Assembly (NCBI GenBank): GCA_017517305.1 | Contig: JAFWZV010000019.1 | Coordinates: 1-64,000, forward strand | Source of the DNA: Lachnospiraceae bacterium | Lineage (GTDB): Bacteria > Bacillota > Clostridia > Lachnospirales > Lachnospiraceae | Length of the DNA stretch: 64,000 bases | Reading direction: 5' to 3' | Shown: positions 1-64,000 of the stretch, piece after piece | Layout: every line of letters starts with the position of its first letter | Numbering within the stretch: the first letter of the stretch is position 1 | The notes under the pieces: model-generated | Seen by the model: only the letters and a program-made list of their open reading frames with translations | What the model was told of the DNA's origin: nothing | The model's database searches: none | Made by a program: the position numbers and the translations under genes

Positions 1-250
1 CCCGCGTGAAGCAAAAATAAGAGATGGCGCGGGTATGGAGTATAGTTGTGAGAGCCGTATACCCGCGTGAAGCAAAAATAAGAGATGGCGCGGGTATGGA
101 GTATAGTTGTGAGAGCCGTATACCCGCGTGAAGCAAAAATAAGAGATAGCGTGGGTATGGAGTATAGTCGTGAGAGCCGTATACCCGCGTGAAGCAAAAA
201 TAAGAGATGGCGCGGGTATGGAGTGTATGCGTGAGAACCGTATACCCGCG
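1..250. repeat. 61-bp tandem repeat, four copies, hairpin-forming
   Basis: Four head-to-tail copies with an exact 61-bp period start at 1, 62, 123 and 184, followed by a broken fifth start (CCCGCGG) at 245. Each unit has CCCGCG paired with CGCGGG about 20 nt later, and a second pairing of CGCGGGTAT with ATACCCGCG of the next unit, so alternative hairpins are possible. Copy 3 changes CGCGGG to CGTGGG, which keeps pairing through a G-T wobble. The array touches the window start and may extend upstream. From 251 to the tRNA at 370 I see no gene and no convincing promoter. Confidence 0.9.
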
Positions 251-369
251 GAAAAGAAAAACGAGTTTGGGGAGGTTTACACAGATTGGAGATTGTGATA
301 AAATTCCCTAGTGAAATCAGGTGTAACTTATTATAGCAATATGATAAAGATTCTCCTAAAAAAACACAA

Positions 370-457
370 GGAGACGTATCGAAGTGGTCATAACGGGGCT
401 GACTCGAAATCAGTTAGCCGGGCAACCGGCACGGGGGTTCGAATCCCCCCGTCTCCG
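370..457 (+). tRNA. tRNA-Ser (anticodon CGA)
   Basis: The acceptor stem GGAGACG (370-376) pairs with CGTCTCC (450-456), followed by discriminator G457. The anticodon loop CTCGAAA gives anticodon CGA at 405-407. The long variable arm GCCGG-GCAA-CCGGC marks a class II tRNA of the serine type, and the T loop is GTTCGAATC. No CCA is encoded. The gene reads UCG serine codons. An 83-codon open frame running through it is accidental. Confidence 0.95.
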
Positions 458-467
458 CTGAAAGATG

Positions 468-492
468 AGTGGTGGGAATCCACCACTTTTTT
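468..492 (+). terminator. Rho-independent terminator of the tRNA gene
   Basis: AGTGGTGG pairs with CCACCACT around a GAAT tetraloop and is followed directly by a run of T. It lies 10 nt after the tRNA 3' end. Confidence 0.9.
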
Positions 493-527
493 CATACACA
501 GTTTTCTAAATATGTTTAAATTCCTAG

Positions 528-555
528 TTGCCACATCAAGAAAAATGGCTATACT
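528..555 (+). promoter_or_regulatory. Probable sigma-A promoter for lrgAB
   Basis: TTGCCA (528-533), a 16-bp spacer and TATACT (550-555), placed 36 bp before the lrgA start codon. Confidence 0.55.
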
Positions 556-591
556 AATATGAGGAAAGAAAACTAACTCTACGAGGTAATT

Positions 592-1152
592 ATGAAATAC
601 ATTAAACAGCTAGCAATAATAATAACCATATCCCTTATAGGAGAAATCTTGGCGGAAATACTTCCATTTACCATACCGGCCAGCGTGTATGGCTTATTTG
701 TGATGCTTCTGGCATTGGTAACCAAGGTATTAAAGGTGGAGCAGGTAAAGGAAACCAGCGATTTCCTTATGGACATAATGCCGATAATGTTCGTTCCGGC
801 GTCAGTGGGACTTATGGTTAGCTGGGGACTGTTGAAGGAGATACTTGTGCCAGTGTTAATAGTGTCTGTGTTGGGAACCTTGATAGTAATGATAGTGTCA
901 GGAAAATCAGTAGATATACTTATGGGACTGACTGGGAAGAAAACTGTTGCCACAGATGGGATATCTGTAGACGGAGAAATTATAGATGAAGGCCAGTACG
1001 AAGAAAATGCAATTGCTATGAAGCAGGGTGGCGGTGATGTGGGAAAAGAAACTCCAGAACAGACAGAAAAGATAGCTTCAACTATGAATAGAGAAATTTC
1101 AAAAGATTACCATGTAGATAATGAGATAAAGGAGGGCGGAAACCATGAATAA
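592..1152 (+). CDS. lrgA: LrgA/CidA-family holin-like membrane protein
   Basis: Small membrane protein of the CidA/LrgA family, a holin-like group linked to murein hydrolase control, and in Bacillus and Streptococcus relatives to pyruvate uptake together with LrgB. About four hydrophobic segments fill residues 5-105, with the family-like stretches 'LPFTIPASVYGL' and 'MPIMFVPASVGLM'. A hydrophilic, charged tail of about 70 residues follows. Typical members are 120-150 residues, so the 186-residue length reflects this tail. The start is supported by ACGAGG a few bases upstream. The 3' end overlaps lrgB by 8 bp, indicating translational coupling. Family assignment is firm; the function here is inferred. 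Confidence 0.88.
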   Translation: MKYIKQLAIIITISLIGEILAEILPFTIPASVYGLFVMLLALVTKVLKVEQVKETSDFLMDIMPIMFVPASVGLMVSWGLLKEILVPVLIVSVLGTLIVMIVSGKSVDILMGLTGKKTVATDGISVDGEIIDEGQYEENAIAMKQGGGDVGKETPEQTEKIASTMNREISKDYHVDNEIKEGGNHE

Positions 1153-1852
1153 ACTAGAAGCCCTTATAAACACCATCTCTGCTACTATGTTCTTCGGAGC
1201 AGCGTTAACCCTTGTGTGCTTTTCCATAGGACTTATAGTGCAGAAAAAATTCAAACTAAAAATATTAAACCCTATCATAATCTCTATGACTTTGATAATC
1301 ATAATATTAAATGTAACCGGAATAAGCTACGACACCTATAATAATGGTGCCCAGCTGATATCCATATTCCTAACACCAGCCACAGTATGTCTTGCTGTGC
1401 CTCTCTATGAGAAGCTAAAGCTACTTCGTGACAATTTGCTGGCAGTGATGGGAGGAATCATAGCCGGAGTGGCAGCTAATTTGCTGACTATATGGGGTGT
1501 GTGCGTAGCATTTAACTTAGACAAAACCATCTTCGCAACCATGGCTCCAAAGTCCATAACCACAGCTATAGGAATGGTGCTGTCAGAGGAAACCGGTGGG
1601 GTGGTTAATATAACAGTAGCCATGATAGTAATAACTGGTAATACAGGTTACCTGCTAGCAGAGACTATAATCAGACTATTCAAGATAAAAAGCCCTGTGG
1701 CAAAGGGAATTGCCATAGGAAGCTCAGCTCATGTACTGGGCACCTCTAAGGCGGTGGAGCTAGGAGACGTGGAGGGCGCCATGAGCGGTCTGGCAGTGGC
1801 AGTGGCTGGAATTGTAACGGTTGTTGTGGTGCCGCTTTTGATTGGGGTGTAG
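1145..1852 (+). CDS. lrgB: LrgB-family membrane protein
   Basis: Partner of the preceding LrgA-like protein. It has about eight hydrophobic segments over 235 residues, the usual LrgB length, and the diagnostic region 'MAPKSITTAIGM' (about residues 132-143) followed by 'GSSAHVLGTSKA' near the C-terminus. It overlaps lrgA by 8 bp and has GGAGGGCGG just before its ATG, so the two are co-translated. Known LrgAB/PftAB pairs act in cell-lysis control or pyruvate transport; which applies here cannot be read from the sequence. No lytSR-type regulator gene lies in the window. Confidence 0.9.
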   Translation: MNKLEALINTISATMFFGAALTLVCFSIGLIVQKKFKLKILNPIIISMTLIIIILNVTGISYDTYNNGAQLISIFLTPATVCLAVPLYEKLKLLRDNLLAVMGGIIAGVAANLLTIWGVCVAFNLDKTIFATMAPKSITTAIGMVLSEETGGVVNITVAMIVITGNTGYLLAETIIRLFKIKSPVAKGIAIGSSAHVLGTSKAVELGDVEGAMSGLAVAVAGIVTVVVVPLLIGV

Positions 1853-1892
1853 GGCTATTACTTCGAAAATAAGGAAACTAATCATATTTATA

Positions 1893-1922
1893 GTGACAAA
1901 ATCTCAATTCGTATGCTACAAT
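1893..1922 (+). promoter_or_regulatory. Probable promoter of the polysaccharide locus
   Basis: GTGACA (1893-1898), an 18-bp spacer and an extended -10 TATGCTACAAT ending at 1922. Transcription would begin near 1929, downstream of the first possible ATG at 1913. This argues that translation of the next gene starts at 1958. Confidence 0.55.
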
Positions 1923-1957
1923 TAAATCAGTTAGGAAATGTTGAGGATGAGGCAAAC

Positions 1958-4288
1958 ATGCCAGAATTGTACTCTTACGCACAGCTGTTTCGTGCAAAAA
2001 CCTGGGAGGAGATCATTATGTTGGCTGAAAAAAATGCAACAATTATGAAACAAGAATTCATCTTCCACAGAGTGCGCAAAAGCACTAGAGCAGACAATGA
2101 AATAGTGATACAAGGATATTGTAGCGAAGAATTTATAGAAAACTACGATGTGATTGTAGAATACAAGCAGGGGAACCAGGCACTGAATCTAAAGCAAGAG
2201 ATAATGGTGGGTGGAATGCCTGCTTTTGCTCGTTTGGAAGTAAATGACATAGATATTAACCATATGGTAAGCGTAGCAGTAAAGCTACCTCTTAAGAGGA
2301 TGAATGGTGGATACCTTGAGGTGGTGGCAAAAAGTAAGAGTGATTCTACGACCATAGACATGTGGAGAGGCACTATCAAGGACATAGTGAAGGCATTGAA
2401 GAGGATAAATCTTCAGGTAAATTCTGTAATAGATGATGGAGAAGAGCTAACCATAAAGGGATGGCTGATTGACAATAAGAAGCTTAATCTTATGGCGCTA
2501 AGGGATGGCAGATATGGAGAAGAAATAAATGATGCGGCTATAGAGAGAATTGAGAGACAGGATGTAATAAATCAATTCCCAGAGTATAAAGGTGATGAAA
2601 ATGTTGGCTTTGTAATATACTGTCCAAAGGAAAGTAAAAAGATCTATCTTCAGGTTAGTGATGAGAAGGAACGCACATTAGCTGTTCGAAGAATTCTATG
2701 GTTAGAAGGAGATGCCAATTTAAACCTAGGAACAAAAATCAAGAAAAACTATGTAAAATTCCACGATTATAGACACAATGTGGGAAATGCAGCTACATTT
2801 AGAAAGATAAAGAAGAGAATAAGCTATCTAACACGTTCAACTAAGGTAGATTATGATGCTTGGATAAAGAATAACGTGGGAGATAGGTTGAAGAAGCTTA
2901 AGGAAGAAGCTTGCCAGAAACAAACTCTTCCAGAAGGATATATACTGGTAACAGAGCCAGGGGTGAGACTTACAAGAGATGCCATGTATAGCTTTACCAA
3001 AGCACTGGAGACAGGAAAGTACCAGATAGTTTACTCAGATCATGATGAATACACAAATACTAACGGCAATATATGCTATGAGAATCCAAGCTTTAAGCCG
3101 GATTTTAATCTGGATTTGCTAAGGGGATATAACTACATAGGAGATACATTTGCGATATCCAAGAAATTCTTGGAGGAGAATAATCTGCAAGACAAGCTTA
3201 ACAATCCAGTGGAGAAGCACAGTGTACTGCTTAAGGCCTATGAAAAGGGTGGAAATATAGGGCACATACCTCAGGTGCTGTATCACAGGAATAAGGATAG
3301 AGCCGCCCTTGCAACCTATGATAGAGAAGCAGGTGTAGCTATGCTGCAGGAGCACTATGATAGACTTGGAATAGATGCTAAGGTAGAGTTAATCCCTGAT
3401 ATTGAAAATGTGGAGAAAGCACTTAATACAGGTTATTATAAGACCACATACAAGGTGGCAGGTAATCCTAAGGTGTCAATAGTTATTCCTAACAAAGACC
3501 ATATAGAAGACTTAGATAAGTGCATAGCTTCTATAGATAAATCAGATTACAAAAACTACGAGATAATAGTGGTTGAAAATAATAGCACCGAGGCAAAAAC
3601 CATTGAATACTATAAGACTTTGGAAGAACGAGAGAATACAAAGGTGGTTCGTTGGGAGAAGGAATTTAATTTCTCTGCCATCAACAATTTTGGAGTAAAG
3701 TATGCTTCAGGAGACTATGTATTACTGCTTAACAATGATACAGAAATCATCAATTCTAGCTGTATATCACAGTTGTTGGGTTGTTGCCAGAGACAGGATG
3801 TGGGGGCAGTAGGTGGAAGGCTTTACTATGAGGACGGGACTATTCAGCACGCGGGGGTTATCATAGGACTAGGCGGGATAGCGGGACATATATTCACAGG
3901 TCAAGAGGAGAAAACTCAGGTATATCAGGGAAGAAGCTATGTAGCCTGCGATTATAACGCAGTTACAGCAGCCTGCCTAATGGTAAGACGAGAGGACTAC
4001 CTTAAGGTGGGAGGACTTGATGAGGACTTTAAGGTGGCATTCAACGATATAGATTTCTGCCTAAAGATAAGAGAGTTGGATAAGCTGGTGGTATATAATC
4101 CGGAAGCTACACTCTACCATTACGAATCAAAGTCCAGAGGTTCAGAGGATACACCTGGAAGAATGGACAGATTCCTAGGTGAGATAGAGAGATTTATGGG
4201 CAAATGGCCAGAGTTAATCAATGGAGGAGATCCATACTATAATAGAAACTTGGCATTGGATAGGACAGATTGGGCGATGAAAGTATAA
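1958..4288 (+). CDS. Large GT2-family glycosyltransferase with one intact and one truncated GT-A domain
   Basis: Predicted cytoplasmic or membrane-associated glycosyltransferase for the surface polysaccharide. Residues 1 to about 270 look beta-rich ('IKGWLIDNKKL', 'NVGFVIYC'), a type often seen before GT2 domains in rhamnan and teichuronic-type enzymes. Residues about 300-480 match only the second half of a GT-A domain ('YSDHDEY', 'FKPDFNLDLL'). Residues from V506 form a full GT2 domain: VSIVIPNKD, NND at 592-594, then 'HAGVIIGLGGIAGH'. I chose ATG 1958 because AGGATGAGG lies 7 nt upstream and the promoter would place the alternative ATG at 1913 before the RNA start. It has its own terminator. 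The donor sugar is unknown. Confidence 0.85.
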   Translation: MPELYSYAQLFRAKTWEEIIMLAEKNATIMKQEFIFHRVRKSTRADNEIVIQGYCSEEFIENYDVIVEYKQGNQALNLKQEIMVGGMPAFARLEVNDIDINHMVSVAVKLPLKRMNGGYLEVVAKSKSDSTTIDMWRGTIKDIVKALKRINLQVNSVIDDGEELTIKGWLIDNKKLNLMALRDGRYGEEINDAAIERIERQDVINQFPEYKGDENVGFVIYCPKESKKIYLQVSDEKERTLAVRRILWLEGDANLNLGTKIKKNYVKFHDYRHNVGNAATFRKIKKRISYLTRSTKVDYDAWIKNNVGDRLKKLKEEACQKQTLPEGYILVTEPGVRLTRDAMYSFTKALETGKYQIVYSDHDEYTNTNGNICYENPSFKPDFNLDLLRGYNYIGDTFAISKKFLEENNLQDKLNNPVEKHSVLLKAYEKGGNIGHIPQVLYHRNKDRAALATYDREAGVAMLQEHYDRLGIDAKVELIPDIENVEKALNTGYYKTTYKVAGNPKVSIVIPNKDHIEDLDKCIASIDKSDYKNYEIIVVENNSTEAKTIEYYKTLEERENTKVVRWEKEFNFSAINNFGVKYASGDYVLLLNNDTEIINSSCISQLLGCCQRQDVGAVGGRLYYEDGTIQHAGVIIGLGGIAGHIFTGQEEKTQVYQGRSYVACDYNAVTAACLMVRREDYLKVGGLDEDFKVAFNDIDFCLKIRELDKLVVYNPEATLYHYESKSRGSEDTPGRMDRFLGEIERFMGKWPELINGGDPYYNRNLALDRTDWAMKV

Positions 4289-4289
4289 T

Positions 4290-4341
4290 AAATCTGTGCA
4301 TACTGTGTAATATAGAGACATAGTGTGCACAGATTTTATGT
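4290..4341 (+). terminator. Terminator after the first glycosyltransferase gene
   Basis: AAATCTGTGCATACT (4290-4304) pairs with AGTGTGCACAGATTT (4322-4336) apart from one mismatch and is followed by a T-rich stretch. It separates the 1958 gene from the next transcription unit. Confidence 0.75.
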
Positions 4342-4381
4342 TTTATTGCAAAAACAGTGCATAATCAAGTGTACAGAATAA

Positions 4382-4410
4382 TTGCTTTTTTCAGCATAGT
4401 GTAGTAGAAT
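4382..4410 (+). promoter_or_regulatory. Probable sigma-A promoter upstream of rfbC
   Basis: TTGCTT (4382-4387), a 17-bp spacer and TAGAAT (4405-4410). A start near 4417 gives a leader of about 50 nt to the rfbC ATG at 4468. The next 13 kb of genes are tightly spaced and probably read from here. Confidence 0.6.
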
Positions 4411-4467
4411 AAATATAATTATGTAATGATAATGGAAAAACTGTGTTCATTTGTAGGAGGAAAAGGT

Positions 4468-5043
4468 ATGGCAGTAGAAAAATTTGGCAAAATAACAGTA
4501 GAGACCTGTAACATAGAAGGTCTTAAGGTAATCACTCCATCAGTATTTGGAGATGAGAGAGGATACTTTATGGAGTCTTATAATTACAATGATTTCGCAG
4601 CAGCAGGAATTGACTGTGAATTCGTACAGGACAATCAGTCAAGCTCTAAGAAGGGTGTATTAAGAGGACTTCATTTCCAGATAAATTATCCACAGGACAA
4701 GCTTGTAAGAGTTGTAAGTGGAGAGGTGTTCGATGTAGCAGTAGACCTTAGAGAAGGTTCACCGACCTACGGACAGTGGTATGGTGTACACTTGTCAGCA
4801 GAGAATAAAAAGCAGTTCTTTATACCTAAGAACTTCGCACATGGCTTTATCGTGCTTTCAGAGAGCGCAGAGTTCTGTTATAAGTGTACTGATTTCTATC
4901 ATGCAAATGATGAGGGCGGACTTTACTGGGATGATCCAGAGATTGGTGTAGAGTGGCCATTACCAGAGGGTATGACTAAGGAAGATTTGACTATTTCTGA
5001 TAAGGATCAGAAGTGGAGTGGAATAAAAGAGTTAAAGAAATAA
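4468..5043 (+). CDS. rfbC: dTDP-4-dehydrorhamnose 3,5-epimerase
   Basis: RmlC/RfbC converts dTDP-4-keto-6-deoxyglucose to the L-lyxo epimer in dTDP-L-rhamnose synthesis. The 191-residue length is normal for this cupin enzyme. Family motifs are clear: 'DERGYFMESY' near residue 29, 'VQDNQSSSKKGVLRGLH' with the catalytic-base histidine at about residue 69, 'FIPKNFAHGF', and 'YKCTDFYH' containing the active-site tyrosine region. AGGAGGAAAAGGT precedes ATG 4468; an earlier in-frame ATG at 4426 lacks a ribosome site. It is the only rhamnose gene here: rfbA, rfbB and rfbD homologues are not in the window and must be elsewhere if the pathway is complete. Confidence 0.93.
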   Translation: MAVEKFGKITVETCNIEGLKVITPSVFGDERGYFMESYNYNDFAAAGIDCEFVQDNQSSSKKGVLRGLHFQINYPQDKLVRVVSGEVFDVAVDLREGSPTYGQWYGVHLSAENKKQFFIPKNFAHGFIVLSESAEFCYKCTDFYHANDEGGLYWDDPEIGVEWPLPEGMTKEDLTISDKDQKWSGIKELKK

Positions 5044-5064
5044 TAGTATTTTGAGGGGTTACGT

Positions 5065-6879
5065 ATGACAGATAAAATAAATGTAAGCGTTATATTTGCT
5101 ACTTATAATAGGTCTGATGTAATAGAGGATGTATTAAAAAAGTGGCGAGAAGTGGATAAGAACACAAGATATTCCTACGAGATAATATGCTCAGATGATG
5201 CATCTAGCGATAACACAGTTGAGATAATAGAGAAATTTACAGATCTGCCAATTACTATACTTAGAAACGAACATGGTGGTGCAAGTAGAGCTAGAAATGC
5301 AGCATTAAAGATTGCAAAGGGTGAAATAGTCATATTTACTGGAGATGACATTTTTCCTGACCTAGATTTTGTTAATCATCATTATGAAAACTACCTTAAA
5401 TTTGGCGATAAGATATGTACATTAGGACGTATAGAGTGGCATTCTGATGTTAAGATGAATCATCTTATGTATCATATTACTAATATTGGATGTGAACAGT
5501 TTGGCTTTGCTGGGCTTATTCCTTATGGAATTACAGATTTTAGGCATTTTTATACATCTAATATAAGTGTATCCAAGAAACAGTTGGATAAGTTGGATAA
5601 ACACTTCGACCTGACCTTTGACAGATATGGATTTGAGGATATAGAGTTAGGATATAGACTCCATAAAAATGGTGTAAGAATTTATTACGATCCTGATTTG
5701 TTGGCATATCATCATCATGTATATGCAGATGTAGATAAATTCTGTAATAGACAGATGTCAGCAGGAGACCAGATGGTAGTTTTTGCTAGCATTCATAAAG
5801 AGATAAAAAAGAATCCTATTATGGGAATAGAATTGTTTGAAAAATGCTTGCTTGATTCTGTAGATTGTTACAAGGACAAGGAATCTGTTAGAGGTAAAGA
5901 GATTCTCAAGCATTTCGAGTCAAAGAAGGAAAGAACTAGAGAACTAGAAGAATTAATTGTTAAGAATGATAAAAAGGAATATAGAGCAGAGTGTTCAGCA
6001 CTTTATAGAATGATATTCCAATTCTATATGTATTATGGTTGGGCTCTCAGATTAACAAAGGATAAAGACGTTGATGAGTCTGTAGTTGCTGAGGCAATAT
6101 ACTGCTTTATGTATCCTGGATTTAATCAGCTGTTTAGGCCGATAAATGGTGAAGTGACAGAAGAAAATTCTACAAGGTATGAGCATAGATGCTTTAAGGT
6201 GGTTATTGAAGATAATCTAGAACATGTCAAAGAACTAAGATTAGATCCATTGAATGTAAAATGCAAGGTGACTGATTTTAAGGCAAATGTGTGGAATGAA
6301 AAAGGTGCAAATAAGCAACTAAAGATTAAACTTACAAATGGAGTTAATAAGTCTTTAGATTTTACTAATATTGATGATTCTCAGATGTATTTAACTGGGT
6401 TATCAAACAAGAATAAATACAAAGTAAAAATTGAGATGAATGTATTTCCACAGTTTGACATATCAGAAAAAACTGAGTCGCTTATTGCTGAAGAGTTGGC
6501 ATTTGATAGAGACTATGTTAAGAATATCTATCAGAATCCTAAGCTTAATATCTGTATAGTGGGTGATGATAGGGAATTAATACAGACTAAGGTAGGCGCT
6601 CTTAATCAAATGTTTAATCTTATATACAACAATAATGATGTAATTGTTACAGATGAAATTTGTGAATATGAATTTAGAAGTAATTATGTATACGAGATGA
6701 AGGATACATCTGTATCCTACGAAGACTTACTGATGGTAATAAGAAAGATATATGAGGATAATATTTCAGGTATGAGACTTAGTAATGGAGATGTAATTTA
6801 CATGAATATATTATCTGATGATGAAAAGAAGAAATTAAATGTTTATAACATAACTAACAAGGAGATAAAGAATGTTTAA
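5065..6879 (+). CDS. GT2 glycosyltransferase with C-terminal beta module
   Basis: Residues 1 to about 230 form a GT2 domain: 'VSVIFATYNRSDVIEDVL', 'SDDASSDNT', 'HGGASRARNAAL' and the acidic metal-binding pair in 'FTGDDIFPD'. 'GFEDIELGYRLHKNG' corresponds to the catalytic-base region. Residues about 240-330 are charged and helical. From about 370 there is a beta-rich region with the signature LRLDP (residues 391-395), which recurs in other proteins of this locus. The GT2 call is firm; donor and acceptor are unknown. GAGGGG precedes the ATG, and the 3' end overlaps the next gene by 8 bp. Confidence 0.85.
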   Translation: MTDKINVSVIFATYNRSDVIEDVLKKWREVDKNTRYSYEIICSDDASSDNTVEIIEKFTDLPITILRNEHGGASRARNAALKIAKGEIVIFTGDDIFPDLDFVNHHYENYLKFGDKICTLGRIEWHSDVKMNHLMYHITNIGCEQFGFAGLIPYGITDFRHFYTSNISVSKKQLDKLDKHFDLTFDRYGFEDIELGYRLHKNGVRIYYDPDLLAYHHHVYADVDKFCNRQMSAGDQMVVFASIHKEIKKNPIMGIELFEKCLLDSVDCYKDKESVRGKEILKHFESKKERTRELEELIVKNDKKEYRAECSALYRMIFQFYMYYGWALRLTKDKDVDESVVAEAIYCFMYPGFNQLFRPINGEVTEENSTRYEHRCFKVVIEDNLEHVKELRLDPLNVKCKVTDFKANVWNEKGANKQLKIKLTNGVNKSLDFTNIDDSQMYLTGLSNKNKYKVKIEMNVFPQFDISEKTESLIAEELAFDRDYVKNIYQNPKLNICIVGDDRELIQTKVGALNQMFNLIYNNNDVIVTDEICEYEFRSNYVYEMKDTSVSYEDLLMVIRKIYEDNISGMRLSNGDVIYMNILSDDEKKKLNVYNITNKEIKNV

Positions 6880-7834
6880 TTTATTTAAGAAGGACAAGCC
6901 ATTGCTTTCAGTGGTTATCCCTAGTTATAATCATGAGAAGTTTATAAAACAGGCAATTGATAGTGTTCTAAATCAGACATACAAGAATCTTGAATTAATT
7001 GTAATAGATGATGGGTCAAAGGATTCTTCTATCGACATTATCAAGTCATACAAGGATGATAGACTTACCTTGGTGTGCCAGGAAAATGCAGGAGCACATA
7101 ATGCTATTAATAAAGGACTTAGTATGGCAAAGGGAGAGTATCTAGCTGTATTAAACTCAGATGATATATTCACTAAGGACAGATTCGAGATAATGATAAA
7201 GGAGATGCAGAAGAAACCAGAGGTTGGATTTGCATGTACCTATATTCAGATTATTGATACAGAAGGTAATAAGCTAGGGCTTAAGGAAGGATGGAAGAAT
7301 ATGGAGCCTTGGACAGTACCTCACCCTGAGTTATCATTTAAGGCTACAGATGACTTTAAATTAAACCTTCTTATGACAAATTTTACTTCTACAACCAGTA
7401 ATTTCCTTTTCACAAGGGATTTGTATGAGAAGATAGGTGGAATGAGAAATCTTAGATTTGCTCATGATTGGGACTTTGCTTTAAGAGCAGCAGAGGTAAC
7501 AGAATGTATGATGATAGAAAAACCTCTTATGGAATACAGAGTCCATAGTAGTAATACTATTTCAAGTAACAGAAAGTGGATGTTGTTTGAGATTGCATGG
7601 ATGTGGGCTACAAATTTAGAGAGGTTTTTTAACAGCAAGATATTTAACGAGGATGATATTGATAGTATTGTTAAGATAGCAGAGTCTCTTAATCTTCAGG
7701 GTAATGATAAGATATTCTGGATGATTAAGGTATTTTTAGACGCTCAGAAGGCAAAGGGAGTGGAGAAGCCGGAAGAGGTATTGTTAGATAATGCAGAAAT
7801 AAGAAATAGAATGCTGGAATATGTGGTTGAATAA
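6872..7834 (+). CDS. GT2 family glycosyltransferase
   Basis: A single-domain, 320-residue GT-A enzyme. The N-terminal nucleotide-binding part is 'LSVVIPSYNHEKFIKQ' with 'VIDDGSKDSS'. The metal-binding acidic cluster is 'VLNSDDIF', and 'AHDWDFALRAAE' fits the catalytic-base region. No transmembrane segment is evident. The AAGGAG ribosome site lies inside the end of the preceding gene and the ORFs overlap by 8 bp, so the two are coupled. It probably adds one sugar to the lipid-linked repeat or chain. Specificity cannot be read from the sequence. Confidence 0.87.
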   Translation: MFNLFKKDKPLLSVVIPSYNHEKFIKQAIDSVLNQTYKNLELIVIDDGSKDSSIDIIKSYKDDRLTLVCQENAGAHNAINKGLSMAKGEYLAVLNSDDIFTKDRFEIMIKEMQKKPEVGFACTYIQIIDTEGNKLGLKEGWKNMEPWTVPHPELSFKATDDFKLNLLMTNFTSTTSNFLFTRDLYEKIGGMRNLRFAHDWDFALRAAEVTECMMIEKPLMEYRVHSSNTISSNRKWMLFEIAWMWATNLERFFNSKIFNEDDIDSIVKIAESLNLQGNDKIFWMIKVFLDAQKAKGVEKPEEVLLDNAEIRNRMLEYVVE

Positions 7835-7846
7835 AAGAGGATTACA

Positions 7847-9517
7847 ATGTTTGGTTTTTTAAGAAGATTTAAGAAAAAAGTAAATATAGAGCAAAGCTTT
7901 GTTGATTCTATACAGATAAAAGTTGATTGTTCTGATGAGGCTGTGTTTGAGGGATATAAGGCTAATTGCAATATACTTAAAGAAAAGGTTAATGTAGTAA
8001 AGGATTTTACAGATAGCGTTGCCAGAAGGTTTGTTTATAAGCCTTCAAAGAATTGTATAGATGCTAATCAGATGTTAGAGGTTGCATATACACTCTTATG
8101 CAGAGACTTGGATTATGTGATTGTATCAAGTACTTTAGATGACTTTCCTGTGGTTGGTGCTTCCGGCTTAGAAGATTGTATTATTTACTCTGCAGACACC
8201 TGTAAATCTGTGAAAAATATTACAGATGGCAATCAGTCATATTGTGGAAGACTTTTAAGACTTCCGGGATATAATGCTACAGAGGAAAACTTTAATCTAA
8301 ATGACGCAATTGCTAATATAGAACTGAAAAATGAGTTTTTCTTGGTTCAGGGTAATAAGGAGATACCGGTTTACCAGCCTGTTAATATGTCCTATAACTA
8401 TAAGAGTGATAAGAAAATGGTGTTTGTGTTACCAATTTTCATGGCGGTTGGTGGGGTTGAAAGAAACACAGTAGAGATAATGAGAGCTCTTCAGGACAAG
8501 TATGATTTTTGTGTCATTACTATGGAACGACACGCCAAGGGTCAGGGTTCTTTAAATTATCAGCTAAATGGTTTGTGCGAAGCAAATTACGACCTTAGGG
8601 AATTAGTTGAGTTTGATGATTATTTCGATGCATTAAATAGATTTAAAGAAATGTACAAGCCAGATGTAGTATGGTTGTGTAATAATTCCCCATGGCTTGA
8701 GACAAATATGCTTAAGTTTAGGGAAATCTTTAACCAACAGACTATTGTTGCGCAGGATGTGTATGATACAAAGTATGGTTGGATAGAATACTATGATTCG
8801 GAAGGTATCCATACGCTTGATAAGTATATTGCAGTTAACGAGAAGATAAAGACAGTATTCATGGATAAGTATGGACTTAGTGAAGAAAAGATTAGTGTAA
8901 TATATTCTGCGATAGATGATAGTCGTATTAGAAATACTATAAACAAATCATGGGATAGAGTGTCCTTGTGTCAAAAGTATGGAGTCAATCCAGATAAGAA
9001 GCATATAGCTCTCATTGGAAGAATGACAGATCAGAAAAATCCTTTGAGATATTTAGATATGATTAATTCTGTAAAGGAGTACCATGATGAAATTGAGTTT
9101 CTTGTAGTAGGTGATGGAGCTCTTAGTGAACAGGTGGATGAACGTATAGCAAGCTATAATCTTGAAAATTGCGTGACAAGAATTAAGTTTGTTGATAGTA
9201 CTCCGGAGTTATTCCAGATTCTCGATGGTTTGGTTCTTACTTCTGTGTACGAGGGCTTGGCGATAGTAAGTATAGAGGCCATGAGTATCGGTGTTCCAGT
9301 TTTGTCAACAGATACAGGAGATTTGAAACTATTTATTGATAAGACAAATGGTGGAGTTATTATTGACGAAAATATAAGCGATAGAGATAACTTCGTTAAG
9401 TGGTATGAGAATTTAGACGAGTATGCTGAAAATTCGAAGAAGTACTCTATGGAAATTTTGGACTTTTTCTCGGCAGTAAATATTGCTAAACAATATTGTG
9501 AATTGTTCGATAAGTAA
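7847..9517 (+). CDS. GT4 family glycosyltransferase with N-terminal extension
   Basis: GT-B fold enzyme of the glycosyltransferase group 1/GT4 type. The glycine-rich acceptor-side motif is 'MAVGGVERNTVEIMRAL' at about residues 199-215. The C-terminal donor domain contains 'IALIGRMTDQKNPLRYL' and the E-x7-E motif in 'YEGLAIVSIEAMSIGVPVL'. About 180 extra residues precede the GT-B part and match nothing I recognise. At 556 residues it is longer than the usual 350-400. It sits 12 bp after the previous gene. The sugar donor is unknown, though GT4 enzymes usually retain anomeric configuration. Confidence 0.87.
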   Translation: MFGFLRRFKKKVNIEQSFVDSIQIKVDCSDEAVFEGYKANCNILKEKVNVVKDFTDSVARRFVYKPSKNCIDANQMLEVAYTLLCRDLDYVIVSSTLDDFPVVGASGLEDCIIYSADTCKSVKNITDGNQSYCGRLLRLPGYNATEENFNLNDAIANIELKNEFFLVQGNKEIPVYQPVNMSYNYKSDKKMVFVLPIFMAVGGVERNTVEIMRALQDKYDFCVITMERHAKGQGSLNYQLNGLCEANYDLRELVEFDDYFDALNRFKEMYKPDVVWLCNNSPWLETNMLKFREIFNQQTIVAQDVYDTKYGWIEYYDSEGIHTLDKYIAVNEKIKTVFMDKYGLSEEKISVIYSAIDDSRIRNTINKSWDRVSLCQKYGVNPDKKHIALIGRMTDQKNPLRYLDMINSVKEYHDEIEFLVVGDGALSEQVDERIASYNLENCVTRIKFVDSTPELFQILDGLVLTSVYEGLAIVSIEAMSIGVPVLSTDTGDLKLFIDKTNGGVIIDENISDRDNFVKWYENLDEYAENSKKYSMEILDFFSAVNIAKQYCELFDK

Positions 9518-9540
9518 AATCATTTGCGAAAGGAAAACTT

Positions 9541-10470
9541 ATGCGAGTAGTACTATTAGGTGGTTCTGGTTTTATAGGAACTAATGTTGCTTTGGGATTA
9601 AAAAATAATGGATATGAGGTAGTTGTATTGGACAGGGTACCAGCTGCAGTGTTTGAATCTGCTGGTATTGATTTTGTTGCCTGTGATTATGTTTCTGGAA
9701 CTGGAATTGAAGATGTGATTCGGGAGGGAGACTGTGTAATTCACTTAGTCAGCACAAGCTTACCTAATATGTCAAATCAGAATATTCTAGGTGATGCAGA
9801 GAATAATCTTATTCCGTCTATTAAATTGTTTGATGTATGTATAAAGAATAAAGCTTCAAAGATAATATATGCATCATCAGGAGGACAGGTGTATGGTATT
9901 CCAGAGCAAACTCCTATTGATGAAAATCATCCAACTAATCCTCAGAGTGCATATGGCATACATAAGCTGGCGGTAGAAAAGTATCTTATGTTGTATTCAA
10001 AGCTCTATGACATAAAGGTTAATATTATGCGTATTTCTAATCCTTATGGACCAGGGCAGCAACCATTTAGAGGACAGGGTGTGATCTCAACATTTATTGC
10101 AAGTTCCTATATGGATAAGACAGTTGAAATATGGGGAGATGGAAAGGCTGTAAGAGATTATATTTATATAGATGATTTAGTTGATGCATTTGTAAAAACT
10201 GTGGATTATGCTGGTTGTGAGCAGGTGTTTAATGTAGGTAGCGGTGAGGGCAGCTCAGTTCTTGACATTCTGACAAGCGTTGAGAATGCTACTTGCAAGA
10301 CAATTACAAGGCAGTTTATAGAAGCTAAGTCAGCAGACGTAAACATTAACGTTTTAAATTGTGACAAGGCCCAAAAGGAACTTGGTTGGAGAGCTAAGAT
10401 TAGCCTTGATATTGGCGTGGAAAAGATGACTAAGTATTGGAATGAGGAAACAAAGGAATTTCAATTTTAA
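9541..10470 (+). CDS. NAD-dependent epimerase/dehydratase (extended SDR)
   Basis: Nucleotide-sugar-modifying short-chain dehydrogenase. GGSGFIG at residues 7-13 is the NAD-binding motif. The catalytic pair is Y138 and K142 in 'AYGIHK', with the serine region 'YASSGGQVYG' upstream. 'RISNPYGPGQQP' and 'DGKAVRDYIYIDDL' are typical of the UDP-glucose 4-epimerase/GDP-sugar epimerase branch. The 309-residue length is normal. It lies 23 bp after the GT4 gene and 19 bp before the ABC permease gene. It probably supplies the sugar for the ABC-exported glycan; galactose-type 4-epimerisation is possible but not proven. Confidence 0.87.
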   Translation: MRVVLLGGSGFIGTNVALGLKNNGYEVVVLDRVPAAVFESAGIDFVACDYVSGTGIEDVIREGDCVIHLVSTSLPNMSNQNILGDAENNLIPSIKLFDVCIKNKASKIIYASSGGQVYGIPEQTPIDENHPTNPQSAYGIHKLAVEKYLMLYSKLYDIKVNIMRISNPYGPGQQPFRGQGVISTFIASSYMDKTVEIWGDGKAVRDYIYIDDLVDAFVKTVDYAGCEQVFNVGSGEGSSVLDILTSVENATCKTITRQFIEAKSADVNINVLNCDKAQKELGWRAKISLDIGVEKMTKYWNEETKEFQF

Positions 10471-10489
10471 GGGAAATTAGAGGTAGGAT

Positions 10490-11854
10490 ATGAGTAAGAA
10501 GTATACAATAGTAGCAATAATAATGAGCTTGTTAATTGCTCTTTTTCTTGGGGCGGTAATGCCGAAGGAATTGATATATAGACAGGGTGATATCAGTTTT
10601 AATATTAGTATGCGAGTTGATAACTTAACAACAGTAAAGATATATTACTTGGAAAGTGAAGATGAGGAATTCTCAGAGGCGAAATGTGTATCTAAGAAAG
10701 TGGAAGCTAGTCCTGAATTTAAGGACTATATCTTTGATTTACCTGTTAAGGGAGTTAAGGTGTTACGTATTGACTGTGACACGGAGATTGAATTTTGGGA
10801 TATAGAAAGTATTACTGTGGATGTAGATGGTGAAAAGACTGTTTATAATCCTAACCAGATAGATCTATATGACAAGAATGATATACCTGCTGTAGCTGTT
10901 TCAGAGGGATATATTACATTAAGAACTGGTGATTCAGATCCTTATTTAGTGACTAAATGTGATTTTGTAGCCACGATAGATAAGAGTTTGGATTATCGCT
11001 TGATAGTAATGTCTGTTGCATTTGTTGTGTTACTTTTAGTTATGCTGTGCAACAAGAAAATAATAATTGATATGCTTATGGGCATATGGGCGGCAAGAAA
11101 GCAGATTAAGTCTTTGGCAATCAGTGACTTTAAAAGTAGGTTCTCGGGTTCCTATTTAGGTGTGTTCTGGGGAGTTATCCAGCCAATTATGACAATACTT
11201 TTGTTCTGGTTTGTATTCCAGGTGGGCTTTAGGTCGCAGCCTATATCTAATGCCCCATTTATATTATGGTTGGTAGCAGGTATGATACCTTGGAATTTCT
11301 TTTCGGATGCATGGTTAAATGGTAATAATTCTTTTACGGGATATAGCTATATTGTTAAAAAATTAGTGTTTAATATTGATATTCTGCCGGTAGTAAAGAT
11401 TCTTGCCTCATCAATAATGAACATTATATTCAACTTAATTATTATTGTAGTATATGCATTGTATGGTAGAATCCCAGTTATTCACCTTATCGATATGTTA
11501 TATTTTTCTCTGTGTTTAACACTTTTGGCATGGGGACTTTCGATGATTTCAGCTACACTCAATGTGTTTATGAAGGATGTAGGACAGTTTTTGAGTATAG
11601 CAATGCAGTTTATTATGTGGTTAACTCCGATAATGTGGGATTATAATATGATACCTGTTAGTCTGAGTTGGTTATACAAAATCAATCCATTGTTTTATGT
11701 CATTAACGGATATAGAGATGCGTTGATTGATGGCAAATGGTTCTTTAGCAATTTTTATATGATGTTATGGTTCTGGGCGATAACGATAGCTGTTAATGTG
11801 GTAGGAATTAGATTAATGAAAAAATTAAAACCACATTTTGCTGATGTATTGTAA
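10490..11854 (+). CDS. ABC-2 polysaccharide export permease with extra N-terminal extracytoplasmic domain
   Basis: Membrane subunit of a Wzm/TagG-type exporter. The C-terminal part (residues about 200-454) is an ABC-2 permease with six hydrophobic segments and 'GSYLGVFWGVIQPIMT', 'NPLFYVINGYRD'. It is unusual in starting with one membrane segment (about 5-22), an outside-facing beta-rich domain of about 150 residues containing LRID (92-95), and a second membrane segment (about 168-187) before the normal permease. Standard permeases are 250-280 residues. The extra domain could handle glycan emerging from the channel; this is inference. The ATPase gene follows after 14 bp. Confidence 0.87.
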   Translation: MSKKYTIVAIIMSLLIALFLGAVMPKELIYRQGDISFNISMRVDNLTTVKIYYLESEDEEFSEAKCVSKKVEASPEFKDYIFDLPVKGVKVLRIDCDTEIEFWDIESITVDVDGEKTVYNPNQIDLYDKNDIPAVAVSEGYITLRTGDSDPYLVTKCDFVATIDKSLDYRLIVMSVAFVVLLLVMLCNKKIIIDMLMGIWAARKQIKSLAISDFKSRFSGSYLGVFWGVIQPIMTILLFWFVFQVGFRSQPISNAPFILWLVAGMIPWNFFSDAWLNGNNSFTGYSYIVKKLVFNIDILPVVKILASSIMNIIFNLIIIVVYALYGRIPVIHLIDMLYFSLCLTLLAWGLSMISATLNVFMKDVGQFLSIAMQFIMWLTPIMWDYNMIPVSLSWLYKINPLFYVINGYRDALIDGKWFFSNFYMMLWFWAITIAVNVVGIRLMKKLKPHFADVL

Positions 11855-11868
11855 TTTGAGGTGTTTAT

Positions 11869-13158
11869 ATGAGTACGAATGTAATAACTGTAAAAAACTT
11901 GACTAAAATGTATAAACTTTACGATAATCCTATGGATAGATTAAAGGAGGCATTTAGTAGAAAAGGCAATATTAGATATAAAGAACATTATGCATTGCAG
12001 GATGTAAATTTCACTGTTAAGCAGGGAGAAACTGTGGGAATAATTGGAACAAATGGTTCTGGTAAGTCTACAATTTTAAAGATAATCACAGGTGTACTTA
12101 CTCCTACAGAAGGAACTGTTACAGTAGATGGTAGAATTTCGGCATTACTTGAATTAGGTGCAGGCTTTAATCCGGATTATTCAGGAATAGATAATATTTA
12201 TTTAAATGGCACTATGCTTGGATACTCTAGGGAGGAAATGACAGAAAAACTTGATGATATAATTGAATTTGCAGATATAGGAGAATTTATTCACCAGCCT
12301 GTAAAGACTTATTCAAGTGGTATGTTCGTGCGACTTGCTTTTGCTGTTGCTATTAATATTGAGCCAGAGGTGCTTATTGTTGATGAAGCATTATCCGTGG
12401 GCGATGTATTCTTCCAAGCGAAATGCTTTAGAAAATTTGAGGAGTTTAAAGCACAGAATAAGACTATATTATTTGTTAGTCATGATTTGGGTAGCATTAA
12501 TAAGTACTGTGATAGAGCGATCTTACTGAATAAGGGTCATGTAGTAGAAGAAGGTACACCTAAGGATATAATTGATATTTATAAGAAGATTCTTGTTAAT
12601 CAGTATGATGAGGAATCAATTGAAAAGCAAGAAGAAGGTGCAGAAATTGATGAGACAAGCACCGAAACAACATATAATGATGGGGTGCTGTGGAAAACAC
12701 ACTTTAATACAAATCAAAGTGTTGTAGAATATGGTGATAAACGTGCGGAAATCATTGATTTTTGTATGATGGATTCAAATAAAGTTATAACTAACAATAT
12801 AGAAAAAGACAAAGATTTTTATATTAAAATGAAGGTCAAATTTAATGGGACAATACAGGAACCTATATTTGCGTATACAATAAAGGACAGAATGGGTAAT
12901 GATTTGACTGGTACGAATACTTTATATGAAAATATTGAGGTTGGTACTAAAAAAGAAGGAGATATCGTTGAAGTTACTTTTAAGCAGGTTATGACACTTC
13001 ATGGAGGAGACTATCTGGTATCTCTAGGATGTACAAGCTATGAGCATATGGATTTTGTAGTGTACCATAGATTATATGATGCATTTAATATAATGGTTAT
13101 GTCTGAAAAGAATTCAGTAGGATATTTTGACTTAAACAGTAAGATTACACTTAAATAG
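11869..13158 (+). CDS. ABC transporter ATPase with C-terminal glycan-binding-type domain (Wzt-like)
   Basis: ATP-binding subunit of the polysaccharide exporter. Walker A is GTNGSGKST (residues 60-68), the signature YSSGM begins at 148, and Walker B is 'VLIVDEAL' with D172 and E173. After about 250 residues of NBD there is an acidic linker and a beta-rich C-terminal domain to residue 429 ('YTIKDRMGNDLTGTNTL', 'LVSLGCTSYEH'). This resembles the Wzt C-terminal domain that in E. coli O8/O9a recognises the capped end of the O-antigen. TagH-type ATPases for teichoic acid lack this form. With the next two genes it suggests cap-dependent export. Confidence 0.92.
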   Translation: MSTNVITVKNLTKMYKLYDNPMDRLKEAFSRKGNIRYKEHYALQDVNFTVKQGETVGIIGTNGSGKSTILKIITGVLTPTEGTVTVDGRISALLELGAGFNPDYSGIDNIYLNGTMLGYSREEMTEKLDDIIEFADIGEFIHQPVKTYSSGMFVRLAFAVAINIEPEVLIVDEALSVGDVFFQAKCFRKFEEFKAQNKTILFVSHDLGSINKYCDRAILLNKGHVVEEGTPKDIIDIYKKILVNQYDEESIEKQEEGAEIDETSTETTYNDGVLWKTHFNTNQSVVEYGDKRAEIIDFCMMDSNKVITNNIEKDKDFYIKMKVKFNGTIQEPIFAYTIKDRMGNDLTGTNTLYENIEVGTKKEGDIVEVTFKQVMTLHGGDYLVSLGCTSYEHMDFVVYHRLYDAFNIMVMSEKNSVGYFDLNSKITLK

Positions 13159-13175
13159 ATTATGTGGAGGCAAAG

Positions 13176-14102
13176 ATGAGTGAGTGTGTTGGAAATGTAA
13201 AATTAAATTACGATTTTTACTCTGGGGCAGATCTCTATTCTGATGGCAAGGTTGAGGATGAGTTATTATCTATAGTAACCAATTATGAGGAAGAGAAATA
13301 TAATGGGATAATTGCTAGGGAAAAAAGATGGCCGATATTATATCACTTATCTCATATTAGACAAAATATTATAGAGTGGTATCCTTTTAATGGCACTGAG
13401 AGGGTTTTGGAAATTGGTGCGGGATGTGGTGCTATTACTGGTGCGTTGGCTGCTAAGTGTAATAGTGTTACCTGTGTAGAGCTGTCAAAGAAGAGAAGTC
13501 TTATTAATGCAAATAGAAATAAGAAATATTCAAATATTGACATTATTGTAGGGAATTTTCAAGACATAGAGCCTAAGCTTCCGGAGAATTATGATTATAT
13601 TACTTTGATTGGTGTTTTAGAATATGCGGCATCTTATATCAGCAATGCCGAAGACTCATATAAAGAATTTATTAACATAATCAAAAAGCATTTAAAACCG
13701 GAAGGCAAACTGATTGTTGCTATAGAAAATAAGTATGGTTTAAAGTATTGGGCTGGTTGCAAAGAGGATCATGTCAGCGCATACTTTGAAGGTATAGAGG
13801 GTTATACACATACTAAAAGCGTAAAAACATTCTCAAAAAAAGGATTGGATAATTTGTTTACAGCATGTGGGATGAAAGTAGAACAATTTTATTATCCTTA
13901 TCCCGACTATAAATTACCACTTGAAATATATTCAGATGAGTACTTACCTAAACAGGGAGAGCTAAATAACAATCTTATAAATTTAGATAATGAGAGGATA
14001 CTATCTTTTGATGAGGCTAAGGTATACGATAGCTTGATTGAGGATGGAATGTATACAGAGTTTGCTAATTCATATTTGCTGGTTGTAGGTAAGGAGGCAT
14101 AG
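13176..14102 (+). CDS. SAM-dependent methyltransferase, possible chain-cap enzyme
   Basis: Class I methyltransferase fold: motif I is 'VLEIGAGCGAITGAL', followed by 'VTCVELSKKR' (acidic end of strand 2) and 'YDYITLIGVLEY' (motif IV region). About 308 residues. The ATG at 13176 is preceded by GGAGG with a 5-nt spacer; a GTG 12 bp earlier overlaps that ribosome site and is unlikely. The stop is one base before the next ATG, so this gene and the kinase-like gene are tightly coupled. By analogy with WbdD, whose methyltransferase domain is followed by a kinase domain, it may cap the glycan end. That role is inferred from context. Confidence 0.82.
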   Translation: MSECVGNVKLNYDFYSGADLYSDGKVEDELLSIVTNYEEEKYNGIIAREKRWPILYHLSHIRQNIIEWYPFNGTERVLEIGAGCGAITGALAAKCNSVTCVELSKKRSLINANRNKKYSNIDIIVGNFQDIEPKLPENYDYITLIGVLEYAASYISNAEDSYKEFINIIKKHLKPEGKLIVAIENKYGLKYWAGCKEDHVSAYFEGIEGYTHTKSVKTFSKKGLDNLFTACGMKVEQFYYPYPDYKLPLEIYSDEYLPKQGELNNNLINLDNERILSFDEAKVYDSLIEDGMYTEFANSYLLVVGKEA

Positions 14103-14103
14103 G

Positions 14104-15783
14104 ATGGATAGAATTATATATACAAAATATTCCAATGAGCGTGATACTAGGTTACGTATAAAAACGCATATAATGGAAAGTGAAAAACAAAGATATATAC
14201 TTAAGTTGCCTATGACAGATGCAGCCCAATTACATATTGATTCGATATACAATATGTATAATATGTTGACTGAATTATATTCAGGAACAAGTATAAAAAT
14301 AAACAAATGTATCCCATATGATAAAGGGATAAGGTTTGAGTTTTTAGATGGGATTACCTTTGAAGAAATATTGGATGAGCATCTTGCCAGAAAAGATTTT
14401 CTGGGAATTATAGATTTAATAAGAGAATATAAATCTAAACTTCTAGACAGGATTTCTACCAAACAATTTATTCCCACAGAGGGATTTAATCGAGTGTTCG
14501 GCAATGTTGATTTGAACAAATCCTTGGAAGCAGTTTCTGTAGCAAATATTGATTTGATTTTTAGTAACATAATTGTAGACAAAGATAACGAGTGGAACAT
14601 TATAGATTATGAGTGGACCTTTGCGTTTGAGGTACCTATTAATTTTATTTTATACAGAGCGATATGTGATTATTTATACCGTTCAAATAAAAGAGATGAA
14701 CTGTGGCATTTGGAATTATTACAGTTATTTGGAATAGATGAGACTGAGAAAAAGATATATCAGGAAATGGATAGAGCTTTTCATAAATATGTAAGTGGCG
14801 ACACAAAATCACTGGCTCAAATTAATGAAAATGTTAATAATACAAAATATATTGTAAAGGATTTACTTACAACATATATACCTGGACAAGTTCAGGTGTT
14901 TTATGATTATGGTGAAGGGTTTTCGGAGGATAATTCTGAGTTTGTTAATTGTTTAAAAGATGAACAGGGTATGTATAAGTTGTCAATAAATAGACTTGAT
15001 AATGTCAAGTCTGTTAGAATTGACCCTACAAATCAGTGCTGTTTAGCAAGAATAAGCGACTTTAAAATAAAAAAAAGCGAATATAGTCAAAATGATGAAA
15101 TAATTGAGAATACATTTTTTAATAACGGTGTTGAGATAGGGGAGTCGCTGTTTGCTTACAATACCGATGATCCTCAATGGGTGTTGACTGAAATAGATGA
15201 TACTTTTACTGAAATAAATATTTCTTTTTCTTTGTCATGCGTTAGCCCTGAGATGATTGGGATATGCATAGAAGAATATAAAAAACAAAATGATGAAGTT
15301 GCGAAGTTAGTAAAACAAAATGATGAAATACCAAAGTTAATAAAGCTTAATGAAGATTTTTTGCAAAGAGAGCAGCAGATGAATATTGAACTTGATAATC
15401 GTTTAGTTGAGCTAGAACATAGACAGGAGGAAATCAACAATAGGGATAGGATAATAATAGACCAAAATAGACAAATAAATGAGAAGGATATTGAATTGGA
15501 TAATCGTTTGGTAGAGTTGGATAATCGCATGAATGTAATTAATGATAGGGATACCCTTATTTGTGAAATGAAAAACCAGTTGCATGAAAAGGATATTGAA
15601 CTGGATAATAGATTAAAGGAATTAGATAATCGTATGAATGTTATTAATGATAAAGAAAGGACTATACGAGAACTGAGTGACGAAAATCACAAGTTAAGGT
15701 TGCTTATAGAAGGATATAATAATTCTACGTCATGGAAATTGACAAAACCCATTCGACAGGTTGGAAATATAATTAAAAAATAA
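14104..15783 (+). CDS. Kinase-like protein with beta module and long repeat coiled coil (WbdD-like ruler candidate)
   Basis: Residues 1 to about 240 resemble the aminoglycoside-phosphotransferase/choline-kinase fold. 'NIDLIFSN' supplies the D150-x4-N155 catalytic-loop pattern and 'IIDYEW' the metal-binding D168 and E170. Residues about 255-400 are beta-rich with VRIDP at 304-308. From 427 there are three 35-residue units (five heptads each, starting IELDNR) forming a coiled coil. The end, 'SWKLTKPIRQ' plus a basic tail, resembles C-terminal segments of glycan enzymes that sit on the membrane. Methyltransferase, kinase and coiled coil are the parts of WbdD, here in two genes beside a Wzt-like ATPase. 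Kinase activity and ruler function are inferred. Confidence 0.75.
   Translation: MDRIIYTKYSNERDTRLRIKTHIMESEKQRYILKLPMTDAAQLHIDSIYNMYNMLTELYSGTSIKINKCIPYDKGIRFEFLDGITFEEILDEHLARKDFLGIIDLIREYKSKLLDRISTKQFIPTEGFNRVFGNVDLNKSLEAVSVANIDLIFSNIIVDKDNEWNIIDYEWTFAFEVPINFILYRAICDYLYRSNKRDELWHLELLQLFGIDETEKKIYQEMDRAFHKYVSGDTKSLAQINENVNNTKYIVKDLLTTYIPGQVQVFYDYGEGFSEDNSEFVNCLKDEQGMYKLSINRLDNVKSVRIDPTNQCCLARISDFKIKKSEYSQNDEIIENTFFNNGVEIGESLFAYNTDDPQWVLTEIDDTFTEINISFSLSCVSPEMIGICIEEYKKQNDEVAKLVKQNDEIPKLIKLNEDFLQREQQMNIELDNRLVELEHRQEEINNRDRIIIDQNRQINEKDIELDNRLVELDNRMNVINDRDTLICEMKNQLHEKDIELDNRLKELDNRMNVINDKERTIRELSDENHKLRLLIEGYNNSTSWKLTKPIRQVGNIIKK
15382..15696 (+). repeat. Three 105-bp in-frame repeats encoding five-heptad coiled-coil units
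   Basis: Units start at 15382, 15487 and 15592, each 105 bp (35 residues, five heptads). Each begins (N/D)IELDNRL and the first two end in NEK or HEK. Unit number would set the coiled-coil length. The copies have diverged at silent positions, so the array is not freshly duplicated. Confidence 0.9.
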
Positions 15784-15812
15784 AAAAGCAAGAAAATAGT
15801 AAGGAGGACATA

Positions 15813-17951
15813 ATGAAAAACATTAAATTACTAAGGATACACCATTATATTATTATTTTTTGTATGTTGGTAGCTATTTACTGCATTTATAATTACTTGG
15901 GCATACCATTTGATGCTTTTAAAAAAGCTTCAACAATTGATGTACTTACGTCTGAACAAGTTATATGTAATGGTAGCTCTTTTGAAGGGAACAAATATAA
16001 GATAGAGGCGTCTGATCATTGCATTATTATATCTGGTGATGAATATAGAACAATTGAAATAGATATTGAAACTTTACCTGGTGGTAATGCAAGCTGTATT
16101 ATATACTTTGCTGGTGATAACCAAAGTTTTACTGATAGATATCACAAGCAGTATGTTCTAGAAGAGGGAATGAACAAACTCGTAATACCATATAGGAAGG
16201 ATTTCAGTAGTGTTAGAATAGATATTCAAGGAGATGTAGGAACAGAATTTGCGTTCAACTCGTTTAATGCTGTAAATCGTTATTCAAGACTATGGATGGA
16301 TTTAAAAATAATAGTTCCATTGTATATTATAATTGTAGGTATAGTTCTTTTATTGATAAATTTAAAGGAACGTAAAAATAAGGTTTTAGAGTGTGATGAT
16401 AAGATATATGATTATATTTTTGAACCATTTAAATTGTTTTGGGGAGATTTGTGTGATTTTGTTTCTAAGAATAAGACGACTCTTTTTGTATTAGGGGTAG
16501 TAGCTCTAGTTGCATTTGGCGGTCAGATGTTTAATTATACATTATCTATAGATGAAGAAAATGCTACAATTAACCCAGATGAATACGTTTATGTATTATC
16601 GTGTGGAAGGTTTTCGTTAGCGTTCTTGCTGAAATTATTCCAGAACTCACCGTTTATCAATACTATTTTTGCGGCATTCTTCATGTATGGTGCTTCTGTG
16701 TTGATGTTAATGGTATTAAGATTGTATATCAGCGTAGATGATAAGATTTTGCCAGGGGTTATATGTGGAAGTTTATTTATGTGTATGCCATATGTTATAG
16801 GACAGAGTCTTAATTTTTCTACTTTTGGTGTGTGGATTGCATTGGGGTATGTTTTATCATTTTTTGCAGTACTTTTATTTTCGTATACAGAGAAAAAAGA
16901 AACAAATCACAAATGGATATTCTTTTTATATAGCATATTGTTACTAACCTTTACATTTGGAATATACCAGTCATTTTTGGCAGTATATGTATATATGGTA
17001 GTATGCTTAGTTTACATTTTTATAAAACAATTAAAAAGTAAAGAGGAAATAAAAAGAATATTGTTTTTTATTGTGAAAACAGTTATGATTTTCGCCATTG
17101 CCTTTGTCACATATGAAATAATAAATGTAATTTGTGAAAAATATATAATCTCATCTTCGGCATATTTAGAGTCAACATTTGTTGGGTGGAATAAATGGGA
17201 ACCAAACTCTTGGGTATTTTATAATGTTTGGGAAAATTGGTCAAAATTGTTAAATGGAACATACTTTAATTTAACAGCTGGAGAAGTGGTGAAATATTCC
17301 GTATTGGCTTTTATTATTTATTCATTTGTGAGTATAGCATTAGCAAGTAGAAGTAACAGAATATATATGTTGATTTTTACTCCTTTTATGGTGGTTATGC
17401 CGTTTGTCATACCATTAGCGCTTGGTACATTTGTGATGCTTGGTCGTTCTTTAGAAGCATTTCCTATAATGTTAGGTATAATTTGGTATCTTATTTTCGC
17501 TGATTTAAAAGAGTTAAAGGTTGTATATAAAATGGTTGGTGTATTTGCTGTGGCATTAGTAGTCGTACAGTTGAAGCATTATAATGAATTTGTTTATGCA
17601 GACCAGCTCAGATATCAATTAGATATTGAAATGGCTAGTGAAGTAATGATGGAAATTGAAAAGATAGAAGGCCATGAGGGTAAAGCAATATGTTTTGTTG
17701 GAACTTATGATTTCGACAATAGATATAGCTTAGAGCATATTAGCGGTTGTGAATCCTTTTTTGATTTTGCAGGAGGAGATAATAATAGAATATTGAATTT
17801 CTTAAATTTAAGTGGATATAATGTTAAACATCCTTCTGGAGAAGAGTTGCAGGCGGCAAAAAATATAGCGCCTACTTTGCCGATTTGGCCGCATGATGGA
17901 AGTGTATCAGATCAAGGAAGCTATATAATAGTTAATTTATCTGGATACTAA
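15813..17951 (+). CDS. GtrII-like membrane glucosyltransferase (GT-C fold) with N-terminal extracytoplasmic domain
   Basis: Polytopic membrane protein of 712 residues. One membrane segment lies at about 10-28, followed by an outside beta-rich domain (about 35-165, with VRID at 134-137), another segment at about 168-185, and then some ten hydrophobic segments from about 225. 'INPDEYVYVLSCGRFSLAFL' and 'WIALGYVLSFFAVLLFSY' resemble the Glucos_trans_II/GtrII family, which moves glucose from polyprenyl-phosphate-glucose to a growing polysaccharide outside the membrane. GtrB- and GtrA-like partners are encoded nearby (18888, 26512). AAGGAGG precedes the start. The family call is moderate. Confidence 0.72.
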   Translation: MKNIKLLRIHHYIIIFCMLVAIYCIYNYLGIPFDAFKKASTIDVLTSEQVICNGSSFEGNKYKIEASDHCIIISGDEYRTIEIDIETLPGGNASCIIYFAGDNQSFTDRYHKQYVLEEGMNKLVIPYRKDFSSVRIDIQGDVGTEFAFNSFNAVNRYSRLWMDLKIIVPLYIIIVGIVLLLINLKERKNKVLECDDKIYDYIFEPFKLFWGDLCDFVSKNKTTLFVLGVVALVAFGGQMFNYTLSIDEENATINPDEYVYVLSCGRFSLAFLLKLFQNSPFINTIFAAFFMYGASVLMLMVLRLYISVDDKILPGVICGSLFMCMPYVIGQSLNFSTFGVWIALGYVLSFFAVLLFSYTEKKETNHKWIFFLYSILLLTFTFGIYQSFLAVYVYMVVCLVYIFIKQLKSKEEIKRILFFIVKTVMIFAIAFVTYEIINVICEKYIISSSAYLESTFVGWNKWEPNSWVFYNVWENWSKLLNGTYFNLTAGEVVKYSVLAFIIYSFVSIALASRSNRIYMLIFTPFMVVMPFVIPLALGTFVMLGRSLEAFPIMLGIIWYLIFADLKELKVVYKMVGVFAVALVVVQLKHYNEFVYADQLRYQLDIEMASEVMMEIEKIEGHEGKAICFVGTYDFDNRYSLEHISGCESFFDFAGGDNNRILNFLNLSGYNVKHPSGEELQAAKNIAPTLPIWPHDGSVSDQGSYIIVNLSGY

Positions 17952-18095
17952 TGGTTAAAAAATGAAAAAGGAAACGGAATATAAATATACATTAAACATA
18001 ATTTAGAATAGTCTATGTAATATACTATAGGTATAAAAAAGAGAAACTATATAAATACTTTTGGTGATGAAGATATACGAAAGGGGATTAGTGTT

Positions 18096-18878
18096 TTGAA
18101 GGTAGTTATTTTAGCAGGAGGATATGGAACTAGAATATCAGAAGAGTCACAGTTTAAACCTAAGCCAATGATTGAAATTGGGGGAAAACCAATTTTGTGG
18201 CATATTATGAAGGAGTATTCATATTATGGATTTAATGATTTTATAATATGTGCAGGTTATAAGCAGTATGTAATTAAAGAGTGGTTTGCAGATTATTTCC
18301 TTCATAACAGTGACATAACATTTAACTTCACTAATGGAAAAAATGAAATGACAATTCATGAGTCACATATGGATCCTTGGAAGGTTACTGTTGTTGATAC
18401 TGGACTCAATACAATGACTGGTGGACGTGTAAAGAGAATTCAAAAATATGTAGGGAATGAGCCATTTATGCTGACCTACGGAGATGGAGTATGTGATGTT
18501 AACATAGCTAAATTGCTTGAGTTTCACAATGATCATGGTAAAATTGCAACACTCACAGCAGTTTTTCAGGAGCAGCAAAAGGGAGTGTTGGATATAGGTG
18601 GAGATAATGCAGTAAAATCTTTTAGAGAGAAGAATCTCTCTGATGGGGCACCAATCAATGCGGGATATATGGTGTTACAACCTGAAATATTCGATTTTAT
18701 TGAAGGTGATTGTACTGTGTTTGAAAAGGAACCATTGGAGCAGTTGGTAAATAGGGGTGAATTAATGTCATATATGCATAAAGGTTTTTGGCAATGTATG
18801 GATAATTCAAGAGAAAAATTGATGCTTGAAAAACTATTAGAGTCAGGGACTGCACCATGGAAGAAGTGGAAAGATTAG
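18096..18878 (+). CDS. rfbF: Glucose-1-phosphate cytidylyltransferase
   Basis: RfbF makes CDP-glucose from CTP and glucose-1-phosphate, the first step to CDP-activated deoxysugars. The nucleotidyl-transfer motif 'LAGGYGTRISEES' lies at residues 6-18, followed by 'KPKPMIEIGGKPILWHIM'; 'TYGDGVCDVN' is the metal-binding region. The 260 residues match the family. Translation appears to start at TTG 18096, with AAGGGG eight nt upstream and no better ATG. The 144 bp before it hold no gene and no clear terminator or promoter. The next pathway enzyme, rfbG, lies 6.5 kb downstream with four unusual enzyme genes and one GT2 gene between them. Confidence 0.94.
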   Translation: MKVVILAGGYGTRISEESQFKPKPMIEIGGKPILWHIMKEYSYYGFNDFIICAGYKQYVIKEWFADYFLHNSDITFNFTNGKNEMTIHESHMDPWKVTVVDTGLNTMTGGRVKRIQKYVGNEPFMLTYGDGVCDVNIAKLLEFHNDHGKIATLTAVFQEQQKGVLDIGGDNAVKSFREKNLSDGAPINAGYMVLQPEIFDFIEGDCTVFEKEPLEQLVNRGELMSYMHKGFWQCMDNSREKLMLEKLLESGTAPWKKWKD

Positions 18879-18887
18879 GAGATAAAG

Positions 18888-19877
18888 ATGGTAGAATCAA
18901 AAAAAGTAAGTATAGTTATTCCTGCATATAATGAAGAAGAAAATATTAGACCAGTGACAGAGGCTGTAGTTGATGAAATTAAGACAAATTTACCTGAATA
19001 TGATTATGAAGTTCTTATAATTGATAATTGTTCTCAAGATAAGACACAAGCTATTGTGCGAGAATTATGTAAGGAAAACGAAAAGGTAAAAGCAATTTTT
19101 AATGAAAAGAATTTCGGACCAGATAGTTCTCCGTATTATGGACTTATGCAAGCATCAGGAGATTGTGCTATTTTGTTTTGCGCAGATTTTCAAGATCCGT
19201 TAGAGATGATTCATAAAATGGTTCGTGAATGGGAAAAAGGATATACAGTGGTTACAGCAATAAAAACTGAAAGCAAGGAGAATAAATTAGTAAGATTTTT
19301 GAGGACCGTATATTATAAAATGATTAAGAAAATTTCTGACACGGAGATAATTGAGCATTTTACAGGGTTCGGTTGCTATGATCAGAGTTTTCTTCAAATT
19401 TTGAGAGACTTAAATGATCCCGTTCCGTTTTTGAGAGGTGTAGTTGCAGAATTTGCTGGTAATAGAAAAGCTATAGAATATGAACAGCAAAAGAGGAGAG
19501 CTGGAAAGAGTCACATAAAATTTTTCACTTTGTATGATATGGCAATGAGAAGTATTACATCGTATACAAAAATTGGTTTACGAATGTGTACTTTTTTGGG
19601 GTTTGGAGTAGCAGGTGTAAGTGCAATTATTGCATTCATATATCTAATACGAAAGCTGATACATTGGGAATCTTTTGGATTTGGGATTCCTGTTATACTT
19701 ATAGGAATGTTTTTTATAGGTGCTATACAGCTGATTTTCATGGGCTTTATGGGAGAGTATATATTAACCATTAATCAAAGAACTATGAAAAGACCTTTGG
19801 TAGTTGAAAGGGAGCGTATTAATTTTGATAATAGAGGTAATGGAGATGAAGACAGAACAAGTATGGAAGAATACTAG
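18888..19877 (+). CDS. GtrB-type GT2 (polyprenyl-phosphate sugar transferase) with two C-terminal membrane segments
   Basis: Resembles dolichol-phosphate-mannose synthase and bactoprenol glucosyltransferase GtrB. The GT2 core (residues 1 to about 215) has 'VSIVIPAYNEEENIRP', 'IIDNCSQDKT' and the acidic motif 'FCADFQDPLEMI'. Two membrane helices follow at about 232-253 and 262-287, ending in 'MGFMGEYILTINQRT', typical of the family. It would attach a sugar to polyprenyl phosphate on the inner face, to be flipped by a GtrA-type protein. AGGAG precedes the start. The 3' end overlaps the next CDS by 32 bp. Confidence 0.87.
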   Translation: MVESKKVSIVIPAYNEEENIRPVTEAVVDEIKTNLPEYDYEVLIIDNCSQDKTQAIVRELCKENEKVKAIFNEKNFGPDSSPYYGLMQASGDCAILFCADFQDPLEMIHKMVREWEKGYTVVTAIKTESKENKLVRFLRTVYYKMIKKISDTEIIEHFTGFGCYDQSFLQILRDLNDPVPFLRGVVAEFAGNRKAIEYEQQKRRAGKSHIKFFTLYDMAMRSITSYTKIGLRMCTFLGFGVAGVSAIIAFIYLIRKLIHWESFGFGIPVILIGMFFIGAIQLIFMGFMGEYILTINQRTMKRPLVVERERINFDNRGNGDEDRTSMEEY

Positions 19878-20853
19878 TGTTTTGGTTACAGGTGCAACGG
19901 GATTGATTGGTAGTGCATTAGTTGATTCGTTAGTTTGTATAGGAGCCAATGTGACGATATGTGGAAGAAATGAAGAAAAAATAAAACTTATTTTTAAGAA
20001 AGAAATTAGTGAGAATAGGATAAAGTATATTGTTACAAATGTATCAAGTGGTTTGCCAGAAATAGATGATGACTTTGATTTTATATTTCATGCAGCGAGT
20101 CCAATATCTGGTGCAGAAATCAAACTAAACCCTGTTGATACTATTGAAGCAAATTTGTCAGGGTGTAGAAGTTGTTTAGAATATTTAAGGAAACAGCAAC
20201 TTAAAAAGGGCAAAAAAGGAAGGTTAATAGTCTTTTCCTCAGCAACAGTATATGGTAACCATTTTTCGGAAGATTATATAGCTTCTGAGGAAAAAACCAA
20301 TGATACTGATACGCTAGATTCGGACAACGCTCCATATTCTGAGTCGAAACGTATGATTGAAGTATTGTCTAGAGCATATTATAAACAATATGAAGTTGAT
20401 TCAGTAATTGTTCGAATTGGTTATGTGTATGGATATTCTAAGAGTATGCCCAATACAGCATTTTATGAGTTTATAAAAAAAGCCATTAATGGAGAAAAAA
20501 TCACTCTAAATAATTCAGGAATGGGTAGACGTGATAATATATATGTTGAGGATGTAGTAGATGGCTTGATGACAGTTGCAGTGCATGGAGTTTCTGGTGA
20601 GGCATATAATATTTCTTCTGGAAATGATATGGGAAATTTTAGTGCAATTGATGAGATTGCTGACGTTATTGCAAAGTGTGCATATGAACTAAATATAAAT
20701 GAACATTCATCAGCAGAAGTTAAACCTATGACAGAGCCAAGGAAACCCGGTTTGATTTTAGATAATTCAAAAATAAAAGAATTAGGATGGTGTGTTAAGA
20801 CTGAATTAAAAGAAGGGATAATGTCAACTATCAAGTTATATATTAATGATTAG
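19846..20853 (+). CDS. NAD(P)-dependent extended SDR, sugar epimerase/reductase
   Basis: Nucleotide-sugar SDR with GATGLIG at residues 16-22, serine region 'FSSATVYGN' and catalytic Y164/K168 in 'YSESK'. 'GRRDNIYVEDVVDGLM' and 'DNSKIKELGW' are typical of dTDP- or CDP-glucose dehydratase-type SDRs. About 335 residues. I place the start at ATG 19846, after AGAGG; an upstream TTG at 19804 has no good site. Being between rfbF and rfbG, it probably acts on the CDP-4-keto-6-deoxy sugar or its branched product, as YerF does for yersiniose. That substrate is inferred. Confidence 0.82.
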   Translation: MKTEQVWKNTSVLVTGATGLIGSALVDSLVCIGANVTICGRNEEKIKLIFKKEISENRIKYIVTNVSSGLPEIDDDFDFIFHAASPISGAEIKLNPVDTIEANLSGCRSCLEYLRKQQLKKGKKGRLIVFSSATVYGNHFSEDYIASEEKTNDTDTLDSDNAPYSESKRMIEVLSRAYYKQYEVDSVIVRIGYVYGYSKSMPNTAFYEFIKKAINGEKITLNNSGMGRRDNIYVEDVVDGLMTVAVHGVSGEAYNISSGNDMGNFSAIDEIADVIAKCAYELNINEHSSAEVKPMTEPRKPGLILDNSKIKELGWCVKTELKEGIMSTIKLYIND

Positions 20854-20905
20854 TTTACTCATTCGAAATTATGTAGTGATAATATATCTAAATTAAGGAG
20901 AGAAC

Positions 20906-21940
20906 ATGCAAGGGACAATAAAAATACTGGATTGTACATTGAGAGATGGTGGACAAGGTTTAGAAGCCATAAATAACAATGGTATTATAACTGAGTCTTT
21001 TTCAGAGCAGGATAAGGAAAACATTATAAGAAGTACACGTGATGCTGGGATAGATATAATAGAAATTGGATGTATGAGCTCTAACAGCAGAGGCCAAGAA
21101 GGATATGCAATTTATAATAATGTGATAGATTTATCTAAGTCATTACCACAAGAACGTGGACAAAATCAGTTATATACGGGATTATTTATAGATCCCGATA
21201 CACCTATTGAGTCTATTCCAAAAGCATCAGAGGATTTGGTAGAGGGTATAAGAGTAATTTTAAGATACTCTCAATTACAACAATCTGTTGATTTTTGTGC
21301 CATGTTGGCGGATAAAGGGTATAAAGTTTTTATTCAGCCGATGTTGACAATGAGGTATACGGATGATGAGTTAAAAATGTTAGTGTCATCAGCTAACGAG
21401 ATGGGGGCGTATGCGTTATATTTTGTTGATAGTTTTGGTTATATGACGGAAAATGATGTTGATAGATTTTATAATTTTTACTGTGAAGATTTAAATCCAT
21501 CGATTAATATAGGTTTTCATGCTCATAATAATATGGATAACGCATTTATTAATGCCAAGTATTTTGTTGATAAGCTTTCGGATAGAAATCGTATAGTTGA
21601 CTCATGTGCCTTTGGTATGGGTCAAGGGGCAGGTAACTTGCAAACAGAAATACTTGTAAATTATATGAACAAGCATTATGGAACATCTTATGGCTTTGAT
21701 AAAATATTGGACGTATGTGAAATACTCGAAAAATTCAGAGAAGAGGATATGAAGACATGGGGGTATACCCCATTAAGATTCATTCCAGCAATTCATAATA
21801 CGGCTTATAAGTATGCTACTGTTATGCGTTCAAGATTTAATATGACATTAAAAGAAATAAATATGGTACTGGAAAAAATGCCGGATGAGCTTAGACATAG
21901 GTACACAGAGGAAAACTTAAAAAATATTTTAGGTAGTTAA
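20906..21940 (+). CDS. DRE-TIM (HMGL-like) aldolase/metallolyase
   Basis: TIM-barrel metalloenzyme of the HMG-CoA lyase/4-hydroxy-2-oxovalerate aldolase group. The N-terminal motif DCTLRDGG lies at residues 9-16 (R13, D14), and the metal-binding HAHNN at 205-209. 'FGMGQGAGNLQTE' matches the loop after the metal site. Known members cleave or form C-C bonds with pyruvate or acetyl-CoA. 344 residues fits the aldolase branch. The gene lies 2 bp before an acetolactate-synthase-like gene, and a partner acetaldehyde dehydrogenase, normal for catabolic 4-hydroxy-2-oxovalerate aldolases, is absent. A biosynthetic role making a 2-keto acid for sugar branching is my inference. Confidence 0.82.
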   Translation: MQGTIKILDCTLRDGGQGLEAINNNGIITESFSEQDKENIIRSTRDAGIDIIEIGCMSSNSRGQEGYAIYNNVIDLSKSLPQERGQNQLYTGLFIDPDTPIESIPKASEDLVEGIRVILRYSQLQQSVDFCAMLADKGYKVFIQPMLTMRYTDDELKMLVSSANEMGAYALYFVDSFGYMTENDVDRFYNFYCEDLNPSINIGFHAHNNMDNAFINAKYFVDKLSDRNRIVDSCAFGMGQGAGNLQTEILVNYMNKHYGTSYGFDKILDVCEILEKFREEDMKTWGYTPLRFIPAIHNTAYKYATVMRSRFNMTLKEINMVLEKMPDELRHRYTEENLKNILGS

Positions 21941-21942
21941 AG

Positions 21943-23613
21943 ATGAAGGTTGCAGATTTTATAGTAAAAAAATTAATTGAATATGGTGTTACGGATGCGT
22001 TTGGTATTCCTGGTGGAGTAGTCCTAAGGTTAATTAATGCAATGAAAGAAATGGAACCAGAAATCACTCCACATTTGTGTTATCATGAGCAGATGGCTGG
22101 ATTTGCAGCATGTGGTTATGCGCAGGCGAGTGGGAGATTAGGTGTTGCTTATGCCACAAGAGGTCCTGGAATACTCAATATGGTTACTAGTATTGCAGAG
22201 GCTTATCAAGAAAGCATTCCTGTTCTTTTTATTACAGCACATGGAAATAGAACGAACAACGAACTTAGATTTGAATATAACCAAGAAATAGATGTGGTAG
22301 CAGCATGTGAAAAATTCACAAAATATGCTGCTAACATTGAAACCATAGAAGATGTTTCAATGTTGGTTGATATGGCTCTGAAAAGTGCTTTAGATGGGCG
22401 AAAGGGGCCTGTACTTTTGGATTTTGCTACAACTTTATTTGATAAGGAAATAACAGAATATATAAGTGAAAAACAAGAACTGAGCACAAAACAAGAAGAT
22501 GTAGATTCCATAGCACAAGAAATAGGTAAAAAATTATCATTATCTAATAGACCAATTGTATTAATTGGAGATGGTTTAAGATATACAGAAAATACAAACG
22601 CAATAATTGAATTTTTCACCAATATGAACATACCAATTATTTCAAGTAGAGGAAGTCAGGATCTCGCTGTATGGTCATCAAATTATTTTGGATATGTTGG
22701 TAGCCATGGAGTTAGATATGCTAATTTTATTCTATCAAAAGCAGATTTGATTATTGCAATAGGAAATAGGTTGGCTTTTCCAATACAATCCGAGAGCTTT
22801 GGACCTATATTTCAAAATGCAACGCTGATTCGATTAGATGTAGATGATGATGAATTAAAAAGAAATATTCCAAATAGTATAAATTATTTAATTGATGTGT
22901 CATCATTAGGTGAGGAGTTAAATAAAATATCACAATATTGTAGTAAAGACTTTAATACATGGATAAAAATATGCAGAGAAATAAAAAATGAATTATTTGA
23001 TTGTGATTGTACACAACCAGTGACCCGAATAGCTGATTTTATTAAATGCGCAAAAAAAGAGGAAGTCGTATATGTATGTGATGTTGGAAATAATGAGTTT
23101 TGGTTTTCGCGAGCATTTGAAAAAGAGCACCCATATGGACAAGTTTTATGTTCGAAATCATTTGGTACTTTAGGAGTAGCCATAGGACGTGCGATTGGAG
23201 CCTATTATGCTACAAGAAAAAGGATCATTTGTGTGATTGGAGATCAAGGATTTCAGTATAATGTTCAAGAATTACAGTATATATCGCAATGGAAATTGTC
23301 AATATGCGTAGTTGTGATTAATAATGAAATCTCAGGAATGATATGTGACCATGAGAAAAAATCATTAAAAAATAGTATTCATGTTTCAAAAGAAAATGGA
23401 TATATGGCTTTGGATGTTGCAAAAATTGCCAAGGCATATGGCATCCCATTTGCTAATGAAATGGATGAGTTAAACTTAGATGGTCCTATGATATTTGAAA
23501 TAATGATAGACAAAACAATTGAGTTAACACCAACGCTTCCTAAGGGTAGAAAAATTCAAAATATGTATCCTGATTTGGATTGTTCACTAGAAGATAAGCT
23601 CAATGGATTATGA
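21943..23613 (+). CDS. ThDP-dependent acetolactate-synthase-like enzyme
   Basis: Full three-domain ThDP enzyme of 556 residues. The Pyr domain carries E49 in 'CYHEQMAGFAACGYAQ', the glutamate that activates ThDP, and 'ATRGPGILN'. The central domain spans about 190-330. The PP domain has the ThDP-binding stretch 'GDQGFQYNVQELQYI' ending in NN 27 residues on; the usual GDG reads GDQ. In sugar pathways, YerE-like members of this superfamily transfer an activated aldehyde from pyruvate onto a CDP-keto sugar. No acetolactate-synthase small subunit or ilv genes are nearby. Placement between rfbF and rfbG supports a C-C branching role on a CDP sugar; the substrate is unknown. Confidence 0.85.
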   Translation: MKVADFIVKKLIEYGVTDAFGIPGGVVLRLINAMKEMEPEITPHLCYHEQMAGFAACGYAQASGRLGVAYATRGPGILNMVTSIAEAYQESIPVLFITAHGNRTNNELRFEYNQEIDVVAACEKFTKYAANIETIEDVSMLVDMALKSALDGRKGPVLLDFATTLFDKEITEYISEKQELSTKQEDVDSIAQEIGKKLSLSNRPIVLIGDGLRYTENTNAIIEFFTNMNIPIISSRGSQDLAVWSSNYFGYVGSHGVRYANFILSKADLIIAIGNRLAFPIQSESFGPIFQNATLIRLDVDDDELKRNIPNSINYLIDVSSLGEELNKISQYCSKDFNTWIKICREIKNELFDCDCTQPVTRIADFIKCAKKEEVVYVCDVGNNEFWFSRAFEKEHPYGQVLCSKSFGTLGVAIGRAIGAYYATRKRIICVIGDQGFQYNVQELQYISQWKLSICVVVINNEISGMICDHEKKSLKNSIHVSKENGYMALDVAKIAKAYGIPFANEMDELNLDGPMIFEIMIDKTIELTPTLPKGRKIQNMYPDLDCSLEDKLNGL

Positions 23614-23626
23614 TGGAGGGAAAAGA

Positions 23627-25384
23627 ATGTTTGTTGAAAAAATTAATTCGCCTAAAGATTTAAAGGCACTAAGTATTGAAGAATGCAAGGTTTTGGCAAG
23701 CGAAATAAGACAAACTTTAATAGAAAGAATGTCAAAGAGAGGAGGGCATCTTGCATCTAATCTCGGGATGGTGGATGCAACTATAGCTTTGCATTATGTG
23801 TTTGATTCCCCAAAGGATAAAATTGTATTTGATGTTTCTCATCAGTGTTATACACATAAGATATTAACAGGAAGAAAAGATTCATTTTTATATGAAGACA
23901 AATATGATAATGCTAATGGATATACCAATCCTCTAGAAAGTGAGCATGATTTGTTTCGAGTAGGACATACTGCAACATCTATAAGTTTAGCGTGTGGTTT
24001 GGCAAAAGCACGAGATATTAATGGAGAAAAAGAAAATGTGATAGCAGTCATAGGAGATGGTTCTATGAGTGGTGGCGAAGCATTTGAGGGATTGGATTTT
24101 GCTGGTTCTGATATAGATGGAAATTTGATTGTATTATTTAATGATAATCAAATGTCTATAGCGGAGGATCACGGAGGAATATACAAGAATTTAGCGGAGT
24201 TACGTAGTACGGAAGGTAAAGCAGAAAACAATTTGTTTAAAGCGTTTGGTTTTGACTACAGATTTGTGAAAAATGGTAACGATATTTGCGAGTTAGTTGA
24301 AGCGTTAGAAAGTGTAAAAGATATAAATCGTCCAGTTGTTGTTCATATGTGTACTGTAAAGGGTAAGGGGTACAGATACTCTGAAGAGAACAAAGAAAGT
24401 ACACATTGGGTGCGACCATTTGATATAGAGACTGGTGATGAGAAGAATCCGTTTAGCGGAGAACGATATGATAGAATTGTAAGAGATCATTTAATTGATA
24501 AAATGAAGAATGATTCTAAAGTTGTTACAATGATAGCTGCCGTTCCAGATGCTCTAAATTTTACTGAGGAACATAGAAAGATGGTAGGAAAACAGTTCGT
24601 TGATGTAGGGATTGCGGAAGAACACGCGATATCTATGGCAGCAGGTCTTGCAAAAAATGGATGTAAGCCCGTTTTTGCTACTATGTCAACCTTTTTTCAA
24701 AGAACCTATGACCAGATTTCACAGGAATTGTGTATAAATAATGCTGCAGCGACACTGATTGTTGTAAATGCATCAGTATATGCTGCAAATGATGTTACTC
24801 ACATAGGAATATTTGATATTCCTATGATGTCAAATATCCCGAATTTGGTGTATCTTGCACCGACGAACAAGCAGGAATATTTGGCTATGATAGATTGGAG
24901 TTTAGACCAACAGGATTATCCAGTTGCGATTAGGGCACCTCGAAATGGTGTGTTTTATGCTAGTGAAGATGTAGAAACTGATTATAGCGATTTGAATAAG
25001 TATAAGGTTGTTAAATCAGGCGAAAAAGTAGCTGTTATGGCATTAGGTGATTTCTTTCAGATGGGAGAAGAACTAGTTGAAGAAATTGAGACTAAATATG
25101 GCGTAAAAGCAACACTAATCAATCCAAGATATATAACTGGGTTTGATTATGAACTATTTGAATCTTTGAAGGACAAGCACGATATAATAGTAACATTAGA
25201 GGATGGTGTTCTTGATGGAGGATGGGGACAGAAGATTGCAAGCTACTATGGGCCAAGTGAGATTAGAGTAATGAATTATGGATTGAAGAAGGAATTTCTT
25301 GATAGATATAATGTTAATGAAGTGATGGAAAGAAATCATTTGAGACCAGATTTGATTTTACAAGATTTAGATAAAATTATTTAA
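23627..25384 (+). CDS. 1-deoxyxylulose-5-phosphate-synthase-like ThDP enzyme (divergent paralogue)
   Basis: The sequence follows DXS closely: 'GGHLASNLGMVDATIALHY', 'HKILTGR', the ThDP motif beginning GDG at 143-145 with 'GSMSGGEAFEGLD', 'IAEEHAISMAAGL' with catalytic E331, and 'MSTFFQRTYDQ'. It is shorter (585 against about 620), and the region equivalent to the DXS acceptor-phosphate site, usually DRAG...PTH, reads 'NASVYAANDVTHIGIFD', losing the arginine. It may therefore use a non-phosphorylated acceptor such as a nucleotide sugar. The start is ATG 23627 after GGAGGG; an earlier ATG at 23603 lies inside the previous gene. Ordinary isoprenoid DXS remains an alternative but is less likely in this context. 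Confidence 0.82.
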   Translation: MFVEKINSPKDLKALSIEECKVLASEIRQTLIERMSKRGGHLASNLGMVDATIALHYVFDSPKDKIVFDVSHQCYTHKILTGRKDSFLYEDKYDNANGYTNPLESEHDLFRVGHTATSISLACGLAKARDINGEKENVIAVIGDGSMSGGEAFEGLDFAGSDIDGNLIVLFNDNQMSIAEDHGGIYKNLAELRSTEGKAENNLFKAFGFDYRFVKNGNDICELVEALESVKDINRPVVVHMCTVKGKGYRYSEENKESTHWVRPFDIETGDEKNPFSGERYDRIVRDHLIDKMKNDSKVVTMIAAVPDALNFTEEHRKMVGKQFVDVGIAEEHAISMAAGLAKNGCKPVFATMSTFFQRTYDQISQELCINNAAATLIVVNASVYAANDVTHIGIFDIPMMSNIPNLVYLAPTNKQEYLAMIDWSLDQQDYPVAIRAPRNGVFYASEDVETDYSDLNKYKVVKSGEKVAVMALGDFFQMGEELVEEIETKYGVKATLINPRYITGFDYELFESLKDKHDIIVTLEDGVLDGGWGQKIASYYGPSEIRVMNYGLKKEFLDRYNVNEVMERNHLRPDLILQDLDKII

Positions 25385-25400
25385 ATTGAGAGGGACTACG

Positions 25401-26468
25401 ATGAAGTTTAGTAAAGAATTTTACAATGGAAAGAAAGTATTAATAACAGGACATACAGGCTTTAAAGGGACTTGGATGTGTCAATTGCTTATTATGGTTG
25501 GTGCTGAAGTGACAGGCTATGCCTTAGAACCGCCAACAACCCCTTCCTTATTTGATATGGTTGGATTGAAAGATAAGGTTAATTCAATTATTGGAGATAT
25601 TAGAGACCTCGAAAAATTGAAAGAAGTTTTTGATAATGTTAAGCCAGAAATAGTTATTCATATGGCTGCCCAACCAATTGTTAGGGATTCGTATAAGAAC
25701 CCAGTATATACCTATGAGACTAATGTTATGGGAACTGTAAATGTATTAGAGTGCGTAAGACAGACACCATCAGTAAAATCCTTTGTAAACGTAACAACAG
25801 ACAAGGTGTACTTAAATAAGGAATGGGAGTGGGGATACCGTGAGAACGAGGAATTAAATGGGTATGACCCATATTCTAATTCAAAGTCATGCTCCGAGTT
25901 AGTTACAAGCAGTTATATTAACTCCTTCTTCAATGATATGGATGTAGCTATCTCTACAGCTAGAGCAGGTAATGTAATAGGTGGTGGTGATTTTGCTCCA
26001 GATAGAATTATACCTGATTGTATTAGAGCAGCAGAGAATAAAGAGAACATAATAGTAAGAAATCCTTTTTCTACCAGACCTTACGAGCACGTGTTAGAGC
26101 CAGTGGTTGCTTATCTTATGATTGCAAAGGCTCAATATGAGGATAAAACCTACGCAGGCAACTACAATGTAGGTCCAGATGATACTGATTGTTGGACAAC
26201 CGGTGAGTTAGTAACCTTGTTCTGTGATAAGTGGAATGCGGCTACTGGTGATGGAATCAAGTGGGAGAACAAATATGATGGTGGACCACATGAGGCTAAT
26301 TTCTTAAAGCTAGATTGCTCAAAGCTAAAGAAAACCTTTAACTGGAATCCTAGATGGCACGTGGAAGAGACTATGGAGAAAATAGTTGAGTGGTCAGTGG
26401 AATACCTTAGAGGTGGAGATGTTGCTGAGTGTATGAAAAAGCAGATTAGAGAGTTTTTGAATAAATAA
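25401..26468 (+). CDS. rfbG: CDP-glucose 4,6-dehydratase
   Basis: Makes CDP-4-keto-6-deoxyglucose from CDP-glucose, the step after RfbF. The NAD-binding motif is TGHTGFKG near residue 15, with 'DKVYLNKEWEWGYREN' and the catalytic 'YSNSK' (Y158, K162), all characteristic of RfbG. 355 residues. ATG 25401 follows GAGAGGGA; an in-frame TTG at 25386 overlaps the ribosome site. Codon choice (many AAG) is closer to the flanking core genes than to the AT-rich genes just upstream. No ascC/ascD-type 3-dehydratase is present, so the final sugar probably keeps its C3 oxygen. Confidence 0.95.
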   Translation: MKFSKEFYNGKKVLITGHTGFKGTWMCQLLIMVGAEVTGYALEPPTTPSLFDMVGLKDKVNSIIGDIRDLEKLKEVFDNVKPEIVIHMAAQPIVRDSYKNPVYTYETNVMGTVNVLECVRQTPSVKSFVNVTTDKVYLNKEWEWGYRENEELNGYDPYSNSKSCSELVTSSYINSFFNDMDVAISTARAGNVIGGGDFAPDRIIPDCIRAAENKENIIVRNPFSTRPYEHVLEPVVAYLMIAKAQYEDKTYAGNYNVGPDDTDCWTTGELVTLFCDKWNAATGDGIKWENKYDGGPHEANFLKLDCSKLKKTFNWNPRWHVEETMEKIVEWSVEYLRGGDVAECMKKQIREFLNK

Positions 26469-26511
26469 TAGGCATCGTATTTCGTGAAAACAAGCTGGGA
26501 GCAATATTGTG

Positions 26512-27057
26512 ATGAATGTTGGACAAAAATTATATAATTTAATTGAGAAAATCATAAGAGGAATTCTTAACTGGTTAAGCAAGCTAACAGGAAAAGGGAT
26601 TTCTGAAGTTAAGTTTGAAGCATTAATGCAATTTGTGCGTTTTGGTATTGTTGGTGTTAGTAATACACTTATTTCTTATGTTCTATACTCAGGTAGCTTG
26701 ATATTATTTCAGAAAGCTAATGTGTTTTCTGGGTTGGATTATCTTGTAGCCCAGATAATAGCATTTGTCTTAAGCGTACTTTGGTCATTTTACTGGAACA
26801 ATAAGATGGTTTTTGTAAAACAGGATGACGAAAAACGTAGCTTATGGAAGGTGTTAATCAAGACATATATAAGCTATTCCTTCACAGGCTTGTTCTTAAG
26901 TAGTATGTTGTTGATATTATGGATTGATATGCTTGGTATATCAGAGTTTATTGCACCACTACTTAATCTTATAATAAGTGTACCTGTTAATTTCTTGATT
27001 AATAAGTTTTGGGCGTTTAAGATAGACAAAAATTGTGATGATAAGTTAGAAAAATAG
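26512..27057 (+). CDS. GtrA-family membrane protein (putative polyprenyl-phosphate-sugar flippase)
   Basis: Four hydrophobic segments within about 180 residues, with 'FVRFGIVGVSNTLISYVLY' opening the GtrA domain and 'WSFYWNNKMVFV' and 'VPVNFLINKFWAFK' closing its halves. GtrA proteins are thought to flip polyprenyl-phosphate-linked sugars made by GtrB-type enzymes, such as the 18888 product. About 35 residues precede the domain. GGGAG lies 10 nt before the ATG; a GTG immediately before it could also serve. A decayed second GtrA fragment follows directly downstream. Confidence 0.87.
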   Translation: MNVGQKLYNLIEKIIRGILNWLSKLTGKGISEVKFEALMQFVRFGIVGVSNTLISYVLYSGSLILFQKANVFSGLDYLVAQIIAFVLSVLWSFYWNNKMVFVKQDDEKRSLWKVLIKTYISYSFTGLFLSSMLLILWIDMLGISEFIAPLLNLIISVPVNFLINKFWAFKIDKNCDDKLEK

Positions 27058-27059
27058 GT

Positions 27060-27224
27060 GAAATATGCGAGCATGCAGTTGTTCAAATGGCAGCTAGTGC
27101 ATTATTTGTAACACTTTTGGTCAATGTAATATCTATTTGTCCATAGGGTTTTATTAAAATTGTTATGGATACAACTTTGTTTTTCTTAAGATATTTTATT
27201 CAAAGAAAATGGGTTTTTAAATGA
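27060..27224 (+). pseudogene. Remnant of a second GtrA-family gene (C-terminal piece with internal stop)
   Basis: One reading frame gives 'HAVVQMAASALFVTLLVNV', then TAG at about 27144, then in the same frame 'FIKIVMDTTLFFLRYFIQRK' and 'WVFK' before TGA at 27222. The last part matches the usual C-terminus of GtrA proteins (VDT-LFF...IQR-WVF). There is no start codon or ribosome site, and the intact gtrA-like gene upstream ends differently. It is best read as the tail of another gtrA left by recombination. The remaining bases to 27327 show no gene. Confidence 0.65.
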
Positions 27225-27327
27225 TTGATATAGTTGCAGCTAACTAGACTGTTGTTTACGATGATGATATGGGTGGAAGAGGCATGTGTAGATTTTTATA
27301 CTGTATGGGGAATGGAAGGTGCTAAAG

Positions 27328-28791
27328 ATGAAAATTATAATAAAATACTTGGCATTATTAATTAGTATTTCGTTATACAATTATATCTTTATAACAAAAA
27401 TCAAGGATACTAGACTTCACAGAGACCCTGGCAAAGCGAAATATATTTTTATAGCATTCATTTATATTCAATGTATGTTAGGTATACTATGGACGTGTAA
27501 TAACTTTGACTATATAACGCAATTTGGTGATACAGGAGCATATGTGTATCAAAGCAATCCGCTAAGGAAGACATCCATAAGAACTGTGCTATATCCATTA
27601 CTGATAAGGATATCTATGGAAATAGAAAAGCTAACGAATATAAGTTACTGTGCTGTGATTTATACAATTCAAAGCTTATGTAGTATTTTGTGCATATATT
27701 ATTTCCTTAATGTATTAAAAGAAAATTTAAATGATAGATGGAATAAAAATGATGTTATTATCTACACATTGTTTTTGCATTTTATTCCACAGATAAATGA
27801 GTTTAATTTATCCGTACTTTCAGATTCATTAGCATATTCTATGTTGTTGCTGGTTGTTGCAAATGGTATAAAGTGGGTGTGCGAAGGAAATTTAAATAAG
27901 AAGGACCTAGTTATATTAATATTAGCTATTTTCCTTGGCAATATGTTAAGATATGAAAGAAAAATTTTGCATATAGTATTTTTGATTGTGATTTTTATTA
28001 TTCTCAGTAAGTATAAAGAAATTTCTAAGAAAAATGTGTTTATTCTTGCTTGTTTACTAGTTATACCTTTGATGTTTGTAAAAGTAACGGATATTTGTTC
28101 AAAAAGTGTTGAGAATGATAATAGACATGAACAGACAGCTACCATGGTTGTTTTACCTAAGGTGGCAAGGGGATATATGGAAGAATGTTATGAGTATTTG
28201 TCTGATGACGCCAAATGCGTTGTATCATTAGAATTAGCTGGTGCATATGACAGAGGAGAAATTTCTACAAGTGATTTTATTATTTATATAGAACAAAGTG
28301 TAGGACAAGACACAGCTAATAAAATGATTTATTCGATTTCCTGGGAGGTGTTTAAAAACACTTATAGGAAGCAAACTGCAAATGTGTTAAAAGATTGTTT
28401 TCTGTATGCTAATCCCCTTATGTTTGGAGTGTTAGAGCTTAATTTAGTACATGTAGGAGGATTGGATTGGAATTATAGTAGGTTTATAATGAATACACCA
28501 ACTCTTTCGAAGCTGTACTATAATTTTACGTTATATTTTGGATTAATGCTCTTAATTGTTGTGATAGCATATTTGATATGGAAAGAAAAGAATATTCTTA
28601 AGGACAAAATAAGAGTTGTAATTGCTCCTTTTGTGATGGCGTTTTTATTAACGGGATTATGGGGAGTTGTTAATAATTCGAAACCAAATGATAGATATGT
28701 TTTATACATATATTTTGTGTGGTTTGTGATTTTAATTGTAGGATTTGAGGAATCTCTAAGTATCAAAAAGCAAAAAGTACTAATTGATTAA
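27328..28791 (+). CDS. Polytopic membrane protein, GT-C-like
   Basis: I do not recognise a named family. The protein has about 487 residues and eleven or so hydrophobic segments. 'QFGDTGAYVYQSNPLRKT' after the second or third segment (acidic residue in the first outside loop, about residue 75) resembles the catalytic acidic loop of GT-C transferases that use lipid-phosphate sugars. A hydrophilic outside stretch lies at about 255-350. The ATG at 27328 follows GGAAGG; an in-frame GTG 9 bp earlier overlaps that site. It is AT-rich like its neighbours. A polymerase (Wzy-like) role is the main alternative. Confidence 0.6.
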   Translation: MKIIIKYLALLISISLYNYIFITKIKDTRLHRDPGKAKYIFIAFIYIQCMLGILWTCNNFDYITQFGDTGAYVYQSNPLRKTSIRTVLYPLLIRISMEIEKLTNISYCAVIYTIQSLCSILCIYYFLNVLKENLNDRWNKNDVIIYTLFLHFIPQINEFNLSVLSDSLAYSMLLLVVANGIKWVCEGNLNKKDLVILILAIFLGNMLRYERKILHIVFLIVIFIILSKYKEISKKNVFILACLLVIPLMFVKVTDICSKSVENDNRHEQTATMVVLPKVARGYMEECYEYLSDDAKCVVSLELAGAYDRGEISTSDFIIYIEQSVGQDTANKMIYSISWEVFKNTYRKQTANVLKDCFLYANPLMFGVLELNLVHVGGLDWNYSRFIMNTPTLSKLYYNFTLYFGLMLLIVVIAYLIWKEKNILKDKIRVVIAPFVMAFLLTGLWGVVNNSKPNDRYVLYIYFVWFVILIVGFEESLSIKKQKVLID

Positions 28792-28817
28792 AAGGATGCA
28801 TTTTTGGAGGAACACTA

Positions 28818-30617
28818 ATGTATTTAAATTATTTATTATGCATATTCATTATCTTTTCTGTATGTTTGCTATGTGGTAGATATATATATAATAAAGTTAT
28901 AATAGATAGTGATGTTAATTATTTGATAATTGGATGGCTATTTTTAGTAGGTGGATTTAGTGTTATTTCCATACCATTTTTGTTTCTTCATACGAGATTT
29001 GATGTTTTATATTATTTATATTTAGTTGTAGTTGGGATTATTACAATTATTTCAATTATGGATTTTATTAAAACATATAATAAACTCAGGTTACCAAAAG
29101 TTAATACAATTGCTTTGCTATGTTTTGGGGTGATATCTATTCAAATTATATTGGCTTTGATATTATCTCATGGCGATGCTGATGATAGTTACTATTTGGC
29201 AATATCTAATACTGTAATTGATAGTAATAGAATTTTCGTTATAGATCCGTCTACAGGCAATGAAAACTTTGTTTTTCAATCACAATATGAGATGGTTGGA
29301 CACGAAGTGCTGATAGGAGTAGCTAGTAAGTTTTTTAACATTAATCCTGCTGCGTTATGTCACACAATTTTGCCTGTTTTTTTAATCATATTGCATTATG
29401 CAGTTGCATACGAAATATGTAAGCGAATATCAGAAAAAAATAAATGGTATTGTTTGCTTTTTGTTGTGTTAGCAAACACGTTTAGTGGATATTCGGTTTA
29501 TTCCCGAGGTGCCTTTTTGCTTTTTAGAATTTGGCAAGGAAAAGCTGTGCTTACAAATATTGTTATTCCATTGCTATTACTATTATTTTGGGATGTGTAT
29601 AAGGCTGAAGAGGTAAAGAAGAAAGATATATTAATATTAACCTTATGTGCATATTGTGCTTTTAATACAACATCTGTTGGTTTGTACTTGTTTCCTTTGG
29701 CTTATGCTATATATACGTTAACATATTTGATAGTAAAAAGAAATGTAAGGAATTGCCTTATGCTGTGCACACCAATGATATGTTCATTACCATTTTTAGT
29801 AATGAAGCTATACCTTATGCAAGGCACAGGTGTGGAGCCACTTATTCTTCCTGATATGAAAATAGTGTATTCGGATGTTCTAAAAAATATAAATGGCTCA
29901 GGTTACTTTATGTATGTGGTAATACTGGCAGTTGTTATAAACATAATTTTTGGAAAGGACAAGCATAGATATTTGCTAGGTATATATCCAATATTATGTG
30001 TTGTGACCTTTTTGAATCCACTAATATGCCAGGTTGTGGCTGAAAAGATTACTGGAATATGGGTATATTGGAGATTATTCTGGACCTTGCAGATGACTTT
30101 TATAATTGTTGGAGCACTTTCTATAATAATGGATTGGTTAAAGTCTAAAAGAATTTTAATACTGTTTATGTTTGGTGTTATTATTTTTAGCTGTGGAAAG
30201 AATATATACACAAGGGATAATTTTGATTTTGCGCTTAATGCTGAGAATATATCTGATACCTCTAAGAATGTAGTGGATTGTTTGAAAAATAGGGATGAGG
30301 AATCTATTAAGTTGATGTTACCTTTAGAGTATGCTATTGAAATAAGGCAGTACACAGGTGAAGTACAATTGGTTTACTCTCGATATGTTCGCTCAGAATA
30401 CTTGTTGAATGATGATCTGGAGACTTATTCTATATTACAAGACATTTACTCAAGGTTATTTACTTTAAAAGAGTATAATGATAGTATAATAGAGGATTTA
30501 AGGTTGTTTGAAACCGATTATGTGGGTGTATATGCAGATGCTGATAACACTTGCTTTGAAAAATATGAGTGTATTTATAGTGATGAATTTATCAATGTAT
30601 ACGATATATCAAATTAA
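28818..30617 (+). CDS. Large polytopic membrane protein, possible GT-C transferase
   Basis: 599 residues with about twelve hydrophobic segments followed by a soluble C-terminal region from about 475. 'ILSHGDADDSYYLAISNTV' (about residues 114-132) sits just after a membrane segment and looks like the acidic motif of GT-C enzymes; I associate this pattern with DUF6077-type proteins, but weakly. The C-terminal soluble part ('LPLEYAIEIRQYTGEVQLVY') may bind glycan. GGAGGA precedes the ATG. It stands between another GT-C-like gene and a DPM1-like GT2/DUF2304 pair, so lipid-linked sugar transfer outside the membrane is likely. Confidence 0.6.
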   Translation: MYLNYLLCIFIIFSVCLLCGRYIYNKVIIDSDVNYLIIGWLFLVGGFSVISIPFLFLHTRFDVLYYLYLVVVGIITIISIMDFIKTYNKLRLPKVNTIALLCFGVISIQIILALILSHGDADDSYYLAISNTVIDSNRIFVIDPSTGNENFVFQSQYEMVGHEVLIGVASKFFNINPAALCHTILPVFLIILHYAVAYEICKRISEKNKWYCLLFVVLANTFSGYSVYSRGAFLLFRIWQGKAVLTNIVIPLLLLLFWDVYKAEEVKKKDILILTLCAYCAFNTTSVGLYLFPLAYAIYTLTYLIVKRNVRNCLMLCTPMICSLPFLVMKLYLMQGTGVEPLILPDMKIVYSDVLKNINGSGYFMYVVILAVVINIIFGKDKHRYLLGIYPILCVVTFLNPLICQVVAEKITGIWVYWRLFWTLQMTFIIVGALSIIMDWLKSKRILILFMFGVIIFSCGKNIYTRDNFDFALNAENISDTSKNVVDCLKNRDEESIKLMLPLEYAIEIRQYTGEVQLVYSRYVRSEYLLNDDLETYSILQDIYSRLFTLKEYNDSIIEDLRLFETDYVGVYADADNTCFEKYECIYSDEFINVYDISN

Positions 30618-30638
30618 TTATTTTGAAAGAGAAAACAA

Positions 30639-31343
30639 ATGAAAGAAAAAAAACTATGTATTATAGTGCCTGCGTACAATGAGGCAGAAAGTATAGAAAA
30701 GGTAATAAATAATATTATAACAAACTACTCTTGTTATGACTATGTCATTGTAAATGATGGATCTACGGATAATACTGCAGATATATGTCGTAATAAGGGA
30801 TATAATATTATAGATTTACCAGTTAATCTGGGGTTAACAGGGGCATTTCAAACAGGATTAAAGTGGGCGTTAAAACAAGAATATGAGTATGTTATTCAAT
30901 TAGATGGAGATGGTCAGCATGATCCAAGGTACATAGAAGGTATGCTTGAACTGGCAGATTCAGAAAATCTAGATATCGTTATTGGTTCAAGGTTTGTTGG
31001 GGAAAAGAAACCCTTCTCTCTTCGTATGTTTGGAAGTAAAATCATTGATTTAATCATTAGAATAAAATCAGGGAAGAGATTATCTGATCCAACGTCAGGG
31101 ATGAGATTATTTAATAGAAAAGTGGTTAAGGTAATGTCTCATGACATTAATATGGGGCCCGAACCTGATACTGTAGCCTACCTAATAAAATGTGGAGCAA
31201 AAGTAAAGGAGTATAAGGTCGAGATGAGCGACCGAGAAACTGGAGAAAGTTACTTGAACTTATCTAATTCAATAAAGTATATGTGGAAGATGTGTTTTTC
31301 GATATTGATTTTTCAAAATTTTAGAGAGAGGAAAAAAATATAA
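30639..31343 (+). CDS. DPM1-like GT2 glycosyltransferase
   Basis: A short (234-residue) GT2 enzyme of the dolichyl/polyprenyl-phosphate sugar synthase type. It has 'IIVPAYNEAESIEKVI', 'VNDGSTDNT', 'NLGLTGAFQTGL' and the metal motif 'QLDGDGQHDP', then 'IGSRFVG' and 'DPTSGMRLFNRKV', all typical of DPM1-like proteins. No membrane segment is evident. It shares one base with the following DUF2304 gene (TAATG), a pairing common in Firmicutes surface-glycan loci. It probably charges polyprenyl phosphate for one of the GT-C-like proteins encoded just upstream. Confidence 0.9.
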   Translation: MKEKKLCIIVPAYNEAESIEKVINNIITNYSCYDYVIVNDGSTDNTADICRNKGYNIIDLPVNLGLTGAFQTGLKWALKQEYEYVIQLDGDGQHDPRYIEGMLELADSENLDIVIGSRFVGEKKPFSLRMFGSKIIDLIIRIKSGKRLSDPTSGMRLFNRKVVKVMSHDINMGPEPDTVAYLIKCGAKVKEYKVEMSDRETGESYLNLSNSIKYMWKMCFSILIFQNFRERKKI

Positions 31344-31681
31344 TGTCTTTAATACTTAGAATTATTTTGATCTTTTCTTCTGTATTTACTTGCGTATATA
31401 TTCAGAGAAAAATAAGAAAATCAAAATTCAAAATCGAGGATTCGATATTTTGGATATGTTTGTCTTTAGTGTTGGTATTAGTGAGTGTGGTTCCTCAAAT
31501 CCCTTCATTTTTTGCGGATTTGTTAGGTTTTGAGTCTACAGTGAATTTTGTGTTTTTGCTAATGATATTTTTGCTTTTGGTAAAAGTATTTCTCCTGTCT
31601 AGGAAGGTATCAGAAACAGAAGACAAATTAAAACAATTAGTACAAGAGGTTGCAATTGGAAGAAAAGAAAAAGAGGAATAA
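31343..31681 (+). CDS. DUF2304 small membrane protein
   Basis: 112 residues with three hydrophobic segments (about 4-20, 33-50 and 62-83) and a charged C-terminal helix 'SETEDKLKQLVQEVA'. This is the layout of DUF2304 proteins, which accompany DPM1-like GT2 genes. It starts within the stop codon of the GT2 gene, so the two are coupled. It may anchor the GT2 enzyme or help flip its lipid product; the function is not established. Confidence 0.8.
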   Translation: MSLILRIILIFSSVFTCVYIQRKIRKSKFKIEDSIFWICLSLVLVLVSVVPQIPSFFADLLGFESTVNFVFLLMIFLLLVKVFLLSRKVSETEDKLKQLVQEVAIGRKEKEE

Positions 31682-31683
31682 TT

Positions 31684-33123
31684 ATGAAAATACTATTTTT
31701 GAATTTGCCTTATAAGTTTACATTAAGTCGTGCAAGTAGATGGCCAGAAAAGACAAAGAGTGGTACTCTTTATTATCCATATTGGCTATCATATGCTGCA
31801 GGAGTATGTCTTGAAAAAGGATATGAAGTAGAATTGATAGATTGTATAACAAGGAAGATGACAATTCGACAGTCTATAGAAGAAGTATTGCGTATTAAAC
31901 CAGATTATATTATGGGTGAAATCACAACTTCATCTTGTTTGGAGGACTATGAGTTTTTAAAGAAATTAAAAAAGAGATATCCAGATGGAAAAATAATTAT
32001 AGGTGGAACTCATGCTACTGCATTACCAGAGCAGGTATTAACTGAATGTTCTGCTATTGATATAGTTGTACGTCAGGAATATGATTTTATCTTGCCAGAG
32101 ATATTAAAATCAGGTGATGAGTTGAGCACTGTTGATGGAATTTCTTATAGAGAGAATGGAATTATTAAGCATAACAAGAATAGAGTTTGGACAGAGGATT
32201 TAGATGAATTACCGTTTGTATCTAAGATATATCAGAAGTATTTAAATGTTAATGATTACTTTTATGCTTTTGCTAGAAAGCCTATGATTCAGATCTTTAG
32301 TTCTAGAGGCTGTCCATTTAGGTGTAATTTTTGCTCGTATCCAGAGACCATGAGCGGTAGAAATCTACGAAAGAGATCTGTAGAAAATTTTGTAGATGAA
32401 ATAGAATATATATGCAAGGAAATGCCTGAAATTCAAGAAATCTTTATAGAGGATGATACTTTTACTGCCGACAGAAAACGAGTTATTGAAATCTGTGACG
32501 AGATAATAAGGAGAGGCTTAAAACCAGTATGGTCTTGCAATACAAGAGCGGATTTGCCTTATGAAGTTATGAAAAAGATGAAGATGGCAGGTTGTAGACT
32601 TTTGGTAGTAGGATATGAATCTGGTAATCAGAATGTTTTGAATGAAACTAAGAAGGGTATCAAGCTTGAACAGTCATTAGAGTTTGCAAGAAATACAAAG
32701 AAATTAAAATTAAAGGTATTTGGTTGCTTTATGATAGGTTTGAAGGGTGATAATCTAGAAACCATAGAGGAAACCTTCCAGTTTGCAAAGAAGGTATATC
32801 CAGATATGGTATTTTTCCAACAGGCTGTACCGTTTCCGGGAACTGCATTTTATGATTGGGTAAAAACAGAGGGATATTTAAAGACAGAGGATTATTCTAA
32901 GTGGCTTAATTCGGAAGGTTATTTGGATTGCTTGGTGAATTATCCATATGCTAATTCAAAGGAGATTGAAAAATTGAGAGATAAGCTTATGTCGAGATAT
33001 TATTTCTCGTTTACTTATATTGTTAAGACTTTCTTGAGAAACTTATCATGGCAGGAGTTCAAGAGAGTAACTAAGGCTGGTTTTACTTATATAAGATTTA
33101 GAATTAAAAAGCTATTTTATTAA
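31684..33123 (+). CDS. B12-binding-domain radical SAM protein
   Basis: Residues 1 to about 150 resemble a cobalamin-binding Rossmann domain ('IIIGGTHATALPEQVL'). The radical SAM core starts with the iron-sulfur motif C210-x3-C214-x2-C217 in 'RGCPFRCNFCSYPE' and continues with 'IFIEDDTFTADRKRV' and 'GCFMIGLKGDNLETI'. 479 residues is usual. Enzymes of this class do C-methylation, rearrangement or other radical steps. Inside a glycan locus the likely substrate is a sugar, sugar nucleotide or lipid carrier, but the sequence does not say which. It follows DUF2304 by 2 bp. Confidence 0.9.
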   Translation: MKILFLNLPYKFTLSRASRWPEKTKSGTLYYPYWLSYAAGVCLEKGYEVELIDCITRKMTIRQSIEEVLRIKPDYIMGEITTSSCLEDYEFLKKLKKRYPDGKIIIGGTHATALPEQVLTECSAIDIVVRQEYDFILPEILKSGDELSTVDGISYRENGIIKHNKNRVWTEDLDELPFVSKIYQKYLNVNDYFYAFARKPMIQIFSSRGCPFRCNFCSYPETMSGRNLRKRSVENFVDEIEYICKEMPEIQEIFIEDDTFTADRKRVIEICDEIIRRGLKPVWSCNTRADLPYEVMKKMKMAGCRLLVVGYESGNQNVLNETKKGIKLEQSLEFARNTKKLKLKVFGCFMIGLKGDNLETIEETFQFAKKVYPDMVFFQQAVPFPGTAFYDWVKTEGYLKTEDYSKWLNSEGYLDCLVNYPYANSKEIEKLRDKLMSRYYFSFTYIVKTFLRNLSWQEFKRVTKAGFTYIRFRIKKLFY

Positions 33124-33134
33124 GGTGAGTATGG

Positions 33135-34145
33135 ATGAATAATGAAATAAAGCTTAGTATTATCATTCCAATATATAATGGAGGCAGGTACCTTAGTACC
33201 TGCCTTGATTCGGTTGTAAATCAAACAATTGAAGAATATGAAATAATATGCATAAATGATGGATCAACGGATAACTCCTTTGATGTTTTGGAAGAATATA
33301 AGAGGAAATATCCTGAACTAATAAAAGTGTATCATAAAGAAAATCAAGGTGTTTGGAAAGCAAGAGAATTTGGTATCAGTGTAGCAACAGGAGAATATAT
33401 TGGTTTTTGTGACTGTGATGACATAGTTGATAAAAGTATGTATGAAAAAATGTATTCTAGTATAATCCAATCTAAAGCAGACATGGTTATATGCGCTTTT
33501 GTTAGGGTTGATGATGAAACAGGAAAAGTAGGTAAAGCAGAGATGAATGGTTGGGGAAATGCAACCTTGAATATGACTGAAGAGAAGGAACAGTTTGCTT
33601 TGTTTAATACTGCACCATGGAATAAAATGATTCGTAGGGATATCATTCAGAAACATGTGAAATTTGATAAACCACCAAGAGTTGCTGAAGATATGATGCT
33701 ATTACTAAGTGTGTATCCAAGCATAAAAAAAGTAGAATTAATTGCTGAACCTCTATATTATTACTATGTAAGAAAGAATACTGCTATGACATATTTTAGA
33801 TTAGAAGAGATGAACGTTTTTCAGCAAAGTATGTTAATTACACAACAGTATGTAATAAATAACGGTGGAGTAGTATGGGAGGATGTTGTTGAGCTTTTTG
33901 TTTTGATTCATATGGGCTTGTCGGTTATATTAAGGGCTGAGGCAAAAAAGTCAAAAGAATGCATAAAAAGAGTATATAATTATTTGGAAAATCATTTTCA
34001 AAATTGGAAGAGAAATAAATATTTGTCAATATTTATGCACAAAAGATTGTTGAAAATATATTTGATTATGCTTTGTTACAAGACAAAACTTATTTATTTT
34101 ATTGGAAGGTTTAATAAGTTATTTTTAAAGATGATTGGTTGGTAA
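33135..34145 (+). CDS. GT2 family glycosyltransferase
   Basis: GT-A enzyme of 336 residues. 'LSIIIPIYNGGRYLSTCLDS' and 'INDGSTDNS' form the nucleotide-binding half, and the metal motif is 'GFCDCDDIVDKS'. 'APWNKMIRRDII' and 'AEDMMLLLSVYP' match the EpsH/EpsJ-type bacterial GT2 group. The C-terminal third is basic with a weakly hydrophobic stretch near 300-330 that may bind the membrane. It lies 11 bp after the radical SAM gene. The transferred sugar is unknown. Confidence 0.87.
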   Translation: MNNEIKLSIIIPIYNGGRYLSTCLDSVVNQTIEEYEIICINDGSTDNSFDVLEEYKRKYPELIKVYHKENQGVWKAREFGISVATGEYIGFCDCDDIVDKSMYEKMYSSIIQSKADMVICAFVRVDDETGKVGKAEMNGWGNATLNMTEEKEQFALFNTAPWNKMIRRDIIQKHVKFDKPPRVAEDMMLLLSVYPSIKKVELIAEPLYYYYVRKNTAMTYFRLEEMNVFQQSMLITQQYVINNGGVVWEDVVELFVLIHMGLSVILRAEAKKSKECIKRVYNYLENHFQNWKRNKYLSIFMHKRLLKIYLIMLCYKTKLIYFIGRFNKLFLKMIGW

Positions 34146-34198
34146 AATAATAATGGAGATTGTTATCTTTGTGAAATGATTGGAAGGATAAAAATATT

Positions 34199-35359
34199 AT
34201 GAAAAAAATATTAATTGTAGGAGCATATGGATGTGGAAATAAGGGAGATGATGCTATCCTTGAAGGTTTTAAGAACACTTTGGGAAAGACGTATGAAATC
34301 ATTTCTACAGAAGGTAAGTATGGAAAATTAAAAGAAATAATGGGCGAAACCCATAGTACGATTAGCTGTAGAATGAATGAAGGAATTAATATTAACGTAC
34401 TAATCAATCTTATATCTTTTTTTCCAAGATATTATAAGGTTCTTAAAAATGTTGAATTTGTAATAATTGGTGGAGGAAGCTTGCTTCATGACATTACCAA
34501 GTACAATCTTCCTTTTTTTAGATTGCTACAATTTTTGGCAAAAGTGCGAAAGAAAAGTGTTATTTATGCGGGCGTAGGAGCAGGCCCCTTACAGACAAAA
34601 GCAGGAAGAAAAACAGCCAGAAAGTTTTTGAATAAGAGTAAAAAAGTATTTGTTCGAGATCCGATAGATTATAGATTACTTAAGGAAATAGGTGTAAATA
34701 ATGCTGTTTTATCAGCAGATATGGCGTTTTGTGTTAGAAACAGCAATGAGTCATCAGCTACTATCTTAACAAAGTATGGTTTGACAAAAAAAGAGTATAT
34801 TGTTGTAACAGCATGTCATTGGTTTAAATCAGATAATTTTTGGAATATGGATAAAATGGATTTCTCAGATGATAGAAATAAATTAATTAGTGCAATAAAT
34901 AAATTAATTATCAAGTTTGGGAAAAAAGTGGTATTTTTACCTACTGTGATGCATGATTATAAACTGGGCCAGTTACTTAAAGAAGAAATCAATATAGATG
35001 ACTTTTTGGTTATTGAACATAATTATAATTGTAAGGAAATGTCATATGTAGTAGAAAATAGCTTCTTTTTGTTTGGAACAAGAATGCATTCTATGATATT
35101 TGCAATAAGGAGTGGAGTGCCTTTTGTTTCTACAATTTATGATAACAAAGTGAGAAATTTGTTGAAGAGAGTAGATATGCTGGAATACTCAATTGATTTT
35201 AATGAAATTAATACCTTCCAGTTTGAAAGTGTAATTGACCATATGCTAGATAATTATGACGATATATCTAATATGTTAATTCAAAAAGCACACGAACTAA
35301 ACGAGATAGTTGTTCGTGATATGAATAACATTATTGAAATGATGAGTGAGAATAAATGA
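34199..35359 (+). CDS. Polysaccharide pyruvyl transferase family protein
   Basis: Resembles CsaB/WcaK-type pyruvyl transferases, which add pyruvate ketals to sugars of surface polymers. Key stretches are 'ILIVGAYGCGNKGDDAIL' at the N-terminus, 'VIIGGGSLLHD', 'YAGVGAGPLQTKAG', 'FVRDPIDYRLLKEIG' and the C-terminal 'FGTRMHSMIFAIRSGVPFV'. 386 residues is normal. GGAAGGA precedes the ATG after a 53-bp gap. The stop overlaps the start of the flippase gene by 4 bp. The donor would be phosphoenolpyruvate; the acceptor is not readable. Confidence 0.9.
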   Translation: MKKILIVGAYGCGNKGDDAILEGFKNTLGKTYEIISTEGKYGKLKEIMGETHSTISCRMNEGININVLINLISFFPRYYKVLKNVEFVIIGGGSLLHDITKYNLPFFRLLQFLAKVRKKSVIYAGVGAGPLQTKAGRKTARKFLNKSKKVFVRDPIDYRLLKEIGVNNAVLSADMAFCVRNSNESSATILTKYGLTKKEYIVVTACHWFKSDNFWNMDKMDFSDDRNKLISAINKLIIKFGKKVVFLPTVMHDYKLGQLLKEEINIDDFLVIEHNYNCKEMSYVVENSFFLFGTRMHSMIFAIRSGVPFVSTIYDNKVRNLLKRVDMLEYSIDFNEINTFQFESVIDHMLDNYDDISNMLIQKAHELNEIVVRDMNNIIEMMSENK

Positions 35360-36606
35360 TAATGGAGAAAAATATAAATTTAAAAAAAGATTATATCTGG
35401 AATTTTGCTGGGAGTATTGCTTTCGCAGCAATGTACCCACTTCTCACAATTGCGATCTCAAATATATTAGATTCTTCTAAGTCGGGTTTGTTTTCAGTTG
35501 GATTTGTAACAGCGCAGTTATTTATGATTTTGGGGAATTATGCTGTAAGAGTCTTTCAGGTTTCAGATTTAGAAGAGAAATTTTCTTATGTAGAATATGT
35601 TGTATGTAGACTTATTACATGTGTTGTAATGTTGATTTCTAATACTATTTTTTGTTTAGTGCGTAGTTATGATAAAGAGGTATTTGCGTTATTTACAGTT
35701 CTTTGCGCTTGTAAAATGGTTGATGCGTTTTCTGATGTATTTGAAGCCAGACTACAACAGAAGGGATATTTGTATAAAGCAGGACAGGCATTATTTTTTA
35801 GAACAGTAGCAGGTTTATTTGTTTTTTTGGTATTTTTATACTTTTCTAAACAACTCTTGGCTGCTAGTGTAGGAATGTTATGTGTTGATGCAATTTGTAT
35901 GATTATTTTTGCAATTATTCCTGCAAATAAATTTTCAGAAAAGGCGTATGTATTCAAGTGGGTTAATGTTATAGAAGTGTTAAAACAATGTTTTCCTATG
36001 TTTGTATCATTGTTTTTGTTTACATTTATTATTAACTCACCTAAGTATGCGTTGGAAGACCATATGGCTTATTCATATCAAACGATTTTTAATGCTTTGT
36101 ATTTTCCCGCGCAAGTTATTTACTTGCTGACAGGTTTTATATTTAAGCCACTTATAGTATCAATGACAGATATGAGAAATAACAAAAATAAAGAATTGTT
36201 GAAATTTAGTAATAAGATTATTGTGAGCATTTTTGCTTTAACAATAATTGGCTGTGTAGCAATTATTATGCCAGGAATTCCTATACTTGAATTTTTATAT
36301 GATATTAGTTTAAATGGATATGAAAAAATGGCGGTTGCTATGATGATTAATGGTGGGATAATTGCGGTTATTAATTATTTTTACCATGTGTTAGTGATAT
36401 TGAGAAAACAGATGATAGCATCAGTTATATACGTTATTGTTTTTTTGTTATCAGTTATAGTGCCAGATATTATGATAAAACAAATGCATATGTGGGGATG
36501 CGTATTATCTTATCTAGTTGTTTTAATTTGCCTTGCTTTGCCTATTTTAGTTATAGGCTATATGCATATGGCAAATGAAAAAGAAGAAAAGACACATTCT
36601 TTATAA
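35356..36606 (+). CDS. Wzx-like polysaccharide flippase (MOP superfamily)
   Basis: Polytopic membrane protein of 416 residues with about twelve hydrophobic segments and no large soluble domain. 'YIWNFAGSIAFAAMYPLLTI' at the start and 'FFRTVAGLFVFLVF' in the middle fit the polysaccharide transporter branch of the MOP exporters. It would flip an undecaprenyl-linked unit. Its presence next to an ABC exporter (10490-13158) suggests two glycans, or separate export of backbone and side-chain material. The ATG overlaps the preceding stop; a second ATG two codons later is possible. A terminator follows. Confidence 0.8.
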   Translation: MIMEKNINLKKDYIWNFAGSIAFAAMYPLLTIAISNILDSSKSGLFSVGFVTAQLFMILGNYAVRVFQVSDLEEKFSYVEYVVCRLITCVVMLISNTIFCLVRSYDKEVFALFTVLCACKMVDAFSDVFEARLQQKGYLYKAGQALFFRTVAGLFVFLVFLYFSKQLLAASVGMLCVDAICMIIFAIIPANKFSEKAYVFKWVNVIEVLKQCFPMFVSLFLFTFIINSPKYALEDHMAYSYQTIFNALYFPAQVIYLLTGFIFKPLIVSMTDMRNNKNKELLKFSNKIIVSIFALTIIGCVAIIMPGIPILEFLYDISLNGYEKMAVAMMINGGIIAVINYFYHVLVILRKQMIASVIYVIVFLLSVIVPDIMIKQMHMWGCVLSYLVVLICLALPILVIGYMHMANEKEEKTHSL

Positions 36607-36622
36607 AAAGTACGATACTATT

Positions 36623-36660
36623 ATGGATATGAGCATTATAGCTCATATCCATTCTTTTTT
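36623..36660 (+). terminator. Terminator of the polysaccharide locus, embedded in the opposing gene's stop codon
   Basis: ATGGATATGAGC (36623-36634) pairs perfectly with GCTCATATCCAT (36641-36652) and is followed by TCTTTTTT. The loop holds the stop codon of the converging minus-strand gene, whose last codons form one arm of the stem. Confidence 0.88.
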
Positions 36661-37859
36661 AATAACTCTCTAGCAGTATCTATAGAATCCACACCTGATT
36701 TATTTTTAACCGGTGCAAACTCCTTTTCTCTATCAACCTCGAATACCAAACAATCATCCATCTCGTGAATAAGATCTAGCGCCAAAGTCTCAAATTTTAA
36801 TCCATTTGGTTCTGTTGGTTCGACAAGCTCCTTGTTATTGTTAATATAAGGAACAGTCTTTTTCACCACATGAAGAGGCATCTTATTATTCAAGGTTTCC
36901 TTAAGTCTGCTTATAGGGAACAGATAGTTAAGGATTACTCCGAAGCCATATGCAAGTGTTCCATCATCATTCTTTTGGTAAGTCATCTCCTCAGATAGCT
37001 CGTAGTACTCTATGATATGTGGCTTGCCATTCTCTTTACAGATAGCTCCAACCTTTTCTTCCGGGAATGCCTTCCTAACAACCTTTGCACCACACATCTT
37101 ACCAGAGTCGATGGTTGCGCCTAGGAACACTGGGTCCGCAATACCTTGAAGCACATTGTCAACTGCGAACACATTAATCCATTCTATAGGGTTATCAAAG
37201 ATTTCTTGAAGTAGTCCAGCTCTGTTCATAGAGCTGAACCAACCACCATTGCCATTAGGTGATAGAGCTAGTGTATGCGGTGAATTCATAAGAATCTTTC
37301 CATTAAAGTCTGTAGCTGGGTTAAGTTCCTGTACAAAGAAATGAATATAATCAGGGTTATAACCGAAGTAGTTATTTTCCTCAAAAAACTGGGTTGTATC
37401 ATTATAATTTATATCACTGGTCATAATATACATATGAATCCAAGTGTTGGTTTCCTGCACAATCTTAAGAGTGTGATTCATAAGTAGACTGAATATAGTC
37501 ATCTCCTTAGTTATCCCCATATTAAAGCAACCCTTGGGCCTGTCGTGACCAAGTCTTGTTCCTTGACCTCCAGCCAATAGAAGTAAGCATAGCTTTCCCT
37601 CCTGAATTGCTTTAGTACCGATGCTGTTATATACTGACTTTTTTTCATTTATATCATCTATTGAAAGAGCATCTAATGGTTCGATGACAGATAAATTTTC
37701 TGTGGAATTCTTGTTTAGGGATTTTAGGAAATCCCAGTCTACGGAAGCTATCTGGTTGTATAATATATCCTTTTCTGAATCACAGATGGAATCCTCAAAC
37801 TGAAGAAGATGAGTCTGACCATATTTTTCTAACAGTTGTCTTATGTTATCCTGATTCAT
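36636..37859 (-). CDS. UDP-sugar pyrophosphorylase (UDPGP/UDP-GlcNAc pyrophosphorylase type)
   Basis: Nucleotidyltransferase of the eukaryote-like UDPGP family, making UDP-glucose, UDP-GlcNAc or UDP-GalNAc from UTP and the sugar-1-phosphate. 'LLAGGQGTRLGHDRPKGC' is the nucleotide-binding motif; 'NGNGGWFSSM' and 'INVFAVDNVLQ' are further family signatures. About 407 residues. The start is ATG at 37859, preceded by AAGGAGA; a longer frame from 37886 lacks a ribosome site. A TATAAT lies about 30 bp upstream (37888-37893 on the opposite strand) without a convincing -35. It probably serves general wall and capsule synthesis. The exact sugar is not decided. Confidence 0.87.
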   Translation of the reverse strand: MNQDNIRQLLEKYGQTHLLQFEDSICDSEKDILYNQIASVDWDFLKSLNKNSTENLSVIEPLDALSIDDINEKKSVYNSIGTKAIQEGKLCLLLLAGGQGTRLGHDRPKGCFNMGITKEMTIFSLLMNHTLKIVQETNTWIHMYIMTSDINYNDTTQFFEENNYFGYNPDYIHFFVQELNPATDFNGKILMNSPHTLALSPNGNGGWFSSMNRAGLLQEIFDNPIEWINVFAVDNVLQGIADPVFLGATIDSGKMCGAKVVRKAFPEEKVGAICKENGKPHIIEYYELSEEMTYQKNDDGTLAYGFGVILNYLFPISRLKETLNNKMPLHVVKKTVPYINNNKELVEPTEPNGLKFETLALDLIHEMDDCLVFEVDREKEFAPVKNKSGVDSIDTARELLKKNGYEL

Positions 37860-37957
37860 AGGCTCTCCTTTATTGCATAAGTTCAAAATTATACTCTTTT
37901 ATAGAATAACATAGATTTATAGGTTTTTCAATTTTTTAGTGTTGGGCTTTTTATTTA

Positions 37958-37986
37958 TTGAACAAATTTATCCTATGGATTATAAT
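37958..37986 (+). promoter_or_regulatory. Strong sigma-A promoter for the 38066-45777 operon
   Basis: TTGAAC (37958-37963), a 17-bp spacer and a perfect TATAAT (37981-37986). A start near 37993 gives a leader of about 70 nt before ATG 38066, which has AAAGGGAG upstream. Confidence 0.8.
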
Positions 37987-38065
37987 AATTGTGTATGCGC
38001 AATAATATATACATATTTCCGCTTGTTGATAACAGGCAAGTTTCATAAACAAAAAGGGAGCAATT

Positions 38066-40009
38066 ATGAATAAAATATACACCCCTCAATTAGAGAAATT
38101 TATGACCACCCATAAGCTGGGTATAGATACTATGGACGAGGATGCTAGAGGTCAGCTTTCCGCTAGAAAGTCTAGGTTTGAGTTTTTGAAGAGAACTAAG
38201 CTTTGGCCATATCTTAAGCCTCTTAGAATAGTGTACGCATATATGCGTCACTTTTATTTTACTGTTAAAAGTGTGGGATTTTTCAAGGCGTTTGGTAACA
38301 AAAAAAGAATATATGAGTTTTCCAAGGAGTACATTAGCAGTCTCATGCCAGATGAGGTAACTATTAAAGCCCATAGAGGGCACAAATTCTCCAGAGAAAT
38401 AAAATTCAGCATCTTAGCCCCACTGTACAACACTCCTGAGAAGTTCCTAAGAGATATGATAGATTCTGTTATAGCACAGACCTATGAGAATTGGGAGCTA
38501 TGCTTGGCAGATGGAAGTGATGATGAGCACTCCTTTGTTGGAGATATAGTTAGAGAGTATCAGGCTAAGGACAAGCGTATAGTCTATAAGAAATTGGAGA
38601 AAAATCTTGGCATATCTGAGAATACTAATGTTTGTATAGATATGGCTACAGGAGATTATATAGCTTTGTTTGACCATGATGATATATTGGTTCCTACAGC
38701 TCTTTATGAGAATGCACTTGCTATATGTGAACACAATGCGGATTTCTTATATACAGACGAGGCTACTTTTAATGGTGATGATATCTACGATATTGTGACT
38801 TATCATTTCAAACCAGATTTTGCTATAGATAATCTTAGGGCAAATAATTACATCTGCCACTTTAGTGTGTTCAGTAGAGAACTTGTAGATAAGGTTGGAA
38901 AGTTCAGTACAAAGTATGATGGTAGTCAGGATCACGATATGATTCTCCGCCTTACTGCCGCAGCGGAGCATGTATATCATATTCCTAAGACCTTATATCT
39001 GTGGCGTTCTCATGGTAATTCAGTGTCCAAGGATATTAATTCTAAGACCTACGCTATTGAGGCAGGTAAGAGAGCTGTGACAGATAGCTTGGCTAGAGCA
39101 GGTCTTAAGGCAACAGTGGAGAGCTCGCCTGCATTTCCTACTATTTACAAGATTAACTATGAGATAATAGGTAATCCGAAGGTTTCTATTATTATTCCTA
39201 ATAAGGATTCCTTAAGGCTTTTGGCTAATTGTGTGGATTCAGTTATTAAGCTTTCTACATATGATAATTATGAGATTATTATAGTTGAGAATAATTCTAC
39301 AACTGAGGAGATTTTTGAATACTACGACTTAATTAAGGATATGCATCAGGTTAAGGTTATAAGGTTTGAGGAGCCGTTTAATTATTCAAGGATTAACAAT
39401 TTTGCAGCTAGAGAGGCTACAGGTGATTATCTGGTATTCTTGAATAATGATATAGAGATTATAGCTCCTGGTTGGATGGAAGAGCTGCTTATGTATACCC
39501 AGCGTCAGGATGTGGGCGCTGCAGGGGCAAAGCTTTATTATGGAAATAATTCTATTCAGCACAATGGTGTCATTATAGGAGCGGGAGCAGATGGTGTGGC
39601 TATTCACAGCTTGGCTGGTGAAAGTCGTTTCGATGTGTGCTATATGGGTAGAGCTTTCTTTGCTCAGAATGTTAGTGCAGTTACAGCTGCCTGTATGATG
39701 ATGAAGAAGTCCCTCTTTGATGAGCTTGGTGGTTTCGATGAGAAGCTTGCTGTTGCTTATAATGATGTGGATCTTTGTCTTAGAATTAGGGAGAAAGGGT
39801 ATCTTATCGTATGTAATCCATTTGCAGACGCTTATCATTATGAGTCTATCTCTAGAGGCTATGAGGAGAAGCAGGGTAATCAGGATAGATTCCAGAATGA
39901 GGTTAAGTATATGAAGAATAAGTGGAAGCATGTTTTAGATAAAGAGGATCCTTTCTATAATCCTAATGTTTCCAAGGAACGTGGTTGGAAGTTTGGTATT
40001 ATACCTTAG
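38066..40009 (+). CDS. Double-domain GT2 glycosyltransferase
   Basis: 647 residues with two GT-A domains. The first begins at about residue 114 ('FSILAPLYNTPEKFLRDM') and has the acidic DHDD at 203-206. The second begins at V373 ('VSIIIPNKDSLRLL') and has NND at 460-462. An N-terminal part of about 110 residues is basic and may bind the membrane. The second domain closely parallels that of the 1958-4288 protein ('HNGVIIGAGADG' against 'HAGVIIGLGGIAG'), so the two are paralogues. Here both catalytic domains look complete, suggesting two successive transfers or a polymerising enzyme. First gene of an operon with a good promoter. Confidence 0.9.
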   Translation: MNKIYTPQLEKFMTTHKLGIDTMDEDARGQLSARKSRFEFLKRTKLWPYLKPLRIVYAYMRHFYFTVKSVGFFKAFGNKKRIYEFSKEYISSLMPDEVTIKAHRGHKFSREIKFSILAPLYNTPEKFLRDMIDSVIAQTYENWELCLADGSDDEHSFVGDIVREYQAKDKRIVYKKLEKNLGISENTNVCIDMATGDYIALFDHDDILVPTALYENALAICEHNADFLYTDEATFNGDDIYDIVTYHFKPDFAIDNLRANNYICHFSVFSRELVDKVGKFSTKYDGSQDHDMILRLTAAAEHVYHIPKTLYLWRSHGNSVSKDINSKTYAIEAGKRAVTDSLARAGLKATVESSPAFPTIYKINYEIIGNPKVSIIIPNKDSLRLLANCVDSVIKLSTYDNYEIIIVENNSTTEEIFEYYDLIKDMHQVKVIRFEEPFNYSRINNFAAREATGDYLVFLNNDIEIIAPGWMEELLMYTQRQDVGAAGAKLYYGNNSIQHNGVIIGAGADGVAIHSLAGESRFDVCYMGRAFFAQNVSAVTAACMMMKKSLFDELGGFDEKLAVAYNDVDLCLRIREKGYLIVCNPFADAYHYESISRGYEEKQGNQDRFQNEVKYMKNKWKHVLDKEDPFYNPNVSKERGWKFGIIP

Positions 40010-40023
40010 AGCAGGAGGAAAAA

Positions 40024-42042
40024 ATGAGTGATTTAAAGGATAATAAAAGAATTTCGAATATCCTCAAGATAGTATTATTTCTCTTGGTTATTCTGGTTGA
40101 GATAGTTGTTTTTATTGGAGTTAAAACTATTTTCTATAATAATGGTCCTGCCCATTATCTGGTATCAACAAGTGGGGAAGAGAGTTTTTCTCCTATAGCT
40201 AATGGTGCTACTTATGAATATGCTTTTACCAGCTCTGAGGATAAGATAAGGGCATTCCAGTTTAGACTTCAAGCAGGCCCACATGGAGAAGCTACAATAA
40301 CCTCAGGTGAGATGCATTTTCAATTAATTGATGTAGCCACTAATCAGGTGTTGCGTTCATCTGTTGTGGATTGTAAAAATGTTACCCAAGAGACTTTCTT
40401 CATGGTGGATATGGGTCAACTGATAGAGGATGTTAATGGTAAGGATTTTAAGATAATTATATCATTTACTAACATTATTGATGATGAAGTGTATATGCTG
40501 TGTGAGCAGCAATCAGACGGAAGCTTTAGGCCTGTGATTAAGATGAATTCTGCAGGTTCTGATTCTCTTCAGAAGGCTATGTGGGTGATTTATACTTTGA
40601 TTATCCTTGCTACAGGATATTCACTATTCAAGGCATTATTTAGTAAGGAGTTTAAGCTAGAACAGGTGTATCTGGTAACTGCCATATGTCTGGGTTTAGC
40701 AATGTCCTTGTTTATGCCACTTATGACTGGACCAGATGAGACTACTCATTCACGGTCAGCTTATTATGTGTCAAATGTGCTTCTAGGAGTAGATAATGGA
40801 GATTCGGGTCTTCTGATTATGAGAGCGGATGACGCCAGATTCAGATTTGCAGATGTGGATTTCCACAGAAACTATTATGTGGAGTATTATGATAGCTTTT
40901 TTGATAAAATTAATGATGATACTTTGATGCAGTCTGATAAGCCTATGCTGACAAATCCTAATTATTTGTATTATCCTATGGGAATAGGTATTACCGTTGG
41001 GCGCTTGCTTGGCTTTGGTCCAATCCTTACATTTATGCTGGGAAGATGGTTTTCTTTGGCTGTTTTCATAACAGCAATATATTATGCTATTAAGAAGCTT
41101 CCCTTTGGCAAGGCGGTGGTATTCGTCTGGGCATGTCTGCCTATAACCCTTCAGCAGGCTATGTCCTATAATTACGATAGTCCCATATTGGCTATGAGTA
41201 TATTGGTTATATCAATAACCTTAAGTCTCATGTATGACCGTAAGGAGTTAAGTAAGAAGCAGAGAATAAGAGATATAGTAATGCTTGCATTAATCTGTAT
41301 ATTGCTGGCACCTTGTAAGAGCTTCGCACTGCTTCCTATAGCTTTGTTCCCTATTATACTGGTTGTAAGATTTATATATAATCGAAGAACTAATATTAAG
41401 GAATGCATTTGTCAGAAGAAGGCTCGTAAGGTGGCAACCATAGTTGGTAGTATAGCTTTAGTGTTAGTTGTGCTAGTGGTAGGTGTTTATGTGCTAAAGC
41501 TTTTGCTTGCTACAGCAGATGGTCCAGGACGTCCTTTAATGTGGACAGATGCCTATGCAAGACCTGTGGGATACTATATAGCTCATCCTGTAGAGCTTGT
41601 GAAGATTTTTGTTAATACTGTAGTTCAGAATGGAGAAGCTTTGATATGGCAGACCTTTGGTGCAACCCTAGGTTGGCTTAATCAGCCAGTGCCACACATA
41701 GTAATAATGATGTATGTGTTACTGTTTGCTTTTGCTGGTATGAGGAAGGTATCAGAGGAACAAGAGATTTCCATAGGCAGCAGAGTATGGATGTTATTTA
41801 TCTTCTGTGGTGTGTGCATTGTAGCAATGCTTGGTATGCTTATAGGTTGGACTCCAAGTCACTACAATGTAATAGAGGGAGTGCAGGGTAGATATTTTCT
41901 TCCTGGCTTAGTACTTTTAGGAGTATCTCTAAGAACAAGGAATACATCTAGAAGCGATGAGTCTGATAGAGTTATAGCTACACTTTTACCTATAGTGTTT
42001 ATATTCGTGGTAACCCTTGTGTTTGGATATAAGGTAGAATAA
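40024..42042 (+). CDS. DUF2142-type polytopic membrane protein
   Basis: 672 residues. One membrane segment lies near residue 20, followed by an outside beta-rich domain (about 45-190), then about ten hydrophobic segments. 'MTGPDETTHSRSAYYVSNV' (about residues 233-251) and 'YARPVGYYIAHPVELVKIF' are characteristic of DUF2142 proteins, thought to be GT-C-type transferases acting outside the membrane. ATG 40024 follows GCAGGAGG; a longer frame from 39985 overlaps the previous gene and is not used. The 14-bp gap to the GT2 gene shows co-transcription. Function is inferred from fold and context. Confidence 0.82.
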   Translation: MSDLKDNKRISNILKIVLFLLVILVEIVVFIGVKTIFYNNGPAHYLVSTSGEESFSPIANGATYEYAFTSSEDKIRAFQFRLQAGPHGEATITSGEMHFQLIDVATNQVLRSSVVDCKNVTQETFFMVDMGQLIEDVNGKDFKIIISFTNIIDDEVYMLCEQQSDGSFRPVIKMNSAGSDSLQKAMWVIYTLIILATGYSLFKALFSKEFKLEQVYLVTAICLGLAMSLFMPLMTGPDETTHSRSAYYVSNVLLGVDNGDSGLLIMRADDARFRFADVDFHRNYYVEYYDSFFDKINDDTLMQSDKPMLTNPNYLYYPMGIGITVGRLLGFGPILTFMLGRWFSLAVFITAIYYAIKKLPFGKAVVFVWACLPITLQQAMSYNYDSPILAMSILVISITLSLMYDRKELSKKQRIRDIVMLALICILLAPCKSFALLPIALFPIILVVRFIYNRRTNIKECICQKKARKVATIVGSIALVLVVLVVGVYVLKLLLATADGPGRPLMWTDAYARPVGYYIAHPVELVKIFVNTVVQNGEALIWQTFGATLGWLNQPVPHIVIMMYVLLFAFAGMRKVSEEQEISIGSRVWMLFIFCGVCIVAMLGMLIGWTPSHYNVIEGVQGRYFLPGLVLLGVSLRTRNTSRSDESDRVIATLLPIVFIFVVTLVFGYKVE

Positions 42043-42072
42043 ATATAGATGTATGATACCAAGGAGGCCCCT

Positions 42073-45000
42073 ATGAGATATAAGACTAAAAAACTAATTA
42101 CATATATCATAGCTACAGTGTTGATTATTTCTCAGCTATTTTCCATGAATTTAGGCAATCTAGCAACCATTACAAGTAAGGCAGCCACCACCCGTATGGC
42201 CAATGTGGTTCTATTCGTGGATTTTCAGGATACAGATCACTCCCAGCATACTAATACTGCAATAAGTGAATGCTTCCTGCACAATCCTCAGACCACCTTT
42301 GATTTGTTCAATGGAAGCGATACTGTGAATACAGGTCTGGCGAAGTATATTAGCAATATATCCTATGGTCAGCTGGAGCTTACCAATGTTTTTCCTCAAT
42401 ATGATTCCACAACGGGGACTATAACACCATTTAAGCTGTCCAAAAATGTTAGTGAGTACAGTGGGACTAACTCCTCCGAGATGATATCAGAGGCTCTTGT
42501 TAAGCTGGAGGCTTCACAGCTTTTAGATGAAAATGTAGATGTGGACTTAAATGATGACGGACTTATAGATAATGTTATTCTGGTGGCCGCTTATACTGGT
42601 ACAGATGCCGAGGGGAATGATATAATAACCAGCCACAAATCTGAATATGGTGGCTACGAAACTGTAAATGGATTAAGAGCAGGTACCTATAATGTGGTTA
42701 CAGAAAGTGGAGCATATTTAGGTACGCAGGAGTCGGGTGTAATTATCCATGAATTTATGCACTGTCTGGGATATCCTGATTTGTACAGAGTAGGCGCTAC
42801 AAGTGGCAGTGCAGCATTGCCTGTAGGTTATTGGGACATAATGAGTAAGGTTAGCTATAGGCTTCAGTATCCACTGGCATATCTTAGGTCTCACTACACT
42901 AATTGGTTTGACATTCCTACTATAACTGAGGACGTAACAGGATATTCCATATATTCTGCCTCTGCTGCTACGGATGCAACCAAGGATAATCAGGCACTGA
43001 TTCTCAAGACAGACTATTCTGACACAGAGTTTTTCGTGGTGGAGTATAGGCATAAGGATACTTCCAATTATGTGTCAACTGAGTATGACAGCATTGTGCA
43101 TGGCTCAGGACTCATCATCTATAGAGTAAATACCAAGCAGATTAAGAATGTGGCAGGCCAGACGGATTATATATATGTTTTCAGACCTGAAGATTCCTAT
43201 GATTATTATGGTAATGAAAAGGCAGAAGGAGATTTATCTAAATCCTTCCTCTCCGCAGAGTCAGGCAGAACCAGTTACGGTAGCTCTGACTATAAGGATA
43301 CCTTATCAGATGGTGCAATTACATATTCCGACGGAACCAACAGTGGAATTGTAATTAGCAACGTGGGTAGTGCCACTGGCGACACCATAACCTTTGACGT
43401 ATCCTTCGGAGATGGAGGAGAGGCGCTGGGAGGCTTCTGGAACACAGAGACAACCAAGTCACTAAGTGGCCTGACAGATATAGATTCCTGCATGGATGCC
43501 CAGGGCAATATCTACATGGTAGCAGGCCTTTCCACAAGTACTGCAACAGGAACCCTAGGTAGCTTTAACGTGTACAAATATGACACAACTGGCAGTTTAA
43601 CTCAGGTTGGTTCTACTGTAAATGTTAATGGTGGCCATCATAAGCTTGTTATGGCTGGTGATACCCTTTATGTAGCCTGTGTGGACTATGATAATATGAG
43701 GGTAAATCTCTATGAATATAATAATGGCTGGAGCAGAGTTCATCGTTCGGATAATGAGGCTCAGGAATTTGATATGGCATCAGATGGTGAGACAGTATAT
43801 CTGTCCTATGTAACGCAAAACTATGGTGGAACTAGCGATGCATATTGCGAAAGCTACTCTTCAGGTAGGATTAAAAATTTTGGTGTGGCCAATTCCGGTT
43901 CATATTTATGCAATCCTATAGTAGCTATAACTGATGGTCAGCCCGTTGTTGTAACCAGAGATTTTATGTCAGACAACAAAATAGGTGTAAGTAAATATTT
44001 CAATGCCACTGGTACCTGGAGTGTATTCTCTGATAATTTGTACGCAGACAATATAGCTGCTCAGGCAAATGGAAACACCCTTTATCTTATGAAAAATGGT
44101 AACGGTCAGGGAGCTTATGCAGATAGCTATGTATACAGCTTGAATCTGACGGATATTAACTCCACCTGGACACAGCTGGGAACCAATGCATTCATAGATA
44201 ATAGCGCAGTGCCTATGAATATGTTCTTTGATGAAGATACTATTTACATCACATACCAAAATGGGGAAACCTCCTCACAGGATGTGTATGTAAAAACTTT
44301 GGTAAATAATAAGTGGAAGGCTGTAGGAACTAAGGTTACCAGAGATGGTATCCTTGATATGTCCGGAAATGTATACGATGAGACAATTTATCTGGTGTAT
44401 GGAAATTATGCATCTGGAATAACTATCAAAACTCACCACTACGCCGAGGACGCCGACCAAGTGGGTGGCGACAGTGGAAACACTGGTGGCAGTGGCAACA
44501 CAGGAGATAGTGGAAATACTGGGGATAGTGGCAACACAGGAGACAGTGGCAATGCTGGAGGTACAGGTGACGCCGGAGGCAATAACTCAGATAATACTGG
44601 AAGCGGAAACACTGGGGACACTGGAAACACTGGAGATAACAACTCAGGCAACACAGGAGGCAACACCGGCACCGCAACCCCATTTGTACCACCTACTGTT
44701 AATGTAAGCTATCGCACTCATATAGAACGTATAGGCTGGGAGGGTACAGCAGATAACATAAGCACCTGGAAACAAAATGGCGCTATGAGCGGAACCTCAG
44801 GACGTTCCCTTAGACTTGAAGGAATTAATATAGTGGTTGCACCAGCAACAGCAAGCGAGGACCTTGATCTTGGAATTCAGTACACAACCCACTGTGAATC
44901 CTATGGTTGGTTACCATGGTCAGCAGATGGAGATATGAGTGGTACCCAGGGAGAATCTAAGAGATTAGAGTCCATCAAGCTTCAGCTAACTGGTGAACAT

Positions 45001-45777
45001 GCCCAGTATTATGACGTACACTACCGAGTACACGCTGAGTCTTATGGCTGGCTTGGATGGGCATCAAATGGTGCTCCTGCGGGAACAGCTGGCTACTCCA
45101 AGAGATTAGAGGGAATTCAGATAGTTGTAGTTAAGAAGGGTGAAGACTTTAATCGCAATATGGAAGGAATCACCTCTAAGAGGTCAGAGCCATTCGTACC
45201 TAAGCCTGGCAAATCACCTATAGTGAATTATCCTTCAACCAGTAACGAAAATCCTATAGTGCCAGGAGAGGATACTCCAAATGTAGCCTATAGAACTCAC
45301 GTAGAAAAGTACGGCTGGCAGGCATGGAAATATAACGGTCAGATGAGTGGAACCAGTGGAGAGTCCAAGCGACTAGAAGGAATAGAGATAAAGCTTACTA
45401 ACAAGGACTACGAAGGTGGAATAGCTTATACAACTCATGTAGAAAAATACGCATGGCAAGGAACAGACCTTAATAACCCTGCAACCTGGAGACAAAATGG
45501 CGCCATGGCAGGAACTTCTGGAGAATCCAAGCGACTAGAAGCAATCTGCATCACCCTTACGGGAGAGATGGCAAATCACTACGACGTATACTACCGAGTA
45601 CATGCCGAGTCCTTCGGCTGGTTAGGCTGGGCATCAAACGGCGCACCAGCCGGAACCGCAGGACACTCCAAACGCCTTGAAGGAATCCAGATAGTACTGG
45701 TGAAAAAAGGAGACCCTGCACCAACAACCTATGCTGGAATCACCTCTCGTGACTCAAGAGCATATATAGAACGTTAA
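42073..45777 (+). CDS. Secreted M6-like metalloprotease with six ChW repeats
   Basis: A signal peptide occupies about residues 1-38, probably cut after 'ITSKA'. The zinc motif is 'HEFMHCLGYPD' at 226-236 (H226, E227, H230, D236), the HExxHxxGxxD pattern of immune-inhibitor-A-like M6 proteases. A region of beta-propeller-like repeats ('DTLYVACVDYDNMRVNLYEY') spans about 470-790. A Gly/Asn/Ser/Asp linker (about 797-874) follows, then six clostridial hydrophobic-W (ChW) repeats from 878 to the end. ChW domains occur on clostridial surface proteins and are thought to mediate cell-surface or substrate contacts. ATG 42073 follows AAGGAGG. Last gene of the glycosyltransferase operon. Confidence 0.9.
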   Translation: MRYKTKKLITYIIATVLIISQLFSMNLGNLATITSKAATTRMANVVLFVDFQDTDHSQHTNTAISECFLHNPQTTFDLFNGSDTVNTGLAKYISNISYGQLELTNVFPQYDSTTGTITPFKLSKNVSEYSGTNSSEMISEALVKLEASQLLDENVDVDLNDDGLIDNVILVAAYTGTDAEGNDIITSHKSEYGGYETVNGLRAGTYNVVTESGAYLGTQESGVIIHEFMHCLGYPDLYRVGATSGSAALPVGYWDIMSKVSYRLQYPLAYLRSHYTNWFDIPTITEDVTGYSIYSASAATDATKDNQALILKTDYSDTEFFVVEYRHKDTSNYVSTEYDSIVHGSGLIIYRVNTKQIKNVAGQTDYIYVFRPEDSYDYYGNEKAEGDLSKSFLSAESGRTSYGSSDYKDTLSDGAITYSDGTNSGIVISNVGSATGDTITFDVSFGDGGEALGGFWNTETTKSLSGLTDIDSCMDAQGNIYMVAGLSTSTATGTLGSFNVYKYDTTGSLTQVGSTVNVNGGHHKLVMAGDTLYVACVDYDNMRVNLYEYNNGWSRVHRSDNEAQEFDMASDGETVYLSYVTQNYGGTSDAYCESYSSGRIKNFGVANSGSYLCNPIVAITDGQPVVVTRDFMSDNKIGVSKYFNATGTWSVFSDNLYADNIAAQANGNTLYLMKNGNGQGAYADSYVYSLNLTDINSTWTQLGTNAFIDNSAVPMNMFFDEDTIYITYQNGETSSQDVYVKTLVNNKWKAVGTKVTRDGILDMSGNVYDETIYLVYGNYASGITIKTHHYAEDADQVGGDSGNTGGSGNTGDSGNTGDSGNTGDSGNAGGTGDAGGNNSDNTGSGNTGDTGNTGDNNSGNTGGNTGTATPFVPPTVNVSYRTHIERIGWEGTADNISTWKQNGAMSGTSGRSLRLEGINIVVAPATASEDLDLGIQYTTHCESYGWLPWSADGDMSGTQGESKRLESIKLQLTGEHAQYYDVHYRVHAESYGWLGWASNGAPAGTAGYSKRLEGIQIVVVKKGEDFNRNMEGITSKRSEPFVPKPGKSPIVNYPSTSNENPIVPGEDTPNVAYRTHVEKYGWQAWKYNGQMSGTSGESKRLEGIEIKLTNKDYEGGIAYTTHVEKYAWQGTDLNNPATWRQNGAMAGTSGESKRLEAICITLTGEMANHYDVYYRVHAESFGWLGWASNGAPAGTAGHSKRLEGIQIVLVKKGDPAPTTYAGITSRDSRAYIER
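44461..44680 (+). repeat. Low-complexity Gly/Asn/Ser/Asp linker repeats
   Basis: Short in-frame units encoding variants of GDSGNTG, with codons mostly GGN, AAC/AAT, ACT/ACA and AGT. They join the protease region to the ChW array. Such repeats can slip in replication and change linker length. Open frames on the opposite strand here are composition artefacts. Confidence 0.85.
44704..45705 (+). repeat. Six ChW repeats arranged as two triplets
   Basis: Units start near residues 878, 935, 978, 1073, 1113 and 1163 of the protease, each with the pattern Y-x-x-H-x-E-x-x-G/A-W ... G-x-x-x-G-x-x-G-x-S-x-R-L-E. Units 1-3 and 4-6 form two similar triplets: 3 and 6 share 'GWLGWASNGAPAGTAG', and 1 and 5 carry an insert before the second tryptophan. 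The codons differ, so the triplet duplication is old. Confidence 0.85.
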
Positions 45778-45821
45778 ACAAAAGATAAACCTCATTAAAT
45801 AATAAAGCATTAGACTAAACA

Positions 45822-45858
45822 GCAAAAGGACGAGGCAATACATCCCTCGTCCTTTTGC
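45822..45858. terminator. Bidirectional terminator between converging genes
   Basis: GCAAAAGGACGAGG (45822-45835) pairs perfectly with CCTCGTCCTTTTGC (45845-45858) around a 9-nt loop, between the ends of the protease gene (plus) and the aminotransferase gene (minus). Confidence 0.8.
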
Positions 45859-45875
45859 GTATTATTATAAATATA

Positions 45876-46934
45876 TTAATCCTTAAACAACTCCAGTATA
45901 GTATTCACCAGCAAATCATTCTGGTTGGGCTTCATAAAGCAGAAGCGAATAAACTTATCAGACAATCCTCTAATATTCTCACAATTTCTAATCATAATAC
46001 CCTTAAGCTTACAGTGCTCTGCAATCTGTCCTGCGGTAACCCCATCCTTAAGAATCTGCACCAGCATAAAGTTGGCTGTAGGCTTATAAAGCTTAACATT
46101 CTTGTTAGTTGACATAGCAGAGAATATAAGATTTCTCTCAGTGTAAATCTGTGAACAAGACTCCTTAATATACTTCTTATCCTTAAGCATCTGAGTACAA
46201 ACTGCAGCAGTGATGCTTGATATAGGATTAGGAGCAGAAGTAATATTGAGAATGCTCATGTATTCCTGATTGCTCATAATAGCATATGCAAGTCTAAGTC
46301 CTGGTACTGCAAAGAACTTACTGGTGCTTCTAAGAACAGCTATATTATCATAGTCCTCCACCATAGGAACTGCAGTAACCTCCTGATACTTCTCAACGAA
46401 TTCAATGTACATCTCGTCGATAAGAAGGAAGGTATCAAGCTCCTTACATACCTCGGCCATGGTCTCCATATCGTCTCTAGAGATAAGCTGTGAGGTAGGA
46501 TTATTAGGATTTCCAAGAATAATAAGGTCTATGGAGGAATCAAGATGTCCCACAAAATCAGCTATATCGAACTGGTAGTCATTAGCCTCGTCTAGCTCGT
46601 AGTAAACTATTTCACAACCAAACATAGAAAGCACCTTCTCGTATTCTGAGAAGGAAGGAACTAAAATCATAGCCTTCTTAGGTGAAAGTAAACTGATAAA
46701 GGTTCTAAGTAAATCTGAGGAACCACTTCCAAGCACAAGCTGTGTCTCCTTGCAGCCTGCGTACTGAGCTATAGTAGACTTAAGGGCTGGATAGTAGTCA
46801 TCAGGGTATCTAATAACAGAATCAGCGTAATCAGCTATAGCCTTCTTCACTGATTCAGGCACTCCCATAGGATTAAGATTTGAATTATAGAGCACGGTAT
46901 CGTACTGCTCAATTCTAAGTTGATTATTGTTCAT
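45876..46934 (-). CDS. HisC-like PLP-dependent aminotransferase
   Basis: Fold-type I aminotransferase resembling histidinol-phosphate aminotransferase or CobD. It has 'LNPMGVPESVKKAI' at the N-terminus, 'LGSGSSDLLRTFISL', 'LGNPNNPTSQLI', 'FLLIDEMYIEF', and the PLP lysine K206 in 'RSTSKFFAVPGLRLAY'. About 352 residues. The start is ATG at 46934 after GGGGGAGGA; a longer frame from 47036 crosses the promoter region. No histidine or cobalamin genes are adjacent, so the substrate is uncertain. A nucleotide-sugar or phosphorylated amino-acid substrate is possible. Confidence 0.87.
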   Translation of the reverse strand: MNNNQLRIEQYDTVLYNSNLNPMGVPESVKKAIADYADSVIRYPDDYYPALKSTIAQYAGCKETQLVLGSGSSDLLRTFISLLSPKKAMILVPSFSEYEKVLSMFGCEIVYYELDEANDYQFDIADFVGHLDSSIDLIILGNPNNPTSQLISRDDMETMAEVCKELDTFLLIDEMYIEFVEKYQEVTAVPMVEDYDNIAVLRSTSKFFAVPGLRLAYAIMSNQEYMSILNITSAPNPISSITAAVCTQMLKDKKYIKESCSQIYTERNLIFSAMSTNKNVKLYKPTANFMLVQILKDGVTAGQIAEHCKLKGIMIRNCENIRGLSDKFIRFCFMKPNQNDLLVNTILELFKD

Positions 46935-46979
46935 GGTTAGTCCTCCCCCAAATATTTTAAATAAATAGTCTGTTATGAC

Positions 46980-47008
46980 TTTTAAAATTCTAAATCTTTT
47001 GATATAAT
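46980..47008 (+). promoter_or_regulatory. Possible extended -10 promoter for the 47116 operon
   Basis: TTTTAA (46980-46985), a 17-bp spacer and TGATATAAT ending at 47008. The -35 match is weak. If used, its transcript would overlap the start of the minus-strand transcript from 47059-47086. A second TATAAT at 47076-47081 is an alternative. Confidence 0.35.
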
Positions 47009-47058
47009 GTACTTTGTGATAAAAGACATAGTGCACAACTAGGCGAAAATATACTTTA

Positions 47059-47086
47059 ATTATAACATCGCAGGTTATAATATCAA
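47059..47086 (-). promoter_or_regulatory. Probable promoter of the HisC-like gene
   Basis: Read on the minus strand: TTGATA (47086-47081), a 16-bp spacer and extended -10 TGTTATAAT with TATAAT at 47064-47059. The predicted leader is about 115 nt. Confidence 0.6.
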
Positions 47087-47115
47087 GAAGAAAATTGTGC
47101 TTTACTGGAGGAAAA

Positions 47116-50100
47116 ATGAAGGGTATTGTAGAACATTACGCCAAGGGTGAATTCCAAGTAGATAGACCTAAGCTTAATATTTCAGAGGAATTCCTAAAAT
47201 TAAATATAGAATCCGGAACTATGTATGAAGGTAGCTTTCATGTTAGTAGCACTAATGACCATATAATTAAGGCAGTAGTTTATGACAGTAGATATATGCT
47301 AAGGTTTGAAAATCATACCTTCATAAGCAGAAAATTCGATGTTAACTATTCATTTGACGCTACATGTCTTGAACCAGGTAAGAATTACAAGGGCCACATA
47401 AGTATTATTAGTGATGGTGGCGAGTTCAAGATTATGTACGATATTGATGTTATTCCACCTTGTGTAAAGGTTGGGGAGGAGAGAATAGACGACCTGTTCA
47501 AGTTTGCATCCCTTGCGGAGAGTAACTGGAACGAGGCTGCTAAGGTTTTCGTAAGAGATGACTTTAAGCGTACATTTATCGAGAAGGATCCTACTATTAA
47601 GCAGATATATGGCTCTCTTATGGAGTCCCATTCTATTAATCAGGCCTTAGAGGAGTTTTTGGTTTACGTTCATAAGAAGCGTGCTCTTACTCTGTCTGTT
47701 GCTAAGGCGAAGATTAATGTTGAGATGCCTTCAGAGCTTTCTAAGATATCTATTAACATTAGTAAGAATACCTGGGGTTACACTAATTCCACTGTTAAGT
47801 CTTTGTGTGATTTTATTATCCCTGCAAGGAAGAATATAACTAATGCGGATTTCTGTGGCAATTTATTTACCCTTGATGCGCTTATCTCCCCAGAGAATAT
47901 ACCTGAGGGAGTTACATCAGGAAGAATTGTAATTGAGAATATTTACCAGACTATTGAGATAGATATTAATCTGTCTAAGCCTAATGATAGCAGACCTGTT
48001 ACCAAGAATCCTAGACAGAGTAATCGAGTTGCCCTTATCAAGAAGAATCAGATTAGATTAGTTAAGGCTTATCTTGACTATCGTATGGATAGGATTCTCC
48101 TTAGGGAGTATGTTTCAAGCTCACTTTTTGCCTTTGACAATCTGGCTAGATATGTGCCTGAGGATGCTATGTATCGTCTAGGTACTATGCATATGAATAT
48201 TATGCAGGGTGAGATAGAGAAGGTTAAGCAGGAGTTTATGCGTATTGAGGCAGATGTGGACAACTCCGTTATGAACAATATGGAGACCTGCTACTATGCT
48301 TATCTTAAGGCACTTGTGTCTAAGGATAATGAGTCTATAGCTAAGGCTAGAAACCTTATTAAGAGACATTTTAGAACTGAGAAGGACAAGATGTTTTATT
48401 TCTGGCTCCTTATGTTTGTGGACGATTCCTATAATGAGGAGCAGAATGTTTTATATAAGGAGATTTCCAACCTTTTTGATGCAGGCTTTAACAGTCCGGT
48501 TATGTATCTTGAGCTTTGTGAGATGCTTAATAATAATCCACTTCTTTTCAGAAAGATTGGAAAGCTTGAGACTACAACTATAAGATGGGGACTTCGTCAT
48601 AAGTTTATATCAGATGAGGTTATTGATGAGTTTATTAGACTTGCTCGTTCCTTCAAGGATTTCGATACAAAGATATTCGGAATTATGGAGGCTATATATG
48701 ATAAGACCAAGAGTGAAGAGGTGCTTAAGAGTATATGTTCTATGCTTATCGGTGCAAATAAGCTTGACACTAAGTACCATCGCTTCTACAGGGATGCGGT
48801 GAATAAGTCCTTAAAGTTTATAGGACTTAATGAGTGCTTTGTTAAGAGTATGAACTTCAGTCGCTACGACCTGATTCCACAGTCTGTTCTTATGTATCTT
48901 AACTATAAGAACACCCTTAGTGAGAATGAGCTGGCATATCTCTATGCCAACGTAATCTATAATCAGGCCCAGCATAAGAAGGTGTACCATGAGTACTGCA
49001 CAACTATGCAGGACTTTATGGAGAATATGATTATCAAGGGTAAGGTTAGTGATGACCTTACAGTAATATATGATGAGTTCCTTGATCCTGCAAATGTTAG
49101 CCAGCTCTACGCCAGCAAGCTGATTAACATTATCTTCAGACGTAAGATAGTGTGCTTCAACAAGGGTATTAGAGCGGTGGTTGTAACTCACAGAGAGTTA
49201 GAGCAGGAGCAGAGAGTTCCTATAATTAATGGTGAGGCCTATGTTGAGATTCTATCTAACACTGCATCCATTATATTTGAGGATGGAGATGGTAATAGAT
49301 ACGCAGGCTCAATTCCATATAGATTAGAGAGAATCGTAGATGAGAAGGCATATATGGACATATGTTGTAAATATAGTCCTAGAGACTACAGAGTTCTTCT
49401 TCACAACTACGAGAAGTTGGGAGATTTCACATACAAGAATGCAGCAGAGGTTAATGCTGCCAGAGATGTTGTAAATTGTGAGCAGATTTCCTATGACTAT
49501 AAGCAGCAGGCTTACTTAAATATTATTGAGTACTACCATGAGAACTTAGATGCAGATGTTCTGACTAAGTACTTAGGAAAGTTGGATATAGAGTATCTTA
49601 ACCATGCTAATGCCAGAACCCTTATAGCTTATATGGTTGATATGAACCTGTATGACAAGGCATTCCAGGCAGTTAAGCTCTACGGCTTTGACGAGATTGA
49701 TTCAGAGGAGCTTTTCTCCCTTGCGGATTATGGTGTGGCAGATTCAAATGGCTTCTTAAATGAAGACCTTATGGCAATCTGTGTTCACCTTTATAAGATG
49801 GGTAAGGTAAATGAGCGTATTCTGATATACATTATAAACAACTTCAAGGGAGACCTTGAGGAGCTGGCTGCATTATTTAAGACAGCCCGTAACAGAGTTA
49901 GGGATGTATCCTTCTTAGCTGAGAATACATTGGCACAGATGATGTTTGCCATGGGTAATGTTGAGTACATTTACGATATATTCACAGCTTATTATGGAGG
50001 ACGAAGTCGAGGTTTGGTAATTAAGGCATTCCTTAGATATGCTGCAAATAATTACCTTATCAAGGATGCCCAGACTCCAGGTAGTATATTTGATTGTCTC

Positions 50101-50688
50101 TACCTTGAGATAATGAAGGGCAACATAGATGATGAAATATCTAAGATGGCATTATTGTCACATTTTAGTAAGCTGGATAGATATACAGAGGATCAGAGAA
50201 CCTGGATAACTGATGCAGTAGGTAAATTCATGGATGCAGGAAAGCTTTTACCATTCTACAAGAGCTTTAGAAGCTTTGTTAAGCTTCCACAGGATGTATT
50301 CCTTAAGACTTACCTTATCTTCAAGAGCGAGCCAGGCAAGCAGGTAACTGTTAAGTATGCATTTGACACAGGCTCTAGACAGAACCTAGCCTACAAGACA
50401 GAACGTATAGATGAGATGATTCCAGGTATGTACGTCAAGGAATTTGTAATCTTCCACGGAGAGCGTCTGGTATACTCCATAGAGGATGACCTTGAAGGAA
50501 CCTCATACGTGGTTGAAAGTGAAACCCTCAAAACCAAATCCTTCAACCGCAAGGACAGAAGTCGTTTCGAGGTTATCAACAGTATGCTTGTTAATCAGGA
50601 GATGCGTGAGGACAACCAGCTCCTAGAGACTCTTGATGTATATCTTAATACAGTTCACCTCTTCGAGGAGAACTTGAAGATACTTTAA
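47116..50688 (+). CDS. Giant DUF5717-like protein of unknown function
   Basis: About 1190 residues with no signal peptide or membrane segment. The first 120 residues are beta-rich ('TMYEGSFHVSST', 'NYKGHISIISDGGEFKIMYD'). The region from about 290 to 1100 is mainly helical and looks like degenerate helical repeats ('YAYLKALVSKDNESIAKARN', 'YRDYRVLLHNYEKLGDFTY'-like segments). I associate it with DUF5717, a Lachnospiraceae family, from memory. ATG 47116 follows TGGAGGAAAA. The next genes encode an actin/Hsp70-like protein, a helical-repeat protein and a membrane coiled-coil protein, so it probably belongs to a multi-protein assembly. Function unknown. Confidence 0.75.
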   Translation: MKGIVEHYAKGEFQVDRPKLNISEEFLKLNIESGTMYEGSFHVSSTNDHIIKAVVYDSRYMLRFENHTFISRKFDVNYSFDATCLEPGKNYKGHISIISDGGEFKIMYDIDVIPPCVKVGEERIDDLFKFASLAESNWNEAAKVFVRDDFKRTFIEKDPTIKQIYGSLMESHSINQALEEFLVYVHKKRALTLSVAKAKINVEMPSELSKISINISKNTWGYTNSTVKSLCDFIIPARKNITNADFCGNLFTLDALISPENIPEGVTSGRIVIENIYQTIEIDINLSKPNDSRPVTKNPRQSNRVALIKKNQIRLVKAYLDYRMDRILLREYVSSSLFAFDNLARYVPEDAMYRLGTMHMNIMQGEIEKVKQEFMRIEADVDNSVMNNMETCYYAYLKALVSKDNESIAKARNLIKRHFRTEKDKMFYFWLLMFVDDSYNEEQNVLYKEISNLFDAGFNSPVMYLELCEMLNNNPLLFRKIGKLETTTIRWGLRHKFISDEVIDEFIRLARSFKDFDTKIFGIMEAIYDKTKSEEVLKSICSMLIGANKLDTKYHRFYRDAVNKSLKFIGLNECFVKSMNFSRYDLIPQSVLMYLNYKNTLSENELAYLYANVIYNQAQHKKVYHEYCTTMQDFMENMIIKGKVSDDLTVIYDEFLDPANVSQLYASKLINIIFRRKIVCFNKGIRAVVVTHRELEQEQRVPIINGEAYVEILSNTASIIFEDGDGNRYAGSIPYRLERIVDEKAYMDICCKYSPRDYRVLLHNYEKLGDFTYKNAAEVNAARDVVNCEQISYDYKQQAYLNIIEYYHENLDADVLTKYLGKLDIEYLNHANARTLIAYMVDMNLYDKAFQAVKLYGFDEIDSEELFSLADYGVADSNGFLNEDLMAICVHLYKMGKVNERILIYIINNFKGDLEELAALFKTARNRVRDVSFLAENTLAQMMFAMGNVEYIYDIFTAYYGGRSRGLVIKAFLRYAANNYLIKDAQTPGSIFDCLYLEIMKGNIDDEISKMALLSHFSKLDRYTEDQRTWITDAVGKFMDAGKLLPFYKSFRSFVKLPQDVFLKTYLIFKSEPGKQVTVKYAFDTGSRQNLAYKTERIDEMIPGMYVKEFVIFHGERLVYSIEDDLEGTSYVVESETLKTKSFNRKDRSRFEVINSMLVNQEMREDNQLLETLDVYLNTVHLFEENLKIL

Positions 50689-50712
50689 GGTAAACGAGTA
50701 TGTGTATTGTAG

Positions 50713-51041
50713 TAGATACACATATGAGATTTAACAAAAAACAGACTCACTCATAGTGTGTAGGTGCCATGGAAGGGGCATTTGCGACCGCCGGTCCTTA
50801 ATGAGTGCGAAGCACGAATTTAGTACCGCTGCGCGGAGCAACTAAGCGGAAGCGGCCCCTGGAATGGTACCTGCACACAAGAGTGAAGTCGTCCGGATAT
50901 ATGACAATTGCAGATGTCAACTCTTAATGAGTGCGAAGCACGAATTTAGTACCGCTGCGCGGAGCAACTAAGCGGAAGCGGCCCCTGGAATGGCATCTGT
51001 TACCCTGGTGAATCGTCCAGGGAACCAAATAGATACACATA
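50713..51041. repeat. 317-bp structured insertion bounded by 12-bp direct repeats
   Basis: TAGATACACATA occurs at 50713-50724 and again at 51030-51041, touching the AGGAGG of the next gene. Between them, a 71-bp sequence is present twice (50797-50867 and 50923-50993, 126-bp period, essentially identical). It is GC-rich, contains GTGC-GAA-GCAC and CCGCT...AGCGG stems, and ends GGCCCCTGGAATGG. The first copy is enclosed by complementary GTGTAGGTGCCAT/ATGGTACCTGCACAC arms, the second by CAGATG/CATCTG. A CCCTGG/CCAGGG hairpin follows (51003-51022). No protein is encoded. It could be a non-autonomous mobile element or a structured leader RNA. Confidence 0.8.
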
Positions 51042-51052
51042 GGAGGCAGTTT

Positions 51053-52306
51053 ATGGCAGAAGCGTATTATATAGGCATGGATCTTAGCTCAGATTCAACC
51101 CAGATAAGCTTTTATAATGATATAAAGCGTGAGCCGGAGACCGTAAACCAATTGAATAATAAGGAAACCTATATGATGCCTAACATCCTGTTCTTCAGCG
51201 AGGAGACAGGAGATTGGTATGTTGGTTCAGAAGCCTCAGAAGCCAGATTCAAGGAAAAGGGAAAAATACTTGATGAGCTTTATAGAAATGCAGGAAGCGA
51301 GGAGGTTGTAGAGGTTTCAGGTATGAAATATACCTACAGACAGCTATTCCTTCGTATGCTTAAGATGCACGTGGATTCATTCCTCTATAGATATGAGGGA
51401 GCTACAGTTAAGAAGCTGGTTATCACTATTCCTGAATATAGTAAGGACTTATTCAGAGTGGTGGCTAATTTCTATAAGGAGCTGGGCGTACCTAAGGAAT
51501 GTGTGGAGATAACCAGTCACCTAGACAGTGGTTTATATTACATCTTCAATCAGAGCAGTGAGCTTAGAACCAATAGCGTAGCCCTTTTTGACTATAGTAC
51601 AGAGGGATTAAACTACTATCGTATAGATATATCTAAGGGTAAGGATCCTGAGACTATATCAGTTACCCATGAGGACTACACTGAAAGATTTAACATTTCC
51701 TTATTCGGTAATGATAATCTTCTTATGGATCAGACCTTTGCTAAGATTGCTGACCAGGAGATGAAGAAGACATATATATCAGCGGTATTCCTTACAGGAC
51801 TTGGCTTCTCTGAGAAATGGATGAACAAATCCAGAAATATACTCTGTCAGGGAAGAAGAGTATTTGCAGGACAAAACATATACACCAAGGGTGCTTGCTA
51901 TAAGGCAGTTGGTGGAGAATATGAGGAATTCTACAGAAAATATTTTGTAGAGACTAAGGAAAACGTTATATTCGACGTTGGTATTAGTAGCAGTGGGGAT
52001 GACGGAGAGTTTATTCCTATAGCCTACGGTGGACGTCAGTGGTATAACATTCATGGAATGATTAAAGTTATACTTGATGATACAGACAGTATCACACTTG
52101 TATATAAGAGTAGAAAAAGTGATAAGGAAATTAGAGAAACTGTTAAGCTTCATGGTATTCCAAAGAGGCCTAACAAGACATCTAAATTTTCTATAGAGGT
52201 AGAATTTGAGAACCCTAACAGGGGTGCAGTAATTATTAAGGATGTTGGATTTGGAAAGCTATTCCCAACCACCAACAAGGTTTATCGTAAGGAGTTTGAG
52301 GTTTAA
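51053..52306 (+). CDS. Actin/Hsp70-fold ATPase-like protein (DUF5716-like)
   Basis: 417 residues. The N-terminus 'YYIGMDLSSDSTQISFYN' matches the phosphate-1 loop of the actin/Hsp70 superfamily. 'SVALFDYSTEGLNYYRIDI' fits phosphate-2, and 'SAVFLTGLGFSEKWM' the adenosine region. A helical insertion 'YRQLFLRMLKMHVDSFLYR' also parallels Hsp70-like proteins. The C-terminal 100 residues are beta-rich. I associate it with DUF5716. The ATG follows AGGAGG, which abuts the 12-bp direct repeat; the frame running in from 50990 crosses the inserted element and is not coding. It overlaps the next gene by 1 bp (TAATG). Confidence 0.75.
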   Translation: MAEAYYIGMDLSSDSTQISFYNDIKREPETVNQLNNKETYMMPNILFFSEETGDWYVGSEASEARFKEKGKILDELYRNAGSEEVVEVSGMKYTYRQLFLRMLKMHVDSFLYRYEGATVKKLVITIPEYSKDLFRVVANFYKELGVPKECVEITSHLDSGLYYIFNQSSELRTNSVALFDYSTEGLNYYRIDISKGKDPETISVTHEDYTERFNISLFGNDNLLMDQTFAKIADQEMKKTYISAVFLTGLGFSEKWMNKSRNILCQGRRVFAGQNIYTKGACYKAVGGEYEEFYRKYFVETKENVIFDVGISSSGDDGEFIPIAYGGRQWYNIHGMIKVILDDTDSITLVYKSRKSDKEIRETVKLHGIPKRPNKTSKFSIEVEFENPNRGAVIIKDVGFGKLFPTTNKVYRKEFEV

Positions 52307-53139
52307 TGTCAAAGGTTATTTTATGTACAACTAAAGAGGCATCACATCCCTTCATATTTCTTAACACTAAGATGGAGGTAAACAACTACGAAGAGCTGTG
52401 CTTTTATATCTATAACAACACAGTGCTTATAAGTAAGTCTTCGCTATCTGACAAGCTATTTGATTGGATTAGAGATGAGATTGGCATGCCAGAGCTTGCA
52501 GCAAAGCTGGTTGCACTCTCTAATAAGACCTTATTTGCCCAGGATCTTCTGGTGGAAATCCTAAATGCAGGTGATTACTACGAGCCTGAGGAGATTAAGA
52601 CCTATGTGGAGGCTTGGACTAAGTACCGTAAGCTTTCAGCCAGTCAGAGAAAGAAGCTTAAGGCAGATGGTTATCTGGGATATAGAAGATATATAAAGGC
52701 TGCCTCTATATATGATGATATTATAGAGAATAGAAGTGAGCTTTTGGATAGAACCTTTATGGGCAATGTATACCATAATCGTGCAGTGGCAGCAGCCAAT
52801 AATTTGGATGTGGAGGATGCTAAGACATATTTCCTTAAGGCCTATGAGCTTAATAACAACGAGGAATCTTTGAAGGGATATTTTATGGTATTTGCTTCTC
52901 AGAATGATTCCATTACTATTAAGCAGGAGATGAGAAAGTACGAGCTTGGTGATGATAATTTTGAGAACCTTATGCTTGAGATTGGTGACGCAAATGATGA
53001 TGTTAGAGAGATGACAATCTATTCTATGCTTCAAAGAGCAGTCTATAATCGTATGAATAAGGACATGATAGATTATGACAAGCGTATGGATATTATCTTA
53101 GGACAGCTTAAGGACGAGTTTAGAGAGCAGGCGATTTAA
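52306..53139 (+). CDS. Helical-repeat (TPR-like) protein of unknown function
   Basis: 277 residues, no membrane segment. The middle has a TPR-like pair ('GYRRYIKAASIYDDIIENR' and 'DAKTYFLKAYELNNNEESL'). The first 60 residues are beta/alpha mixed ('MSKVILCTTKEASHPFIF'). One base is shared with both the upstream actin-like gene and the downstream gene, so translation of the three is coupled. It probably bridges the actin-like protein and the other partners. I recognise no named family. Confidence 0.7.
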   Translation: MSKVILCTTKEASHPFIFLNTKMEVNNYEELCFYIYNNTVLISKSSLSDKLFDWIRDEIGMPELAAKLVALSNKTLFAQDLLVEILNAGDYYEPEEIKTYVEAWTKYRKLSASQRKKLKADGYLGYRRYIKAASIYDDIIENRSELLDRTFMGNVYHNRAVAAANNLDVEDAKTYFLKAYELNNNEESLKGYFMVFASQNDSITIKQEMRKYELGDDNFENLMLEIGDANDDVREMTIYSMLQRAVYNRMNKDMIDYDKRMDIILGQLKDEFREQAI

Positions 53140-54470
53140 TGGGTTTATTTGATAAATTTAAGGCTTACCTTAATGAGGAGGATCCAGCGGATAATGAAGA
53201 ATCCTTGGAGTTAGAAGAGGCGAATGCTGAGCTTGATGAGGATTTAGATGACCTTGATGGGGATGAGGATCAAGAGGGAAAGCCAGTTAAAAAATTCACC
53301 TGGGGCGCTAAGCTAAAAAGTATGATAGCTTCCGTCGCAGGCAAAAAGGATAGCATTAATATGGATGATGAAGATGTGTTAGAGGAGGTACGTCAGACTC
53401 GTACAGTTAATGCTGAAGTTAAAGCTGTTCAGGATTTCTGTGAACAGCTTGTTGATGTGTCCTACCATATGGAGGACTTAAAGAAGGAATATCAGGTGGT
53501 AACCAGTTATCTGACAGATATTCAGAGAATTGAAGAGCTACCTATAGATATGGCTACAGAGCTAATAGAGAATGCAAAGCGTATAGAGATGCTGGATAAA
53601 AACAGGCATACCTATCTTCAGTCTGAGAATCTGCTTTCCATGGAGCAGTATAAGACCATAGCAAGGTTAGAGGATGAGGTGGTGGATACCATCAAAACCT
53701 TGAATGAAATGGAGCAAAGAGACGCTATGCTGAAAAACGATATGGGACATCTAGAGGGTGAGAAGGAGTCCTTAAAGTATCGTAGGAGAGATTGCTCCGT
53801 GGGAATAGATAGGCTAAGAGCAGTGCTTGGAACTGTGTTAGTGTTATTCTTAGTAACAGCTATGGCACTTATCTGGTATGGACTTTCCACCAGAGCTAAT
53901 GTTACCATACCATCTCTGGTATTAGGAGCTATAGTTATGGTTGTATTCGCAGCCTGCTATGCTAAGTATGTAGATTACAAAAGCGAGATTAAGGAGGCAG
54001 ATGCCAAGGTAAAGAGGGCTGTGTCTCTTCTTAATAAGGTGAAGGCAAAATATATTAATAACACCAGCACCTTAGATTATATATATGAAAAATACGGAGT
54101 TCACTCCTCCAAGGAGTTGGAATATATGTGGGCTCAGTATGATACTATGAATAAGGACGCAATGAGATATTCTCAGGCAAATAATGATTTTCGAGTCTAC
54201 TGTGACCAGCTGGTTAAAAGGCTGGAGAAGATTGGTGTGAAGGATCCCCTTGTGTGGCCTAAGCAGACCAATGCTTTAATAGATAGACGAGAGATGGTTG
54301 AGATTAAGCATAACTTAAATATGCGACGTCAAAGCATAAGAGAGAAGATGGCAACCTGTGAGAAGATTAGTGATAATGCTAAGATTGCCATTAAGGCTTC
54401 AGTGGAGCTTAACCCTGCTCTCGAGAGCTTTGTAAAAGAGATATTAACACCATTTAAGGTGAAGATGTAG
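53139..54470 (+). CDS. Membrane coiled-coil protein of unknown function
   Basis: 443 residues. An acidic N-terminus ('ELDEDLDDLDGDEDQEG') is followed by helical, coiled-coil-like regions from about 85 to 225, two adjacent membrane segments at about 230-250 and 258-276 ('VLGTVLVLFLVTAMALIWYG'), and a second helical region to the end. The two segments make a hairpin with both long arms on the same, presumably cytoplasmic, side. It is the last of the four-gene set, 1 bp overlapping its predecessor and 27 bp before valS. It could anchor the giant protein and the actin-like ATPase at the membrane; this is inference. Confidence 0.7.
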   Translation: MGLFDKFKAYLNEEDPADNEESLELEEANAELDEDLDDLDGDEDQEGKPVKKFTWGAKLKSMIASVAGKKDSINMDDEDVLEEVRQTRTVNAEVKAVQDFCEQLVDVSYHMEDLKKEYQVVTSYLTDIQRIEELPIDMATELIENAKRIEMLDKNRHTYLQSENLLSMEQYKTIARLEDEVVDTIKTLNEMEQRDAMLKNDMGHLEGEKESLKYRRRDCSVGIDRLRAVLGTVLVLFLVTAMALIWYGLSTRANVTIPSLVLGAIVMVVFAACYAKYVDYKSEIKEADAKVKRAVSLLNKVKAKYINNTSTLDYIYEKYGVHSSKELEYMWAQYDTMNKDAMRYSQANNDFRVYCDQLVKRLEKIGVKDPLVWPKQTNALIDRREMVEIKHNLNMRRQSIREKMATCEKISDNAKIAIKASVELNPALESFVKEILTPFKVKM

Positions 54471-54497
54471 ATATAGATTTTGGAGGATTTAATTATC

Positions 54498-57140
54498 ATG
54501 GCTAAAGAATTAGAGAAAACCTATGACCCTTCTGCCATAGAGGGAAGATTATATGACAAATGGGTTGCAAACAAGTATTTTCATGCGGAGGTAGATAGAA
54601 GCAAGAAGCCTTTTACTATCGTTATGCCACCACCAAATATCACAGGACAGCTCCATATGGGACATGCCCTTGATAATACTATGCAGGATATACTTATAAG
54701 ATTTAAGAGAATGCAGGGCTACAATGCACTTTGGCAGCCAGGTACTGACCATGCAGCTATTGCTACAGAGGTTAAGATTATCGAGCACTTAAGAGAGCAG
54801 GGAATCGAGAAGGACGACCTTGGAAGAGATGGCTTCCTTAAGAGAGCCTGGGAGTGGAAGGACGAGTACGGCGGACGTATCGTTAACCAGCTTAAGAAGC
54901 TTGGCTCATCAGCTGACTGGGATAGAGAGAGATTTACCATGGATGAGGGCAACAATGCTGCCGTTACCGAGGTATTTACTAAGTTATATGAGAAGGGCTA
55001 CATATACAAGGGCTCACGTATAGGAAACTGGTGTCCTGTATGTCAGACCTCTATTTCCGATGCAGAGGTTATTCATGAGGAACAGGATGGCTTCTTCTGG
55101 CACATTAACTATCCTGTAGCAGGTGAGGAAGGTAGATTTGTAGAGATAGCTACTACAAGACCTGAGACATTACTTGGAGATACTGCTGTTGCAGTTAATC
55201 CAGAGGATGACAGATATAAGGATATAGTGGGTAAGACTCTTATTCTCCCACTTGTAAATCGTGAGATTCCTGTAATTGCAGACTCTTACGTTGATAAGGA
55301 GTTCGGTACAGGTGCAGTTAAGATTACACCTGCTCATGACCCTAACGATTTCGAGGTTGGTAAGAGACATAACCTTGCAGAGATTAATATTATGAATGAT
55401 GATGCCACTATTAACGCTCTTGGTGGCAAGTATGAGGGTATGGACCGTTATGAGGCGCGTAAGGCTATGGTTAAGGATCTTGAGGACCTTGGACTTTTAG
55501 TTAAGGTTGAGCCACATAAGCATATGGTTGGTACTCATGATAGATGTAAGACTACAGTTGAGCCACTTGTTAAGCCACAGTGGTATGTAAAGATGGCTGA
55601 GATGGCGCGTCCTGCTAAGGAGGCTGTAGAGAAGGGTGAGCTTAAGCTTATACCTGAGCGTATGAATAAGACATATTACAACTGGCTTGATAACATCAGA
55701 GATTGGTGTATCTCAAGACAGCTTTGGTGGGGACACAGAATCCCCGCTTGGTACTGCCAGGATTGTGGTGAGATTATTGTATCTAAGGACACTCCTTGCA
55801 CTTGTACAAAGTGTAACTCTGCTAACTTAAAGCAGGACGAGGATACTCTTGATACTTGGTTCTCATCAGCTCTTTGGCCATTCTCAACTCTGGGCTGGCC
55901 AAATGTGGGAGAGGATTACGACTACTTCTTCCCAACAGATGTGCTTGTAACAGGATATGATATCATTTTCTTCTGGGTAATCAGAATGGTATTCTCATCT
56001 ATAGAGCAGACTGGAAGATTGCCTTTCCATACTGTTTTATTCCATGGTCTTGTGAGAGATGACCAGGGTAGAAAGATGAGCAAGTCCTTAGGCAATGGTA
56101 TCGACCCACTTGAGGTTATTGATAAGTACGGTGCAGATGCACTTAGACTTACTCTCATCACTGGAAATGCACCTGGTAACGATATGCGTTTCTACTGGGA
56201 GAGAATTGAGGCAAGCCGTAATTTTGCTAATAAGATTTGGAATGCTTCAAGATTTATTATGATGAATATAGAGAAGGCTGACATTAAGGATGTTAAGCTT
56301 ACTGACTTAACACTTGCAGACAAGTGGATTATGTCTAAGATGAACGAGCTTGTTAAGGATGTTACTGAGAACATGGAGAAGTACGAGCTTGGTATCGCAG
56401 CAGATAAGATTCACAACTTCCTCTGGGAGGAGTTCTGTGACTGGTACATCGAGATGGTTAAGCCTAGACTTTGGAATGATGAGGATTCTACAAAGGCAGC
56501 AGCTCTTTATACATTGAAGACTGTTCTTGTTAATGGCTTAAAGCTTCTTCATCCATATATGCCATTTGTTACTGAGGAGATATTCTGTACTCTTACAGAT
56601 GAAGAGTCTATTATGGTTTCAGATTGGCCTGTATATAATGAGGAATTAAAGTTTGCAGCTGATGAGAATGCTGTTGATATCATCAAGAACGCAGTTCGTG
56701 CAATCCGTAACATTAGAACTGAGATGAATGTTCCACCTAGCAAGAAGGCTACAGTTTATATGGTATCAGCTAAGAGTGACATTAGAGATATATTCAATGC
56801 AAGTAAGAGCTTCTTCGGAACCCTTGCATATGCTGAGAATGTAATTGTACAGGAGGATAAGACTGGTATTGCTGATGATGCAGTTTCAGTAGTTCTTCAT
56901 GATGCAGTTGTTTATATGCCATTTGCAGAGCTTGTAGATGTGGCTAAGGAGATAGAGAGACTTAAGAAGGAAGAGTCAAGACTTGAGGGAGAGATTAAGA
57001 GAGCTTCTGGAATGCTTGCAAACCCTAAGTTTGTAGACAAGGCTCCTGCAGCAAAGGTTGAGGAGGAGAAGGCTAAGCTTCAGAAGTACACTGAGACCTT
57101 AGAGCAGGTAAAGGAGAGATTAGCACAGCTTGGTGCGTAG
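54498..57140 (+). CDS. valS: Valyl-tRNA synthetase
   Basis: Class I aminoacyl-tRNA synthetase that charges tRNA-Val. The HIGH-type motif HMGH lies at residues 53-56 after 'PPPNITGQL', and KMSKS at 526-530. The editing-domain sequence 'TTRPETLLGDTAVAVNPED' and the C-terminal coiled coil ('EIERLKKEESRLEGEIKR') are standard. About 880 residues. ATG 54498 is preceded by TGGAGGA; an upstream TTG lies in the ribosome site. Only 27 bp separate it from the preceding gene, so there is no room for the T-box leader that many Firmicutes valS genes have. Confidence 0.97.
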   Translation: MAKELEKTYDPSAIEGRLYDKWVANKYFHAEVDRSKKPFTIVMPPPNITGQLHMGHALDNTMQDILIRFKRMQGYNALWQPGTDHAAIATEVKIIEHLREQGIEKDDLGRDGFLKRAWEWKDEYGGRIVNQLKKLGSSADWDRERFTMDEGNNAAVTEVFTKLYEKGYIYKGSRIGNWCPVCQTSISDAEVIHEEQDGFFWHINYPVAGEEGRFVEIATTRPETLLGDTAVAVNPEDDRYKDIVGKTLILPLVNREIPVIADSYVDKEFGTGAVKITPAHDPNDFEVGKRHNLAEINIMNDDATINALGGKYEGMDRYEARKAMVKDLEDLGLLVKVEPHKHMVGTHDRCKTTVEPLVKPQWYVKMAEMARPAKEAVEKGELKLIPERMNKTYYNWLDNIRDWCISRQLWWGHRIPAWYCQDCGEIIVSKDTPCTCTKCNSANLKQDEDTLDTWFSSALWPFSTLGWPNVGEDYDYFFPTDVLVTGYDIIFFWVIRMVFSSIEQTGRLPFHTVLFHGLVRDDQGRKMSKSLGNGIDPLEVIDKYGADALRLTLITGNAPGNDMRFYWERIEASRNFANKIWNASRFIMMNIEKADIKDVKLTDLTLADKWIMSKMNELVKDVTENMEKYELGIAADKIHNFLWEEFCDWYIEMVKPRLWNDEDSTKAAALYTLKTVLVNGLKLLHPYMPFVTEEIFCTLTDEESIMVSDWPVYNEELKFAADENAVDIIKNAVRAIRNIRTEMNVPPSKKATVYMVSAKSDIRDIFNASKSFFGTLAYAENVIVQEDKTGIADDAVSVVLHDAVVYMPFAELVDVAKEIERLKKEESRLEGEIKRASGMLANPKFVDKAPAAKVEEEKAKLQKYTETLEQVKERLAQLGA

Positions 57141-57149
57141 GAGATTATC

Positions 57150-59195
57150 ATGAATAATGAGAAGATTCTTAAAAAGAAAATAGAATTTTATCTGATTACA
57201 CCAATATTTGTATCATTGTTTCTCATACTTATGTGTGGAGCATTGTATTTTGTAGATAGACGATGCGCTGTAATCGCTACAGTTGCAGTTGTGTTAGTTA
57301 TCCTTATTGAGCTATTGGTTTATGTGGTAACTAAGAGAGCAGTTATGCCTACACTTATATCATTTTCCTTTGAGCAGGGACAGATACAGAAGGAGCTTCT
57401 TAAGGAGCTGGCTATTCCTTACGCCCTGCTTGATACAGATGGTAAGATTCTCTGGGGCAATAAGCTTTTTGTCGACCAGGTTGGTGGAGGTTCAAAGAAG
57501 CGTATTCGTAAGAATATATCCGCCTTCTTCCCACAGATTGGCAGTGAGGCCTTTAAGTCTAAGGAGCCTGTCAATATGGAGCTTGAGCTTGAGGGAATGC
57601 AGTATGTGGCAGAGTTAAAGAGAATTACCTTTGATGAGGTATTCCAGGACGAGGATGCCATTGTGGATCCAAAGGGAGAGGCTATTATAGCCTTCTATCT
57701 TCATGATGTGACAGAGCTTAAGAGATACAAGCAGGAAAACTATGATCAGAAGCTGGTAGCAGGTCTTATTTATATTGATAACTATGATGAGGTTATGGAG
57801 AATACAGAGGAGGTTAGACACTCTCTGGTAGAAGCCCTTGTGGATAGAAGAATCAATATGTACCTAGCTTCCATAGACGCTATAGGTAAGAAGACAGATA
57901 ATGATAAGTATCTTTTTGTGTGCCAGCAGAAATATTTGCCACAGCTTAAGGATACTAAATTTGCTATCTTAAATGAGATTAAGAGCATTAATGTTGGTAA
58001 TGAGATTCCTATAACTCTTAGTATAGGAATTGGTTCTGAGACTGATAATTTTGCACAGGCCTATGAGTATGCAAGAGTTGCTATAGGTCTTGCCCTAGGA
58101 CGTGGTGGTGACCAGGCGGTTGTTAAGTATGGAGAAAAGATATCCTACTTTGGTGGACAGAGTGCTGGTACAGAGAAGTCTACAAGAGTTAAGGCAAGAG
58201 TTAAGGCCCAGGCCTTTAAGGAAATATTAGAGAGCAAGGAAACAGTTCTTATTATGGGCCACAAGCGTCCGGATGCAGATGCATTTGGTGCTGCAGTGGG
58301 AGTTTATCGCTTTGTTAAGACTTTAGGTAAGAATGCTCATATAGTATTAAATGAGGTTACTTCAGCTACTCGTCCAATCGTTAGCGGTTTTCAGGGTAAC
58401 AGTCTCTACGGAGATGATATTATCATTAACAGTGAGTACGCTATTAGTAAGGTTAGCCCTACAACACTTGTGGTTGTAGTTGATGTAAACAAGCCTAGTA
58501 TGACTGAGTGCGAGGAGCTTCTTGATCTTACAAATTCTGTGGTAGTTTTTGACCACCATAGACAGACCAATGAGATTATTGAGAATGCAACACTTTCTTA
58601 TATTGAGCCATTTGCATCCTCTGCCTGTGAGATGGTTGCAGAGATGCTTCAGTATATTGATGAGAAGGTTAAGATTCGTCAGCAGGAGGCTGACGCTATG
58701 TATGCGGGAATTATGATTGATACAGATAATTTCCTTACTAAGACAGGCGTTAGAACCTTTGAGGCTGCATCTTATCTTAGAAGAAATGGCGCAGACACTG
58801 TTAGAGTTCGTAAGATGTTTAGAAGTGGAATCTACGAGACTAAGCAGCTGGCTGAGGGTATTATGAATGCTGAAATTTATATGGATGCATTTGCCTTATC
58901 AAGGGTTAAGCCAGATGGTTCAGATGCACCTACAGTTGTGGCAGCTAAGGTTGCAAATGATCTCTTAAATGTAGAGGGAATCAGAGCTTCCTTCGTAGTA
59001 ACAGAAAAGGATGGAACTGCCTACGTTAGTGCTCGTTCTGTGGACGATATTAACGTGCAGGTTGTTATGGAAAAATTAGGTGGCGGTGGACATGCAAATG
59101 TAGCAGGTGCACAGCTTGCAGGCACTACAGATGAGCTTGCATTAATTCAGATAAAGGAATTACTTGAAAATATGTATAAGGAAGGAGATCTTTAA
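57150..59195 (+). CDS. gdpP: Cyclic-di-AMP phosphodiesterase GdpP
   Basis: Membrane enzyme hydrolysing c-di-AMP. Two membrane segments (about 14-34 and 38-60) are followed by a PAS-like domain ('[17 protein letters not shown]'), a degenerate GGDEF domain (about 195-325) and the DHH domain with '[15 protein letters not shown]' (H371, D375, D377) and 'VVFDHHRQT'. It ends in DHHA1 with '[15 protein letters not shown]', the GGGH motif. 681 residues is typical. RBS AGGAG precedes the start. It sits between valS and rplI; the gdpP-rplI-dnaB order is standard in Firmicutes. Confidence 0.95.
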
Positions 59196-59196
59196 T

Positions 59197-59646
59197 ATGA
59201 AGGTTATCTTATTACAGGATGTAAAAAGCCTTGGTAAAAAGGATGATATAGTAGATGTATCAGATGGATACGCAAGAAATTTTGTGCTTCCTAAGAAGCT
59301 TGGTCTTGAGGCAACACCTAAGAACTTAAACGAGCTTAAGCTTAAGAAGGCACATGAGGATAAGGTTGCAGCTGAGAAGCTTGCAGCAGCAAAGGAATTA
59401 GCTGAGAAGATGAAGGAACAGAGTGTAACTCTTTCCATAAAGGTTGGAGAAGGTGGAAGAACCTTCGGTGCTATTTCATCAAAGGAAATCGCAGAGGCTA
59501 TGAAGAAGGAGCTTGGCTACGATATAGATAAGAAGAAAATTGCAGTTAAGGAGCCTATTAAGAGCTTAGGAACACATATTGTAGACATTAAGCTTCATAC
59601 ACAGGTTACAGCTAAGTTTAATGTAAAGGTAGTAGAGGGAAAGTAA
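59197..59646 (+). CDS. rplI: 50S ribosomal protein L9
   Basis: 149-residue L9. The N-terminal domain is '[18 protein letters not shown]' with '[20 protein letters not shown]', then the long connecting helix and the C-terminal rRNA-binding domain ('[15 protein letters not shown]'). ATG 59197 is 1 bp after the gdpP stop and follows GAAGGAG; the longer upstream frame overlaps gdpP. Confidence 0.97.
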
Positions 59647-59660
59647 AAGGATAGATAGCT

Positions 59661-61019
59661 ATGGATGAGAATAGTATTAAAAGAATACAACCTCATAGTA
59701 AGAAGGCAGAGCAGTCAGTTATAGGTGCTATGCTTATGGATTCAGATGCCATATCTCAGATAGAGCCAATTCTTACCAAGGACGATTTCTATATAGCTCA
59801 GTACGGAATTTTATATGAGACCATTCTTGAGCTTTATAATGAGAATGTTCCTGTAGATACTGTAACAGTTCCGGAACGACTTAAATCTAAGGGTGTGCCA
59901 GATGAGATTGGTAGCGCCAGCAATATGGCTGAGCTTGCCTTGGCTGTTCCAACCTCTGTTAGAGCTAGGGATTATGCAAAGATTGTTCGTAAGGATTCAA
60001 CCCTTAGAAAACTGATAAAGCTTTGTGAGAACACTACCAAGGATTGCTATTCTGGTGGAGAGTCAGTAGATGCTATACTTGAGAATGTAGAGCAAAAGAT
60101 TTTCAAGCTGGTTCAAAACTACATGGGTGGCACTAAGGAAGAGAGCATGAAGGAGGTAGTCCTTAACATTATCAAGAGGATGGAGACTGATGCTCATAAT
60201 AAGGGTGAGTTCACTGGTATTCCAACAGGTTTTACAGACCTAGACCGTATGCTTACAGGTATGCATGGTGGAGAGCTTATTATTGTGGCAGCCAGACCTG
60301 CCATGGGTAAGACTGCATTTGTCCTTAATATAGTGCATCACCTTGCCATTAAGAAGAATGTACCATGTCTTCTATATTCCTTGGAAATGAGTAAGGAGCA
60401 GCTAGGTGAACGTCTTATGGCTATAGATGCTATGGTAGATTCTAAGGCAATGAAGCTTAGTCATACCCTTACAGATGATGATTGGGATAAGCTATCAGAG
60501 ACTATGAATGTTATGATGAAGGCACCAATTTATATGGTGGATAATTCGGCCATTTCTTTAGCAGAGCTTCGTTCTCAGGCTAGAATGCATAAGCAAAACC
60601 ATAATATTGGACTTATAGTAATCGACTACCTTCAGCTTATGTCCCCTTCAGGAAGAGTGGAGTCTAGACAGAACTTCATCGCTGATGTATCAAGATCCCT
60701 GAAGAATTTGGCTAGAGAGCTGAATGTTCCAATTATAGCTTTATCACAGTTAAGTAGAGGTGTTGAGTCAAGAAATGACAAGATGCCGGTTATGTCGGAT
60801 ATAAGAGAGTCTGGTGCCATCGAGCAGGATGCAGACGTTATTATGTTCATACATAGAGATGAGTATTATAACCCAGACACCACAGAGAAGCCTAACACAG
60901 CTGAGGTTAATATAGCTAAGAACCGTAGTGGTGAAACAGGAACTATAGATCTTAGATGGATAGGAAAGTATACTAAGTTTGCTAATCCGGAGAAGTATTA
61001 TAAGCCGGATGGAAAATAG
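59661..61019 (+). CDS. dnaB: Replicative DNA helicase DnaB
   Basis: Hexameric fork helicase. The N-terminal domain is 'PHSKKAEQSVIGAMLMD'. The RecA-like ATPase domain has Walker A in 'ARPAMGKTAF' (G216, K217, T218), Walker B 'GLIVIDYLQLM' and 'SRSLKNLARELNVPIIALSQ'. 452 residues. It lies 14 bp after rplI with AAGGAT upstream and ends at a strong hairpin terminator. No intein is present. Confidence 0.97.
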   Translation: MDENSIKRIQPHSKKAEQSVIGAMLMDSDAISQIEPILTKDDFYIAQYGILYETILELYNENVPVDTVTVPERLKSKGVPDEIGSASNMAELALAVPTSVRARDYAKIVRKDSTLRKLIKLCENTTKDCYSGGESVDAILENVEQKIFKLVQNYMGGTKEESMKEVVLNIIKRMETDAHNKGEFTGIPTGFTDLDRMLTGMHGGELIIVAARPAMGKTAFVLNIVHHLAIKKNVPCLLYSLEMSKEQLGERLMAIDAMVDSKAMKLSHTLTDDDWDKLSETMNVMMKAPIYMVDNSAISLAELRSQARMHKQNHNIGLIVIDYLQLMSPSGRVESRQNFIADVSRSLKNLARELNVPIIALSQLSRGVESRNDKMPVMSDIRESGAIEQDADVIMFIHRDEYYNPDTTEKPNTAEVNIAKNRSGETGTIDLRWIGKYTKFANPEKYYKPDGK

Positions 61020-61035
61020 AGCGACAATTCATATA

Positions 61036-61093
61036 CACATAATAAAAGGCACATACCAGCAAGTAAACTTGCGTATGTGCCTTTTATTATGTG
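61036..61093. terminator. Long perfect bidirectional terminator hairpin
   Basis: A 21-bp perfect inverted repeat (61036-61056 and 61073-61093), with a further GCAAG/CTTGC stem in the loop. It lies between dnaB (plus) and the converging 61112 gene (minus). The arm contains AAAAGG/CCTTTT and each side continues with AT-rich sequence. Confidence 0.85.
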
Positions 61094-61111
61094 CGCGTAG
61101 CTTGTGTTTTT

Positions 61112-62710
61112 TTAATTTCCTCCATTGATGGAAGCGAATAATGCTGCGATTTCATCAGCGCTAAGCTGTTTGTTAGGATCGAATTCCTCAGCAATAGGTG
61201 CTGGCTCCTCAGGTTCCTTCTCCTCTGCTACTGGGAATGGGATAATTTTGTCCTCATCAGCAGTAGCTTCCTCGGTTATAGTAGCTTCAGCATCTAAGCT
61301 ACCAAGTAATGCATCAATTAAGCTTTGATCCATAGCTTCTGGCATATTATCTTTGTGGAAATCCTTGTCTGACTTTGCTGTTCTTTCCTCCTTAGAAGCG
61401 TTAAATAGTGCAGCAATCTCATCAGGAGTAAGCTGTCTGTTAGGGTCATCGTTAACTGTAGGAGCCTCAGCAACAGGTTCTGGTGCAACCTCTGGTTCCT
61501 TAGGAGCAGCAGCACTAAACAGTGCGGCAATCTCATCAGGAGTAAGCTGTCTGTTAGGGTCATTGTTAACTGTTGGAGCCTCAGCAACAGGCTCTGGTGC
61601 AACCTCTGGCTCCTTAGGAGCAGCAGCACTAAACAATGCAGCAATCTCATCAGGAGTAAGCTGTCTGTTAGGGTCATCATTAACTGTTGGAGCCTCAGCA
61701 ACAGGCTCTGGTGCAACCTCTGGCTCCTTAGGAGTAGCGGCACTAAACAGTGCAGCAATCTCATCAGGAGTAAGCTGTCTGTTAGGGTCATCGTTAACTG
61801 TTGGAGCCTCAGCAATAGGTTCTTCTACAACAGGCGATGCCTCCTCAGCTACAGGAGTAGCAGATTTGAATAAGGCTTCTATATCATCCTGTGAAAGCAT
61901 TTTGTTTCCATCTGACTGAACTGACATCTCTAAATCGTCGGCTGGTTTTTCTTCGAATTCATCAAAGAAGGAATTAACTGCGGCATCCTCTTCAGCCTCA
62001 CTTATGTCTGGTGCAGTATCCTTTGGTGTCTCTGTGGTCATAGAGAATACGTCCATTCCGGCTGGAAGAGTATCATCTAATACGGAATCCTCAAGTACAG
62101 TTTTTACATGTGGCTGTGCCACAATATTAATACTATCTATTCTAGCACTGATTTCATCAAGGGTGGTGTTGATATCCTGCATCCTTGCAGTGAGTTCATT
62201 AAGTGTTTCAATAATATTTTGATTATCTGCTTTGTTGTACTTTATTATGATTTTAGCGGTGTTGGCTATGGACTCTGTAAGGGTTTCCTTAAGAGAAAGA
62301 GTTAAGGCGGTATAATTATCTATGCTCTTAACCGAATTGTAATTGCTTGCCTCTGTCAGCTGAGTAAGGTTCTGATTAACCTTTCTAAGCTGTACATAGG
62401 TTGCCTTAGCAAGGCGCTCAGCCTCTATAGCACGGTCAAGCTCAGCTTGCTTTTCTGCTTGATTAGGTGCCAGATAAGCTAGGGCCTGATTAATCATATC
62501 TGCTATGTGTTGTTTATTCTCCTCCTGCTTGGCAAGGTGTAAGCTTAAAATTGCATTTGCAAGGGCATACAAGGAAATTACTAATACTAATGATAAACTA
62601 ACCACATAAACGGTTTTTTCTCTATATGCCAGGACACAGTAAACCCAGGCCAATATAGCGGAAAAACTGATCATTCCCATGGTTACAATTCTGCGATATA
62701 AATTGTTCAT
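61112..62710 (-). CDS. Membrane coiled-coil protein with six FliM/FliY-like short motifs
   Basis: 532 residues, no recognised family. Two membrane segments (about 10-28 and 35-58) are followed by a helical coiled-coil region to about 205 and an acidic, Pro/Ala/Glu-rich tail. The tail displays MLSQDDIEALF at 271, QLTPDEIAALF at 312, 350, 388 and 426, and QLSADEIAALF at about 515, plus a weaker QSLIDALLGSL near 462. These resemble the LSQxEIDALL segment at the N-terminus of FliM and FliY that binds phosphorylated CheY. The rest is unlike FliM. ATG 62710 follows GGAGG with a 7-nt gap. Confidence 0.75.
   Translation of the reverse strand: MNNLYRRIVTMGMISFSAILAWVYCVLAYREKTVYVVSLSLVLVISLYALANAILSLHLAKQEENKQHIADMINQALAYLAPNQAEKQAELDRAIEAERLAKATYVQLRKVNQNLTQLTEASNYNSVKSIDNYTALTLSLKETLTESIANTAKIIIKYNKADNQNIIETLNELTARMQDINTTLDEISARIDSINIVAQPHVKTVLEDSVLDDTLPAGMDVFSMTTETPKDTAPDISEAEEDAAVNSFFDEFEEKPADDLEMSVQSDGNKMLSQDDIEALFKSATPVAEEASPVVEEPIAEAPTVNDDPNRQLTPDEIAALFSAATPKEPEVAPEPVAEAPTVNDDPNRQLTPDEIAALFSAAAPKEPEVAPEPVAEAPTVNNDPNRQLTPDEIAALFSAAAPKEPEVAPEPVAEAPTVNDDPNRQLTPDEIAALFNASKEERTAKSDKDFHKDNMPEAMDQSLIDALLGSLDAEATITEEATADEDKIIPFPVAEEKEPEEPAPIAEEFDPNKQLSADEIAALFASINGGN
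61404..61817 (-). repeat. 114-bp in-frame tandem repeats (38-residue units)
   Basis: Equivalent points in four copies fall at 61410, 61524, 61638 and 61752, an exact 114-bp period. Each encodes RQLTPDEIAALF followed by a Pro/Glu/Ala/Val-rich spacer. Copies are nearly identical in DNA, so copy number probably varies by recombination. Antisense frames across it are artefacts. Confidence 0.9.
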
Positions 62711-62725
62711 GAGGCACCTCCAAAA

Positions 62726-62754
62726 AATCTATAATAAAATACATAAAATGACAA
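62726..62754 (-). promoter_or_regulatory. Possible promoter of the 61112-62710 gene
   Basis: On the minus strand TTGTCA (62754-62749), 17 bp, then TAGATT (62731-62726). Only four of six bases match in the -10, so this is tentative. Confidence 0.35.
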
Positions 62755-62831
62755 AATAATCTATCTCCTATTTTACCACAAATTTGTTGTATTTACTAGC
62801 AAAAAATCTATAGCAGAGAGTATTTATTCTA

Positions 62832-62860
62832 TTGTAAGAATTAGAGGAAAAATGTATAAT
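62832..62860 (+). promoter_or_regulatory. Probable sigma-A promoter of the 62961 gene
   Basis: TTGTAA (62832-62837), a 17-bp spacer and perfect TATAAT (62855-62860). The start would be near 62867, giving a leader of about 95 nt. Confidence 0.65.
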
Positions 62861-62882
62861 GTTATTATCTAATATATATGAA

Positions 62883-62905
62883 CTGATTAACATTTTGGTT
62901 AACAG
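62883..62905 (+). promoter_or_regulatory. Possible operator-like palindrome
   Basis: CTGATTAAC and GTTAACAG form an imperfect inverted repeat just downstream of the predicted start of transcription. It could be a repressor site; there is no other support. Confidence 0.25.
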
Positions 62906-62960
62906 ACATGAAAATGCAAAGCTTTATATGATGGGTTACTAGACAGACAGGGGGTAGCGT

Positions 62961-64000
62961 ATGGCAGAAAGAACCAAGGTAATGGTTGAATTTTATTCTG
63001 AGGAGCCTTTGGAAAATGTTATGGCGATGATTAAATATCGCCCAGAGAAGATTATTTTCTTAGGTCATAAGGATAATATGATAACCAAGAGAATTAACGA
63101 CTTAAAGGATTTTAGGGATAGCAAGTGCCCTGATACAGAGCTGGAATTTATTGAGGTTCCTAAGGATGACTTAAATGGTGCCATAGATATTCTCACTGAC
63201 ATTATGAGGGAAAATCCTGGTGTACGCTTCGAACTGACAGGAGGTAGTGAGCTTATACTTATTGCCCTTGGATGTATCGCAGCTAGGATGAACATAAGTA
63301 AGCTAAGAATCGATCCATTTACCGGTAAGGAAATTGATATTAGAGGGGATCAGGTTGTAACCTCGGATTATCATTTTAACATCAGCATTGCTGAGGATAT
63401 TATTCTGCATGGCGGTGTGTTAACAGGTCAGACTGGTAGCTTCTCAGACTGGAAATTTACTGACGAGTTCAGAGAAGATATTAGAGTTATGTGGGATATA
63501 TGCAAGGCCTACAGAGGTAACTGGAATAAGCATTGTGCCACTATTGATGAGCTTAGAAAGAACACTCAGAACCAGAAGGAGGGCTGGGTGGAGATTTATA
63601 AGAATCCTTTGGGAGAGGCCATCAATCTGCTTAGAGACTTGGAGAAGGAGGGACTTATTAAGGACTATTCCGAGTCTAACAAGAGGGTTTCCTTTAGATT
63701 TAAGAATAACATGATAAGAAAGGTTATTGGCAAGGCTGGTAATATATTGGAGCTTCATGTATATGAGGTTGCTACTAGAGATAGCTACGTATTCACAGAT
63801 GCAGTAATTGGGGCTCACATAGACTGGGATGGTGAGATTCATGATTATGCTCACCCTGGTTACGATACGATGAATGAGATTGACGTTATTCTTATGAAGA
63901 ATGTATGCCCAATTTTTATATCCTGTAAGAGCGGAAAGGCTGGAGGTCACGCCCTTCACGAGCTGGAGACAGTGACCAGAAAGTTTGGAGGCAAGTACGC
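62961..64000 (+). CDS. CARF-nuclease-like protein (DUF1887/Card1-type), partial at window end
   Basis: 346 codons are visible, without a stop. The N-terminal Rossmann-like part starts 'TKVMVEFYSEEPLENVMAMI' and contains 'FELTGGSELILIALGC' (T93-G94-G95), the pattern seen in CARF domains as LTGGTK. The C-terminal part has 'NEIDVILMKNVCPIFISCKS' (E306, D308, K323) and 'HELETVTRKFGGKY', the layout of the PD-(D/E)xK nuclease of DUF1887 proteins such as Card1/Can2, which cyclic oligoadenylates activate. The usual E of ExK reads S321. GGGGG precedes ATG 62961. No CRISPR array or cas gene is in the window. Family call is moderate. Confidence 0.68.
   Translation, partial: MAERTKVMVEFYSEEPLENVMAMIKYRPEKIIFLGHKDNMITKRINDLKDFRDSKCPDTELEFIEVPKDDLNGAIDILTDIMRENPGVRFELTGGSELILIALGCIAARMNISKLRIDPFTGKEIDIRGDQVVTSDYHFNISIAEDIILHGGVLTGQTGSFSDWKFTDEFREDIRVMWDICKAYRGNWNKHCATIDELRKNTQNQKEGWVEIYKNPLGEAINLLRDLEKEGLIKDYSESNKRVSFRFKNNMIRKVIGKAGNILELHVYEVATRDSYVFTDAVIGAHIDWDGEIHDYAHPGYDTMNEIDVILMKNVCPIFISCKSGKAGGHALHELETVTRKFGGKY

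Follow-up and report, generated by a model that had tools for sequence, protein, structure and literature searches.

We identified, in a 64,000-nucleotide stretch of a Lachnospiraceae bacterium contig (JAFWZV010000019.1, hereafter the window), two adjoining genes (13164-14102 and 14104-15783) that we hold, with reasonable confidence, to be a two-gene Gram-positive chain terminator of the Klebsiella pneumoniae O7 kind. The pair probably caps a surface sugar chain and thus helps set its length. On our best reading, the novelty lies in the Gram-positive host and in the two-gene form of an O7-type terminator; the literature searched returned no Gram-positive methyltransferase-kinase terminator. 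The assignment draws on domain identities, motif conservation, gene linkage, and O7-type kinship, each established by computation. The features of the locus are as follows.

10490-11854, forward strand: Wzm-like permease with a long N-terminal extension (PF01061, 1.6e-19; ABC2_membrane at residues 205-412)
11869-13158, forward strand: Wzt-like ATPase with a C-terminal Wzt_C domain (ABC_tran PF00005, 5.7e-25; Wzt_C PF14524, 4.5e-38)
12727-13134, forward strand: Wzt_C domain, the proposed cap reader (PF14524, 4.4e-39 at these bases)
13164-14102, forward strand: methyltransferase gene, O7-type (Methyltransf_12, 2e-10), with an intact SAM motif
14091-14097, forward strand: AAGGAGG, the kinase-gene ribosome-binding site, lying within the methyltransferase gene (read directly)
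14104-15783, forward strand: kinase, beta-sandwich, and coiled-coil protein of 559 aa (open reading frame)
14104-14838, forward strand: kinase-fold domain, residues 1-245
14551-14568, forward strand: catalytic loop D150-x4-N155, invariant in 30/30 (profile A1) and 79/79
14605-14613, forward strand: D168-x-E170 metal-binding motif, invariant in 30/30 (A1) and in 79/79 loci chosen via a DYEW pattern
14887-15243, forward strand: predicted beta-sandwich (CBM-like), about residues 262-380 (alignment to fused profile A2; model of fused relative L039)
15361-15714, forward strand: coiled-coil region, about residues 420-537 (heptad test; L039 helix model)
15388-15702, forward strand: a 35-residue unit of five heptads, three times in tandem (residues 429-463, 464-498, and 499-533)
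15715-15780, forward strand: C-terminal segment that contains NSTSWKLTKPIR and is similar to the one behind the WbdD coiled coil

The open reading frame coordinates, the one-base gap, the motifs, and the C-terminal coiled coil given in an earlier note on this DNA were re-read in the window and confirmed. That note had read the pair as a split WbdD-like capping enzyme with a coiled-coil ruler beside a Wzt. The kinase fold and the position beside Wzt_C were borne out, whereas kinship with WbdD was not. So far as computation could address them, none of the outcomes that the note had listed as refuting was seen. The Wzt of the window belongs to the class with a Wzt_C domain, and cap binding by that domain is predicted. 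The cluster also includes rmlC, which makes rhamnose-containing ends the first candidates for capping. In a sequence search of the PDB, the Wzt_C part (12640-13155) matched 8dky (1.2e-5) and 2r5o (4.9e-5), which we take to be the Wzt domain of E. coli O9a; by sequence, the domain matches the 8dku/6o14 transporters and a solved E. coli-type domain.

The methyltransferase, with its SAM motif E83-x-G85-x-G87-x-G89, matches gammaproteobacterial proteins of the O7 kind at E values of about 1e-53. Its profile (A3, E values for a nominal database of 100,000) gave 3.5e-53 against a P. asturiensis protein and 3e-54 against a C. braakii protein, both encoded directly downstream of Wzm-Wzt genes. In the P. 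asturiensis protein, Y28, Y66, G91, G93, E112, and Y158 are numbered exactly as in the O7 enzyme, and D443 corresponds to the O7 catalytic D441. Kinship with O7, as traced by sequence, runs via this protein sharing O7 numbering and not via the O7 sequence itself. The kinase profile alone did not match the P. asturiensis protein significantly (best domain 0.45), whereas the longer fused profile did (2.6e-5). The kinase region of the C. braakii protein was unmatched by the profiles, and Glu replaces its second Asp. WbdD orthology was rejected because neither domain matches WbdD significantly (A3, E 120; kinase profile A1, no domain reported and full-sequence E 770). The earlier comparison with WbdD fits in logic, but among described enzymes the K. 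pneumoniae O7 terminator stands closest (PMC11231755).

The kinase-like protein gave, as a single sequence, no Pfam match over the cut-off, no PDB match, and no kinase match in NCBIfam, so the kinase claim stood on motif alone until a structure model was available. Profile A1, built from the 30 best matches and not motif-chosen, returned chance-level PDB rows only (best JAK1, E 0.52). The structure model bore out the kinase fold proposed in the earlier note. Together with the alignments, it points to an APH/choline-kinase fold with the catalytic set Lys, Asp, Asn, and Asp. Among the matches listed, the solved structures nearest in fold are kinases of aminoglycosides, macrolides, and choline; WbdD is not among the best 50 of Foldseek's top 1000, which make up the VIA-align listing, and this is neutral for kinship. 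As the 80 named loci were found by the pattern DYEW[TS]FxF and our scripts placed the kinase by D[YF]EW, the invariance of D168, E170, and W171 in these loci arises partly by selection, whereas that of Lys34, Asp150, and Asn155 is independent of the pattern used for locus choice.

Behind the kinase, the protein is predicted from alignment and modeling to carry an Ig-like/CBM-type domain. Residues 2-408 align to the fused profile A2, and the model of the fused relative L039 places strands at 575-686 and a single helix at 689-777. The coiled coil of the window protein is real; for residues 420-545, the observed excess of hydrophobic residues at a/d positions was reached by 0/2000 shuffles, while residues 385-420 alone did no better than chance (966/2000). 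An NCBIfam lead from this region to PRK00846 and SMC was set aside as coiled-coil similarity. The proposed ruler is not conserved family-wide. By our own composition rule, which is no published predictor, the window coiled coil of about 118-126 residues is the longest among 81 proteins, 22/81 have no coiled-coil stretch (2 of these 22 run off their contig), and most others have a short one (median 31 residues). As a feature, the proposed ruler belongs to the window protein and to part of its relatives; the family as a whole does not share it.

These numbers bear on a reading in which the pair would cap the chain and release it for export without measuring its length, which would be set elsewhere, and the coiled coil would serve only to dock the enzyme to the membrane or glycosyltransferases. 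We regard this as a serious contender, if somewhat short of an even chance. The absent or short coiled coils fit it, and so does the C-terminal W[KR] segment, whose recurrence suggests docking: it is present in 33 relatives, the window protein, and WbdD (35/71 tested, against 0.1 expected from shuffling), although the motif was defined after viewing the sequences and kinship among them inflates the count. Against docking only stand the length of the window coiled coil, its construction from five-heptad units, and the 21-bp in-frame arrays in the coiled-coil region of two Clostridium relatives (of 80 loci scanned with TRF, two, L039 and L045, had 21-bp arrays behind the kinase). Arrays with a different period lay at other places, for example one of 22 bp in L093.

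The two-gene arrangement noted earlier is real but is no single oddity, as 37 of 79 rows are split and 42 are fused. In the window, the methyltransferase stop codon (TAG, 14100-14102) precedes the kinase ATG at 14104 by one base, and AAGGAGG ends six bases upstream of that ATG; the kinase gene has a separate translation start. Among the 36 other split loci, raw counts give 32 with an SD-like site of some kind ahead of a start codon (18 of the 32 five bases or longer) and 4 with none. Split forms also recur in isolates, including Clostridium weizhouense and Blautia hansenii. Based on these observations, we reject sequencing error as the origin of the split, although some individual assemblies may show a locus wrongly as split or as fused. 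Over the tree we count 12 changes between the split and the fused state, and well-supported branches make 7 of them unavoidable. In five relatives, the SAM motif is damaged while the kinase is intact, which indicates that methylation is not universal among relatives and that the two activities can part. The separate genes and these five relatives would suit a methyltransferase acting on a sugar hydroxyl, as reported for E. coli O8 and Geobacillus WsaE, with the kinase acting elsewhere on that glycan, at a different residue. We consider this improbable, given that the methyltransferase is homologous to proteins of the O7 type, for which the reference enzyme methylates the phosphate, and that the two domains are fused repeatedly.

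Of the species sampled from the family, roughly half carry the methyltransferase-kinase pair, split or fused; beyond Bacillota, our view covers two plasmid records. Some relatives carry glycosyltransferase modules. Across the family, the pair adjoins a Wzt with a C-terminal domain more often than chance would give, and it co-occurs with Wzt_C in 147/153 (p 1.3e-46). In genome G295, the 9 kb examined carry a Wzt_C of this class but not the pair; in genome G188, the 12 kb examined carry the pair but no Wzt. Decoration of the glycan along the chain by choline-kinase or aminoglycoside-kinase chemistry, with no terminator, would agree with the closest solved folds but is very improbable, as the kinase protein is tied to the Wzt_C class (144/147 high-scoring Wzt_C genomes, with 2/3 exceptions holding the pair or its start) and the O7 precedent speaks against it.

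For the O7-type terminator, we infer a mechanism that would begin in the cytoplasm: with the beta-sandwich holding a lipid-linked glycan, the kinase would phosphorylate its non-reducing end, and the methyltransferase would then methylate the terminal phosphate, stopping chain growth. Wzt_C would recognize the cap and Wzm/Wzt would export the chain. The long coiled coil and the C-terminal SWK segment may keep the catalytic head off the membrane and the polymerizing glycosyltransferases, a spacing that could impose a minimum chain length. More tentatively, and leaning slightly against it ourselves, we propose that two separately translated, translationally coupled subunits reassemble into an O7-type enzyme, that length is tuned by gain or loss of entire heptads (the window protein carries three units of five), and that sister lineages with a dead methyltransferase make phosphate-only caps. 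If this extension holds, about half of the family's species export length-controlled, phosphate-capped surface glycans. If the terminator assignment itself is correct, O-antigen terminator logic also operates in a large gut-bacterial family, where the surface-glycan cap would be a predictable and testable chemical mark. The split, fused, ruler-less, and methyltransferase-damaged members would form a natural experiment on what sets length, what licenses export, and whether both catalytic domains need one chain.

Several known systems share parts of this arrangement. APH(3')-Ia, AmiN, and LicA (aminoglycoside, amicoumacin, and choline kinases) are 10-16% identical to the kinase domain over the matches listed, and their substrates are small molecules, unlike the proposed glycan end. 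Geobacillus is Gram-positive and uses Wzm/Wzt export for its S-layer glycan; WsaE is described as a methyltransferase fused to two glycosyltransferases, without a kinase, that forms a 2-O-methyl cap, and terminal methylation is proposed to stop growth (PMC2943079). The C. difficile SLCT-11 S-layer glycan, also Gram-positive and ABC-exported, ends in 2,3-cyclophosphoryl rhamnose, for which the authors propose an O9a-like role; the terminating enzyme is not named in the text covered (PMC6254364). E. coli O9a WbdD (PMC3482155) shares the order methyltransferase, kinase, coiled coil, the Wzt neighbor with a C-terminal domain, and an SW[RK]xTK segment behind the coiled coil, but it is one gene, and in the published description its coiled coil follows the kinase with nothing in between. 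Its phosphate-methylation residues are His132, His133, and Arg203. K. pneumoniae ORF6-O7, described in 2024 as a methyl-phosphate terminator, is ordered as methyltransferase, unannotated kinase (AmiN-like fold), Ig-like/CBM domain, and coiled coil; both activities were demonstrated in vitro, and D441A abolishes capping and export (PMC11231755). The groups named there are alpha- and gammaproteobacteria, cyanobacteria, and one archaeon, and the word Gram-positive is absent (PMC11231755). The window differs from O7 in having two genes instead of one, a Gram-positive host, and no glycosyltransferase modules in its protein. It shares with O7 the methyltransferase family, a divergent kinase with a catalytic Asp, the predicted Ig-like/CBM domain, and the coiled coil, in the same order and beside an ABC exporter, with SAM-site residues and the catalytic Asp corresponding via P. 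asturiensis.

The genome that holds the window comprises 2.72 Mb in 25 contigs, of which the window is contig C19. Profile searches of this genome returned one kinase domain and one Wzt_C domain (PF14524, the C-terminal domain of the exporter ATPase Wzt), both at the locus arranged as follows.

10490-11854, + strand, Wzm-like permease with approximately 200 residues ahead of its ABC2 domain
11869-13158, + strand, Wzt with a Wzt_C domain
13164-14102, + strand, methyltransferase, 3' of Wzt
14104-15783, + strand, kinase-like protein, 3' of the methyltransferase
3' of the kinase-like gene, + strand, GtrII-type membrane protein

The earlier note had described the methyltransferase and the kinase as two genes one base apart, and a direct reading of the sequence bears this out: a single base separates the methyltransferase stop from the kinase ATG, and the kinase gene has its own AAGGAGG located 6 bases 5' of that ATG. 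Based on this arrangement, the methyltransferase and the kinase are made as separate polypeptides. Elsewhere in the window, positions 18096-26468 contain CDP-glucose genes (TIGR02623 and TIGR02622) with aldolase-like, acetolactate-synthase-like, and DXS-like enzymes between them, perhaps a branched sugar pathway. In addition, a glycosyltransferase encoded at 5065-6879 shows, in residues 355-476, a weak match (E 0.005) to the section of the terminator profile that covers the beta-sandwich.

The co-occurrence of the kinase domain with Wzt_C was surveyed in 299 genomes of the family, using a Wzt_C cut-off of E 1e-5. The kinase domain was found in 153 genomes and Wzt_C in 176; both were present in 147, the kinase only in 6, Wzt_C only in 29, and neither in 117 (Fisher p 1.3e-46); a survey of this kind had been proposed in the earlier note. 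With a Wzt_C cut of E 1e-37, chosen after the list was inspected, 147 genomes score at least that well and 144 of them contain the kinase, as do 3 of the 29 remaining Wzt_C genomes, which fall short of the cut. Among the three exceptions with a high-scoring Wzt_C, one has a divergent pair directly 3' of Wzt, the second has a contig that stops inside the methyltransferase, and the third, G295, is truly without the pair within 9 kb. Three of the six kinase-only genomes were inspected: Wzm and a fragment of Wzt are seen in G076 where the inspected stretch ends, the stretch in G279 stops at a contig end, and G188 has no Wzt within 12 kb.

Gene context at the individual loci was surveyed as well. 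Within 1.5 kb on either side of the best 30 loci, one of which is the window, the methyltransferase was found in 30/30 and a Wzt match in 25/30. Of the 108 genomes ranked below these, 88 have Wzt_C no farther than 3 kb away and 98 no farther than 6 kb, and in 10 the kinase and Wzt_C share no contig in the places listed. A set of 80 named relative loci, picked with the pattern DYEW[TS]FxF, contains the methyltransferase in 79 and an upstream Wzt match in 75 (weak in L054), with the match no more than 250 bases from the methyltransferase in 68. The methyltransferase-kinase module beside Wzt is real and conserved. When 398 genomes were drawn from across the phylum, seven matched the kinase profile, four of them from the window's own family.

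The two proteins are encoded separately in 37 of the 79 rows placed on a tree (L080 and L109 excluded) and fused in the other 42. The tree, built by a quick method and with 16 open forks, requires 12 changes between the split and fused states, seven of which are forced by the starred branches, and none of 500 shuffles reached a count as low as 12. Based on these counts, the state is clustered but does not have a single origin; for example, Clostridium weizhouense (split) and C. puniceum (fused) are sister taxa with a support of 100. Five fused relatives (L064, L074, L082, L083, and L096) have lost the SAM-binding glycine motif of the methyltransferase while the kinase residues are intact, and are candidate makers of phosphate-only caps judging from these motifs. 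In L044 (8001-9806), the beta-sandwich domain is seemingly present in two copies, followed by a shorter coiled coil.

The C-terminal coiled coil had been proposed as a ruler that sets chain length. By a composition rule applied to 81 proteins, the longest coiled-coil-like stretch is that of the window, with 126 residues (next 84, median 31). It contains three 35-residue copies, and its self-identity of 35% was matched by none of 2000 shuffles that kept heptad positions, at any heptad-multiple shift. The underlying DNA is only 50% identical at a shift of 105, so the duplication is old. In C. weizhouense (L045:9164-9332) and C. puniceum (L039:9174-9252), the coiled coil is encoded by 8.0 and 3.8 copies, respectively, of a 21-bp tandem unit corresponding to one heptad, and its length could vary by slippage of these repeats. 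A [ST]xxW[KR]x[YTV] segment follows the coiled coil in 35 of 71 tails, including those of WbdD and the window, where shuffling predicts 0.1, the pattern having been written after the sequences were inspected. A ruler role is plausible for the window protein with its long, repeated coiled coil, but the same composition rule found no such stretch in 22 of the 81 proteins, two of which (L091 and L112) are cut by contig ends.

Sequence kinship with WbdD, the capping enzyme of E. coli O9a to which the earlier note had likened the pair, was not borne out by the profile comparison. Using the WbdD of E. coli HS, in which the published WbdD residues were confirmed, and a nominal database of 100,000 for these E-values, the methyltransferase profile gave 120 for WbdD, as compared to 3.5e-53 for a P. 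asturiensis protein and 3e-54 for one from C. braakii. The kinase profile gave no match to WbdD at this database size; for P. asturiensis it gave 0.048 over the full-length protein and 0.45 for its best domain. The profile of the fused form matched the P. asturiensis protein twice, at 1e-59 over one stretch and at 2.6e-5 over another that spans the catalytic loop and the beta-sandwich. A search of largely open-access literature found no description of a Gram-positive methyltransferase-kinase terminator.

The P. asturiensis protein, which has 1457 residues and is encoded directly 3' of Wzm and Wzt genes, has Y28, Y66, G91, G93, E112, and Y158 at the same numbers as the Klebsiella pneumoniae O7 terminator (PMC11231755), and its catalytic Asp is residue 443 as compared to 441 in O7. 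Its motif FIDAVPQN...IDVEW parallels NIDLIFSN...IDYEW of the window protein; the C. braakii protein contains LDAIPSN but has EREW in the second motif. The window pair is best read as a split Gram-positive form, and as such a new one, of the kind of terminator described in 2024.
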